A stretch of 47,530 bases of DNA from Bacteroidales bacterium (lineage in GTDB: Bacteria > Bacteroidota > Bacteroidia > Bacteroidales > Bacteroidaceae), in contig JAUMYJ010000006.1 in NCBI GenBank assembly GCA_030528715.1, positions 1 through 47,530 on the forward strand, given 5' to 3'. Shown in pieces: positions 1-47,530 of the stretch; the first letter of the stretch is position 1, and each line of letters starts with the position of its first letter. The position numbers and the translations under genes were made by a program. The notes below the pieces were generated by a model, which saw only the letters and a list, made by a program, of their open reading frames with translations, did not search any database and had not been told where the DNA came from.

Positions 1-123
1 ATAAAACACAATAAACAAAACAATAACTAAAACACTATAAATCAAAGAGAAACAAGAAAAAGAAAAAATACAATACTACAAACAATAAACAATAGCACCA
101 AAACAAAAACACAGAAAACCACA
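1..123. other. A-rich, strand-asymmetric noncoding stretch
   Basis: The plus strand here is about two thirds A, with C as the next base and very few G or T. I find no credible reading frame, promoter or RNA. It lies beyond the terminator of the rod operon and runs directly into a 21-bp repeat array. Its left border is outside the window, so its full extent is unknown. Confidence 0.6.
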
Positions 124-193
124 GACAATAGACACAAGACAGAGGACAAATGGCCGAAGCCCTTAGACAAATGGCAGAAGACAGAAGACAAAC
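124..193. repeat. Family A 21-bp degenerate tandem repeat, locus 1
   Basis: Three contiguous 21-bp units begin at 124, 145 and 166, followed by a partial unit at 187-193. Each starts with GACAA; the second and third share GACAAATGGC followed by a GAAG core. The core TGGCCGAAG recurs at 40276-40360, and the GACAAA...GAAG frame recurs at 7664-7695. There are no spacers between units, so this is not a CRISPR. The array is noncoding and follows the rod-operon terminator. Confidence 0.7.
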
Positions 194-216
194 ATGTAGC
201 ACAAGCCTATCTAAGA

Positions 217-250
217 AACTGCACCAAAACTATTTTGTTTTGATGCAGTT
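217..250 (-). terminator. Terminator of the rod/mre operon
   Basis: The inverted repeat has arms 217-230 and 237-250 (14 bp) and a 6-nt loop. The single mismatch becomes a G-U pair in the minus-strand transcript. On that strand the hairpin is followed by TTTCTT. It sits 9 bp past the stop codon of the last gene of the operon. Confidence 0.75.
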
Positions 251-258
251 GAGAGACT

Positions 259-729
259 TTAATCTAGGCTTGAGGTATAACCAGCTTCGTAACCTTTACG
301 ATAGTTGGCATTATAAAGCACATTAGCCTCACCTATAAAACTATTGGTTTCATCGTAACTAGCTTTATATTGCCTAGTGAGCGCGTCCTCACTACCTGCA
401 AGAAAACCATCCTCATAACCAGCCTTATCTGCAGGACGACGATCAGGACTTATATTAGGATCATCTACCGCTCCAAGCTCATAGCCCATCGTATCTGACT
501 CAACAAGGAGGGTCGGAGAAAGAAGCTCAATATCAGCAGCCGTTGTATCTGGCGTAACAATGCTCACAGAACCGTTGCGCTGAGTCGTATCGCGGCTATG
601 CATTGGTGGCTCTATAGTCCGCTGTCTTAGCAAAGCTATGGCTACAGCAAAAGCAATCAAAACTATCAAGCCTAGGAGGTGTGGCCAGCCAAAACGTTTT
701 ACAGAAGAATTATTAGACATCATACTCAT
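259..729 (-). CDS. Small membrane-anchored protein at the end of the rod operon
   Basis: I do not recognise this 156-aa protein. One hydrophobic segment (about residues 15-35) follows a short basic N-terminus (Lys11-Arg12), so it is probably an inner-membrane protein with its body outside the cytoplasm. The middle is low-complexity and rich in Asp, Thr and Pro. The last 55 residues carry a spaced aromatic-glycine pattern, with AGYEDGF near 105 and RKGYEAGY at the C-terminus. It starts 3 bp after the rodA stop and a terminator follows it, so it is the last gene of the cell-elongation operon. A role as an accessory factor of the elongation machinery is inferred from position only. A second start three codons in (ATG at 720) is equally possible. 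Confidence 0.75.
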   Translation of the reverse strand: MSMMSNNSSVKRFGWPHLLGLIVLIAFAVAIALLRQRTIEPPMHSRDTTQRNGSVSIVTPDTTAADIELLSPTLLVESDTMGYELGAVDDPNISPDRRPADKAGYEDGFLAGSEDALTRQYKASYDETNSFIGEANVLYNANYRKGYEAGYTSSLD

Positions 730-732
730 GAA

Positions 733-2214
733 TTAGAAACGTGAATAGCGCTGCTTACGACGACTCTCTGCATCAATACGCAAGAAAATAAAAAGCAAAA
801 TTGTAAAGCCCCACAAAGAAGACCCACCATAGCTAAAAAAGGGCAAAGGAATACCAATCACAGGCGTTAGCCCTAACACCATGCCGATATTTATAAATAC
901 ATGAAAAAACAAGATGGATACGACACAATAGCCGTAGACACGACCAAAACCTGACGTTTGACGCTCGGCAATATGAACCAAACGGAGAATGAGTATCAAA
1001 AACAATAGGAGAACAATACTAGAACCGATGAAGCCTTGCTCTTCTCCTACAGTACAGAAGATAAAGTCGGTATCTTGTTCGGGCACGTATTTGAGCTTAC
1101 TCTGTGTACCATTAAGGAAGCCTTTGCCCTCAATCCCTCCCGAGCCAATGGCTATCATACTTTGAATAACATTATAGCCAGCACCTTTTGGGTCGTTTTC
1201 GAGTCCAAGTAAAACTTTGACACGGATTTGCTGATGAGGTTCTAGAATATTGTTGAGCACATAGTCTGACGAATAATGCAGAGCCATTGATGCAAATGCA
1301 AAGGCCGAAATGAAAAGATAATTATAGAGACGCGTAGAAAACGTCTGTATACCTATATATATAGCACCTACCGCACAAATAGTTAAAAGCACCCAGCCAA
1401 TGTCAAATGGGAAGAAAAAAGATACACCATAGGCCATGGCCATAGCAAACAAGCCCCAAAGTAAATGCAGGGCAACACGACTATAACGTGGCGTATAGAC
1501 TAAAACCATACCCAAACTACACAAATAAATGAGTAGTAAAACAACAAACTCACCGACATCAGTAGTGGTATAAGGCAAGACAACTTGGCTAAACCGTGTA
1601 CCTACTACAAAAAACACCACGGCAGCTACACCCGTAAACAAGATGCTACCTGGCATACCCTCGCGATAAAACATGAGAAAAAACGAAAGATAAACGAGAG
1701 CAGAACCTGTTTCGCGCTGTAGCACGATGAGCACTAAAGGAATAAAAACAAGCGAAAAGGCCATAAAAGCGTTGTTGCGACGCTGCATATTAAACCCAAA
1801 GCCTCCGATAAGCTTAGCTAAGGCTAAAGCCGTAGCACACTTGGCAAACTCAGCCGGCTGCAAACTAACCGATCCCAGCTTAATCCAAGAGTGCGAGCCT
1901 TTGATATCGATGGCTAAGAAAGGCGTAATGAGCAGCAAAAGCATCATCGCAATATAGAGTATCCACGACACACCATCGTAGATTTTGTCATCAAGCGAAA
2001 GTAAAACAAAAGCCAAGACAAACGCACAAACTATCCATACAAGCTGCTTGCCTGCACGAGTGTCAAAGCTAAAAAAGTCAGCAAATGCATTGCCATACTC
2101 ATAGCTGGCACCACATATACTAAACCAGCCTGCCAGCACGAGCAATACATAGAGCAATATAACCACCCAGTCGGGAGTAGCAAAGGGGAGAGTTTGTCGG
2201 TTAGCGATGTTCAT
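733..2214 (-). CDS. rodA: Rod-shape peptidoglycan polymerase RodA (SEDS family)
   Basis: RodA is the SEDS glycosyltransferase that polymerises lipid II into glycan strands in the elongasome, in partnership with PBP2. This 493-aa protein is an integral membrane protein with about ten hydrophobic segments. It has the family motifs: the SWIKLG..SLQPAEFAK region near residues 110-125, the large loop with GKGFLNGTQSKLKYVPEQDTDFIF, and the C-terminal GIPLPFFSYGGSS. It is longer than the roughly 370 aa of enterobacterial RodA because of extra membrane segments in its middle, which is common in Bacteroidota. Its start overlaps the end of the PBP2 gene by 14 bp, so translation is probably coupled. Confidence 0.96.
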   Translation of the reverse strand: MNIANRQTLPFATPDWVVILLYVLLVLAGWFSICGASYEYGNAFADFFSFDTRAGKQLVWIVCAFVLAFVLLSLDDKIYDGVSWILYIAMMLLLLITPFLAIDIKGSHSWIKLGSVSLQPAEFAKCATALALAKLIGGFGFNMQRRNNAFMAFSLVFIPLVLIVLQRETGSALVYLSFFLMFYREGMPGSILFTGVAAVVFFVVGTRFSQVVLPYTTTDVGEFVVLLLIYLCSLGMVLVYTPRYSRVALHLLWGLFAMAMAYGVSFFFPFDIGWVLLTICAVGAIYIGIQTFSTRLYNYLFISAFAFASMALHYSSDYVLNNILEPHQQIRVKVLLGLENDPKGAGYNVIQSMIAIGSGGIEGKGFLNGTQSKLKYVPEQDTDFIFCTVGEEQGFIGSSIVLLLFLILILRLVHIAERQTSGFGRVYGYCVVSILFFHVFINIGMVLGLTPVIGIPLPFFSYGGSSLWGFTILLFIFLRIDAESRRKQRYSRF

Positions 2215-4048
2215 TGGTGTACGAGATTACACGATGTTGATATGCAGTAGCTTTAGCTTGACTAGCTGGGCTAAGTGTACCGTTAAGGTATTGCTCCATC
2301 ACGAGCTGACCTAATGGCACAGCCATAGCTGCGCCAAAGCCTCCATTCTCAATATAGACCGAGATAGCTATACGTGGCTGGTGCATAGGGGCAAAGCCCA
2401 TAAATGCAGAGTGGTCTCGACCGCGATTTTGTGCAGTACCCGTCTTGCCACAAACCTCATAACCAGGAATGGCTGCACCTCGACAAGTACCATTGAGTAC
2501 AGCTCCACGCATACCTGCCACGATATGTTCATAATAGCGTTTGTCTACCATTGTGTAGCGCTTTTTAGTGTACATGGTATCAAGCAGGCCATTTTCAACC
2601 TCTCTCACAACATGTGGTGTATAGAAATAGCCACGATTAGCTATCGTGGCAGCTAAATTGGCCACTTGTAAAGGCGTTGCTGTCACTTCGCCCTGACCAA
2701 TAGAGATGCTGACTACACTCAGCCCACTCCAACGTCCCTTAAACGCCTTGTCGTAGTATTCAGCATTGGGTATCATGCCGCGTCGCTCACCAGGTAAGTC
2801 AATACCAAGCGGATAGCCAAACCCCATCGCGACAAGGTGATCTTTCCAACGTGTCATGGCAGCCTGCTTGCTACCATACTTTGGATTACCAAACATGCGT
2901 ACTAGCCCCCAGCAAAAATAAGCATTACATGACGTGGCCAAACCTGGCACTAAAGCAGTAGGAGATGCATGACCATGGCAACCGACCTTGATACCCTTAT
3001 AAACAAATGCACGATAACAAGGAAATAGTGTGCTGGTAGTGACAATACCTTCTTGCTCAAAAATAAGCCCTTGTGTGGTCTTAAAGGTAGAGCCAGGAGG
3101 GTAAAGGCCCATAATAGCACGATTGAGTAACGGCTTATGAGGATTTCGCCCAAGTGCTGCAAAAGTTTTACCTCGGTCACGCCCGATAACGGAACGTGGG
3201 TCATAATTGGGAGATGAGGCCATACAAAGCACCTCACCAGTTTTAGGGTCAAGAGCCACGATTGAACCTATTTTATTTTGCAGCAAGCGTTCGGCTAAGA
3301 GTTGGAGTTCTAAATCTATACCAAGCGTTAGATTTTGACCAGGTATAGGCGTGCGGTCGTATTGCCCCCCAGCATAGCTACCTTTAATGCGACCATGCAC
3401 ATCACGTAGCTGTATTTGCATACCTTTTTCGCCACGAAGGTGCTTTTCATACGAGCGTTCTACGCCCAGTTTCCCGATATTATCGCCTTGCTGATAATAG
3501 TCGTCTTTCTCGATGTCTTTGGGCGATACTTCACCTACATCACCCAAGATATGCGCTGCACAGCCATAGCTATACCTACGCGTACTACGCCTATCAATAT
3601 AGAAACCCTTAAATCGGAATTGCTTTTCTTGAAATACCGAAAACTCTTTGGGCGGTATCTGGCTCATAAAGACCTGTGGCTTATAGCGCGAATAGCCTAA
3701 ATTTTTATTGCGGTCTTTAATTTCTTCCATACGCTTGATATAAAACTCTTTGGTAATACCAATTGTTTGACAGAAGTCAAGCGTATCAATACCTAGCTGC
3801 TCGTTCATCACCACCATGAGGTTATACGAAGGCTCATTATAGACCAAAATTTTCCCATTACGATCACGAATGAGACCGCGTGAGGGAAATTGGATTTTCT
3901 TCATAAAAGCGTTGGAGTCAGCATTCTTCTTAAAATCGTCACTCATCACTTGCAGTGTGAGCAAGCGTACGATATAAATGAGAATTACCAACACGACAGC
4001 ACCACCGATAACAAATTTACGGTAAGTCAAGCTGCGTCCTTCTTCCAT
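2201..4048 (-). CDS. mrdA: Penicillin-binding protein 2, elongation-specific transpeptidase
   Basis: PBP2 cross-links new peptidoglycan made by RodA during lateral wall growth. The 615-aa protein has a short cytoplasmic tail, one membrane helix (about residues 12-33), a pedestal/dimerisation domain and a C-terminal transpeptidase domain. The three active-site motifs are intact: STFK with catalytic Ser320, SCN at 373-375, and KTG at 535-537. I chose the ATG at 4048 (MEEGRSLTYRKF) because it places a few charged residues before the helix, as is usual. The reading frame is open to an ATG at 4090, but that start would overlap mreD. It lies between mreD (25 bp away) and rodA (14-bp overlap). Confidence 0.95.
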   Translation of the reverse strand: MEEGRSLTYRKFVIGGAVVLVILIYIVRLLTLQVMSDDFKKNADSNAFMKKIQFPSRGLIRDRNGKILVYNEPSYNLMVVMNEQLGIDTLDFCQTIGITKEFYIKRMEEIKDRNKNLGYSRYKPQVFMSQIPPKEFSVFQEKQFRFKGFYIDRRSTRRYSYGCAAHILGDVGEVSPKDIEKDDYYQQGDNIGKLGVERSYEKHLRGEKGMQIQLRDVHGRIKGSYAGGQYDRTPIPGQNLTLGIDLELQLLAERLLQNKIGSIVALDPKTGEVLCMASSPNYDPRSVIGRDRGKTFAALGRNPHKPLLNRAIMGLYPPGSTFKTTQGLIFEQEGIVTTSTLFPCYRAFVYKGIKVGCHGHASPTALVPGLATSCNAYFCWGLVRMFGNPKYGSKQAAMTRWKDHLVAMGFGYPLGIDLPGERRGMIPNAEYYDKAFKGRWSGLSVVSISIGQGEVTATPLQVANLAATIANRGYFYTPHVVREVENGLLDTMYTKKRYTMVDKRYYEHIVAGMRGAVLNGTCRGAAIPGYEVCGKTGTAQNRGRDHSAFMGFAPMHQPRIAISVYIENGGFGAAMAVPLGQLVMEQYLNGTLSPASQAKATAYQHRVISYTNEHR

Positions 4049-4073
4049 AGCTACAAATATTTTGAATAGGCTA

Positions 4074-4586
4074 TTAATCCTTACGATCAAGCTGGCTACG
4101 AATGCTCTCTAAGGCCAAGAAAATAAGGGTCGTAAGTGCCGTACTTCCACCAATATTTTTGAGCAATGTGAGCCCATTGGTAACAGCAAATGATTCGAGC
4201 GCAAAAAAGAGGGTGCAAACGAGTAAAGCCATCATCAAAAGATAGAGAAAGTAACCTATACGCCCCATTACTTTACGTGAGGGAATGATGACTTCGTCTT
4301 CCTCGACATCACTCATTAACACAATGAGTTTGGGCTGAATGAGTGCTACAAGCGTCATGCTAGCTGCACCTATACCAGGCGTATTGGCAAAGAGGTCAAA
4401 CACAAAACCACCCACAAAGCCCCATAGTAAAAGCAGCGCACGTGACACACCACTAGGCATGATGAGTAGATAGTAAACATAAGCCAATGGCATGGCATAA
4501 CCCATAATATTCACATGATTAAGTACGAGCACCTGCAAGGCCAAAACAACCAAGAACCAAAAAAAACGACTAACGTAGATATTCAT
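4074..4586 (-). CDS. mreD: Rod shape-determining protein MreD
   Basis: MreD is a small inner-membrane protein of the elongasome that links MreC, PBP2 and RodA. This 170-aa protein is hydrophobic along most of its length, with about five predicted helices and short loops. A charged cytoplasmic loop near residues 93-105 contains DVEEDE. Sequence conservation in the family is low, so the call rests on length, topology and position between mreC and the PBP2 gene. The gap to mreC is 20 bp. Confidence 0.88.
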   Translation of the reverse strand: MNIYVSRFFWFLVVLALQVLVLNHVNIMGYAMPLAYVYYLLIMPSGVSRALLLLWGFVGGFVFDLFANTPGIGAASMTLVALIQPKLIVLMSDVEEDEVIIPSRKVMGRIGYFLYLLMMALLVCTLFFALESFAVTNGLTLLKNIGGSTALTTLIFLALESIRSQLDRKD

Positions 4587-4606
4587 ACTTTGGGCTGAGA
4601 TTTATG

Positions 4607-5464
4607 TTATTGGCCAGTAAGCTCTAAGGCAGCCTCCACGCCTAGCTTCTGCACCTCTGGCTGATACGCCGTAGCAATAACGGCAACGTGTTGTAGACGA
4701 CGAAAATCTGTGCTAAGATTAACACGCATGGCATACGAGAGGCCATCAGCCGAATCTTCAATTTTAACCGCACGGCCAACAAAAATACCAGGTGGAAAGA
4801 CAGCAGAGAAACCACTCGTCTCAATCAAGACACCCTCTTGTGGATTGGCATAGCGCGGAATATCTGTTAGCTCAGCTAAGAGTGGATTTCCTCCCTGCCA
4901 TTTGAGATAGCCAAAATATTGCGAGCCTCGTACACGACAGCTTATGCTTGACTTACTATTGATAATTGGTACTACTACGGCATAGTGCTCTGATACCTTA
5001 GAAACGATACCCACTACACCAGTACCACTCACAACTCCCATCTCTGGGCTTACGCCATCGGCTGCTCCTCGATTAATGATGATAAGGTTGTCACGATGCC
5101 GCACGTCATTACTTGTAACCTCAGCTGGAATGAGCGTATAGCCACGTAGTGCCTCTGCCACGATTTTAGCAGCGAGCGTAGTATCGGACGTTAATTCACT
5201 CAGTTTACGACGTAATGCCTCATTTTCGACATGTAGTGTAGTGTTTTGTCGTGTGAGTTCGGCGTTGTTTACTTGTAACGACAAGTAATGTGCTACTTGG
5301 GCGTAGAAGCGGTCTATCTCTGCCACCACACGGTTAGCCGAGGTAAACCACACGCTGCCTTGATAGCTATTGCAGCGAAAAAAGAGTGTCATACTTACTG
5401 CTTCTAGTAAGATAAAAAGCACCCAATAGTAGTATTTGGCAACAAAGTCAAGCAAATTGCGCAT
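4607..5464 (-). CDS. mreC: Rod shape-determining protein MreC
   Basis: MreC is a periplasmic scaffold that activates the PBP2-RodA pair. The 285-aa protein has an N-terminal membrane helix (about residues 10-28), a coiled coil (about 55-95, with NAELTRQNTTLHVENEALRR) and the two-lobed beta domain of the family. The beta domain includes DNLIIINRGAADGVSPEMGVVS and, further on, GNPLLAELTDIPRYANPQEG. I chose the ATG at 5464 (MRNLLDF) because it directly precedes the membrane anchor. The ATG 19 codons upstream would add an unrelated leader. It sits 120 bp downstream of mreB in the usual mreB-C-D order. Confidence 0.94.
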   Translation of the reverse strand: MRNLLDFVAKYYYWVLFILLEAVSMTLFFRCNSYQGSVWFTSANRVVAEIDRFYAQVAHYLSLQVNNAELTRQNTTLHVENEALRRKLSELTSDTTLAAKIVAEALRGYTLIPAEVTSNDVRHRDNLIIINRGAADGVSPEMGVVSGTGVVGIVSKVSEHYAVVVPIINSKSSISCRVRGSQYFGYLKWQGGNPLLAELTDIPRYANPQEGVLIETSGFSAVFPPGIFVGRAVKIEDSADGLSYAMRVNLSTDFRRLQHVAVIATAYQPEVQKLGVEAALELTGQ

Positions 5465-5584
5465 ACTATATAAATCGTTAGATAGGGGCGTGAGAGGTAT
5501 GTTTAGAGCGATAAGGCACAAGGCAGCAGCACCGTTGCCCTCGGTGGGAAGGTGCTACTGCCTTGCGATATCAGCTGAGGGTGT

Positions 5585-6610
5585 TTATTTCTTCATCAAG
5601 AAACTTAGGCGGTCAAAGCGTTTCAAGGCTTCGCCCGTACCACGCGCTACACAGAGCAAGGGGTCTTCAGCTACATGAAAGGTAATACCCATTTTAGCCG
5701 TAAGACGCTGGTCTAGACCACGCAGTAATGCTCCACCACCCGTAAGATAGATACCATTTTTCACTATATCGGCATAAAGCTCTGGGGGTGTAGCTTCGAG
5801 TGCACTAAGGATAGCTGTTTCGATTTTCGAGATACTCTTATCAAGACAATGCGCTATCTCTTGGTAACACACTGGCACAGACATTGGCAATGCTGTAATA
5901 CGGTTTGGCCCTGTTACGATATAATCTTCTGGAGCGTTATCGCCAAGGTCAGCCATAGCTGCTCCTACATTTATTTTGATACGCTCGGCCATACGCTCAC
6001 TTACTTTCACGCTGTGCTGGCGGCTCATATAGGTTTGTATATCAGCCGTAAAATCGTCACCAGCCATTTTTATTGAGCTATTGGTCACGATACCTCCGAG
6101 CGAAATCACAGCAATCTCTGTCGTACCACCTCCAATATCCACTATCATTTGTCCCTCTGGCGCTTCTACATCAAGACCGATACCTATGGCAGCAGCCATA
6201 GGCTCATAGAGCAGTGATATGTCTCGTCCTTCGGCACGTTCAGCCGAATCGCGCACGGCACGGAGGTCTACATCCGTAGAGCCCGAAGGCACGCCAATGA
6301 CCATACGGCGTGATACATGAAAGAAATGGCGTCCTGTCTTAACTTTCTTTATTAGTCCACGTATCATCTGTTCGCACGCGCTAAAATCGGCTATCACGCC
6401 ATCACGTAGCGGACGTACAACGCGTATATTTTCGTTTACCTTTTCGTACATCATTTTGGCCTCGTCGCCAACGGCAATCATTTTGCCTGTATTGCGGTCA
6501 AGTGCCACTACCGAAGCCTCATTGACCACAATTTTACCATCGCAGATGATAATCGTGTTAGCCGTACCGAGGTCGATAGCTAATTCTTGTGTGAATGAGA
6601 AAAAAGCCAT
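5585..6610 (-). CDS. mreB: Actin-like cell-shape protein MreB
   Basis: MreB is a bacterial actin that forms membrane-bound filaments and positions wall synthesis. At 341 aa it is full length. Actin-fold nucleotide-binding signatures are visible: IDLGTANTIIICDG (phosphate 1) at the N-terminus, DIGGGTTEIAVISLGG (phosphate 2) near residue 160, and YLTGGGALLRGLDQRL (adenosine motif) near residue 290. The N-terminal MAFFSFTQE resembles the membrane-binding tail of other MreBs. It is the first shape gene in the operon, 47 bp after the IMP cyclohydrolase gene. Confidence 0.97.
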   Translation of the reverse strand: MAFFSFTQELAIDLGTANTIIICDGKIVVNEASVVALDRNTGKMIAVGDEAKMMYEKVNENIRVVRPLRDGVIADFSACEQMIRGLIKKVKTGRHFFHVSRRMVIGVPSGSTDVDLRAVRDSAERAEGRDISLLYEPMAAAIGIGLDVEAPEGQMIVDIGGGTTEIAVISLGGIVTNSSIKMAGDDFTADIQTYMSRQHSVKVSERMAERIKINVGAAMADLGDNAPEDYIVTGPNRITALPMSVPVCYQEIAHCLDKSISKIETAILSALEATPPELYADIVKNGIYLTGGGALLRGLDQRLTAKMGITFHVAEDPLLCVARGTGEALKRFDRLSFLMKK

Positions 6611-6657
6611 TCTTGTCTTATGCTATTGCAGGTTGTGTGTTATAGTTGTACATTCAA

Positions 6658-7263
6658 TTAGCCCTCTTGATGTGCAGCAAAGTAGGCGTTGATAGCCGTA
6701 TCGTAGTGGCTACTCACACCAAAGGCCTCCATAGCGAGGTGTTTGCGCTCAGCTAGTGTAGTCTTAGCACCGACACGTTTTACAATATCAAGCAATAGCT
6801 GATATTGTGCTTTTGAGGGTACAATTGTCACATCGGTAAAGTTTTTGGCCGCAGCACGAATGAGCGAGATACCACCGATGTCAATCTTCTCTATAATATC
6901 TGCCTCGCTCGCTCCCGAAGCTACTGTAGCCTCAAAGGGATAGAGATCTACTATAACGAGGTCTATCTCAGGTATGTCATATTGTGTCATTTGGGCTTGG
7001 TCGCTAGCCAATGAACGACGGGCAAGAATGCCGCCAAACACCTTAGGGTGCAACGTCTTGACACGCCCACCAAGGATAGAGGGATAGGTGGTCACATCTT
7101 CGACCTTAGTGCAGGGGAGCCCAAGGCTCTCAATAAAGTCGCATGTACCACCCGTAGAGAGAAACTCTACGCCATCGGCATGCAGCGCACGAAGTAACTC
7201 ATCTAAGCCATCTTTATGAAATACAGACACTAATGCACGCTTAATTTGCTTTCTTTCAGCCAT
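6658..7263 (-). CDS. purH: Stand-alone IMP cyclohydrolase (PurH N-terminal domain only)
   Basis: The protein corresponds to the IMP cyclohydrolase half of PurH, which closes FAICAR to IMP in the last step of purine synthesis. At 201 aa it holds the methylglyoxal-synthase-like fold with RALVSVFHKDGL, LSTGGT, GGRVKTLHPKVFGGIL, VDLYPFE and KIDIGGISLIRAAAKN. It stops after HYDTAINAYFAAHQEG, where normal 510-aa PurH continues into the AICAR formyltransferase domain. Only 47 bp separate the stop from mreB, so no remnant of the second domain lies in another frame. I chose the ATG at 7263 (MAERKQIKRALV); an upstream extension to 7368 has no family similarity. It is the first gene of the rod operon. 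Confidence 0.9.
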   Translation of the reverse strand: MAERKQIKRALVSVFHKDGLDELLRALHADGVEFLSTGGTCDFIESLGLPCTKVEDVTTYPSILGGRVKTLHPKVFGGILARRSLASDQAQMTQYDIPEIDLVIVDLYPFEATVASGASEADIIEKIDIGGISLIRAAAKNFTDVTIVPSKAQYQLLLDIVKRVGAKTTLAERKHLAMEAFGVSSHYDTAINAYFAAHQEG

Positions 7264-7427
7264 TGCTTTGTTTGGAGAGTTAAGCCAGCTTCGCCATAGA
7301 CAGCTACGTATCGTAGTAGAAACATACCATGGCTGTACACACAACACATAGCACCAAGCCCCTACCACTCCACCAAGCGTATGCCCACACGCTGGCGATA
7401 AAACATAAGGAAGTTATTATCAATATG

Positions 7428-7435
7428 CAAAGATA
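7428..7435 (-). promoter_or_regulatory. Probable promoter of the purH-mre-rod operon
   Basis: On the minus strand the sequence reads TATCTTTG, matching the Bacteroidota -7 box TAnnTTTG. It would give a leader of about 155-160 nt before purH. I see no clear TTTG box about 20 bp upstream, so the match is partial. Confidence 0.5.
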
Positions 7436-7620
7436 ATGATTTTGTAGCAGTTAACCTTTATTCTAGCAGACAAAAAATAAGTTTTTTTCCTTACCATTGG
7501 CAGCACCCCACCACACACTCACTCAAAGCATACACCATAAAAAGTCAATAGAGGCAATCTAGACACATTGGTACACAAGAGAGCAATACACTTAAAACCA
7601 TTTTTTACAGCTAAAAGGCA

Positions 7621-7695
7621 AGCACTTTGTCTGGAGTCTTCAAACCTTTGTCTGAAGACCGCGGACAAAGGTTTGAAGACTCCAGACAAAGTGCT
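7621..7695. repeat. Family A repeat, locus 2: long perfect inverted repeat
   Basis: Two perfectly complementary 32-nt arms (7621-7652 and 7664-7695) flank an 11-nt loop. The right arm is one complete 21-bp family A unit beginning GACAAAGG plus a partial unit (GACAAAGTGCT), so the hairpin seems to be built from two oppositely oriented copies of the tandem unit. It lies between the rod-operon promoter and the DUF417 gene. No credible protein is encoded across it. Confidence 0.8.
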
Positions 7696-7742
7696 AAGAG
7701 CCTCAAACAAAACCTTATACGTCACGACAGCCCTCTCACACG

Positions 7743-7794
7743 AACAACTACCTAGCACATAAGGAGAATTCTCCTTATGTGCTAGGTAGTTGTT
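7743..7794. repeat. Perfect 52-bp palindrome, probable terminator
   Basis: The two 26-nt halves (7743-7768 and 7769-7794) are exact reverse complements with no loop, centred on GAATTC. It lies 19 bp past the stop of the DUF417 gene and would form a very stable hairpin in its transcript. There is no T-run, so a simple intrinsic terminator is only a guess. The sequence is unlike the repeat families. Confidence 0.7.
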
Positions 7795-7813
7795 GGCCAA
7801 CCTGCGTAGTAGC

Positions 7814-8437
7814 TTATCGTTTTGTAGCCAAGAAACGACGTGCCGATTCGGCCGCTACGAGTAGGCCACCTGCACTCATGATAATATCCTTAATAACCAA
7901 ACGACCAGCAGCCGAGAGGTAAGGAAAACCATGATGTGGCGTAGGCAGGTCTCCCCCTAGGTTAGGCACCCAACATTCAGGTGTAGTAATCAGAAACGAA
8001 AGCGTCACGATACTCATGCCAAAGGTAAGCAACCCACCCAGCATGCCCAAGCGTGGGTACCAAATGCCCAGTAACACGAGTGTACCAATCAAGCAAATAG
8101 CGGCTCCAAGGCCATAGGCAAACACATAAGTACCATTGCTCTCATGCCAAGCGATGTTCTTCTGCACCATTTTGCCCTCTGGGTTCTTGTGCAAGACGTA
8201 TTCTTTAACCATCTCACCCTTATCATTCGGAGCATACTTATCCGAATTGTTATAAAGGAAACTCATAAAAGGGCTATTGCTCACGAAGTGAGCGATGCCA
8301 TCGGCCTCGTATTGACACACTTTGAGACCACCAATCCACGCCATCACTATAAAAATGGCTACACGCATGTAGTTGTAAAAATTGCGCTCGAACTTAACGA
8401 GCAGCTCACTGCACAATGTAAAAAGGTTATTAATCAT
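7814..8437 (-). CDS. DUF417 (YkgB/RclC-like) inner-membrane protein
   Basis: This 207-aa protein belongs to the DUF417 family, which includes E. coli RclC (YkgB), a membrane protein needed for resistance to reactive chlorine. It carries the family signature AWIGGLKVCQYEADGIAHFVSNSPFMSF near the N-terminus and GYPYLSAAGR-like FPYLSAAGRLVIKD near the C-terminus, with four predicted membrane helices. A loop of about 35 polar residues after the first signature (NSDKYAPNDKGEMVKEY and onward) is longer than in RclC. I chose the ATG at 8437 (MINNLFTL) because the extra 25 residues to 8512 look like leader sequence. It is monocistronic, and a redox role here is inferred only from the family. Confidence 0.85.
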   Translation of the reverse strand: MINNLFTLCSELLVKFERNFYNYMRVAIFIVMAWIGGLKVCQYEADGIAHFVSNSPFMSFLYNNSDKYAPNDKGEMVKEYVLHKNPEGKMVQKNIAWHESNGTYVFAYGLGAAICLIGTLVLLGIWYPRLGMLGGLLTFGMSIVTLSFLITTPECWVPNLGGDLPTPHHGFPYLSAAGRLVIKDIIMSAGGLLVAAESARRFLATKR

Positions 8438-8509
8438 ACTTCGATTATAATAGTGACAAAAATAGCATGTCCGTAACCCTCTAATGCTACCACATGCCTT
8501 GTATAGGTG

Positions 8510-8517
8510 CAAAAATA
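8510..8517 (-). promoter_or_regulatory. Candidate promoter of the DUF417 gene
   Basis: The minus strand reads TATTTTTG (TAnnTTTG type) about 73 bp before the ATG. A second TATTTTTG lies at 8457-8464, closer to the gene. Neither has a clear upstream TTTG box, so which one is used cannot be decided. The rest of the gap 8518-8640 shows nothing recognisable. Confidence 0.35.
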
Positions 8518-8647
8518 GGTAATTTCACTCAGCACTGAACCTTAAAAAGGATAAAAAACACAACTAATCATTAATGCCACCCTCCAAGATGCCTCCTAGA
8601 AACTCATAAATAGGGAATTGCCTACCTATGTATGAAACTTTTCTTAC

Positions 8648-8655
8648 TATCTTTG
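8648..8655 (+). promoter_or_regulatory. Candidate promoter of the macroglobulin gene
   Basis: TATCTTTG fits TAnnTTTG. Transcription would start near 8662, which lies downstream of the first in-frame ATG at 8632. This supports the later start at 8773, giving a leader of about 110 nt. No good upstream TTTG box is seen at the standard distance. Confidence 0.4.
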
Positions 8656-8772
8656 CAAGTAGTTATGCGCTTTTTTGAGGCATACATTCACGCAGGTATT
8701 CTCATTTTAGAGTGGCGTCTATTGTATGTAAACGCTAAACGCATTTTTCAAGACAAAGAAGTATCTCTCCTC

Positions 8773-11700
8773 ATGACACAACAAGGCCTCTTTTCGTTTC
8801 CTACGACTCACCGCGTCAAATATCGCCATCTGTCCTTACTACTGATAGGCCTTGTGTCAATCAGTACACTCCACGCTCAGAGCTATCCTAAACTATGGCA
8901 GGCCGTGTACCAAGCCACACAAGACGACCTACCACGCAGTGCTATAAACAATATAGATAAAGTGGCCACCAAAGCTAGGAGTAAAGGAGATAAAGGGCAG
9001 GTGGTCAAAGCAGCTTTGGTGCGTGCTCAAATTACGCAAGGGCTATCAGCCGATAGCTTACCACAAACTCTCGCACGACTAGAAACTTTAATTAGCCAAA
9101 CAGACGATGTGGGTGTTCAAGCCATGATGCACCTAGCATTGGCAAAATGTCAAGAGGAAAATTATAGTCTTTTTAGCACGCAGCGCGACAGCCTTGTACG
9201 CATGCATCTCAACGAAGTAGCCACACGCCTACCATACCTCTTGCACCTACGCGCTAAAGACTATTTGCCAGCCGTAGAGCGTCAGCAAGATGCAACCATA
9301 AAAAAGCAGCCTGATCTATTTCATGGCGACCTACTCCATGCCGTAGCTGCCGAGTGGTTGGCGGCGCAGCCCATACGTCTCTACACAAGCGATAGCCTCT
9401 ATCGACACGTGATGAACATTTATACTGCAGTTGGTAACAATGATGCTGCTGCATACCTCCACTACCAATGGCTCGTGCAATACGCTCGCCCTCACAAAGC
9501 AAGTACCACATGGGCACACTGGGCAGAACATTACCGCAACACACAAGTGGCTCCACTCTTTTGGGTAGCTTGGGCAGAACAAAACAGCTGGCGTCACGCT
9601 CACGACAAGCTACAATGGGCTAAGACACACTACAAAAAGTCACCTTTTATCAGTGCTATCCACAACCATATAGCCCAAGCTACGGCACCAGCTATCGCAC
9701 TAGAACTTCCCGAAATCGTATCGACCACCGCTGGAGAAGCACGCTATACTGCACGCTGTCGAAACATCAAAAAGCTACGACTACGCCTCTACCATACCCC
9801 CTATACAACACTTAGCAAACGACCAGAGAAGATTGGTAAGAGCGAAACATTAGCAGCAGAGTGGACACTCGATGTGCCACGCGATAGTATGGCCGACTTT
9901 GTTGATGCACCACTGACCATTCAATGGCCTACACAGCCAGGCATCTATCGTGCTGTATTGATAGGCGACAAGCTCAACACACAGCACTTTGTACACATTA
10001 CCGACTTAGCGTTGCTGCGCATAAATACACCAAAACACACACGCTTTGTGAGCGTTAATAGGCAAAGTGGAGTAGCCATACCGCACACCACACTCACAGC
10101 CTACGACCGTGATGGCAAGCAGCTATGGCAAGATAGCACCAACAGCGAGGGTGAACTACTGACAGACGACACACACGAGTACCATAGCATCGCCATCAGC
10201 CGTGGTAACGACCAAGCTGCTCCCCTTATTTACATATACCATAAGCCACAAAGAGCTAGCTACGACGAAACCGCAAACAATAACTCACAGAGAGGAACTC
10301 TGAGCGAGCTACCATTGCAGCTACACCTCAACACCGACCGAAGCCTTTATCGCCCTGGGCAAAAGCTCTACGTGAGTGGTGTTGTATTTAGAAGTAACAA
10401 TGATGATGCTACGGCAGTGGCCAACATACGTGTACCCATCAGTATTCGTAATGCTCAAATGGCAGTGGTACATCGCGACACTATCACAAGCGATAAGTTT
10501 GGTACATTTGTCGCCACATTCACGCTCCCTTCTACGATACTTGCAGGAGCACTTTATATTGACACGCCCCATGGCACACACGAGTGCAAGGTAGAGGCAT
10601 TCAAAGCGCCCAGCTATGAGGTAAAACTAGATAGCATCGTAGGCTCACCAAAGGCAGGAGAACGTATCGTGTTACGTGGAGCAGCTCTTGGCTTCGATGG
10701 TGCCCCCATCGTTGGTGCTAAAATATCTATAAATCTTGCCACCCAACCTTGGCCTTGGTGGCGCAATAACAACAGCGAGCCTTATAGCACACAAGCTTAT
10801 GCTACAACCGATGCCGAGGGAGTCTTCACAAGCGAAGTAACCTTAGCTCCGAGCCTAGAAGACGACTACTTCATGCGCTATAAACTTACGGCCGAAGCTA
10901 GCAGCCCTACGGGCGAAGTACAACGTAGTGAATACGAGTTTAGCATAAACAGCCACCCTCGCCAGCTCTTTGCAGAATGGCCCAAACAAGTAAGACAAGA
11001 CAAACTCCCTAGCATCACTTACCACCTCTTGGGGAGCACAGGAAAACCATTACATAGCCAAGGAACGCTTGACGTCTATGCTCTGAATGATAGTACCAGC
11101 CCCATAGCGACACAAGCATTTACCGCAGCACACCCCTTTACACCCACACTTCTGAGCAAACTGCCACAAGGGCAATACCGCATCGTTGCTCACGTAGCTG
11201 CACAAAACGAACTTCCAGAGGCACGCCATGAGATAACATCTATCACCTTGTTTGACCCAATGGCCAAACAAGCAGCAGCACCACTTGTACTCTATCGTAG
11301 CGCACCCGATGAACAGCTACAAACAGCAGAGTTTATCATAGGCTCTAATCTTCCAGACGCTACCCTCTATTATACACTAGCAAGCTACGATGGTAAAGTA
11401 GAACGCCATGAGCGCATTGCTCTTAAAGGTGGCTATGCTCACCTACCACTCACTTATACCGAAGCTTTCGGAGAAAGTGCCACACTGCATGTTGCCTTTC
11501 ATGCACAGCAAGGCGATAGTAGTTATAACACCCTATCGTCTATCCGCGTAGCACGCCCATTTATAGACAAAACATTGCACTACCGCTGGGAACGTTTTGT
11601 AGACAAAGTGCGACCAAGCGACCAAGCACAATGGCAACTACGCTTAATGGATAGTGAGGGCAAGCCTGTAGAAGCTAATCTCATGTTGAGCGTATCTGAT

Positions 11701-14478
11701 GCTAGTGTCAATACACTCTTTGACAACTATCGTCCTTTTCAGCTCAATCGTTGGCGTCACTTTACATTCATCAGCGACACATGGGCACTAACAACTCCCA
11801 CACTGCATAGGTATACTGCTAGCCAGTACCCTACCCTATACCCAACAATAGCACCACTACGCTATACTCTACCACTACTGAGCTACGAGCTCTACCGACC
11901 TACTGCCACCCGTATGGTGCTGCGTGGCATGCCCACAGCATTAGCAGGTGCACTAGATAGCTATGCAGCTGAGGCCTCAATCATAGCTAAAGAACCGATG
12001 GGTGCTATCAAGCGTGCCAGCAAAGCGCTAACAGTTCATACGCCAATCAACATACCTAAACTACGCAGCGATTTTAGCCCCACAGCCTACTACAACGGCC
12101 AGCTACGTACAGACAAAGAAGGACGTGCAAGCATTAGCTTTACCCTACCACATAGTGCTACGACGTGGCAAGTGCGTGGCCTTGCCACAACAGCCGACAT
12201 GTGCTACGTTAGTTTCGACACAACACTCGTGGCACGTCCTGACATCGCCATTCGTAGCAACCTACCACGCTTCGTTTACGAGTCTGATAGCGTGAGCTTC
12301 ACAGCCACATTCCTAAACACAAAGACAATACCTCTTGACGTACGCAATACAATAGAGGTGCGCAATGCCGACAATGGTGTGGTACTAAACACACAGCACT
12401 GGAAAGGTTCGCTAGCCGCAAATGCACAAGCCGAAACTACCATCAGCTGTCGAGCACCACAAGGTGTATCGGCTCTTAAAGTACGGATATGGGCAGAGGG
12501 GAAGACGTATAGTGATGGCGAGGAATACACCATTCCCATCTATCAACAAAAGACTACACAAGTGGTACGTACTGCCCTACCATTAGACAAAGCAGGCATA
12601 CACACTCTACTACTAGATACACTAGAAGCCCCGATAAGTGGCACACTTACGAGCCGGCAGCTCACACTCACAAGCAATCCCGCATGGCTCGCCGTAATGT
12701 CGCTACCCACCATGGCCAATGCACGCTACCACGATGCCTATACACTAGCCAATACACTCTATGCAGCCACACTCACACAGCATATTATACAAACGCAGCC
12801 ACACGTAGCACGTGCCATCAATACGTGGCAAGAACTAGGCAATAAACTGCCACAAAACTTACAACACAAAGCACAACTTGCCGGCACAACGCTCAATGAC
12901 ACGCCTTGGCTGAGCGAAGCTAACGACGCCACGACTCAAATCAAACACTTGGCTACCTTCGCCAAGCCCAACATCTCACGTAATGCTTTCGACCGCGCCT
13001 TAGCCGAGCTCGCTCAACTGCAAGATGAATATGGTGGTTTTAGCTGGTGTCAAGGTATGCCTACCAGTCCCTATATCACTGCACAAGTGGCTTTACAGCT
13101 AGCACGCATGCAATACCTCACGCAACGCGATGTAGCCACCTACAACTACGACCAAGCCATGGCCTATCTCTACCGCACAGCCAGCCAATGGTATGCAGAC
13201 TACAAAGCCAAGCGCACTACCGATGTACCACAATGGCTTACAGACTACCTATATATCTATGCCACCACACGCCGCACATTTACAAAGAAGCAAGGCGAAC
13301 TGGCTAACCACATCATGGACATCATACAGGCCAAAGGCATAGCTATTGACTTACAACAAAAGGCTAAGGTGGCCACCATATTACACCACCTAGGGCACAA
13401 AGTAGCTGCCACCAAGCAGCTACACAGCCTACAACAACACCTCGTGCACAAGCCTGGCTATGGCACCTACTACGACGCGACAAATAGTAGCTACAATCGC
13501 AACAGCATTGGTACACAAGTAGCCGCACTAGACGCCCTACGCACCCTAGGTGAGCTAACACTCGAAAATCAAGAGCAAATGCGCCTATGGCTCGTGCAGC
13601 AACGTCGTGCACAGCAATGGCCAGATGCCGTAGCCACGGCCGAAGCAGTGCACACTTTACTGCAAGGACACGATGAGCTAGTACGTCCCAAGGTCAATAC
13701 CAAATCGGCCAAAGCAGCGCAAGAGGAGGCCAACAACAAACGCCAAAAAGACAATTCCGTACCCAGCGACAGTATAGCCAAGCCTGCCACACGCTTGCAA
13801 CTCGTAAACCTAGACGAGACTACTACACCTATTTACTATACCTTTGCAAAGGGCAAGCAAACGCTCGCCACCAATAGCGGTATACGCGGGAGTGAAACCA
13901 ACAGCTTAGGCTATATTGAGACACGCTTTAATGCCTCAGATATAGCCCTACAAGCCACTACACTCAAACTTCAAAAGACAAACAATCACTTTGCCTACGG
14001 CACCCTATACAGTAGCTATGCCTTACCCTTAGCTAGTACTACTGCACAAGCCACTGGCCTAGCCCTATCGCGACGCTTAGAATATTGGAATGGCCAAACG
14101 TGGCAAGCTACAGAGACCGATAGCACAAGCCTAGCCACTCTGCAACGCTTCAAGCCACTACGCCTACGTCAGGTGGTAACCATAGTGGCCGAGCAGACTT
14201 ATAGCTTTGTGCGTATTGACGCACCACGTAGTGCGGCAGCAGAACCTACACAACAGCTCTCGGGCTTTAGCTATCAAGGCGGAACACCCCACTACCGCAG
14301 TGTGGGCGATGCTGGCACGACCTATTTCGTAGAGCATTTGACTAAGGGCACACATCACTTTATTGAGGAGTGGTACATCAGCCGTACAGGAGAACTCCAA
14401 TGGCCTGCAACGCAAGCAACGTGCCTATTTGCCCCCGAGTTTTCAGGCCAAACAGCAGGTCAATGGCTACGCTTTTAA
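8773..14478 (+). CDS. Bacterial alpha-2-macroglobulin without thioester motif
   Basis: The 1901-aa protein is a bacterial alpha-2-macroglobulin, a family of large periplasmic or outer-membrane protease traps. The ATG at 8773 gives a clear signal peptide: hydrophobic LSLLLIGLVSIST, cleavage near HAQ|S, and no lipobox, so it is probably soluble. Macroglobulin MG domains are visible (LHLNTDRSLYRPGQKLYVSG is MG2). The central A2M domain follows (ATTWQVRGLATTADMCYVSFDTTLVARPDIAIRS in two parts), and then an alpha-toroid domain (QDEYGGFSWCQG). Where thioester-containing homologues have CxEQ, just after NPAWLAVMSLP (about residue 1318), this protein has YHDAYTLANT, so Cys, Glu and Gln are all absent. 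It cannot trap proteases covalently by a thioester. The gene stands alone; no pbpC is adjacent. Confidence 0.9.
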   Translation: MTQQGLFSFPTTHRVKYRHLSLLLIGLVSISTLHAQSYPKLWQAVYQATQDDLPRSAINNIDKVATKARSKGDKGQVVKAALVRAQITQGLSADSLPQTLARLETLISQTDDVGVQAMMHLALAKCQEENYSLFSTQRDSLVRMHLNEVATRLPYLLHLRAKDYLPAVERQQDATIKKQPDLFHGDLLHAVAAEWLAAQPIRLYTSDSLYRHVMNIYTAVGNNDAAAYLHYQWLVQYARPHKASTTWAHWAEHYRNTQVAPLFWVAWAEQNSWRHAHDKLQWAKTHYKKSPFISAIHNHIAQATAPAIALELPEIVSTTAGEARYTARCRNIKKLRLRLYHTPYTTLSKRPEKIGKSETLAAEWTLDVPRDSMADFVDAPLTIQWPTQPGIYRAVLIGDKLNTQHFVHITDLALLRINTPKHTRFVSVNRQSGVAIPHTTLTAYDRDGKQLWQDSTNSEGELLTDDTHEYHSIAISRGNDQAAPLIYIYHKPQRASYDETANNNSQRGTLSELPLQLHLNTDRSLYRPGQKLYVSGVVFRSNNDDATAVANIRVPISIRNAQMAVVHRDTITSDKFGTFVATFTLPSTILAGALYIDTPHGTHECKVEAFKAPSYEVKLDSIVGSPKAGERIVLRGAALGFDGAPIVGAKISINLATQPWPWWRNNNSEPYSTQAYATTDAEGVFTSEVTLAPSLEDDYFMRYKLTAEASSPTGEVQRSEYEFSINSHPRQLFAEWPKQVRQDKLPSITYHLLGSTGKPLHSQGTLDVYALNDSTSPIATQAFTAAHPFTPTLLSKLPQGQYRIVAHVAAQNELPEARHEITSITLFDPMAKQAAAPLVLYRSAPDEQLQTAEFIIGSNLPDATLYYTLASYDGKVERHERIALKGGYAHLPLTYTEAFGESATLHVAFHAQQGDSSYNTLSSIRVARPFIDKTLHYRWERFVDKVRPSDQAQWQLRLMDSEGKPVEANLMLSVSDASVNTLFDNYRPFQLNRWRHFTFISDTWALTTPTLHRYTASQYPTLYPTIAPLRYTLPLLSYELYRPTATRMVLRGMPTALAGALDSYAAEASIIAKEPMGAIKRASKALTVHTPINIPKLRSDFSPTAYYNGQLRTDKEGRASISFTLPHSATTWQVRGLATTADMCYVSFDTTLVARPDIAIRSNLPRFVYESDSVSFTATFLNTKTIPLDVRNTIEVRNADNGVVLNTQHWKGSLAANAQAETTISCRAPQGVSALKVRIWAEGKTYSDGEEYTIPIYQQKTTQVVRTALPLDKAGIHTLLLDTLEAPISGTLTSRQLTLTSNPAWLAVMSLPTMANARYHDAYTLANTLYAATLTQHIIQTQPHVARAINTWQELGNKLPQNLQHKAQLAGTTLNDTPWLSEANDATTQIKHLATFAKPNISRNAFDRALAELAQLQDEYGGFSWCQGMPTSPYITAQVALQLARMQYLTQRDVATYNYDQAMAYLYRTASQWYADYKAKRTTDVPQWLTDYLYIYATTRRTFTKKQGELANHIMDIIQAKGIAIDLQQKAKVATILHHLGHKVAATKQLHSLQQHLVHKPGYGTYYDATNSSYNRNSIGTQVAALDALRTLGELTLENQEQMRLWLVQQRRAQQWPDAVATAEAVHTLLQGHDELVRPKVNTKSAKAAQEEANNKRQKDNSVPSDSIAKPATRLQLVNLDETTTPIYYTFAKGKQTLATNSGIRGSETNSLGYIETRFNASDIALQATTLKLQKTNNHFAYGTLYSSYALPLASTTAQATGLALSRRLEYWNGQTWQATETDSTSLATLQRFKPLRLRQVVTIVAEQTYSFVRIDAPRSAAAEPTQQLSGFSYQGGTPHYRSVGDAGTTYFVEHLTKGTHHFIEEWYISRTGELQWPATQATCLFAPEFSGQTAGQWLRF

Positions 14479-14504
14479 CGAGACTTCCCAACCCAGCCAG
14501 AAAC

Positions 14505-14542
14505 ATCTGCCCCGCTACGTGTCTAGGCCTAGCGGGGCAGAT
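14505..14542 (+). terminator. Terminator-like hairpin after the macroglobulin gene
   Basis: A 13-bp GC-rich stem (arms 14505-14517 and 14530-14542, ATCTGCCCCGCTA) with a 12-nt loop lies 26 bp after the stop codon. No T-run follows, so it may stabilise the transcript end or act with Rho. Confidence 0.6.
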
Positions 14543-14617
14543 ACTATATAGCTCAACCTTGAACTCACAGCACGACATAAGCTAAGCTGATATAAAACCA
14601 AAACTCTGTACCACGTC

Positions 14618-14680
14618 GTGGTACAATTGTATCTAGACGTGGCACAAACGTATCGCAACACGGCACACTACTTTGAGTCA
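14618..14680. repeat. Family C 21-bp degenerate tandem repeat, locus 1
   Basis: Three contiguous 21-bp units begin at 14618, 14639 and 14660, each with GTGG/ACGG then [TC]ACA. The middle unit, with GGCACAAACGTATCGC, matches units at 21399-21494. A short inverted repeat (TGTACCACG, its complement at 14618-14626) overlaps the left edge. The array is noncoding and sits between two convergent terminators. Confidence 0.65.
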
Positions 14681-14682
14681 AA

Positions 14683-14731
14683 AAACTGCTACGCTTGTAC
14701 CTAGTGGCTATTCGTACAAGCGTAGCAGTTT
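14683..14731 (-). terminator. Terminator of the binding-protein/rmuC group
   Basis: A perfect 18-bp stem (14683-14700 and 14714-14731) with a 13-nt loop is followed on the minus strand by a run of six T. It lies 13 bp past the stop of the binding-protein gene, a textbook intrinsic terminator. Confidence 0.85.
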
Positions 14732-14744
14732 CTCTTACATCTAT

Positions 14745-15872
14745 CTAGTTTAAGGGAGCAAAGTAGCGCAATGTATCCGTAGGCAATAACCTAGGGTGTG
14801 CTATACGCACAAGGTCGCGCAATAACAGATGAGGGGCAAAGGGCGTTTCATCATAGTAGGGTATAACAGCAGTATTGCAACCATAAACACCACGCTGCGC
14901 AAAAGCTGCAATATAGGGAGCGATAGAGAGATCTTGACTTAACTGTGTCATAGTATAGGGAGTAGCACGCTGATAGTAGCGAATAAGCCAACGTGTGGCA
15001 TCGCTATGCAACAATGCTTGCTCAGCAGTTGTAATAATACTCCCCATAGTACTATCGGCTGCATAGGCGTAGTGTAAGCCAGCGTCAGCTAATAAGGACG
15101 CCACATAGCTACGGCCACCAGGAGTATACCATGTACCACTCATAGGTAAGTCAATGAGTACCTTAGGACGTTCGGAAACACCTTGTACTAAAATACGCAG
15201 GCTATCGTAAGCCTCCTCTATACGAGCAAATAAACTATCCGCCACATCGGGCACACCATAGAGTAACCCATAGAAACGCACCCATTCGGCACGTGCCAAA
15301 GGAGTTGGCTCCATATAGTCGGCACACCATACGGGCGAGAGGCGAAGTGTATGGAGTAGTTGGTCTTTTTCTCCTTCGAGGGGTGAGAGTAGCACAGCAT
15401 CGGGACGGAGCGTAGCAAGATACTCGCTATTAGGTCGATGGCTAGAGCCGAGATCGCCCACAGTCTGCACACGCAATTGATTATGCACTTCGGGTAGCAT
15501 GATAAAAGCTGTGTCGGCCACAGCAGCAACTTTACCAAGCACTCCCAAACGGTAGAGCAGGCCACAATGCACAGAGGTAAAGACAGCCGTGCGGTGCAAA
15601 GGAGTACGCAGCACTATGCCACTAGGCAGGCTATCGGGCAATACACTATCGATAGGAACAAGCACATAGGTAGCAAGCACGGTGCCAGGGCTCCAAGGAT
15701 TAGCCACCGTAACTTGTGTATAGCCATCACCCTCTGTTTTACTAAGTAGCGTAGCATAGCGATAGCCCGCAGCAGGCGCATGTGCCAAGTGGTGCGTGTG
15801 GCAGCCCAATAAAACTAAGGCTACGACACTTATTGCAATGAAGCGTAAGATGGTATCTAAATAATACATCAA
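14745..15872 (-). CDS. Lipoprotein of the siderophore/cobalamin-binding family (BtuF/FecB-like)
   Basis: The 375-aa protein resembles periplasmic substrate-binding proteins of iron-siderophore and vitamin B12 ABC importers. It has a lipoprotein signal with lipobox LLGC (Cys24). Fold-level marks are TPLHRTAVFTSVHCGLLYRLG, VGDLGSSHRPNSEYLATLRPDAVLLSP and PRPKVL-like SERPKVLIDLPMSGTWYTPGG, which match the two lobes and the linking helix. No permease or ATPase gene is adjacent; it instead overlaps rmuC by 4 bp and is probably co-transcribed with it. Ligand identity cannot be told from the sequence. Being lipid-anchored and unlinked to a transporter, it may serve a transporter encoded elsewhere. 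Confidence 0.8.
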   Translation of the reverse strand: MMYYLDTILRFIAISVVALVLLGCHTHHLAHAPAAGYRYATLLSKTEGDGYTQVTVANPWSPGTVLATYVLVPIDSVLPDSLPSGIVLRTPLHRTAVFTSVHCGLLYRLGVLGKVAAVADTAFIMLPEVHNQLRVQTVGDLGSSHRPNSEYLATLRPDAVLLSPLEGEKDQLLHTLRLSPVWCADYMEPTPLARAEWVRFYGLLYGVPDVADSLFARIEEAYDSLRILVQGVSERPKVLIDLPMSGTWYTPGGRSYVASLLADAGLHYAYAADSTMGSIITTAEQALLHSDATRWLIRYYQRATPYTMTQLSQDLSIAPYIAAFAQRGVYGCNTAVIPYYDETPFAPHLLLRDLVRIAHPRLLPTDTLRYFAPLN

Positions 15873-17170
15873 TCTAAAGATTGGGGTAAGTTTTGCTCTG
15901 TGGAGGCAGCTACATCAAAAAGCTCGAGGGGCTGTTCTAGCTGCTGCAAATCTTTGACATCAAATGTACGCTGAGGTGTTAGGCCTAGCGTGCGCCAACC
16001 TTCAAGCTGGCGTAGAATATTTCCCTGCCCCGTGGCAAGTTGCCCCTTAGCTAATCCAAGCTCGACTAGCACGCCTTTGAGTCGTGTCTCTACTTTATTA
16101 AAAGTGCGTGCAAAGGTCACAAACTTATCATAGACCTTACGCGCTGAGTCAAATACCTCTTGCACATTTTGTTGCTGCTGTTGTGCTTGATTAAGGTGAT
16201 AGGCCAGCTGCAAGGTCATCAGCAGATTGCTCGGATTGAGCAAAATAACCTGCTTAGCATATGCATACTGTGAGAGCTGGGGATTGGCTTGTATGGCCGC
16301 AAGATAAGCAGCTTCATTGGGAATGAACATCAGCACAAAGCCTATCGCACCATGTACGTATTTAGGATATTGCTTAGCACTGAGCTCGTCTATATGTCGC
16401 TCTACGGATTGCAGATGGGCTTTGAGTGCTCTCTGCTCTTCTTCGGTCGTTGTGGCTATATGATAATCTACATAAGCCGTGAGTGAAACCTTTGCATCAA
16501 TCACGATACAAGCACTATCAGGTAGGCTTACGATAACATCGGGACGTAGTTCGTTGCCCTTAGCTCCTTTTACACTATACTGTGTATCATAGTCACGCCC
16601 CTTGGTAAGTCCACTACTTTGCAATAGATTTTCTAGGATACCCTCGCCCCAATCACCCTGTTTTTTGTTATCACCTCGCAAGGCATTGGCCAAGGCCTGT
16701 GCTTCATGTCCAATTTCAAGCGAGCGTTCTAAAATATGCTTTACATTAGCATCTAGTTTAGCTTGCCCCTCAATGTAGTTTTTCTGAAACTGCTGTATGC
16801 TTTGGCTAAGCGGTTGAAGCAGTTCATCTATCTGTTGGCGATTGCTCACGCGTAGGCGTTCACTTTGCTGATGTGCTACCTGCTCGGCGAGCTGCATCAC
16901 TTGGCGTTGCCATGCCTCGCGCTCTATGGCATGTTGCTCACGCAGCATGTGTTGCTGTCGCTCGCGGTCAGCAAGGAGGGTTTCGTAGTGCTCTGTAACT
17001 TGTGCTATGGTACGATCAGCTTGGCTATGCGCATGCGTGAGGTCGTTGGTAAGTTTGGCTAGTTCTGTCTCCTTTACTACTAGCGTTTTCTGCATCTGCG
17101 TTCTGCCCCAAAGCCAGCCTAAGACCAAAGTAATAATGGCCAATAAGAATGAAATCAAAATAGTCGTCAT
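15869..17170 (-). CDS. rmuC: DNA recombination protein RmuC homologue
   Basis: RmuC is a predicted membrane-tethered nuclease-fold protein that limits DNA inversion at short inverted repeats in E. coli. The 433-aa protein has an N-terminal membrane helix (about residues 2-19), a long coiled coil (about 25-130) and the RmuC domain with KQGDWGEGILENLLQSSGL, RPDVIVSLPDSACIVIDAKVSLTAY and FVLMFIPNEAAYLAA. DAKV and the surrounding acidic residues fit the PD-(D/E)xK-like core. It lies 79 bp after cvfB, with a 4-bp overlap with the next gene. This function is interesting given how many inverted repeats the window holds. Confidence 0.93.
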   Translation of the reverse strand: MTTILISFLLAIITLVLGWLWGRTQMQKTLVVKETELAKLTNDLTHAHSQADRTIAQVTEHYETLLADRERQQHMLREQHAIEREAWQRQVMQLAEQVAHQQSERLRVSNRQQIDELLQPLSQSIQQFQKNYIEGQAKLDANVKHILERSLEIGHEAQALANALRGDNKKQGDWGEGILENLLQSSGLTKGRDYDTQYSVKGAKGNELRPDVIVSLPDSACIVIDAKVSLTAYVDYHIATTTEEEQRALKAHLQSVERHIDELSAKQYPKYVHGAIGFVLMFIPNEAAYLAAIQANPQLSQYAYAKQVILLNPSNLLMTLQLAYHLNQAQQQQQNVQEVFDSARKVYDKFVTFARTFNKVETRLKGVLVELGLAKGQLATGQGNILRQLEGWRTLGLTPQRTFDVKDLQQLEQPLELFDVAASTEQNLPQSLD

Positions 17171-17192
17171 CGAGTTTGAAACTTAATGAGAG

Positions 17193-17226
17193 CAAGCGCA
17201 GGCAAACGTAAGTCTGCTCGCGCTTG
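17193..17226 (-). terminator. Weak hairpin between cvfB and rmuC
   Basis: A 7-bp stem CAAGCGC/GCGCTTG (17193-17199 and 17220-17226) can be extended by an inner GCA/TGC pair. No T-run follows. It may attenuate rather than end transcription into rmuC. Confidence 0.3.
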
Positions 17227-17249
17227 TAGTAACGATAAGGAATACGCTT

Positions 17250-18092
17250 TTAACTTTTCACCAGACGAATGCCATCGGGCATGAGAACAATAGCTCGTGC
17301 TTTATAAAGTGTACCCACAGCACGCTTAAACGCCTTCTTACTCACAGCAAAACGGCTCATAATAGCTTGGCTATCACTCTTGTCGTTATAAGGCAAAAAG
17401 CCACCAGAGGCTTCGAGCTCAGCAAGTAATTGCTGAGCAAAATCCTCAATGTGTGTCATACCCAAAGCTTGCAGGCTCAAATCTATCTTTCCGTCTTCAC
17501 GTACTTGCTTAACATATGCCGTGAGACGATCGCCTGTTTGTATATGGCCATAAATTTCATTACCATAGATAAGCCCCGAAAATTTATTGTCTACAATCGC
17601 CTTAAATCCAAGGTCTGAGCGTTGCCACACAAGAATATCTACGGCATCGCCTACACGATAAGGCGGATAAGTGTCATTGAGATGGCGATCTACTTTGGCA
17701 GTAGCTACGATACGCCCCGTTTCATCGTCAATATAGATGTAAACGATGTAGCTACGACCTTGCACCATGCGCATCTTTTGCTCTCGAAAGGGCACAAAAA
17801 CATCTTTCATCAAGCCCCAATGCAAAAAAGCACCATACTCATTTGTCCAAGCCACTTCTAAAAAAGCGAAGTCACCAACCTCAGCCAAGGCTTGCTCTGT
17901 GGTCGCAACCAAGCGCTCTCCTTGGTCAAGATAAACAAAAACTTCTACCTCATCGCCCACAACACTTTCGGACAAGACGTATTGTTTGGGCATCAAAATT
18001 TCGCCAGCTTCACCACCATCGAGGTAGGCACCATGATCCGTGTAACGCGTGATAGTAAGGCGGTTCCAACGGCCTAAGGCTATATGTGTCAT
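17250..18092 (-). CDS. cvfB: CvfB-like RNA-binding protein with S1 domains
   Basis: The protein matches the CvfB/YitL family, RNA-binding proteins with tandem S1 domains and a C-terminal winged helix; in Staphylococcus CvfB affects virulence gene expression. In 280 aa I see an S1-like start ([22 protein letters not shown]...EILMP), a second S1-like repeat ([22 protein letters not shown]), a third with [22 protein letters not shown], and a C-terminal helical part with [28 protein letters not shown]. Its ATG overlaps the stop of the LolD-type gene by 4 bp, so the two are translationally coupled. Confidence 0.88.
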
Positions 18093-18790
18093 ACGAGCGT
18101 TGTTGAAAGTGGTGTAGTAAGATCTTTTTTGCGATAGTCCGTACGTATTAAGCCATCTTGCATGGCTATCGTGCGATCTGTAATCGCTGCTAAAGTTTCA
18201 TCGTGCGTCACGATAACAAAAGTTTGCCCGAAGTGCTCTCTGAGGTCAAAAAAGAGCTGGTGTAGCTCAGCTTTGTTGTGCGTATCAAGACTACCAGATG
18301 GCTCGTCGGCAAAGACTATTTCGGGATTGTTCATCAGTGCGCGTGCCACGGCTACACGCTGTTTCTCTCCGCCTGACAGCTCGGCAGGCTTGTGCTCCAT
18401 ACGATACTCTAAGCCCATAAATTCTAGCAGCTCCACAGCACGCGTACGTACAGCACTACCACTACGTCCAGCGATATAAGCTGGGATACACACATTTTCG
18501 AGCGCCGTAAACTCTGGTAGCAGCTGATGGAACTGAAAGATAAAGCCAATGTGTGCATTGCGAAATGCAGCTAACTTCTTAGGCGAGAGTGTAAACACAT
18601 TTGTACCAAGCAACTTGACCTCACCTGCGTCAGGTGCATAGAGTGTGCCTGCGATTTGAAGTAAAGTTGTTTTTCCGGCTCCACTAGCCCCAACGATACT
18701 CACTATCTCACGTTCTCCGATAGAGAGGTCAATACCTTTGAGTACTTCGAGCGTACCAAAGCTTTTTCGTATGCCTTTAAGTTCTATCAT
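18089..18790 (-). CDS. lolD: LolD-type ABC transporter ATP-binding protein
   Basis: This is the ATPase of a MacB/LolD-type ABC system, which in the Lol pathway extracts lipoproteins from the inner membrane for delivery to the outer membrane. All nucleotide-binding motifs are present in 233 aa: Walker A GASGAGKT (34-41), Q-loop [10 protein letters not shown], signature LSGGEKQR, Walker [10 protein letters not shown] and H-loop VTHDE. I chose the ATG at 18790 ([11 protein letters not shown]) as the standard family start. The permease partners (LolC/E) are not nearby, as is common in Bacteroidota. It follows a lipoprotein gene by 10 bp and overlaps cvfB by 4 bp. Confidence 0.88.
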
Positions 18791-18800
18791 GATGTAGCTC

Positions 18801-19301
18801 TCACTTAAATGTACGGCGTTCTCCCGAGCCAAAAATCACACAGAGTGAATCATTATCAAGCCAAGTAATATCAGCAAGCTCTACTCTACCGGCAGTTGTA
18901 GGTACGTAGAGTTGCCCATTACTGATGACTCCTTGCTCTGACGTATGCTTACGCAGCTGTGTAAGATTGATAGCCGATAGTAGCACTTCGCTAGTCAAGT
19001 CGGCCGTAATAGCAAAGCTGTCTCCCTCTACAATGCTGCCAGATATTGTAGCCATACGCCCAACATCATCAGTTTTTGAGAGGCTCAGTTCATCATCAGC
19101 CGTAGCTAAACCAAAGCTACTCATACCTTGTGGCACACAAACACCATAAATAGTAGACGTATCTACGGCAATAGCTGTCGCGTCAAGCGTATCTGCTGGA
19201 GCTAGCTCTTCGGTAGGTTGCGAATCGGTTGTTTTTTGTCCGCCACAGGCTACACACAAGGCTAAGAGCAAAGGTGTAGTGAGGCATAAAATGCGCTTCA
19301 T
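18801..19301 (-). CDS. Putative lipoprotein of unknown function
   Basis: The 166-aa protein has a lipoprotein-type signal peptide ([16 protein letters not shown]) with a probable lipid-attached Cys in CVACGG at about residue 19. A Thr/Asp-rich spacer is followed by a compact beta-rich domain that contains [20 protein letters not shown] and [18 protein letters not shown] recognise no family. It is the first gene of the transcript that continues into lolD and cvfB, and has a good promoter match upstream. It could be a Lol-pathway client or accessory protein, but only its position suggests that. Confidence 0.75.
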
Positions 19302-19339
19302 GTCTTGTCGTCCGTTAAAAATGGGTAGTGTTTATAGCA

Positions 19340-19369
19340 CAAAGGTAAGCAAATAATTTGAGACTACAA
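19340..19369 (-). promoter_or_regulatory. Promoter of the lipoprotein-lolD-cvfB group
   Basis: On the minus strand TTG (19369-19367) is followed after 19 bp by TACCTTTG (19347-19340), a good match to the Bacteroidota consensus (TTTG, about 20 bp, TAnnTTTG). The leader would be about 30 nt. Confidence 0.65.
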
Positions 19370-19414
19370 CACATGTAGGTAAAAACAATAGCTCCTAGAC
19401 GTCTAACTACAGAT

Positions 19415-19450
19415 ATGAGGTGCTGTACATGGTTATGTACAGCACCTCAT
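19415..19450 (-). terminator. Terminator hairpin of rpsA
   Basis: A perfect 16-bp stem (19415-19430 and 19435-19450) with a 4-nt loop lies 24 bp past the rpsA stop. The T-run on the minus strand is poor. Confidence 0.65.
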
Positions 19451-19474
19451 CATAAGGAAATATAGCTAAACTTA

Positions 19475-21250
19475 TTACTTGTCGGCTTCCATCTTAGCTT
19501 TCAATGCAGCCAAAGCATCGTTGTCACCAAGTGAAGTAGCAGCAGCTTGATTTTGGATAGGAGCAGCAGCTTCGCTCTTAGCAGCTGCCTTGCGACCACG
19601 ACGTGGCTCAGCTGAACCTTCTTCAAAAGTACGACTGTGTGAGAGGAAGATACGACGACCATCCTTGTTGAACTCAATCACTTTGAACTCAACGGTTTCT
19701 CCCTTAGCAGCAGTGCTACCGTCTTGTTTGGTAAGGTGTTTAGGTGTAGAGAAACCTTCTACGCCTTCTTCGAGCTTGATTACGGCACCCTTTTCAGTAA
19801 GTTCTACGATTTCGCCTTCGTGTACGCTACCTTCGGCATACTTAGCTTCGATAGCATTCCATGGGTTATCTTCAAGTTGCTTGTGACCAAGGCTCAAACG
19901 GCGGTTAGTCGTGTCTATTTCGAGTACTTGTACTTCGAGCTGAGCACCGAGTTGTGTAAACTCTGATGGGTGCTTCACTTTCTTAGTCCAAGAGAGGTCA
20001 GAGATGTGTACGAGACCATCTACGCCCTCTTCGAGTTCTACGAATACGCCGAAGTTTGTAAAGTTACGTACCTTGGCAGTATGTTGGCTACCTACGGGAT
20101 ATTTCGTGAGTATGTCTGCCCATGGGTCTTCGCGGAGTTGCTTCAAGCCGAGAGACATCTTGCGCTTTTCGCGGTCGAGTGAGATAATCACAGTCTCTAC
20201 TTCATCACCAACTTTGAGGAAATCTTGTGCAGAGCGTAGGTGTTGGCTCCAGCTCATTTCGCTTACGTGGATCAAACCTTCTACACCAGGTGCTACTTCT
20301 ACGAATGCACCATAGTCAGCCATTACGACTACCTTACCCTTAATTTTGTCACCAGCTTTGAGGTCTTCGCCAAGAGCGTCCCATGGGTGTGGTGTAAGCT
20401 GCTTCAAGCCGAGCGCGATGCGCTTCTTTTCTTCATCAAACTCAAGGATTACAACGTTAATCTTTTCGTCGATCTGCACCACTTCGTTAGGATCACTCAC
20501 ACGTCCCCAAGAGAGGTCGGTGATGTGTACAAGACCATCTACGCCGCCCAAGTCAATAAATACACCATAAGATGTAATGTTCTTCACCACACCTTCGAGT
20601 ACTTGACCCACTTCGAGCTTACCCATGATCTCTTGCTTCTTAGCTTCGAGCTCAGCTTCGATAAGTGCCTTGTGAGATACAACAACGTTGCGGAACTTTT
20701 CGTTGATCTTTACCACTTGGAACTCCATCGTCTTACCAACGAAGATATCATAGTCACGGATAGGCTTAACATCAATTTGTGAACCAGGGAGGAAAGCTTC
20801 GAGACCGAGTACATCAACAATCATACCACCCTTCGTGCGGCACTTAATGTAGCCCATAACCACTTCTTTGCTTTCGAGTGCTTCATTAACGCGCTCCCAA
20901 GCTTTAGCTGCACGTGCTTTTTTGTGTGAAAGTACAAGCTGGCCTTTCTTATCTTCTTGTTGCTCTACAAATACTTCAACCTTGTCACCGATTTTCAAGT
21001 CGGGGTTATAGCGAAACTCGTTATATGATATAACGCCATCGCTCTTAAAGCCAATATTTACAACTACTTCGCGATTGCCAACGATATCAATTACAGTACC
21101 TTCCTTAACTTCATTTTCGTTTACGGCAGTAAAGGTTTCGCTGTATTGTGCTTGCTGTTGCTCTGCTGAGAGAGAGGTTTCCGCTTGGCCATTTTCGAAT
21201 GCGTCCCAGTTAAAGTCGTCCAATGGCTTTACGTTTGAGAAATTACTCAT
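19475..21250 (-). CDS. rpsA: 30S ribosomal protein S1
   Basis: Ribosomal protein S1 binds mRNA on the 30S platform and helps initiation, which matters in Bacteroidota because Shine-Dalgarno sequences are rare. The 591-aa protein has six S1 domains. Repeats three to five are the clearest, each ending in GVDGLVHI.DLSW or VEGLIHVSEMSW and followed by DxxxRRLSLGxKQL-type strands (KRIALGLKQL, RKMSLGLKQL, RRLSLGHKQL). The C-terminal tail is rich in Ala, Lys and Glu. It has its own promoter and terminator-like hairpin and so is probably monocistronic. Confidence 0.97.
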   Translation of the reverse strand: MSNFSNVKPLDDFNWDAFENGQAETSLSAEQQQAQYSETFTAVNENEVKEGTVIDIVGNREVVVNIGFKSDGVISYNEFRYNPDLKIGDKVEVFVEQQEDKKGQLVLSHKKARAAKAWERVNEALESKEVVMGYIKCRTKGGMIVDVLGLEAFLPGSQIDVKPIRDYDIFVGKTMEFQVVKINEKFRNVVVSHKALIEAELEAKKQEIMGKLEVGQVLEGVVKNITSYGVFIDLGGVDGLVHITDLSWGRVSDPNEVVQIDEKINVVILEFDEEKKRIALGLKQLTPHPWDALGEDLKAGDKIKGKVVVMADYGAFVEVAPGVEGLIHVSEMSWSQHLRSAQDFLKVGDEVETVIISLDREKRKMSLGLKQLREDPWADILTKYPVGSQHTAKVRNFTNFGVFVELEEGVDGLVHISDLSWTKKVKHPSEFTQLGAQLEVQVLEIDTTNRRLSLGHKQLEDNPWNAIEAKYAEGSVHEGEIVELTEKGAVIKLEEGVEGFSTPKHLTKQDGSTAAKGETVEFKVIEFNKDGRRIFLSHSRTFEEGSAEPRRGRKAAAKSEAAAPIQNQAAATSLGDNDALAALKAKMEADK

Positions 21251-21312
21251 AATAAATGGGTTAATAATAAGTTAATAGTTTATAGCCATGTAGCACACAC
21301 TACACAGCGGTG

Positions 21313-21343
21313 CAAAGTTAGCAAAAATAAATGGCACAACCAA
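21313..21343 (-). promoter_or_regulatory. Promoter of rpsA
   Basis: On the minus strand TAACTTTG (21320-21313) matches TAnnTTTG, and TTG (21343-21341) lies 20 bp upstream. The leader would be about 55 nt and AT-rich. Confidence 0.6.
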
Positions 21344-21398
21344 GCGAAAACACACATTATTTACTACAAATATATCGCTCTCACATTTTAGACGCTTA

Positions 21399-21494
21399 AC
21401 CCAAGGTAATGTATCACGCCATGGCACAAATGTGGCTAAACACAGCACAATCGTATCGCGACACGACACAGTTGTAGCATGACACAGTATAATG
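21399..21494. repeat. Family C 21-bp degenerate tandem repeat, locus 2
   Basis: At least four contiguous 21-bp units begin near 21399, 21420, 21441 and 21462, with a partial unit after 21483. The shared core is [CG][AG]CACA followed by GTATCGCGA; the unit at 21441 (CAGCACAATCGTATCGC) matches the middle unit at 14639. It lies between the divergent promoters of rpsA and the DUF4369 gene, about 75 bp from the rpsA promoter. The rest of 21251-21708 shows only the two promoters. Confidence 0.7.
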
Positions 21495-21568
21495 TATTTG
21501 CCTTAGAGCACGATAATTAAATCATAGTATTAAAAAACACTATATCTATATGTCCTATCAGAGCAAAA

Positions 21569-21600
21569 TTTGGCCACCTCAATAAAAGGGGCTATTTTTG
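21569..21600 (+). promoter_or_regulatory. Promoter of the DUF4369 lipoprotein gene
   Basis: TTTG (21569-21572) and TATTTTTG (21593-21600) are 20 bp apart, a full match to the Bacteroidota sigma-ABfr consensus. The leader would be about 100 nt. Confidence 0.7.
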
Positions 21601-21708
21601 CCAAATAGTTGGCGGTGCCTTTTTACGTACGTAACACCACATACTGACAAAATACGTGATGCACACGCTATGTGCCAATAATCTCCTATTTGACCTCGCC
21701 TTATTCGC

Positions 21709-22404
21709 ATGCTACGTTTCAGCCTCTTCATGCTTTTAGTCCTAGCTCTTACCACCTCATGTGCAGAGAGCTACCACATCGTGGGTAGTACAGCGATAGA
21801 GGGTGGACGACACGTACAGCTACGACAGCGTATGCCAGCAGTAGCCATCGCACAAGCCAACATCATTCATGGACGTTTTGAGCTAGAAGGTATCTTTGAC
21901 TCGGTAGCTATTGTGGATCTCTATGTAGATGGGCAACACATCATACCGATTGTAATCGAGCGCGAACTATGCAGCATTCACATCGCTCCTACCGAGCAAC
22001 AAGTTACGGGTGGGCTACTCAATACTAAACTCAGTAATTTCATAAAAAAGAAACGCCACCTTTACCATCGTATAGCAGTCTTACGCGAGAAGCTAAACAC
22101 CCTCGAAATACAAGGACTTTACGACACACCCGACTACCATAGTTATACTTATGATATTAACCGCTTGCTCCGTCAGCTACAAGACCTGCAAGTGACCTTT
22201 GTAGTAAAAAACCAAACAAATATCTTAGGGCCATATTATTTTGCCAGCATATTGTCATCACACTGCGACCTACACGACAATCAGATGCCACTGCTACGCC
22301 AAATACTCCGAAAAACTTCCCCTCACTTTCGTAACCTACCTGCCGTGGCACAAGTTATCGTGAGCAATCCTGAGCTGCGGTTAATACCGAGCCAGCAGCC
22401 GTAG
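21709..22404 (+). CDS. DUF4369-type lipoprotein
   Basis: The 231-aa protein begins with a lipoprotein signal (lipobox TTSC, Cys18) followed by a DUF4369-like beta domain (about residues 22-110: YHIVGSTAIEGGRHVQL, GRFELEGIFDS, LYVDGQHIIPIVIE). In Bacteroidota this domain usually precedes a thioredoxin-like domain in thiol-disulfide proteins. Here it is followed only by a helical segment (LYHRIAVLREKLNTLEIQ) and no CxxC, so the redox half is missing. It faces the DUF349 gene convergently. Function is unknown; an envelope role is likely. Confidence 0.78.
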   Translation: MLRFSLFMLLVLALTTSCAESYHIVGSTAIEGGRHVQLRQRMPAVAIAQANIIHGRFELEGIFDSVAIVDLYVDGQHIIPIVIERELCSIHIAPTEQQVTGGLLNTKLSNFIKKKRHLYHRIAVLREKLNTLEIQGLYDTPDYHSYTYDINRLLRQLQDLQVTFVVKNQTNILGPYYFASILSSHCDLHDNQMPLLRQILRKTSPHFRNLPAVAQVIVSNPELRLIPSQQP

Positions 22405-22529
22405 TCAATTGAGGCTATTTATTACGATACAACAAACATCTTCTTTTGAGGTAGTACTCAAAAAAAGAAAACTTTATGTTATAGAACAAGTTGACACACA
22501 GAGTGTCTAAAAGACAGCCAACATAAAGC

Positions 22530-22569
22530 GTCCGCCTAGCTTGCTAATAAATAACAAAGCTAGGCGGAC
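22530..22569. terminator. Shared terminator hairpin between convergent genes
   Basis: A 13-bp stem (GTCCGCCTAGCTT at 22530-22542 and its complement at 22557-22569) lies between the stops of the DUF4369 and DUF349 genes. It can serve both directions. A second, weaker inverted repeat (CTTTATGTT and AACATAAAG, 22473-22528) lies to its left. Confidence 0.65.
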
Positions 22570-22609
22570 AACTAGTACTAATGTACTTTTAGGCACAGAT
22601 GCCACTACA

Positions 22610-24475
22610 TTAGCTCTTATCGGTCTCTTTACGTGCAGCATCTACAGCAGCTATTTTTTGAGCTATTTGTTCAAGCTCCTGACGCTGTTTTTCGACGTTG
22701 CGCTGCATTTCAGCTAAAAGTGTATTGCCTTGTTTGCTCTTACTTGTCAAGAAGTGCATATTGGTCTCAAAGTTGGCAATCTCTACTTTCTTAGCTTCGT
22801 AAGCTCTCACGAGTATATGGCGCTGGCGTTCAAGGTCGCCACCAGCTTTTTCACCCAAATGTTTACGGAAGTTGTCCATACTACGACGCGACTGTGTTTC
22901 GTAGAAAAACTCGTGTACGCGGTCAAGTAGCTTTTTATAAACGTTATTGATCTTTTCCTTATTACGATAGGGCACACGACCTACTTCACGCCATTTAGCC
23001 ATCAATTCTCGTATGGTGGTTTCGGCTGCCTCGGTACGTTCTTCTAGGAGGGTTTCAATCTGCGCAATGATGTCGCGTTTCTGTTGCAAGTTAGCTTTTT
23101 CTTCACTATTTTGGTCTGCATTCTCGGCTTGTTTACGCTCAAAGAATGTATTGCAGGCTGTATGGAAACGCTGCCAAATAGCCTCAGAATAGCGATGTGC
23201 TACGGCGCCAATAGTCTTCCACTCTTTTTGTAGCTCTACAATCTTGTTGGTAGTTTTAGCCCAGTCAGTACTATCCATTAAGGCTTCGGCTGCTTCAACC
23301 AAGGCCGTTTTACGCTTAAGGTTTTCGGCTAGCTCATGACGCAAGGTTTTGACAAAAGCATTCTTTTGCGTAAAGAACGTATCACAACCCGTACGAAAGC
23401 GTTGATATATTTCGTCATTGACCTTCTTGGGCGCAAAACCAATACCTTTCCACTCAGCTTGCAGCGCCATAATGGCCTCACCCATCTTATCCCATTGCTG
23501 GCGCGTTTTGTTTTTATCGAGATCAACTAAAAGCGTTTCGAGACGCGTGCAAAGGTCAAGTTTTTTAGTATAGTTCTCTTCTTGCTCTTGTTTAAGTAGC
23601 TCGAAATGCTGTGTGTGACGGCGATTGATGATCGTAGAGGCCGCCTTAAAACGCTTCCAAATATCCTCACGTTCGGCACGTGCTACAGGTCCCGTTTCAC
23701 GGAAACGGTCGTGCAAAAGCTGCAACTGATTAAATGCTGCTATTACATCGCTAGCATTGGTCAATGCCTCGGCCTCTTCACACAGAGCAGTTTTAGCTTC
23801 AAGGTTTCGCTTAAAATCTAACTCACGCATCTCATGATTTTGGCGCATGAGGTCGTAAATGAGTTCTACATGAAATTTATACTCATTCCAAAGCGTATTA
23901 AGCTGTTCGGCTGGCACTTGGCGAATGGTTGTCCACTCGGCTTGCAGCTCTTTAAACTCCTTAAAGTTTTCATCAGCAGTTTCAGGCGACACTCCTATTT
24001 CTCTGAAACGCTCAATGATGGCTTGTTTGCGTGCTAAGTTAGCTTGTTTTTCAAGTTCGCGTGCTTCGTGCAATCGCGTACGGCGGTGACGCAAGGCTTT
24101 AAGCAAGTCTTTCAACTCACTCTCGGCAGTATCGGCAGCTGGAATAAATGTTTCTGCCTCTTTGCCCTCCGCCACGTGCGCTTCAAGAGCCACCTTAGCA
24201 GCCTCATCGCGCAAACGATAATAGGCAAATTTAAGGTAATCTAACTGGCTGCGTTCGGGCACCGTTTCATCGGCCACAAATTTTCGAAGTATAGCCAACA
24301 CTTCATCGCACGTCTTTGGTGCTAGAAGTTTAGTGGTTTCTTCGGGCTCCGCACTAGGAGTAGCAGCCTCGGAAGTGGCTTCGAGCATGGTGTCGGTAGC
24401 AGCCTCGGCTACTGGGGCATTGCTGGCCGTCTCAGGCGTGGCAAGCAAGTCTTTTTCGTCTGATGTAGTCATCAT
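22610..24475 (-). CDS. DUF349 coiled-coil protein
   Basis: This 621-aa protein contains about five DUF349 repeats, helical units of roughly 70 residues typified by LWNEYKF, IWKRFKAASTIINRR, IYQRFRTGCDTFF, IWQRFHTACNTFFERK and VYKKLLDRVHEFFYE. Between them are tryptophan-containing linkers such as LQAEWKGIGFAPKKVND. An acidic, Ala/Thr/Glu-rich N-terminal tail (about 75 residues) precedes the repeats. There is no signal peptide if translation starts at the ATG at 24475, which I prefer over the hydrophobic-looking extension to 24550. DUF349 proteins are common in Bacteroidota and actinobacteria; their function is not settled. The gene is monocistronic. Confidence 0.88.
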   Translation of the reverse strand: MMTTSDEKDLLATPETASNAPVAEAATDTMLEATSEAATPSAEPEETTKLLAPKTCDEVLAILRKFVADETVPERSQLDYLKFAYYRLRDEAAKVALEAHVAEGKEAETFIPAADTAESELKDLLKALRHRRTRLHEARELEKQANLARKQAIIERFREIGVSPETADENFKEFKELQAEWTTIRQVPAEQLNTLWNEYKFHVELIYDLMRQNHEMRELDFKRNLEAKTALCEEAEALTNASDVIAAFNQLQLLHDRFRETGPVARAEREDIWKRFKAASTIINRRHTQHFELLKQEQEENYTKKLDLCTRLETLLVDLDKNKTRQQWDKMGEAIMALQAEWKGIGFAPKKVNDEIYQRFRTGCDTFFTQKNAFVKTLRHELAENLKRKTALVEAAEALMDSTDWAKTTNKIVELQKEWKTIGAVAHRYSEAIWQRFHTACNTFFERKQAENADQNSEEKANLQQKRDIIAQIETLLEERTEAAETTIRELMAKWREVGRVPYRNKEKINNVYKKLLDRVHEFFYETQSRRSMDNFRKHLGEKAGGDLERQRHILVRAYEAKKVEIANFETNMHFLTSKSKQGNTLLAEMQRNVEKQRQELEQIAQKIAAVDAARKETDKS

Positions 24476-24763
24476 GAAGATAGATTGATCGTGCCACTGC
24501 CAACAGCTACATGGCAATAGCACAAAGGGATAAGAGTGTATATAAAGCATGGTGGCACAAGCACCTCAAAAGGCACAGCACCCATATTTTAGGGTACAAA
24601 TAAAGCAAATATTTTTGGTATAACCAAGAAAACGTCCCTTAAAAACAAGTTTTGAGCGTTTTTTATCGTGTTTAATACACATTTTGCTAAATCATATATA
24701 TGTCACAGACAAAAGCGACCTTGAATTATACCTAATGAGCAGCGTGTATATTTCATTTTTTAG

Positions 24764-24771
24764 TATTTTTG
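24764..24771 (+). promoter_or_regulatory. Candidate promoter of the thioesterase-ispE pair
   Basis: TATTTTTG fits TAnnTTTG about 85 bp before the thioesterase start. No clear TTTG box lies upstream. The rest of the gap 24476-24856 shows no RNA gene, repeat or strong hairpin that I can see. Confidence 0.4.
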
Positions 24772-24856
24772 CAGGGGCTATGGTGCCGTTTATCATACAT
24801 ACACGCCATGGTCGTTTCTTATGTTGATTGTGTCCTAAAATGTTATAAAGAGACTC

Positions 24857-25249
24857 ATGACCGAAACAACAACTACCTCCACCCTACACAATGCCTCACA
24901 TACGTGTCATTTTAGCGTAAGCGAAGTAGATACCGCAGCCTTTCAAGGCTCGGGCGATTTGGACGTATTGGCTACGCCACGTCTCGTAGCAGGCATGGAG
25001 CAAGCAGCTAGGTTAGCAGTAGCAGCGCATTTACCAGAGGGCAGTACTACTGTAGGTACAGCAATTACTATAGAACACCTACACGCCACACCACTTGGCG
25101 CAACATGGAGTGCTACTGCCACACTAACCAAAGTTGATGGCCGTGCCTTGCATTTCACACTCGAAGCTACCGACCATAAAGGCACAATAGGCCGTGGCAC
25201 ACACACGCGCTTTATCGTAGATCGGCAGCGTTTTATGAGTAAACTCTAA
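24857..25249 (+). CDS. FlK-type hotdog thioesterase
   Basis: The 130-aa protein is a single hotdog domain of the fluoroacetyl-CoA thioesterase (FlK) family, which hydrolyses acyl-CoA thioesters. The FlK catalytic triad (Thr42, Glu50, His76) appears with the same spacing as Thr40, Glu48 and His74, in VLATPRLVAGMEQAA, PEGSTTVGT and IEHLHATPLG. The C-terminus GRGTHTRFIVDRQRFM is also typical. Most relatives act on ordinary short acyl-CoAs, so defluorination is not implied. It lies 6 bp before ispE and is probably co-transcribed with it. Confidence 0.85.
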   Translation: MTETTTTSTLHNASHTCHFSVSEVDTAAFQGSGDLDVLATPRLVAGMEQAARLAVAAHLPEGSTTVGTAITIEHLHATPLGATWSATATLTKVDGRALHFTLEATDHKGTIGRGTHTRFIVDRQRFMSKL

Positions 25250-25255
25250 TTTACC

Positions 25256-26107
25256 ATGCCACACAACGAATGCCTACGTGCCTATGCCAAAATAAATCTT
25301 GGCCTACGTATTACAGAGAAACGCCCCGATGGCTACCACAATTTACAGACGGTCTTTGTACAAGTCCCCATTTACGACAAACTCTTTATTTCCGAGAGTC
25401 CTGACGACCAATGCCACCTCGCCATTGAGGGCATAGCCATCGATGGAGCGATTGAACAAAACCTTGTAATACGTGCATGGCAGCTAGCCAAAGACTATGC
25501 GCCAGAGCGTGTACACCCTGTGAGCATTTGCCTACACAAGTTGATACCCATGGGGGCAGGTCTAGGTGGTGGTAGTAGTGATGCCGCAACCGTATTGCGC
25601 TGGTGTAACACGCATTTTGACTTGCAATGCTCGGATATACAAATGGAGCAAATGATTCGTCGTATTGGTGCCGACTGCCCTTTTTTTATTCAAGGAGGCA
25701 CAACCTATGCCACTGGCATAGGCGATGTCTTCTCGCCCATCGCTATCAATCTTAGTGGCTATACACTCGTATTGGTAAAGCCAAATGTACATGTAAGCAC
25801 AGTTCAGGCTTATGCTGGCGTGTCGCCTCACCAACCAAAGCTATCTGTACGTGACGCTATCATACAGCCCATAGCTACTTGGCGCGATACGCTAGGCAAC
25901 GATTTCGAGCCTTCGGTCTTTGCAAGCTATCCCGAGCTAGCTACTATCAAGGCTCTACTCTACAAGGCAGGTGCCGTGTATGCATCCATGAGCGGTAGTG
26001 GCAGTAGCTTATTTGGTATTTTTGAGCAAACTCCCGACGAAGCGATGCTGCGTACCAACCTACCGACAGATGCCTACTATTGGCAAGGTTCATTTCACTT
26101 ACCCTAG
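25256..26107 (+). CDS. ispE: 4-diphosphocytidyl-2-C-methyl-D-erythritol kinase
   Basis: IspE phosphorylates CDP-methylerythritol with ATP in the non-mevalonate isoprenoid pathway. The 283-aa protein is a GHMP kinase with the substrate motif AYAKINLGLRITEKRPDGYHN at the N-terminus, the glycine-rich ATP motif PMGAGLGGGSSDAA (near residues 98-111), ADCPFFIQGGT, and the C-terminal ASMSGSGSSLFGIF. Its length is normal. It follows the thioesterase gene by 6 bp and precedes the hexosaminidase by 31 bp. Confidence 0.96.
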   Translation: MPHNECLRAYAKINLGLRITEKRPDGYHNLQTVFVQVPIYDKLFISESPDDQCHLAIEGIAIDGAIEQNLVIRAWQLAKDYAPERVHPVSICLHKLIPMGAGLGGGSSDAATVLRWCNTHFDLQCSDIQMEQMIRRIGADCPFFIQGGTTYATGIGDVFSPIAINLSGYTLVLVKPNVHVSTVQAYAGVSPHQPKLSVRDAIIQPIATWRDTLGNDFEPSVFASYPELATIKALLYKAGAVYASMSGSGSSLFGIFEQTPDEAMLRTNLPTDAYYWQGSFHLP

Positions 26108-26138
26108 GCACTATACTCTAAATTTATATCAATTTATC

Positions 26139-28517
26139 ATGACACACTCTCTTCTCTTCTCTGCGGTACTAGCACTGGGGCTCAGCTTTGGTGCAGTTAC
26201 TCCTACTTCGGCACAAGGTATGTCGCCTGTGCTATCGGGAGCAGACACGCTGCACATCATTCCTCGCCCACAGCAAGTGGCTATCGGGCAGGGTGAATTC
26301 GTACTACGCGCTCAAACACACTTCACGACTTCTGGCAAGGGAGCCAAAGCCGTAGCGCAACACTTCTCACGCGAATATGCTGCTGGTCTTGGTTTTGCTA
26401 TTCCCGTTAAGGGCAACAAACCCATGAAGGGAAGTATTCACCTTGCGATTGACAAAGTAGCTGGTGGTAGCGAAGCGTACACACTCGAAGTAACCCCTAT
26501 GAGCATCACAGCCCGAGCCAATACAGAGCGGGGGCTATTCTACGCCATGCAAACCCTCTTTCAGCTGCTACCTGCTAGCGTAGAACAAGCTGCTGTAAAG
26601 ACACGCCATCGCTGGTCAATCCCTGCCGTAAACATTGCCGATGCACCACGCTACGGCTACCGCGGTGTAATGCTCGATCCTTGCCGCCATTTTATTCCTT
26701 TTGAAGAGCTAAAACGACAGATAGACCTCTTCGCACGCTACAAAATCAACACGTTACACCTACACCTTACTGAGGATCAAGGCTGGCGTATCGAAATCAA
26801 GAAGTATCCTCGCCTAACCGAAGTTGGTGCTTGGCGCACGGCCGAAGATGGCACACGCCATGGTGGCTACTACACGCAAGAACAGCTCAAAGCCCTCGTG
26901 CGCTATGCCGCCGAGCGCCACATTCGCATCATACCCGAGCTAGAACTCCCAGGCCACGGTCTAGCTGCTATTGCTGCCTATCCGTGGCTTTCGTGCAAGG
27001 GCGATAGCATCACGCCACGACTCATTTGGGGCGTAGAAGATATCCTCATGTGTCCTGCCAAGCCACGTACGTTTCAGTTCTTAGAGGACGTAATTGCCGA
27101 GATGGTCAAGATTTTCCCCGAGCCCTACTTTCATATCGGTGGAGACGAGGCTCCCAAGCGTGCATGGCGCGAGTGCAAAGATTGTCAGGCACTTATTGCG
27201 CGCGAAGGGCTCACCGACAGCCACGGCCATAGTAAAGAAGACAAGCTACAAAACTACGTTGTAGCCCACTTTGAGCAAGTGCTAGCACGCTATGGCAAAC
27301 GGCTCATAGGTTGGGACGAAATTCTCGAGGGGGGCAACCTCACTAAGGGAGCCACCGTGATGTCTTGGCGTGGCGAATCTGGGGGAATTGCAGCGGCCAA
27401 AGAAGGACGTGATGTTATCATGTCTCCCAATAGCAATGGCCTCTACGTAGACTATTACCAAGGCGACCCAGAGGTAGAGCCTATGGCCCTATGCTGCTGG
27501 CAGTCCATAAAAAACATATACAACTACAACCCCACACCACAAGTGCTTGTGCAAGAGGGCAAAGCACGCCACGTTTTGGGCGTACAAGCTAATACGTGGA
27601 GCGAATACTTACCCACCATACGCAACGTAGAATACGCCCTCTACCCTCGTGCACTTGCCTTAGCAGAGATTGGCTGGACACAGCCTCAGCGCAAAGACTA
27701 TACCGATTTCATACGTCGCCTTGACAGCGATGCAGCTACGCGTTTAGCGGCTCATGGAGTAAACTTCCACATTCCTATCCCTGAGCAACCAGGTGGCTCT
27801 ATCAACCGCTTGGCTTTTACCGATAGCACCAGGCTAACGCTTACAACATCTCGCCCCGTAGAAGCTATCGTTTATACTACCGATGGCAGCACCCCCACGG
27901 CACAATCTACCCGCTACACCACACCACTCACCATTACCGAAAGCACTACGCTACGTACTAGTAGTGTGCTAGCATCAGGCCATCTGAGCAAGCCACGCAC
28001 CATCACACTGACCAAGCAAGCACTCATGCCTGCCGTAGCTACACCAGCCGTGCTTGACTCAGGCTTAGCCGTACATAAGTTCGATGGATTATACTTCCAT
28101 TGGAGAGCGGTCGAAAAAACACAGCCCACGACCCTTACCCTACGCGATCTCAACCACTTGCGTCAGCTCACGCCCGTACCAGCCGATGTGCGTGGTGTCA
28201 AGCACTATGCAGCCATAGCCGAAGGATATATACGCCTGCCAAAGGACGGTGTCTACACCTTCTCTACCGACAATGCTTATGTAGACATTGACGGCGTACG
28301 CGTTATTGACAACAATGCTACACCACAGCGTCGTGGCCTACGTGGCAAGGCACAGGCAGCATTGCAAGCAGGCTGGCACAAGGTGCGCATAGGCTTTTTG
28401 GGTAATGTTTATGCAGGCTGGCCGTCTTATTGGGGAGAAAGTCGCATTTTCTATCGTGTAGATGGCGATAGTAAGTGGCAGGCCATCAGCCCAGAGATGC
28501 TCATGCATACGCCTTAG
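26139..28517 (+). CDS. Secreted beta-N-acetylhexosaminidase (GH20)
   Basis: The enzyme removes terminal N-acetylhexosamine from glycans, outside the cytoplasm. In 792 aa it has a signal peptide (LLFSAVLALGLSFGA...TSAQG), an N-terminal GH20b domain (about 35-160), and the GH20 barrel from RYGYRGVMLDPCRHF. The catalytic Asp336-Glu337 lie in FHIGGDEAPK. After the barrel come a chitobiase-type C-terminal beta domain (EAIVYTTDGSTPTAQSTRY) and a PA14-like carbohydrate-binding module (YIRLPKDGVYTFSTDNA...IDG). I chose the ATG at 26139 because it begins the signal peptide; the open frame extends upstream inside ispE. It probably releases host or mucin GlcNAc or GalNAc. Confidence 0.94.
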   Translation: MTHSLLFSAVLALGLSFGAVTPTSAQGMSPVLSGADTLHIIPRPQQVAIGQGEFVLRAQTHFTTSGKGAKAVAQHFSREYAAGLGFAIPVKGNKPMKGSIHLAIDKVAGGSEAYTLEVTPMSITARANTERGLFYAMQTLFQLLPASVEQAAVKTRHRWSIPAVNIADAPRYGYRGVMLDPCRHFIPFEELKRQIDLFARYKINTLHLHLTEDQGWRIEIKKYPRLTEVGAWRTAEDGTRHGGYYTQEQLKALVRYAAERHIRIIPELELPGHGLAAIAAYPWLSCKGDSITPRLIWGVEDILMCPAKPRTFQFLEDVIAEMVKIFPEPYFHIGGDEAPKRAWRECKDCQALIAREGLTDSHGHSKEDKLQNYVVAHFEQVLARYGKRLIGWDEILEGGNLTKGATVMSWRGESGGIAAAKEGRDVIMSPNSNGLYVDYYQGDPEVEPMALCCWQSIKNIYNYNPTPQVLVQEGKARHVLGVQANTWSEYLPTIRNVEYALYPRALALAEIGWTQPQRKDYTDFIRRLDSDAATRLAAHGVNFHIPIPEQPGGSINRLAFTDSTRLTLTTSRPVEAIVYTTDGSTPTAQSTRYTTPLTITESTTLRTSSVLASGHLSKPRTITLTKQALMPAVATPAVLDSGLAVHKFDGLYFHWRAVEKTQPTTLTLRDLNHLRQLTPVPADVRGVKHYAAIAEGYIRLPKDGVYTFSTDNAYVDIDGVRVIDNNATPQRRGLRGKAQAALQAGWHKVRIGFLGNVYAGWPSYWGESRIFYRVDGDSKWQAISPEMLMHTP

Positions 28518-28540
28518 AGAAGAGACAATACCAACATTAA

Positions 28541-28573
28541 CGGCTGCACCTCATAGAACATGGGGTGCAGCCG
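28541..28573 (+). terminator. Terminator of the hexosaminidase gene
   Basis: A 10-bp GC-rich stem (28541-28550 and 28564-28573, CGGCTGCACC) is followed by CTTTTAC. It lies 23 bp after the stop codon. Confidence 0.8.
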
Positions 28574-28712
28574 CTTTTACTACATTCAAGCCACTAGGGC
28601 AAAGGTCTAAACACCACAAGACTATCACATCGTGAAGTAGGTCGTTAATGGCAGTCTATGCTCTTACCAAGACAGCAGTACATTAGTATCTAAAACGAGC
28701 TAATGACTAAAT

Positions 28713-28801
28713 GCTGTGTAATGGTCGCTGTACAGCTGCATTACGCCCATTACACAGCTATCTAGCGCACGTTATACAGCTATACAAAGTACGTTACACA
28801 G
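28713..28801. repeat. Family B 22-bp degenerate tandem repeat, locus 1
   Basis: The anchor ACAG recurs at 28732, 28754, 28776 and 28798, a strict 22-bp period, in units of the form [CG]TTA[CT]ACAGCTAT. A reversed copy (GCTGTGTAATGG, 28713-28724) pairs perfectly with 28747-28758. Related units occur at 47255-47325. The array lies between the convergent terminators of the hexosaminidase and CotH genes. The rest of 28574-28712 shows nothing recognisable. Confidence 0.7.
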
Positions 28802-28803
28802 TA

Positions 28804-28847
28804 AAACCCTCCACACCAGCATATTCAAGGGCTGATGCGGAGGGTTT
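28804..28847 (-). terminator. Terminator of the CotH-type gene
   Basis: A 9-bp stem (AAACCCTCC, 28804-28812, and its complement 28839-28847) with an inner CAGC/GCTG pair is followed on the minus strand by TTTT. It lies 45 bp past the stop codon. Confidence 0.7.
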
Positions 28848-28892
28848 CTTACCCACATACACAGAGAATGCTGTGTATATATGTAGTGTTTT

Positions 28893-30776
28893 TTAGGGCA
28901 CTACAACTTTACGACCATCTACGATATAAATACCCTTTGGCAGGGCAATCGTAATGGGCGTTGCAGTCACGATACCACTCCATAGCGCAGCGCCATCGGG
29001 GCGCACGAGTGTGACGGCTTTGGCCACAGGACTTGCAAGCGTTAGCTGGCCTAGGCTGGTGGTAGTTTGTAATGACGTAGCGCGTGGTGTGGCAATGTGC
29101 GTTATCGTAGGGTCGTAGGCATATTGCTTATCGAGAGCTGCTACACGCTTCTGAACCCAAGTGGCGATTTCGAGGGTTTCAGTCGGTATGTGGAATGTGC
29201 GCTTATCAGCTCCACTCCAACGAATACGCTCACGTTGGTCGGCACCACTATGCACAAAAAGCTCTGTATATCGCGCAAAGCGTGCCACCAAGCTATCGGG
29301 GTGGAAGTGTCCTTTGCGTAGCTCGGCATAGCGTGCAGCCAGGGCTTCGTTCCACCCAGGATAGGCACCTTCGCGTAAACGCTTATAGAGCCCATGCTCA
29401 CCATGTTCGTGCGTAATGAGGTATTGGGTATAGCTTTGCGTAGGGTCACCTGTGGTGTGGTTACGGCTATAATAATCGCGTCCCCACGTGCCGTCTAAGT
29501 CCCAGGGCGTGATGCCAAGCATTGGCTTTTTGCTAACGTCGTAGATGTGGTAAAACATGTTTTTACCATGGTTGTCGCTAGCTAGCATGAGCTCTACAAA
29601 GAGATAGTAATCGAGAGCCACGGGGAGGTCAAAGAGCTTAGCCGCCTGCTTACGGAAGGTTGCGGTATCGTTGCTAGCTACAGCCGACACAGCATTGTAG
29701 AGCGGTGCCCAGTCGATAGTTTCGCCATCAGCCACTTCGGGGTAAGCCATCTCAAAGTGTTCCCACGCATCACTCATGTTATCGTACTTCGCAGGAGGAA
29801 CACCTGGATAGTATTCGCTATCGAGACCATGCCCCATAAATGTGGCATAGCTCCAATGGTCTGCCTTGTAGAGCAAGCCACGCAGGGTAACGGCATCACC
29901 CGAGGTTGCAAACTTTTTGAGGCGTAGCTGCTTGCGATCGATTTTTTCAGTCATGCAGTAAAGTCCTTGGTAGCGACCATTGAGCACAATCTCTACAAAG
30001 AAACCACGCGTGCCATTGATAGCCTTAGGCTCAGCTGCAAAATGGGCGGGCTTGGCCGAGAAGTCGTTCCACAGGTCGGTAGAGACACGATTGCGCATGC
30101 GTGCCAAGTCTACGGCCATGGCATCAAGTATCCAGTCGTTGTCTTCTCGCAGACCGCCAAATGTACCATCTATTGATTTGCCAGCTTCGTCAATGAGTTT
30201 CACAGCAAAAGCCTTTTTGCTCATGGATTGTGCCGTAGCTCCACGATAGCGTAGTCTAGCCGTTAGCTTACCTTCGGTGCCGCGATGCTCAGCATCATTG
30301 ACGGTTATATTGCCCACTGTATATACTTTGCCATTGATATCGGGGGCAGTGTTGAGTGCTATAACGGGCATAAACGTGCCAACAAATGCTGCCGTAGCCA
30401 CAGTATCGCCCTTAGAGTTAATGAGGTGTAGCGTTTGGCGTACTCCCTTAGGATTATCAAACGAAGCTACGAAACTAGCACTATCACCGACATGGACGAC
30501 TTTCCCTCCTACTACGAGACGGTAGCCATTGGTGTCAGTATGGTTCATAACAGCCTTGGGTGTAGCGCGATAACGCTGACTAGTGGCAAGCGACAAGAGG
30601 TAGCGTTTGCCAGCTTCGTCATACACGGGAGTTACTCCACCAAAAGTAAGCGAGGGGATAATTTGTGTCAGTGTGTCGTTAGCTGGGGGAGCCACTTTTT
30701 GTGCAGTGGCATGTCCTCCACTTAGCACGAGGGCTAGACTAGTCACGACCAAGCGTGTGCGTAGAGCTGTAATCAT
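28893..30776 (-). CDS. Secreted CotH-type protein kinase homologue
   Basis: The 627-aa protein belongs to the CotH family; Bacillus CotH is an atypical kinase that phosphorylates spore-coat proteins. A signal peptide (LVVTSLALVLSGGHATAQ) sends it out of the cytoplasm. Kinase-fold marks are GRYQGLYCMTEKIDRKQLRLKK near residue 270, DNHGKNMFYHIYD near 400 and GITPWDLDGTWGRDY near 420. Before the kinase lie beta-rich repeats. The C-terminus, LPKGIYIVDGRKVVVP, resembles the sorting tail of type IX secretion substrates, though it is shorter than usual. No substrate gene is adjacent. It has its own promoter and terminator. Confidence 0.87.
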   Translation of the reverse strand: MITALRTRLVVTSLALVLSGGHATAQKVAPPANDTLTQIIPSLTFGGVTPVYDEAGKRYLLSLATSQRYRATPKAVMNHTDTNGYRLVVGGKVVHVGDSASFVASFDNPKGVRQTLHLINSKGDTVATAAFVGTFMPVIALNTAPDINGKVYTVGNITVNDAEHRGTEGKLTARLRYRGATAQSMSKKAFAVKLIDEAGKSIDGTFGGLREDNDWILDAMAVDLARMRNRVSTDLWNDFSAKPAHFAAEPKAINGTRGFFVEIVLNGRYQGLYCMTEKIDRKQLRLKKFATSGDAVTLRGLLYKADHWSYATFMGHGLDSEYYPGVPPAKYDNMSDAWEHFEMAYPEVADGETIDWAPLYNAVSAVASNDTATFRKQAAKLFDLPVALDYYLFVELMLASDNHGKNMFYHIYDVSKKPMLGITPWDLDGTWGRDYYSRNHTTGDPTQSYTQYLITHEHGEHGLYKRLREGAYPGWNEALAARYAELRKGHFHPDSLVARFARYTELFVHSGADQRERIRWSGADKRTFHIPTETLEIATWVQKRVAALDKQYAYDPTITHIATPRATSLQTTTSLGQLTLASPVAKAVTLVRPDGAALWSGIVTATPITIALPKGIYIVDGRKVVVP

Positions 30777-30827
30777 GTGTGTTGTTTGATTTTAGAATTA
30801 GTGTAACGTATTGTGTAAACCTATGTG

Positions 30828-30859
30828 CAAAAATAAATCAAAGCTATGAACTAACCAAA
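30828..30859 (-). promoter_or_regulatory. Promoter of the CotH-type gene
   Basis: On the minus strand TTTG (30859-30856) and TATTTTTG (30835-30828) are 20 bp apart, a full match to the Bacteroidota consensus. The leader would be about 45 nt. Confidence 0.7.
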
Positions 30860-30966
30860 CGATAAGCTAGCAAATTATACTTTGGCTCACCCAAAAGTAC
30901 AAACTATTCGGCCAACTTTGAAAGACTACAAGAAGCCAAGCTATATAAGTATCGCTCTTTTTTTTG

Positions 30967-30974
30967 TAACTTTG
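30967..30974 (+). promoter_or_regulatory. Promoter of the rlmN-pdxA transcript
   Basis: TAACTTTG fits TAnnTTTG and would start transcription about 40-65 nt before the rlmN start codons. The upstream box is not clear. Confidence 0.5.
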
Positions 30975-31046
30975 TAGTGTTTATAAAGTAAGAGTATTTA
31001 CCAAACGAGGGCAATGCTATAAATGCAGCGCCACTACGACATAACA

Positions 31047-32141
31047 ATGAACGAACGCAAAGAAGCCCTCTTAGGCAAAACACTAGACGAGCTGCACACC
31101 ATCGCAGTTGAGCTCGGTCTACCCGCTTTCACTGCCAAGCAAATAGCTCACTGGCTCTATCACAAGCGTGTGCGCACGATTAATGAAATGACCAACCTTT
31201 CACTACGCGCACGCACAACACTAGCCGAGCACTACACCATCGGTTGCTCTGCCCCCGTAGACTGTCAGCACTCAATAGATGGTACTATAAAATACCTCTA
31301 TCAAACATGGCGTGGTGACTACATCGAAACAGTGTTTATTCCCGATGCCGACCGCGCAACGCTATGCGTATCGAGCCAAGTAGGCTGTAAGATGGCCTGC
31401 AAGTTTTGCATGACAGGACGCCAAGGGTTCAATGGCAACCTTAGTACAGCCGACATCCTCAATCAAATCTACTCACTGCCCGAGCACGACCGCCTTACGA
31501 ATATTGTCTTCATGGGTCAAGGCGAGCCATTAGACAACGTGAGCCATGTGCTACGTACCTGTGAACTCATGACAGCCGACTACGCTTGGGCATGGAGCCC
31601 TAAACGCATTACCGTATCTACGGTAGGAGGTGTGCCACGTGGTCTAATACGTTTCTTGGCAGAGAGCAAATGTAGCCTAGCCGTAAGCCTACACAACCCT
31701 ATACCCGAAGAACGACTTGCTCTAATGCCAGCAGAAGCTGCTTTCCCCATTGCTAAGCTAGTAGAGACACTGATGCAAGAGGATTTTTGCCGTAAATTAA
31801 CCCGCTACGATGATGTTGCCGATGGTGTACGTCAGCGTAAGCTCTCGTTTGAGTACATCGTATTTAAGGGTGTCAATGATACCCGTCGCCATGCCGATGC
31901 GCTCATCAAGCTGCTCAGTGGTTTAGAGTGCAAAGTCAACCTTATACGCTTCCATGCCATACCCGACACCCCCTTGGAAGGACTAGAACAAGAGGGTATG
32001 GTAGCCTTTCGTGACTATCTTACACAGCATGGTCTATTTACAACAATACGCGCCTCACGTGGCCAAGATATCTTTGCGGCCTGTGGGCTACTAACCACTG
32101 CCAAACAACAAGCAGAAAAAAAGGCTGCGGCTGCCTCCTAA
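31047..32141 (+). CDS. rlmN: Dual-specificity 23S rRNA/tRNA A2503/A37 methyltransferase RlmN
   Basis: RlmN is a radical-SAM enzyme that methylates C2 of A2503 in 23S rRNA and A37 in some tRNAs. The cluster-binding cysteines CKMACKFC (Cys114, 118 and 121) and the GQGEPLDN motif are present. The C-terminal catalytic Cys lies in ASRGQDIFAACG. I prefer the ATG at 31047 (MNERKEALLGKTL), which matches the usual family start; the ATG at 31023 would add eight residues. The length is 364 aa. It begins a plus-strand series with pdxA 9 bp downstream. Confidence 0.96.
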   Translation: MNERKEALLGKTLDELHTIAVELGLPAFTAKQIAHWLYHKRVRTINEMTNLSLRARTTLAEHYTIGCSAPVDCQHSIDGTIKYLYQTWRGDYIETVFIPDADRATLCVSSQVGCKMACKFCMTGRQGFNGNLSTADILNQIYSLPEHDRLTNIVFMGQGEPLDNVSHVLRTCELMTADYAWAWSPKRITVSTVGGVPRGLIRFLAESKCSLAVSLHNPIPEERLALMPAEAAFPIAKLVETLMQEDFCRKLTRYDDVADGVRQRKLSFEYIVFKGVNDTRRHADALIKLLSGLECKVNLIRFHAIPDTPLEGLEQEGMVAFRDYLTQHGLFTTIRASRGQDIFAACGLLTTAKQQAEKKAAAAS

Positions 32142-32150
32142 GAGACTTAT

Positions 32151-33230
32151 ATGAATATGCAAACCAAAAAACTACGCATAGCGATCACCCATGGCGATGC
32201 CAACGGTGTGGGCTACGAAGTAATATTTAAAGCATTGAGTGAACTTACAATGCTCGAACTCTGCACACCCATTATCTATGGATCGGCCACAGCTGCCGAA
32301 ACACATCGAGCAGCCTTGGGCATCGAGCTACAATGGCATGTTATAGCACAAGCGAGTGAAGCCATAGAAGGCAAAATTAACTTGATAGACTGCAGCCCCA
32401 ATCTAACCGTAACCTTTGGTGCAGCCACCAAGCAGAGTGGTGCAGCTGCCCTCGCAGCCTTAGAACATGCAACAAACGACGTCGTAGCTGGCCTAGCCGA
32501 TGTACTCGTAACTGCACCTATCAACAAGGCCGCTATACCTAGCCCATCGGGCACATTTATAGGTCATACAGAGTGGATAGCACAGCATATCAGCACAGAA
32601 GAGCAAATGCAAAAGCCACTCATGATGTTAATGAACGAAATGATGCGCATAGCCCTTGTTACTACTCATATGCCACTCACGGCTGTACCTGCGGCTATTA
32701 CCACCGAGCGTATCACACAGCAGGCACGCTTGCTTAATGCCGCACTCAAAACAGACTTTGGCATTACTCAACCACGCATTGCAGTCTTGGCACTCAACCC
32801 ACATGCAGGCGATGAAGGACTCATCGGCAGCGAAGAGCAGCACTTGATACGCCCTGCTATTGATGCACTTGTAAACGAGGGCATTCAGTGCTATGGTCCT
32901 TATGCTACCGATGGTTTCTTTGGTGCAGGACACTATGCCCAGTTTGATGCCATACTGGCCATGTATCACGACCAAGGCTTAGCCCCCTTCAAAGCACTTG
33001 GCATGGGAGGTGGTGTAAACTATACGGCTGGATTAAGTATTGTACGCACCTCACCAGACCATGGTACGGCTGCCGATATTGCAGGGCGTGGACTTGCCGA
33101 TGCCAACTCACTCCGTCAAGCCATCTATACGGCCATTGATGTATGGCGCATGCGTCACTTTATGACCAAAGCACGCAGCAACCCACTGCCTAAGCTCTAT
33201 AAAGAACGACGCGAATACGAGCGTAGCTAA
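32151..33230 (+). CDS. pdxA: 4-hydroxythreonine-4-phosphate dehydrogenase
   Basis: PdxA oxidises 4-phosphohydroxy-L-threonine in DXP-dependent pyridoxal phosphate synthesis. In 359 aa I see the Bacteroidota form of the N-terminal signature (ITHGDANGVGYEV), TAPINKAAI, FIGHTEW, VTTHMPL with a metal-binding His, LNPHAGDEG, DGFFG, YHDQGLAPFKAL and RTSPDHGTAADIAG. These cover the metal and substrate sites, so it should be active. pdxH, the last enzyme of the pathway, is also in the window (39543-40190), but on the other strand and in another transcript. A start two codons later is possible. Confidence 0.95.
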   Translation: MNMQTKKLRIAITHGDANGVGYEVIFKALSELTMLELCTPIIYGSATAAETHRAALGIELQWHVIAQASEAIEGKINLIDCSPNLTVTFGAATKQSGAAALAALEHATNDVVAGLADVLVTAPINKAAIPSPSGTFIGHTEWIAQHISTEEQMQKPLMMLMNEMMRIALVTTHMPLTAVPAAITTERITQQARLLNAALKTDFGITQPRIAVLALNPHAGDEGLIGSEEQHLIRPAIDALVNEGIQCYGPYATDGFFGAGHYAQFDAILAMYHDQGLAPFKALGMGGGVNYTAGLSIVRTSPDHGTAADIAGRGLADANSLRQAIYTAIDVWRMRHFMTKARSNPLPKLYKERREYERS

Positions 33231-33304
33231 AACAGCTTACCGCCTACGAGTAAGGCCATAGCCCACGCACTTAATACCTTAGGCATAATACAAACTATCT
33301 CGAT

Positions 33305-34024
33305 ATGAAATTTGCAATCATAGCCGCAGGCGAGGGCTCTCGTCTGAGTGCAGAGGGTGTGCCACAGCCCAAACCACTTGTACCATTATGTGGTGAGCCA
33401 ATGATAGCACGCCTTGTACGGATATTCCGTAGTTTGGGTGCAGAGGAAGTAGTTGTCATCGTCAATAGGTTGGTGCCTGAGACCGAAGCCTATATTCGCC
33501 AGATGCAAGCTGACACGGGTAAAGACGAAGCTCCAATTCGCCTAATTGTAGAGACAACACCTAGCTCAATGCATAGCTTTTATGCATTGAGCCAACATCT
33601 GCGTGGGGCAAAGTTTTGCCTTACGACAGTAGATACCATCTTTCGCGAAAACGACTTTGCCACCTACATTCACGCGTTTGAAAATAGCACAGCAGATGGC
33701 TTAATGGCTGTGACAGATCACATCGATGACGAAAAGCCATTATATGTAGCTACGAATGACGATCTACGCATTACCAATTTCCTAGACGAGCATACCCCTA
33801 GTGTGCGCTACATTTCAGGAGGTATCTATTGTCTTACGGACAAAGCCATTGAAGTGCTACACCGCTGCATGGCTGAGGGACAAAGTCGTATGCGAAATTT
33901 TCAGCGCGCCCTTATTACTGCTGGTCTACACATTGACGCCTATCCTTTCGATAGCAAAATCCTTGACGTAGACCATGCCGAAGACATTGTCAAAGCAGAG
34001 ACTTTTTTAAGCCAAACATCATAA
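33305..34024 (+). CDS. Nucleotidyltransferase of the sugar/polyol-phosphate type
   Basis: The 239-aa protein has the GT-A-like fold of NTP transferases that activate a phosphorylated sugar or alcohol. The nucleotide loop AAGEGSRLSAEGVPQPKPLV (residues 7-26), a metal-binding Asp in TTVDTIF (Asp110), and YISGGIYCL near 180 are visible. It lacks a hexapeptide-repeat domain. Followed at once by an ATP-grasp ligase, a CDP-alcohol phosphotransferase and a flippase-like protein, it most likely makes a CDP-linked headgroup donor, as inositol-phosphate cytidylyltransferase does. The substrate is unknown. It lies 74 bp after pdxA and 7 bp before the next gene. Confidence 0.82.
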   Translation: MKFAIIAAGEGSRLSAEGVPQPKPLVPLCGEPMIARLVRIFRSLGAEEVVVIVNRLVPETEAYIRQMQADTGKDEAPIRLIVETTPSSMHSFYALSQHLRGAKFCLTTVDTIFRENDFATYIHAFENSTADGLMAVTDHIDDEKPLYVATNDDLRITNFLDEHTPSVRYISGGIYCLTDKAIEVLHRCMAEGQSRMRNFQRALITAGLHIDAYPFDSKILDVDHAEDIVKAETFLSQTS

Positions 34025-34031
34025 GTAGTAT

Positions 34032-34913
34032 ATGCCCATTACCATAAAAAATCCTCTGCATTTTATCGGCCTAGGACGCTCCCCACAATACTCACCCAAC
34101 AGTGTCTCGCGCGACTCTGCCATCTTATTTGCAGTGGCCGAGCAGCTTTATCTTTCAGGTCATCACGTACAGATATTCCACGAAGACAATTGGCCTAAGC
34201 ACACCATGCCACATGCCCATATCTTCTCTATGGCGCGACTTCCTCAAACACTACAACGTCTAGATACTATAACAAACGTGCATAGCTGCCTAAACCTGCC
34301 ACAAGGTGTAAAATTGTGTAGCGCACGTGCTGAACTCATAGACAGATTGGCAGTCGAAGGCATACCACAGCCTGCATATCACATCATCGATCTTGACAAG
34401 CCTATACCATGGGCAGAGCTACCCACCTTCCCCCTATGGGCAAAACGTGCCGAAGGCTACTCACAGCAATCTACTGACGTTGTATTTGTACCCGAAGCCA
34501 ATGCACTCGAAGCAGCGTTGGAGCCCTTACGTCAAACAGGCTGCCAGCATGTAGTGCTAAGCCAGCATATTGAGGGCGACCTTATCAAATTCTATGGCGT
34601 AGCCAACACCCCCTTCTTTCATATAGCCTATGCTACACGTGAGGGGAGTTTTAGTAAGTTCGGTTGGGAAATGCAAAATGCCAAGCCACAGCACTATACC
34701 TTTGACGAGAGATTCATGAGCCAGCAATTGCGTGATTTTGGCGCACACCATGGTGTATATATGTTTGGCGGTGACGCCATCGTTACGGCCAATGGAGCGT
34801 GGTACGTCATTGATTTCAACGACTGGCCAAGCTATGCCGTATGTCGCGAAGCAGCTGCACAGGCCATCGCAACACTACTTTTAGACAATGCCTACCAAAC
34901 ACCACAGCTCTAA
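34032..34913 (+). CDS. ATP-grasp superfamily ligase
   Basis: I place this 293-aa protein in the ATP-grasp superfamily by its features rather than by a named relative. It has an N-terminal Rossmann-like region with a nucleotide-binding look (FIGLGRSPQYSPNS), a Lys in LWAKRAEG (Lys138), SQHIEGDLIKFYG (178-189) as the central lid, and paired acidic/amide residues that would hold Mg-ATP (Asp248, then DFNDWPSY with Asp261 and Asn263). Such enzymes join a carboxylate to an amine or thiol through an acylphosphate. It sits between a nucleotidyltransferase and a lipid phosphotransferase, so it may attach an amino acid or similar group to a headgroup. Confidence 0.72.
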   Translation: MPITIKNPLHFIGLGRSPQYSPNSVSRDSAILFAVAEQLYLSGHHVQIFHEDNWPKHTMPHAHIFSMARLPQTLQRLDTITNVHSCLNLPQGVKLCSARAELIDRLAVEGIPQPAYHIIDLDKPIPWAELPTFPLWAKRAEGYSQQSTDVVFVPEANALEAALEPLRQTGCQHVVLSQHIEGDLIKFYGVANTPFFHIAYATREGSFSKFGWEMQNAKPQHYTFDERFMSQQLRDFGAHHGVYMFGGDAIVTANGAWYVIDFNDWPSYAVCREAAAQAIATLLLDNAYQTPQL

Positions 34914-34935
34914 CTCTCTATACAAGCTAGCTTCT

Positions 34936-35895
34936 ATGCATTCAAAAACGAACCCAACACTTACGAGTACCTTCAAATCTACCGATACCGAAGAGTGGCT
35001 TGACATCGTATTCACACGCCCTATTGGTCTATGGTGGGCACGACTATTCAACCGCTTTGATATACACCCAAACACCGTTACTATCCTCTCCATGTTTATT
35101 GGAGCAGCAGCAGGAATATGCTTTTATTGGGCAGATTTTTGGCATAATCTAGCAGGTGTAGCACTCCTTATGTGGGCTAATTTTTATGACAGTGCCGATG
35201 GACAGCTTGCTCGCATGACAGGCAAAAAAACACGCTGGGGACGCATCTTAGATGGATTTGCTGGCGATATTTGGTTTATTACCATATACGTAGCACTTTG
35301 CCTACGCCTACACCACACACCTATGCCATGGAGCGACACGGCGTGGGGCTGGCGCATTTGGAGCATTGCCTCACTGGCAGGCTTTGTACTTCACAAACGC
35401 CAAGCGGCCTTAGCCGACTATTATCGCAACATTCACCTCTATTTTCTTAAAGGTAAGGAAGCTAGCGAGCTAGATACCTCAGCACAACAGCGCCAACATT
35501 TAGCAGAAACCCCACGTAAAGGCAACTTTTGGTGGCGTGCTTTTCTTTGGGGTTACGCGAACTACACCCAAGGACAAGAGGCACAAACCCCCATTTTTCA
35601 ACGTTTAATGCAGCACCTACGTGCATATCATGACGGCCAACTCCCCGAGCATCTACGCAGTACATTTCTAGCTCAGAGTCGTCCACTCATGCCACTAGCC
35701 AACATTCTTACGTTTAACTGCCGTGCCATTACCCTCTACATAAGCTGTCTAGCCAACGAGCCCTGGCTATACTTCATAGTTGAGATTACACTATTCACGG
35801 TACTATGGTGGGTCATGCGCTACCGCCATGAAACCCTTTGCGCGCGTACACTACACACACTGCAACACGGTACCCACGCTCCTACCAACAGCTAA
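34936..35895 (+). CDS. CDP-alcohol phosphatidyltransferase family protein
   Basis: The protein (319 aa) moves a phospho-alcohol between a CDP carrier and an acceptor within the membrane. The family motif is clear at residues 85-111: DSADGQLAR, eight residues, GRILDGFAGD. The last aspartate comes four residues after the previous one instead of three (D106 and D111), whereas the canonical spacing is D-x3-D. It has about six membrane helices and a cytoplasmic insert of about 60 polar residues (near 175-240) that ordinary family members lack. I chose the ATG at 34936 because upstream codons overlap the preceding gene. It starts 22 bp after the ATP-grasp gene and ends 3 bp before the next one. Confidence 0.85.
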   Translation: MHSKTNPTLTSTFKSTDTEEWLDIVFTRPIGLWWARLFNRFDIHPNTVTILSMFIGAAAGICFYWADFWHNLAGVALLMWANFYDSADGQLARMTGKKTRWGRILDGFAGDIWFITIYVALCLRLHHTPMPWSDTAWGWRIWSIASLAGFVLHKRQAALADYYRNIHLYFLKGKEASELDTSAQQRQHLAETPRKGNFWWRAFLWGYANYTQGQEAQTPIFQRLMQHLRAYHDGQLPEHLRSTFLAQSRPLMPLANILTFNCRAITLYISCLANEPWLYFIVEITLFTVLWWVMRYRHETLCARTLHTLQHGTHAPTNS

Positions 35896-35898
35896 GCT

Positions 35899-36915
35899 AT
35901 GTCTTCTAAAATACGCAATCTTTTTTTCGTTGTGGGCATCGTAGCCATTGTGGTGATGCTCTTTGGATTTGATATTTCGTATGCCGAAATTTGGGCACAA
36001 TTACAACAGTCTGGTTGGTGGTTTCTTGCTGCCGTAGCCATATGGTTACCCATCTATATGCTCAATACATTGGCCTGGCGTGTCATCATCAACGATGGCA
36101 AGCAGCAACCATTAGGTTATTGGCGCACATTAAAATATACCATTACAGGCTTCATCGTAAACTATATTACGCCTATGGGACTACTCGGTGGTGAGCCCTA
36201 TCGAATTATGGAGCTCAAGCCCTACGTAGGCACAGCCAAGGCCACTTCAAGTGTGTTGCTCTATGCCATGATGCACATTTTCTCACACTTCGTATTTTGG
36301 GCTTTTAGCATTCCACTCTATTTATTACTCTATTTCACTAGTATCACCCCCATATTGGCATTGATGTTGGCCGCTGGTGGTGGTTTCTGCGCCTTGGGTA
36401 TCTATGTTTTTATGAAAGGCTATCGCAATGGTTTTACAACACGTGCCTTGCGCCTACTCACACACTTACCCTTCATACGTACGTGGGCCACACGACTCGT
36501 CACAGAGCAAGCCGAAGAGTTAGCACGCATTGATAGTCAAATAGCCGAGCTACATGCCACACGCCGCAGCACGTTTTACCTCTCTGTAAGTTTGGAATTT
36601 TTAGCCCGTGTCGTAGGCTGTGCCGAGATATGGTTTATCATGCAGATGCTACCCGATGGAGCGCACGTAGGCTTTTTAGACTGCATACTTATCCAATCGT
36701 TCACTTCTCTATTTGCCAATTTATTCTTTTTCATGCCCTTAGGACTTGGTGCACGTGAGGGAGGCTTTGCTTTGGCAGTAGGTGGCTTGTCTATTGCGAG
36801 CGGTTTTGGCGTATTGACGGCCTTGGTGACACGCATTCGCGAGCTAATATGGATTTGCATCGGCTTGGTACTCATGCGTCTTTGGAACACCCCCCAAGCA
36901 CTTCGTAAGACGTAG
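35899..36915 (+). CDS. Flippase-like membrane protein (LPG synthase TM family)
   Basis: The 338-aa protein has about eight membrane helices and fits the UPF0104/AglD family, the flippase-like half of lysylphosphatidylglycerol synthase. Typical features are NTLAWRVIINDG, an inward patch PMGLLGGEPYRIMELKPY, and PLGLGAREGGFALA near the C-terminus. It has no catalytic aminoacyl-transfer domain. Placed 3 bp after the CDP-alcohol phosphotransferase and closing the transcript with a terminator, it is probably the step that moves or modifies the lipid made by that enzyme. Confidence 0.85.
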   Translation: MSSKIRNLFFVVGIVAIVVMLFGFDISYAEIWAQLQQSGWWFLAAVAIWLPIYMLNTLAWRVIINDGKQQPLGYWRTLKYTITGFIVNYITPMGLLGGEPYRIMELKPYVGTAKATSSVLLYAMMHIFSHFVFWAFSIPLYLLLYFTSITPILALMLAAGGGFCALGIYVFMKGYRNGFTTRALRLLTHLPFIRTWATRLVTEQAEELARIDSQIAELHATRRSTFYLSVSLEFLARVVGCAEIWFIMQMLPDGAHVGFLDCILIQSFTSLFANLFFFMPLGLGAREGGFALAVGGLSIASGFGVLTALVTRIRELIWICIGLVLMRLWNTPQALRKT

Positions 36916-36929
36916 CCCACTCACCTACG

Positions 36930-36980
36930 ATATGTGCCCAGTAGTTTGACTTTGTAAAGTTCGAGCTACTGGGCACATAT
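36930..36980 (+). terminator. Terminator of the rlmN-to-flippase transcript
   Basis: A perfect 15-bp stem (36930-36944 and 36966-36980) with an inner small hairpin (ACTTTGTAAAGT) is followed by CTTTTTATTT. It lies 15 bp after the last stop and may also mark the end of the convergent priA transcript. Confidence 0.85.
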
Positions 36981-36996
36981 CTTTTTATTTACGATG

Positions 36997-39477
36997 CTAC
37001 ACGGGGTCTACATCAAAGTGCACTACCACACCACGATAAGCAGTTTCGGCCTTGAGGGCAGTAGTAGCCTCTGAAATGAAGTTTTTCGCCTTACCAAGAG
37101 GTATGTTTGGCATGATTTTGACCATTAGCTTGCGAATATACAAGCTCTGCACACGTCCCACATAGGGTGTTTCGGGACCGAGCAGTTGCTCGCGAAAACC
37201 GGCCCGTAAATAAGCTGCCAACCATTCCGAAGCATTGGCCACCACAGCCTCATGCCGATGCCGCAAATACACATACACTAAGCGACAAAAGGGTGGGTAG
37301 AGGTATTGCTCACGTTCGGTCATTTGCTGTGCATACATCGCAGCATAATCAGCCGCAACAATTTGGCCTACGAGTGGTAAGTTAGGGTGACACGTTTGCA
37401 AAACTACAATACCTTGTGTTTGCCTGCGGCCAGCACGGCCAGCCACTTGCAACAGCATCTGAAATGCGCGTTCGTGTGCACGAAAATCAGGTTGTGCCAT
37501 AGCAGCATCTGCATTGAGCACCCCAACAGTACTTACATGGGCAAAATCAAGCCCCTTAGTAACCATCTGTGTACCAATGAGCAGATTAGTCTTCCTCGCT
37601 TGAAAGTCGGCAATGATGCGCTCGTAGGACGCTTGTTTACGCGTACTATCAAGGTCCAGTCGAGCAACACGTGCCTCAGGAAAATGCTCTGCCACCACTG
37701 CCTCGACCTTCTGTGTGCCAATGCCCATCTCACGCAGTTCGGTGTTTTCACACTGCGGACACTGCATAGGCTTGCTATGCTGCATGCCACAATAGTGACA
37801 CACGAGTTGTGACGTACGCAGATGATAGGTAAGCGACACGTCGCAGCGGTGGCAGCGTGGTGTCCACCCACACGACCGGCACTCTAACATCGGTGCATAG
37901 CCACGCCGATTGAGAAAGAGGATAGCCTGCTCGCCACGCATTAAGCTATCGCGAATAGCCGTAGATAGTTCTGGCGTAAAGACACCCTCCATGCGCCTTT
38001 GCTTACGTAGCTTGGCAATATCAGCTACATGGATTTTAGGCAAAGACACTTGGCCATGCCGCTCGTGCAGCTCCACAAGACCATATTTACCCTGCTGTGC
38101 ATGATGATAGGTTTCTACGGCAGGCGTGGCTGTACCTAGCAAGACTTTCGCACCCAAATATTTCGCTAATACGAGGGCTGTATCTCGAGCATGATAGCGC
38201 GGTGCTGGGTCTTGCTGTTTATAGCTTGTTTCGTGTTCTTCGTCTACGATGATGAGGCCTAAATGACGCTGTGGCAACCACAGAGCCGAGCGTGCGCCCA
38301 ATATCAAAGGGTAAGGTGTATGGCTGACTTGTTTGAGCCACAATTCGGTGCGCTCTGCGTCCGAAAAGCGTGAATGATAGATAGCCATACGCTGACCAAA
38401 GACACGCCCTAAACGCTCTGTAAGCTGTGTAGTCAGTGCGATTTCAGGCACGAGGTAGAGCACTTGTTGCCCTGCGGCTAGCGTACGCTCGATAAGCTCA
38501 ATATACACCTCAGTCTTACCACTTGATGTTACCCCGTGCAGCAAGCATACTTCTTTTTGAGCAAAACACGCTTGGATTGCTGCCAAGGCAGTTTGCTGCG
38601 CGGGATTAAGTTCACGCAACTTAAACGTACCAAAGTCACGATGCTTTACCCGACTTACGCGGTGCTGCACAAGCGTAAGTATACCACGCTTACGCAATTG
38701 TGTCAAAGCAGCTTCGGCACCACTTTCTTGTCCTTCGAGTAGCTGTGCTTTGGTTACAGGATTGAGCATCATGGCATTTTGCAAACGCATCGCAGTCGCT
38801 GCACCAGCCAAATCAAGGTAGTGTGTAAGCAAAGCTGCCTGCCGTGGCGAGCGGTGCAGCAATTCAAACACTGCATTGAGTTTAGCCTCGTCAAAATAGC
38901 CTTCGCTCAAAGCAATACGCGCCTCGGTCTTGGGCTTATATTGTCGCTGTTGCTGCTCGTGTATCTGCACTAAGCCTTTGGCCATCATGCGGCGCACGAT
39001 AGGTAGTAAATGATGGTGCTTGAGTGTCTTCTCTAAGGTTTTGATAGGGATAGGCTTATCAGCTGTCAAGGCTAGCCACAAACGCATTTCGAGCCCTTCG
39101 GCCACTTGCAGTTCATCGGCACCACTCGCGCGGCAAATGCTAGTCTCGCGCTCTACCTTTAAGCCTGCGGGCAGGGCGGTTTTCATTACTTCGCCCGTAG
39201 TACACATATAATATTGTGCTACCCATTGCCACAACTTTAACTGCTCTGGCAGTACGATAGGCACTTCATCTAGCACCTCATCAATGGGCTTCAAGCGCAA
39301 CACTTCTTCGGGTGTATCGGCATGCAGGCGCAACACGATACCTGTGTAATACTTGCGCACACCAACCTGCACTATAACGCGCATACCCCCTTGAACTACA
39401 TTCTGCCACTGCTCTGGCAAAGTGTAGGTATAGGCTTGAGGCACAGCCAATGGCACAATAACATCGGCATAAAGCAT
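36997..39477 (-). CDS. priA: Primosomal protein N' (replication restart helicase PriA)
   Basis: PriA recognises abandoned forks and D-loops and reloads the replicative helicase. The 826-aa protein has the N-terminal 3'-end-binding domain (LYADVIVPLAVPQAYTY), the helicase core with Walker A GVTSSGKTE and DEEH box VDEEHETSYKQQD, and a zinc region of eight cysteines in four CxxC pairs, beginning CRSCGWTPRCHRC and ending CPQC. Motif VI follows as VAGRAGRR. The frame is open to 39486, but that codon is TTG; the ATG at 39477 is preferred. pdxH lies 65 bp upstream and may be co-transcribed. Confidence 0.96.
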   Translation of the reverse strand: MLYADVIVPLAVPQAYTYTLPEQWQNVVQGGMRVIVQVGVRKYYTGIVLRLHADTPEEVLRLKPIDEVLDEVPIVLPEQLKLWQWVAQYYMCTTGEVMKTALPAGLKVERETSICRASGADELQVAEGLEMRLWLALTADKPIPIKTLEKTLKHHHLLPIVRRMMAKGLVQIHEQQQRQYKPKTEARIALSEGYFDEAKLNAVFELLHRSPRQAALLTHYLDLAGAATAMRLQNAMMLNPVTKAQLLEGQESGAEAALTQLRKRGILTLVQHRVSRVKHRDFGTFKLRELNPAQQTALAAIQACFAQKEVCLLHGVTSSGKTEVYIELIERTLAAGQQVLYLVPEIALTTQLTERLGRVFGQRMAIYHSRFSDAERTELWLKQVSHTPYPLILGARSALWLPQRHLGLIIVDEEHETSYKQQDPAPRYHARDTALVLAKYLGAKVLLGTATPAVETYHHAQQGKYGLVELHERHGQVSLPKIHVADIAKLRKQRRMEGVFTPELSTAIRDSLMRGEQAILFLNRRGYAPMLECRSCGWTPRCHRCDVSLTYHLRTSQLVCHYCGMQHSKPMQCPQCENTELREMGIGTQKVEAVVAEHFPEARVARLDLDSTRKQASYERIIADFQARKTNLLIGTQMVTKGLDFAHVSTVGVLNADAAMAQPDFRAHERAFQMLLQVAGRAGRRQTQGIVVLQTCHPNLPLVGQIVAADYAAMYAQQMTEREQYLYPPFCRLVYVYLRHRHEAVVANASEWLAAYLRAGFREQLLGPETPYVGRVQSLYIRKLMVKIMPNIPLGKAKNFISEATTALKAETAYRGVVVHFDVDPV

Positions 39478-39542
39478 GGATACCAAAAGGGGCTAAGAAG
39501 TGAGCTAATAGTGAAATATGCGTTACAAGGCTTCTCCAAAAC

Positions 39543-40190
39543 TTATGGTGCTACACGCTCTATCGTCCAGCTACCATCGGCTTGCAACGTGTAGACAAAA
39601 CGATCGTGTAAGCGACTGTCACGCCCTTGCCAAAACTCTATGCGTGTGGGCTTTACCCAATAGCCTCCCCAGTGTGCTGGTCGCGGCACACGACGGCCTA
39701 AAAACTTGGCACTCTCCACCACAAACTGCCCCATGATATACTCACGCGAGGGTATAGGCTTGCTCTGTGGCGAGATACGCGCACCCACACGACTTTTATA
39801 AGGTCGCTCAGCAAAATAGGCATCACTCATAGCCTCTGGTATACGCTCGGCCACACCTTCTACATGAATTTGTCGTTCTAGCTCATGCCACACCATGCTA
39901 CACGCTATATGAGGGTTCTCAGCGATCTGCTGGCCTTTGCGGCTGTCGTAGTTGGTGTAGAATACCAGCCGCCCTTGATACACCTCTTTGAGCAATACCG
40001 TGCGCAGGCTCGGATACCCTTGGGCTGTGGCGGTAGCCACAAGGAGAGCCGTAGGCTCAGTGGCTTTGGCTGCAATGGCCTCGCCCACCCATTGTTCTAA
40101 GAAAGCAATAGGGTCGGCAGGCAAGTCTGTTCGTCCAAGGCTACGACTACTATACTCACGACGAATGCTATGAAGGTCTAAATGCGACAT
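39543..40190 (-). CDS. pdxH: Pyridoxamine/pyridoxine 5'-phosphate oxidase
   Basis: PdxH is the FMN enzyme that makes pyridoxal phosphate in the last step of the pathway. At 215 aa it is normal length. Signatures are FYTNYDSRKGQQIAENP (FMN phosphate binding), QIHVEGVAERIP, SAYFAERP-like DAYFAERPYKSRVGA, and the C-terminal EFWQGRDSRLHDRFVY. It has its own promoter candidate and probably leads a transcript with priA. pdxA is about 6 kb away on the other strand. Confidence 0.95.
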   Translation of the reverse strand: MSHLDLHSIRREYSSRSLGRTDLPADPIAFLEQWVGEAIAAKATEPTALLVATATAQGYPSLRTVLLKEVYQGRLVFYTNYDSRKGQQIAENPHIACSMVWHELERQIHVEGVAERIPEAMSDAYFAERPYKSRVGARISPQSKPIPSREYIMGQFVVESAKFLGRRVPRPAHWGGYWVKPTRIEFWQGRDSRLHDRFVYTLQADGSWTIERVAP

Positions 40191-40217
40191 CTCTCTCAGT
40201 AAAATGATACGTTATTG

Positions 40218-40225
40218 CAAAGTTA
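40218..40225 (-). promoter_or_regulatory. Candidate promoter of pdxH
   Basis: The minus strand reads TAACTTTG (TAnnTTTG) about 28 bp before the ATG. There is no clear box upstream at 20 bp. The family A repeat begins about 50 bp further upstream. Confidence 0.45.
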
Positions 40226-40275
40226 CAAAAATGTTGGCGGATACGCCCCTCGGTTATGATGCTTTACACTAGACT

Positions 40276-40360
40276 TTGGCCGAAGTCCTCGAACGATTGG
40301 CCGAAGTCTTCAACCATTTGTCCAAAGTCCTCGGACGTTTGACCCAAAACACCAGACAAA
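40276..40360. repeat. Family A 21-bp degenerate tandem repeat, locus 3
   Basis: Four contiguous 21-bp units begin at 40276, 40297, 40318 and 40339. The first two share TTGGCCGAAGTC[CT]TC, and the next two drift (TTGTCCAAAGTCCTC, then TTGACCCAAAAC). The right edge (GACAAACCTTTGTT) echoes the arms at 7621-7695. The array lies between the pdxH promoter and the recA terminator. Confidence 0.75.
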
Positions 40361-40402
40361 CCTTTGTTGTAAGCACTTAAATATAGCCCTCACAACAAAG
40401 AT

Positions 40403-40445
40403 ACACAGCCAAAAGCTCACCCAAAGTGTAAGCTTTTGGCTGTGT
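40403..40445 (-). terminator. Terminator of recA
   Basis: A perfect 15-bp stem (40403-40417 and 40431-40445, ACACAGCCAAAAGCT) with a 13-nt loop lies 22 bp past the recA stop. It is followed on the minus strand by ATCTTTG. Confidence 0.75.
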
Positions 40446-40467
40446 AAGTCCTGTCAGTTACAATGAC

Positions 40468-41610
40468 TTAATCCTCTACATCAAAGTCAAGGTCTGGGTC
40501 AAGGTCAAAATTATTGCCTTGGGTCTCACCATTAAGGTCTAGCTCATCTACCTCTGTGCTAGCTGTCGTAGCACGAGCGGTTTTGCCATCGTCTCCCTTT
40601 ATAGCCTCGTTAATCTTAGCTTCGATTTCATCACATAGCTCAGGGTTGTCTTTCAGCAAAGCTTTGACCGTATCGCGGCCTTGACCTATTTTAGTGTCGC
40701 CATAGCTAAACCATGAGCCGCTTTTCTTTATAATGCCAAAATCTACACCGAGATCTACCAGTTCGCTTAGGCGTGAGATACCTTCGCCAAACACCATTTC
40801 TAATTCACAGCGACGAAATGGTGGTGCAACCTTATTCTTTACCACCTTAATACGCACGGGTCGACTATTGGGTGTGTCACTCTTTTTATCGGGTGAACCA
40901 CCACGGATATCAATGCGTACCGAAGCGTAGAATTTTAGTGCGTTACCGCCCGTAGTCGTTTCGCTTGGCCCGTAAGAGACGAGTTTTTCACGCAGCTGGT
41001 TGATAAAGATACACGTCGTATTGGTCTTGCTGATGGTAGCCGTGAGCTTACGCAGTGCTTGGCTCATAAGGCGTGCGTGTAGTCCCATCTTGCTCTCACC
41101 CATCTCACCTTCGAGCTCTGCTTTGGGCGTAAGTGCAGCCACAGAGTCTATGACGATGATGTCAATGGCCGACGAGCGAATAAGTTGGTCGGCTATTTCA
41201 AGAGCTTGCTCACCATTATCTGGCTGGGCTACGTAGAGTTCGGCTACATTGATGCCTAGTTTTTCAGCATAGAAGCGGTCGAATGCGTGCTCTGCATCAA
41301 TAAATGCAGCAATACCACCACGCTTTTGCGCCTCGGCTATGGCATGGAGTGTTAGCGTAGTTTTACCCGAGCTCTCAGGACCATAAATCTCAATGATACG
41401 ACCGCGAGGGTAGCCCCCTACACCTAAGGCATGATTGAGCGAGATACTCCCCGTGGGTATTACATCGATTTCTTCAACTTTGGCATCGCCCAGCTTCATC
41501 ACAGCTCCCTTACCAAAGTCTTTCTCGACCTTAGAGAGAGCAGCTTGTAGGGCTTTTAGCTTATCGGCATTAGTATTTGCGGCAGCAGATGCTGCGGTTT
41601 TCTTTGCCAT
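40468..41610 (-). CDS. recA: RecA recombinase with an unusual L2 loop
   Basis: RecA forms filaments on single-stranded DNA for homologous pairing and SOS induction. The 380-aa protein has Walker A GPESSGKT (77-84), [16 protein letters not shown] and the MAW-like region. The L2 DNA-binding loop reads [16 protein letters not shown] (207-222), where nearly all RecAs have REKIGVMFGNPETTTGG. It is one residue shorter and lacks the Phe/Tyr-Gly-Asn core in its normal frame. The following [19 protein letters not shown] is also divergent. The remaining core ([18 protein letters not shown]) is normal and the C-terminus is acidic, so it is probably functional. It follows the carboxynorspermidine dehydrogenase gene by 36 bp. 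Confidence 0.95.
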
Positions 41611-41646
41611 ATAGGTTGTGCGTTTTGTTAGGTAAATAGTTGGGTA

Positions 41647-42846
41647 CTACTTCTCAAACTCAATGTCGCCATTGTGTTCTTCGTGCCATGGCAACCCTTG
41701 CTCGTTGAGTAGCTGCATGAAGTGGTCGGGATCAAATTCTTCGACGTTCCACACCCCAGGGCGGTTCCACTCACCTGTCATCACGAGGCGTGCGCCAATA
41801 GCAGCAGGTACACCAGTGGTGTAGCTTACGCCTTGCATGCCTGTTTCTTTGTAAGCGGCCTCGTGCGAACAGTTATTCCACACGTAGTAGGTGCGCTCTT
41901 CGCCATCTTTCACACCACGGATACGGCAGCCAATACTCGTTTCTCCCTCATAGTTTTCGCCCAAATCTTGTGGGTTAGGTAGTACGGCTTTAAGGAATTG
42001 TAGAGGCACGATTTGCTGGCCTTGAAACTCTATGGGCTTAATGCTATCCATACCAATGTTTTGAATAACGCGTAGATGCGTGAGGTATTCTTGGCCAAAG
42101 GTCATCCAGAAGCGAGCGCGTTTGAGTGTAGGGAAGTTTTTCACAAGACTTTCGAGCTCTTCGTGATGCAATAGATAGCTCTCGTAAGTGCCTACGCGAG
42201 GATAGTTGATAGGGCGATGAATTGAGAGTGGTTCAGTCTCGTGCCACTCACCATTCTCGTAATAGAGCCCCTTTTGCGTAATTTCTCGGATGTTTATTTC
42301 AGGGTTAAAGTTGGTCGCAAAAGCCTTGTGATGGTTACCTGCATTACAGTCGACAATATCAAGATAGTGTATCTCGTCAAAATAGTGCTTAGCTGCATAG
42401 GCGGTAAACACACTTGTTACACCAGGGTCAAAGCCACAGCCCAAAATGGCTGTAAGACCAGCTTGCTCAAAGCGTTCTTTGTAAGCCCATTGCCATGAGT
42501 ACTCAAAGTGGGCTACGTCCTTAGGCTCATAGTTGGCCGTATCAAGGTAATGCACACCACATTGCAAGCAAGCCTCCATGATGGTTAGGTCTTGGTAGGG
42601 CAAGGCTAAGTTCATCACAAGCTGGGGCTTAAAGTCACTGATAAGTGCCACGAGTTGCTCTACACTATCAGCATCAACCTGTGCGGTGCTCACAGCAGGG
42701 TGTTTGATAGCCTTAGCGATGGTGTCGCATTTGCTCTTGGTGCGGCTGGCAATCATGATTTCGGTAAAGACGTCGGCATTTTGTGCCACCTTGTGTGCCG
42801 CTACTGTGGCCACGCCACCAGCACCGATAATGAGTACTTTTCCCAT
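41647..42846 (-). CDS. Carboxynorspermidine dehydrogenase
   Basis: The 399-aa protein is of the saccharopine dehydrogenase fold, closest to carboxynorspermidine/carboxyspermidine dehydrogenase, which condenses aspartate semialdehyde with putrescine (or diaminopropane) using NADPH. This is the non-SAM route to spermidine used by many Bacteroidota and vibrios. The N-terminus is VLIIGAGGVATVAAHKVAQ (Rossmann), followed by NLALPYQDLTIMEACLQCGVHYLDTANYE and LGCGFDPGVTSVFTAYAAKH. The decarboxylase partner is not in the window. It starts with ATG at 42846 and probably leads a transcript with recA. Confidence 0.88.
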   Translation of the reverse strand: MGKVLIIGAGGVATVAAHKVAQNADVFTEIMIASRTKSKCDTIAKAIKHPAVSTAQVDADSVEQLVALISDFKPQLVMNLALPYQDLTIMEACLQCGVHYLDTANYEPKDVAHFEYSWQWAYKERFEQAGLTAILGCGFDPGVTSVFTAYAAKHYFDEIHYLDIVDCNAGNHHKAFATNFNPEINIREITQKGLYYENGEWHETEPLSIHRPINYPRVGTYESYLLHHEELESLVKNFPTLKRARFWMTFGQEYLTHLRVIQNIGMDSIKPIEFQGQQIVPLQFLKAVLPNPQDLGENYEGETSIGCRIRGVKDGEERTYYVWNNCSHEAAYKETGMQGVSYTTGVPAAIGARLVMTGEWNRPGVWNVEEFDPDHFMQLLNEQGLPWHEEHNGDIEFEK

Positions 42847-42925
42847 TTTTGATGTTGTCTATCTTAAAATTCTATGGATTACGTTGATAAGCAAGTGAGC
42901 GCGCTTAGGCGCTTGGGTCGTTAGG

Positions 42926-42933
42926 CAAAGGTA
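42926..42933 (-). promoter_or_regulatory. Candidate promoter of the dehydrogenase-recA transcript
   Basis: The minus strand reads TACCTTTG (TAnnTTTG) about 80 bp before the ATG. I see no upstream TTTG at the right distance. Confidence 0.45.
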
Positions 42934-42965
42934 ATACATTTTTGCGTAATAGCCATTGCATTTAG

Positions 42966-44369
42966 CTATCTTTTTTCATTGCGTTTGGTTAGCGCAGTGC
43001 GCTTGCGCAATTTGGGTAGCTTGATGGTCGAGCCTAGTGGTACGTTATTAGGGTCTTTGATATTGTTGTAAACCACAATATGCTGGTAGAGTCTAGCATT
43101 GCCATACGTTTCACGTGCTATCTGCATCAGCCCCTTACCCGTATTGAGTGTTAGTTCTTGCTCTGTACCGATGATTTGATAGCTACTACCTGGCACTTGT
43201 GGGTAGCGTTGGTCAAAGTCGGGCTCGGTAGCTGTGGGAGGCTCTAGATTTTTTTTAGTAGCCTCTTCCTTAGGCTGTGACTGTGTAGGCACGGATACTG
43301 CTGGAATAGGCGTAAGTGTGTCAGTAGGCTCTACTATGGTAGATGAGTGTGGCACTTGGGTCACCTCACTAGCTACAATTTCAATCTTTTTTGAGGTGTC
43401 CGTGCCTTGTGACATGGGCTGCACTGTATTGTGAGGAGTTTCAAAGAGCCTACTCCACCATTGTGACAAATAGGCTTGATTTTGCCCAAGCACAAACGCT
43501 CCTATTAACAGCACTAGAACAAGTAATGCATAGCACCATGTGCAGCTACGGCGAGGTGTTAGCATATTGGGGCTGGCTGGCACGTGAACAATAGCCGTCA
43601 CCTCTTCGTCCTGCAATACTTCTTCTTCTTCGGGCTGCAACGTGTCACTGAGCTGTAATGCATCATCGGACGTAATATGTGTAGCTGCTTCGCAGGGAGT
43701 TTCTGCTAAGTTGTCCGCAGTTGGCTCACCTACTACCATATCCTCTACGACTGGCTCAGATTGGTCTACTGCGGGAGTTACTTCTAGTGATTGTTCTAAA
43801 TGGGGTACACTTTCGAGGACGTCTTCGCTTACCATGACATTCTCGGCAGCTGATGCCTCTTCTAGCTCTGGCACCTCGGATACGGATAGTACAAGCTCAT
43901 CTATATTTTCTGAGGTAGTCAATGTTTCCTCAACAGCTATTGCAGCTACTGTTTCCGCTGCTTCCTGTGTGTCAAGGGTCTCGGCTTGTAGCTCTTCAAC
44001 TAAGGCATCATAGGCCGTATCTGCTTCGGCTAGGTGGGGAACAGCCTCATCATAGATCTCTACGGCTGCTAGGTGCGCAAAAGGAGCATTGAGTTTTTCA
44101 TTCACAGCATTGTCTGCCGAAAACGAGATACGTGCATGCCCTTTAATCACGATTGGTTTGCCCGTATTGACATCTACGCTCGTGCGTGGTGCTATGCCAC
44201 TTATCTTAAAGTCTCCTAGCCCTTTTATCTTAACCAGATGCTCGGCAAGCAACACCTCTTCTGTCTGAGCAAAAAAGGCATCAAGATAGGCTTCTACCTT
44301 ATCGTACGATAGCCCTGTGGCCAGCACCATACGGTCGGCTAGGTCGTTGATAGTGAGCTTATGCTTCAT
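42966..44369 (-). CDS. Membrane protein joining an HU-like domain to a LysM domain
   Basis: This 467-aa protein has three parts: an HU/IHF-like DNA-binding fold at the N-terminus (residues 3-93, with KIKGLGDFKISGIAPRTSVDVNTGKP), a very acidic linker (about 105-262), and a single membrane helix (about 278-296, CYALLVLVLLIGAFVLG). A Pro/Thr-rich stretch follows, then a LysM peptidoglycan-binding domain (about 394-452, GLMQIARETYGNARLYQHIVVYNN). The HU part would lie in the cytoplasm and LysM in the periplasm. It overlaps the preceding HU gene by 11 bp. A membrane tether between nucleoid and wall is an inference. I chose the ATG at 44369. Confidence 0.85.
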   Translation of the reverse strand: MKHKLTINDLADRMVLATGLSYDKVEAYLDAFFAQTEEVLLAEHLVKIKGLGDFKISGIAPRTSVDVNTGKPIVIKGHARISFSADNAVNEKLNAPFAHLAAVEIYDEAVPHLAEADTAYDALVEELQAETLDTQEAAETVAAIAVEETLTTSENIDELVLSVSEVPELEEASAAENVMVSEDVLESVPHLEQSLEVTPAVDQSEPVVEDMVVGEPTADNLAETPCEAATHITSDDALQLSDTLQPEEEEVLQDEEVTAIVHVPASPNMLTPRRSCTWCYALLVLVLLIGAFVLGQNQAYLSQWWSRLFETPHNTVQPMSQGTDTSKKIEIVASEVTQVPHSSTIVEPTDTLTPIPAVSVPTQSQPKEEATKKNLEPPTATEPDFDQRYPQVPGSSYQIIGTEQELTLNTGKGLMQIARETYGNARLYQHIVVYNNIKDPNNVPLGSTIKLPKLRKRTALTKRNEKR

Positions 44370-44658
44370 CGGTTGTAGCATTAGGAGGTGTATTGGCCTT
44401 ATCTTTGAGTGCTATGGCTGGCTTAAAGGCCATTTGTAGCTTGGGTGGGAAGAGCATACGCTTCTTATTGGGCAAGACGGTCATTCGCTCGGCTTTCTTT
44501 TTGAGTTCAAATATACCAAAGCCCTTGATGCTCACGCTATGTTCGTCTTCAACAGCACTTATCAAGGTGGCTATTAGTGCTTCTGTCAGCTGGCTAGTCT
44601 CAGTCGTCGTCAATGCTGCGCGACCTGCGAGTTGTGCCATAAATTGTCGGTTATTCAT
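44359..44658 (-). CDS. HU-family DNA-binding protein
   Basis: A 99-aa HU-like protein: an N-terminal helix-turn-helix-like dimer part (NNRQFMAQLAGRAALTTTETSQLTEALIATLISAVED), then SIKGFGIFELKKKAERM and the beta-arm region with LPNKKRMLFPPKLQMAFKP. The canonical RNPxTG arm tip is changed to LPNKKR, so DNA bending may differ from classic HU. It precedes the membrane HU-LysM gene with an 11-bp overlap, and the two may form mixed dimers. It lies 63 bp downstream of rimO. Confidence 0.88.
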   Translation of the reverse strand: MNNRQFMAQLAGRAALTTTETSQLTEALIATLISAVEDEHSVSIKGFGIFELKKKAERMTVLPNKKRMLFPPKLQMAFKPAIALKDKANTPPNATTDEA

Positions 44659-44721
44659 GAGCTAGGTGATTGGTTCTATGAGATTTTGATGTGCTAAATA
44701 ATCTCTCACAATTAAGGTTTA

Positions 44722-46020
44722 TTATACCACGTAGCCATAGAGATCAAACTCATCGGCCGAGGTTATATGTACATCGTAAAATTGGCCACGTACGAGTTCG
44801 AGCGTATCTATTTTTTTGATAAGCACCTCGCCATCTACCTCTGGAGAGTCGTACTCTGTACGGCCGATATAGTAATCGCCTTCGGCTCGATCGATAATGG
44901 TGCGTAGTGTACGCCCAACCATGGTAGCAGAGCGTGCCGCAGAAACCTCTTGTTGAATGGCCATCAGCTCGTCTAAGCGACGCTGTTTCACAGCCTCAGG
45001 TACATCATCAACAAGTGCAGCAGCCTTAGTACCTTCTTCTTCTGAGTAAGTAAAGGCTCCCATGCGGTCGAATTTGGCATCACGTACAAATTGTTTCAAC
45101 TCTTCAAACTCTTCCTCTGTCTCGCCAGGAAATCCCACCATAAGCGTTGTGCGAATACACATTTCGGGTACTTCGGTACGCATACGGCGTATGAGTTCGT
45201 AAGTCTGCTCTTTGTTAATGTGACGCTCCATACGTTTGAGTACGGGCGTACTGATATGTTGCAGAGCGATGTCAAGGTAATTGCACACATTCTTACGCTC
45301 TCGAATAACGCGTAGCAAGTCCATTGGGAAGTTTGTAGGGTAGGCATAGTGCAGACGTACCCACTCCACCCCCTCAACATCGGCAATAGCCTCTACGAGC
45401 TCGGCGATACACTGCTTTTTGTAAAGGTCAATGCCATAGAATGTGAGCTCTTGAGCTATAATCTGAAACTCTTTAACACCTTGTGCCACCATAGTACGCA
45501 CCTCGTCTATGATTTCCTCCTTCGGGCGGCTCTTGTGTCGCCCCGTAATAATAGGAATAGCACAAAAGGCACAATTACGGTCACACCCTTCTGATATTTT
45601 TAGAAAGGCATAGTGCTTGGGAGTAGTGAGCTTACGGTGTATCGGAGCTAACGATTTGTGACCTTCTACAACCTCATCAAGCAAGCGTGCCCAATTGAAT
45701 TTGCCAAAGAATGCATCAACTTGTGGTATTTCTTGACGTAGCTCCTTTTGGTAGCGCTCAGATAGACAGCCCATCACAAACACTTTTTTGAGCTTGCCCT
45801 CTTCTTTTTGCTGGCATAGGTCAAGTATCATGTTGATACTCTCTTCCTTGGCATCGCCTATGAAACCACACGTATTGACCACAGCGATGTTGCCGTGAGT
45901 CTCCTCTGGGTTGTGATAGCCCTCGAAGCCATTATATTCAAGGTGCGACAATAGGCGCTCAGAGTCTACAAGGTTTTTCGAGCAACCCATAGTGATAAAG
46001 TCGATGGTAGGTTTTTTCAT
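44722..46020 (-). CDS. rimO: Ribosomal protein S12 methylthiotransferase RimO
   Basis: RimO adds a methylthio group to Asp of ribosomal protein S12. The 432-aa radical-SAM enzyme has the UPF0004 domain with CSKNLVDSE, the cysteine cluster CDRNCAFC, the GETEEEF and MVGFPG region, and a C-terminal TRAM domain. The N-terminal domain contains Cys13, Cys51-like and Cys85-like residues typical of methylthiotransferases. It lies 51 bp after ftsY, a pairing common in Bacteroidota. Confidence 0.96.
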   Translation of the reverse strand: MKKPTIDFITMGCSKNLVDSERLLSHLEYNGFEGYHNPEETHGNIAVVNTCGFIGDAKEESINMILDLCQQKEEGKLKKVFVMGCLSERYQKELRQEIPQVDAFFGKFNWARLLDEVVEGHKSLAPIHRKLTTPKHYAFLKISEGCDRNCAFCAIPIITGRHKSRPKEEIIDEVRTMVAQGVKEFQIIAQELTFYGIDLYKKQCIAELVEAIADVEGVEWVRLHYAYPTNFPMDLLRVIRERKNVCNYLDIALQHISTPVLKRMERHINKEQTYELIRRMRTEVPEMCIRTTLMVGFPGETEEEFEELKQFVRDAKFDRMGAFTYSEEEGTKAAALVDDVPEAVKQRRLDELMAIQQEVSAARSATMVGRTLRTIIDRAEGDYYIGRTEYDSPEVDGEVLIKKIDTLELVRGQFYDVHITSADEFDLYGYVV

Positions 46021-46071
46021 GAAATCTATTGTTAGTCCTTGGTTTACGATGCAGCAGTGCGAGGTACTACC

Positions 46072-47040
46072 TTACACAAAATCACTACCACCAAATAGCG
46101 AGTCTACAAACTCCTTGCTATCGAAGAGCTGCAAGTCGGTCATTTTTTCGCCCAAACCGATATAGCGCACAGGCACTTGAAGCATGTTGCTAATGCCTAG
46201 CACCACGCCTCCCTTAGCTGTACCATCCAACTTTGTGATGGCTAAGGCCGAGACTTGTGTAGCCTCCGAGAATTGCTTAGCTTGCTCAAAGGCATTTTGC
46301 CCCGTAGAGCCATCAAGTACGAGCAACACCTCTTGTGGAGCATCGGGCAAAACTTTTTGCATGACCTTCTTAATCTTTGTAAGCTCATTCATAAGGCCAA
46401 CCTTGTTGTGCAAGCGTCCAGCAGTATCTATCAGCACCACGTCCATTCCATTGGCTTTGGCTGAAGCTACGGTATCGTAAGCCACGCTTGCTGGGTCGCT
46501 ACCCATCTGTTGCTTAATGACCGGTACACCCACACGCTCTCCCCAAATACATAGTTGCTCAACAGCAGCAGCACGAAACGTGTCGGCTGCGCCCAAACAC
46601 ACCTTCAAACCAGCTTGCTTAAACTGATAGGCCAGCTTACCGATAGTCGTTGTTTTACCCACACCATTTACCCCCACGACCATGATAACATAAGGGCGAC
46701 TCTCGGCAGGTATATGGTAGGAAGTAGCTTCTTGACCTTGATGTGTATCTGCAAGTAGGCTTTGTACCTCTTCACTTAGCATGCGGTTGAGCTCTTTGGT
46801 CGTCACATACTTATCGCGTGCTACACGAGCCTCTATACGGCGAATGATTTCGAGCGTGGTGTCTGCCCCTACGTCTGAGGTAAGCAGAGCTGCTTCGAGT
46901 TCATCTAGCACATCGTCATCGATGGTTGTTTTACCAGCTACGGCATGTGTAAATTTCTCAAACAAGCTCTTTTTACTCTTTTCTAATCCAGAGTCGAGTA
47001 TTTCTTTTTTCTCTTTCGAGAACAATCCGAAAAAGGCCAT
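46072..47040 (-). CDS. ftsY: Signal recognition particle receptor FtsY
   Basis: FtsY is the membrane-associated GTPase that receives SRP-ribosome complexes and hands nascent chains to SecYEG. The 322-aa protein has the helical N domain (about 20-100) and the G domain with P-loop GVNGVGKT (123-130), AADTFRAAAVEQL, VLIDTAGRL, TKLDGTAKGG and the C-terminal GLGEKMTDLQLFD. It lacks the long acidic A domain of enterobacteria, as is normal here. It opens the ftsY-rimO-HU-HU/LysM transcript. Confidence 0.97.
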   Translation of the reverse strand: MAFFGLFSKEKKEILDSGLEKSKKSLFEKFTHAVAGKTTIDDDVLDELEAALLTSDVGADTTLEIIRRIEARVARDKYVTTKELNRMLSEEVQSLLADTHQGQEATSYHIPAESRPYVIMVVGVNGVGKTTTIGKLAYQFKQAGLKVCLGAADTFRAAAVEQLCIWGERVGVPVIKQQMGSDPASVAYDTVASAKANGMDVVLIDTAGRLHNKVGLMNELTKIKKVMQKVLPDAPQEVLLVLDGSTGQNAFEQAKQFSEATQVSALAITKLDGTAKGGVVLGISNMLQVPVRYIGLGEKMTDLQLFDSKEFVDSLFGGSDFV

Positions 47041-47105
47041 GGCTATCAGCGATTAAAGTCTTAAAATAAAGCTCTTATACACCTACCTCTATGGGTATAA
47101 TAAGG

Positions 47106-47124
47106 CAAAGATACTGCAAAGGTA
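47106..47124 (-). promoter_or_regulatory. Candidate promoters of the ftsY transcript
   Basis: Two TAnnTTTG boxes lie close together on the minus strand: TATCTTTG at 47113-47106 and TACCTTTG at 47124-47117. The leader would be about 60-70 nt. Neither has a clear TTTG box at about 20 bp. Confidence 0.45.
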
Positions 47125-47254
47125 CAAATTTCCCACTAATTATGCCCTACAACGAAGCAGCTCATTCGCAACCACACGCCATAAACGCCCCTACACCAAT
47201 AGAGGTACAAGAGCTATGCCGTTAATACCTCGGCAATCATTTGCTGTACAACGT

Positions 47255-47325
47255 GCGTTACACAGCTATTTAATGGGCGTTATACAGATGTTAACGCACG
47301 ATAAACATCTGTATAACGCCCATTA
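47255..47325. repeat. Family B repeat, locus 2, folded into an inverted repeat
   Basis: ACAG anchors at 47262 and 47284 mark a 22-bp period (GCGTTACACAGCTATT, then GCGTTATACAGATGTT). The second unit also forms one arm of an inverted repeat with 22-nt arms (47271-47292 and 47304-47325) and an 11-nt loop. Related units occur at 28713-28801. The rest of 47125-47254 and 47326-47429 shows nothing I can name. Confidence 0.75.
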
Positions 47326-47429
47326 GACAGCACATTAGCCCTACACACGCATACCACCACGACACGTAAACACCTACCTAAAACCTCTACCCTAGTGGCA
47401 ACGAGGCAATCGGCCAGACGTATGTAGCA

Positions 47430-47469
47430 AAAGAGTTCCGGCTACTGCATGCAGCAGTCGGAACTCTTT
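47430..47469 (-). terminator. Terminator of the tRNA-Arg gene
   Basis: A long inverted repeat starts with an 11-bp stem (AAAGAGTTCCG, 47430-47440, and its complement 47459-47469) and continues inward, with one mismatch and one G-U pair, to the palindrome CTGCATGCAG. On the minus strand CTTTTG follows. It begins 1 bp after the 3' end of the tRNA. Confidence 0.75.
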
Positions 47470-47470
47470 G

Positions 47471-47530
47471 TGACGCCGAAGGGATTCAAACCCGTAACCT
47501 TCTGATCCGTAGTCAGATGCTCTATTCAGT
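47471..47530 (-). tRNA. tRNA-Arg(ACG), 5' end cut by the window
   Basis: The minus strand gives the 3' part of a tRNA: D-stem end GAGC, anticodon stem TCTGA/TCAGA, and loop CTACGGA with anticodon ACG. The T-arm has loop TTTGAAT; acceptor strand CGGCGTC and discriminator A follow. CCA is not encoded. The anticodon, read through inosine at position 34, decodes CGT, CGC and CGA. The T-loop has T where C56 is nearly universal, and one T-stem pair is C-U (see findings). The missing 5' part lies outside the window. Confidence 0.92.

Follow-up and report, generated by a model that had tools for sequence, protein, structure and literature searches.

We consider it probable, on balance, that the four genes at positions 33305 to 36915 of the window (the whole stretch of 47,530 nucleotides analysed, from a Bacteroidales genome) both represent the core of the 'alternative' route to inositol lipids in Bacteroidota and include, in their ATP-grasp protein, an ITPK-like kinase. 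The kind of cluster is already known, having been published in 2022 as putative; what is new is the conserved ATP-grasp gene, which is unmentioned in the published main text. The assignment draws on gene content, conservation, gene fusions and linkage to MIPS (inositol-phosphate synthase), all seen directly here, and on an ATP-grasp fold that is predicted.

All four open reading frames are on the + strand, separated by 7, 22 and 3 bp, as the sequence-only reading had described. They encode a nucleotidyltransferase that is a putative CTP:inositol(-phosphate) cytidylyltransferase (NTP, 33305..34024); the ATP-grasp protein, a proposed ITPK-like inositol(-phosphate) kinase (ATPg, 34032..34913); a member of the CDP-alcohol phosphotransferase family, putatively a CDP-inositol:ceramide/DAG phosphoinositol transferase (CDPOH, 34936..35895; PF01066); and an LPG_synthase_TM/HpnL-like membrane protein, a putative lipid flippase or transporter (LPGTM, 35899..36915; PF03706). 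The CDPOH frame has a second possible start at 34888, overlapping the ATPg gene; the start was taken at 34936 because this position aligns with homologues. A simple terminator scan of the + strand beyond 36915 found no terminator. Folding of 36905–37000 (−40.9 kcal/mol for the stretch) revealed a + strand hairpin at 36929–36981 followed by a T run, TTTTTATTT; none of 200 shuffles was equally stable (z −9.7), bearing out the strong terminator previously placed at the end of the set.

The same reading had called the pathway undescribed, which is not supported, because an inositol-lipid cluster of this kind was put forward in 2022 for Phocaeicola (Bacteroides) vulgatus and Prevotella, as a putative alternative that is as yet unproven (the Heaver cluster; PMC9246714). 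In P. vulgatus it comprises an NTP transferase (BVU_RS13095), a CDP-alcohol phosphotransferase (RS13105) and a HAD hydrolase (RS13115) near MIPS, and a 'lysylphosphatidylglycerol synthase' (BT_1521 homologue) lies near both inositol-lipid clusters; the HAD is given the role of 'PI-DHC synthase', and a cluster away from MIPS is also allowed, P. copri being the exception (PMC9246714). The source genome shares the NTP transferase, the CDP-alcohol phosphotransferase and the 'lysylphosphatidylglycerol synthase' neighbour, all in the window, and the HAD and MIPS, which differ in lying on other contigs, so that MIPS is not near the cluster. The HAD (G000:C34:29955-30650) shares 52% identity with its P. 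barnesiae counterpart, and MIPS (G000:C32) scores above cut-off, in an assembly that is 71% complete. The earlier suggestion of a lipid-headgroup pathway of CDP-inositol logic is supported. In locus L251, which we take to be P. vulgatus ATCC 8482, NTP, ATPg, CDPOH, LPGTM and HAD stand in a row with MIPS 2.2 kb further, an order that fits the tags RS13095/13105/13115 with two unnamed slots; L251, L093 and L112 share the gene order of the Heaver cluster. By synteny, ATPg fills the unmentioned slot RS13100. The term 'ATP-grasp' does not occur in the main text of PMC9246714, and ATPg is indeed the unusual element of the set that it had been taken for.

An ATPg match was present in 36 of the 61 genomes searched, the source genome included. 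Neighbourhoods were counted in all 35 relatives that matched except G021 (a contig fragment), which gave 34 loci. All four genes occur together in 29 of these 34 loci (gene 1 is truncated at the contig start in L063), and genes 1–3 keep the same order in 33; the five incomplete loci either stop at a contig end (L056, L062 and L064) or have no gene 4 locally (L051 and L053). The check proposed earlier, a search for the four-gene neighbourhood in other genomes, therefore found the set kept together, but as a four-gene pathway it is incomplete, since the conserved unit includes the HAD hydrolase and often MIPS. Across 295 sampled genomes of the order, a strong ATPg match (E < 1e-60) was found in 37 and MIPS in 49, with both in 34 (Fisher p = 2.3e-29) and the two ≤8 kb apart in 28 of those 34. 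Strong CDPOH matches accompany strong ATPg in 36 of 37 genomes, and NTP is present on the fetched stretch in 31 of 32 order loci. Strong ATPg is nearly always found inside an inositol-lipid cluster, and the same cluster also occurs outside the order, where 9 of 11 loci hold full six-gene clusters. Inositol is very probably the substrate of the pathway. Single open frames join NTP to ATPg (in several genomes), NTP to ATPg and CDPOH, ATPg to HAD (in one genome, L094), CDPOH to HAD, and LPGTM to HAD. Ten of the 15 MIPS genomes without strong ATPg have a short CDP-alcohol transferase near MIPS.

NTP matched the Pfam families NTP_transf_3 (1.3e-15) and NTP_transferase. CDPOH matched CDP-OH_P_transf (PF01066, 2.3e-11) above cut-off (44.7 bits versus 22), its best NCBIfam hit, archaetidylinositol phosphate synthase, falling below cut-off; profile matches in the PDB were AF2299 (1e-14), IPCT-DIPPS, PI(P) synthases and cholinephosphotransferase. 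The canonical D-x2-D-G-x2-A-R-x8-G-x3-D-x3-D signature was found in none of 29 CDPOH sequences, 27 of which have the spacing D3-x4-D4 in place of D3-x3-D4. The source assembly (G000, 71% complete) has two PF01066 matches, CDPOH and a PssA-like protein, and no short CDP-alcohol transferase of the BT_1523 type was found in it. LPGTM matched LPG_synthase_TM (PF03706, 3.6e-27) and, below cut-off, HpnL (TIGR03476, 1.8e-26). The HAD partner matches PF00702 above cut-off despite the missing D-x-D of motif I, which reads D-Y/F-G-G-T in 31 of 32 HAD sequences; a dehalogenase with the first Asp alone is functional (PMC7614388), although that enzyme is not a phosphatase.

The window ATPg yielded no Pfam family up to E 0.1. 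Its AF2 model (pLDDT 94.2, pTM 0.90), for which structure comparison ranks ATP-grasp folds first, together with an ATP-binding Lys and a metal-binding D-x-N, agrees with the earlier 'ATP-grasp-like' label. By fold, RimK/LysX/D-Ala ligases and ITPK kinases are tied; in profile searches the best sequence match was a RimK-domain protein, and the matches include the ITPK structures 7pup, 1z2n, 2odt, 13lz, 2q7d and 2qb5 (E 0.003–0.05). Among 65 ATPg members, PF05770 (ITPK) was the commonest Pfam match (8 members, any other ≤4), with a best E of 0.072, which is not significant. Residues K186, Y188, D261, N263, P266 and S267, forming K-x-Y and D-x-N-x-x-P-S, are kept in 29 of 29 sequences. The D-x-N motif aligns with ITPKs and K-x-Y matches KFY of AtITPK4, but within a stretch that scores negative alone. 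ATPg and the ITPKs (PF05770; AtITPK1, AtITPK4, human ITPK1) thus share the ATP-grasp fold, K-x-Y and D-x-N-x-x-P-S/G; they differ in that the Pfam similarity is not significant and that ATPg is bacterial and its kinase activity putative. RimK/LysX ligases, to our knowledge, are without the K-x-Y substrate motif. In ZmITPK1, Lys198 and Tyr200 coordinate the substrate phosphate, and AtITPK4 has a HAD-like N-terminal domain, comparable to the ATPg–HAD frame in L094 (passages in PMC7614388); plant ITPK1 (AtITPK1) phosphorylates Ins3P, the MIPS product (PMC7618535). We regard ATPg as rather likely to be a kinase and not a ligase.

In the pathway that we propose, MIPS would provide inositol 3-phosphate, ATPg would phosphorylate inositol or an inositol phosphate at the hydroxyl destined for lipid linkage, and NTP would use CTP to activate the new phosphate, yielding CDP-inositol or CDP-inositol-phosphate. 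CDPOH would then move the phosphoinositol unit onto ceramide or diacylglycerol, the HAD would strip the spare phosphate, and LPGTM would carry the lipid across the membrane, giving phosphoinositol dihydroceramide and/or phosphatidylinositol. This order of kinase and phosphatase steps is tentative, and the transport role of LPGTM is an evenly balanced call. In P. vulgatus, ceramide-PI is present and diacyl-PI was not detected (PMC10056535), a pattern that agrees with direct transfer to ceramide and would free the HAD from its published 'PI-DHC synthase' role, a role that we doubt. The PIP pathway of B. thetaiotaomicron (BT_1522/1523/1525/1526) is likewise MIPS-fed and ends by phosphate removal (PIP to PI), but uses a canonical short CDP-alcohol transferase, a PgpA phosphatase and a PAP2-type synthase. 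Archaeal IPCT-DIPPS and the T. maritima inositol-1-phosphate cytidylyltransferase resemble NTP in CDP-inositol logic, nucleotidyltransferase fold and R/K/D residues, whereas their product is a di-inositol phosphate solute or ether lipid; we know of no ATP-grasp partner in that system.

The kinase could also act in a different order. A phosphatase, the HAD or another, may turn Ins3P into free inositol, with ATPg as an inositol 1-kinase giving NTP its Ins1P and no bisphosphate or lipid-phosphate intermediate. Within the family, 14 of 129 ATPg genomes have no MIPS match (four of them listed as 99% complete), and there such a kinase would give imported inositol a way in; the single ATPg–HAD frame also fits, as do 7 of 80 named loci in which ATPg, HAD and MIPS form a block and NTP–CDPOH is kilobases off or outside the fetched stretch. 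However, a HAD acting only on the MIPS product should be dispensable without MIPS, yet it is matched in all 14 MIPS-less genomes (split across two contigs in G653), and the frames that fuse it to CDPOH or LPGTM, both membrane proteins, suggest a lipid-stage role. We think this order unlikely. The sequence-only reading had instead made ATPg a ligase; such an enzyme would attach an acid, perhaps an amino acid, to the headgroup. The tied fold and the RimK-domain match speak for this. In two loci of another class (L240 and L248) the cluster also encodes an inositol-dehydrogenase-like enzyme and an aminotransferase of class III, a pair that could supply an amine for ligation. Core genes of named Bacteroidales loci, in contrast, mostly sit side by side, with little space between them for amine-making enzymes. 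The ligase is the weaker reading because of the ITPK features of ATPg and because the reports of phosphoinositol-ceramide in P. vulgatus name no additional group (PMC9246714; PMC10056535); PI-ceramide is also reported from P. veroralis (PMC9246714) and P. copri, the presence of ATPg having been checked in the putative P. vulgatus locus alone. We consider a ligase distinctly improbable.

It is more improbable still that the published scheme is complete, NTP making CDP-inositol from Ins3P, CDPOH making PI-DAG and the HAD PI-ceramide, with ATPg accessory or regulatory. In its favour, the scheme is published and the MIPS product could be directly usable, as stated for hyperthermophiles (PMC9246714); the near-constant company of CDPOH and NTP, the ATPg–NTP fusions and the undetected diacyl-PI of P. 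vulgatus argue against it. That the set makes a non-inositol headgroup in the source genome would surprise us most. The NTP fold is common to many sugar-phosphate nucleotidyltransferases, and the incomplete assembly has MIPS and HAD on contigs other than that of the cluster, but the MIPS linkage across the order and the 52% identical HAD point to inositol.

The second route to inositol lipids is unproven, and its published scheme may miss an enzyme. The MIPS product is a 3-phosphate and ordinary PI is 1-linked; an ATPg step suggests a possible answer to this stereochemical mismatch. We entertain, with some reserve, a fuller reading in which a bacterial ITPK-type kinase converts the MIPS product to an inositol bisphosphate, which becomes CDP-inositol-phosphate and then a transient PIP-ceramide, from which the HAD produces PI-ceramide by removing a phosphate. 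If so, the lipid would have the eukaryote-type 1-linked inositol, gut bacteria would own soluble inositol polyphosphates and phosphoinositides, and outside the order the module with its aminotransferase and inositol-dehydrogenase-like enzyme might yield amino-inositol lipids. A review of ITPKs mentions eukaryotes and Lokiarchaeota (PMC8024741), to which an ITPK-like inositol kinase in bacteria would be added. B. thetaiotaomicron without inositol lipids is altered in capsule, antimicrobial-peptide resistance and gut fitness (PMC9246714).

In two genomes of family f26 (G309 and G165), which have no HAD at E 1e-15, conserved ATPg sites are altered, D261 to S in G309 and GGD to GGE in G165, as if kinase and HAD perhaps went together. 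G309 also carries a gene of the PgpA family, to which the PIP phosphatase BT_1525 belongs.

The four open reading frames were recovered where the sequence-only reading had placed them on the + strand: a nucleotidyltransferase (NTP, 33305-34024), an ATP-grasp protein (ATPg, 34032-34913), a CDP-alcohol phosphotransferase (CDPOH, 34936-35895) and an LPG_synthase_TM/HpnL-like membrane protein (LPGTM, 35899-36915). Its families for genes 1, 3 and 4 agreed with Pfam, while gene 2 had no Pfam family in a search of the window proteins. Folding bore out the terminator, a hairpin (36929-36981, z -9.7) with a T run 3' of gene 4, which a simple terminator scan did not pick up. rlmN and pdxA lie upstream on the same strand as the cluster; priA, pdxH and an ORF presumably recA-like lie downstream on the opposite strand. 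A CotH-kinase-domain protein is encoded upstream on the - strand (28893-30776).

ATPg was matched in 36 of 61 genomes, own included, and the proposed neighbourhood search found all four genes in 29 of the 34 fetched relatives' loci, with genes 1-3 in order in 33. Loci from Prevotella, Alloprevotella, Phocaeicola and their kin were mapped via the gene-2 motif as the best 80 of 584 confirmed stretches. Within the sequence fetched for each, which a contig end could cut short, these held NTP in 74, CDPOH in 75, a partner hydrolase (HAD) in 77, LPGTM in 33 and inositol-phosphate synthase (MIPS) in 27; NTP preceded ATPg in 71, CDPOH followed it in 69, and seven had an ATPg-HAD-MIPS block with NTP-CDPOH downstream or off the stretch. 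Another 32 loci were mapped from the 37 genomes of the order that match ATPg strongly (L188-L219; the window, G161, G243, G268 and G305 were left out), with NTP in 31, CDPOH in 29, HAD in 28, MIPS in 24 and LPGTM in 12. Given these counts, the typical arrangement is NTP-ATPg-CDPOH-(LPGTM)-HAD-(MIPS). The genome's own HAD (C34:29955-30650) and MIPS (C32:21021-22259) lie on other contigs, leaving four of the six parts in the window. One cluster with rlmN and pdxA upstream, a Bacteroidales-like arrangement, came from a MAG record titled Roseburia sp. (L140), which is probably misnamed or contaminated.

Locus L251, which we take to be P. vulgatus ATCC 8482, carries the row NTP, ATPg, CDPOH, LPGTM, HAD. 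The gene set is real and widely conserved, and the pathway is not undescribed: Heaver et al. (PMC9246714) proposed an NTP transferase, a CDP-alcohol phosphotransferase and a HAD (RS13095, RS13105 and RS13115) near MIPS as the makers of inositol lipids in B. vulgatus and in Prevotella, and noted lysylphosphatidylglycerol synthase near both clusters. By synteny with L251, RS13100 is therefore ATPg and RS13110 LPGTM; the words 'ATP-grasp' and 'flippase' are absent from the main text of PMC9246714, and the new element is the overlooked ATP-grasp protein. In the own genome, MIPS is followed by a DUF5686/CarboxypepD_reg protein (L180 on C32, 8983-13030), and L093 shows this pairing next to MIPS as well; the same paper mentions a BT_1527 homologue of this kind.

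Strong ATPg matches (E < 1e-60, leaving out six weaker ones at E 9e-10 to 7e-4) occurred in 37 of 295 order genomes, MIPS in 49 and both in 34 (Fisher p 2.3e-29), and within the family (199 genomes; all matches at E <= 0.001, including G651, G711 and G712, matched only in pieces) ATPg occurred in 129, MIPS in 141 and both in 115 (p 2.6e-14), both p values overstating the association because related genomes were counted as independent. The two genes lay less than 8 kb apart in 28 of the 34 order genomes with both. Against the linkage, 26 MIPS genomes of the family had no ATPg and 14 ATPg genomes had no MIPS match. Among the 15 order genomes with MIPS and no strong ATPg, 10 had a weak CDPOH-profile match that, judged by eye, lay no more than about 3.1 kb from MIPS; a pathway of the B. 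thetaiotaomicron PIP type (BT-like) would give this picture.

Fusions also link ATPg with the activating enzyme and, in one locus, with HAD. Single open frames joined NTP to ATPg (L087, L113, L143, L197, L200 and L252-L255), NTP to ATPg and CDPOH (L189), ATPg to HAD (L094), CDPOH to HAD (L080, L084, L117) and LPGTM to HAD (L127, L142, L143, L207).

Enzyme roles for the cluster proteins are predictions from sequence and structure. ATPg is most likely a kinase resembling inositol tris/tetrakisphosphate kinase (ITPK); AtITPK1 phosphorylates Ins3P, the MIPS product, slowly (PMC7618535). CDP-inositol(-phosphate) may be transferred directly to ceramide, which would need no phosphoinositol dihydroceramide synthase and so leave HAD free to strip the phosphate put on by ATPg. 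HAD might instead act only on the MIPS product; its match in all 14 MIPS-less ATPg genomes of the family speaks against this. In P. vulgatus, ceramide-PI is 1% of sphingolipids and diacyl-PI was not detected, a pattern from which B. thetaiotaomicron and B. ovatus differ (PMC10056535).

HAD had no match in two family-f26 genomes, G309 and G165. Their ATPg is altered (conserved D261 of the D-x-N motif to S in G309; GGD to GGE in G165), and joint loss of the predicted kinase and HAD would be compatible with these two related cases. NTP was likewise not found in G165, where ATPg is kept without either partner. Both altered genes sit in hybrid clusters, beside BT-like PAP2, PIPS-like, GtrA and PgpA genes in G309 (L196) and PAP2, PIPS-like and GtrA in G165 (L188).

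Among 296 phylum genomes, strong ATPg matches outside the order occurred in 10 (one of the same class, nine of another class or classes); NTP, CDPOH and HAD were present in all 11 of their loci and all six genes in nine. L240 and L248, from another class, additionally encode MlaD, an aminotransferase of class III and an oxidoreductase of the GFO/IDH/MocA type whose nearest match, below cut-off, is inositol 2-dehydrogenase; MlaE and an ABC ATPase are further members in L248. Extra families were scanned in L248 and part of L240. Such clusters could possibly make an amino-inositol lipid. Gene spacing is similar in L243 and L247, and ATPg is tandemly duplicated in L240 and L243-L245. L240 and L241 come from a single genome, G365, which has a compact cluster of six genes besides one that carries additional enzymes and ATPg in tandem.

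The canonical CDP-alcohol signature was found in none of 29 CDPOH proteins (34936-35895 in the window and homologues), and 27 had it shifted by one residue (D3-x4-D4). HAD motif I lacked the second Asp in 31 of 32. In L240 and L248 the residue at the shifted CDPOH position is N. Paralogues L182-L186, not L187, share the shifted signature; that of L186 (G150, 8141-11701) lies beside a short-chain dehydrogenase, LPGTM and an acyltransferase, without NTP, and perhaps belongs to another lipid pathway.
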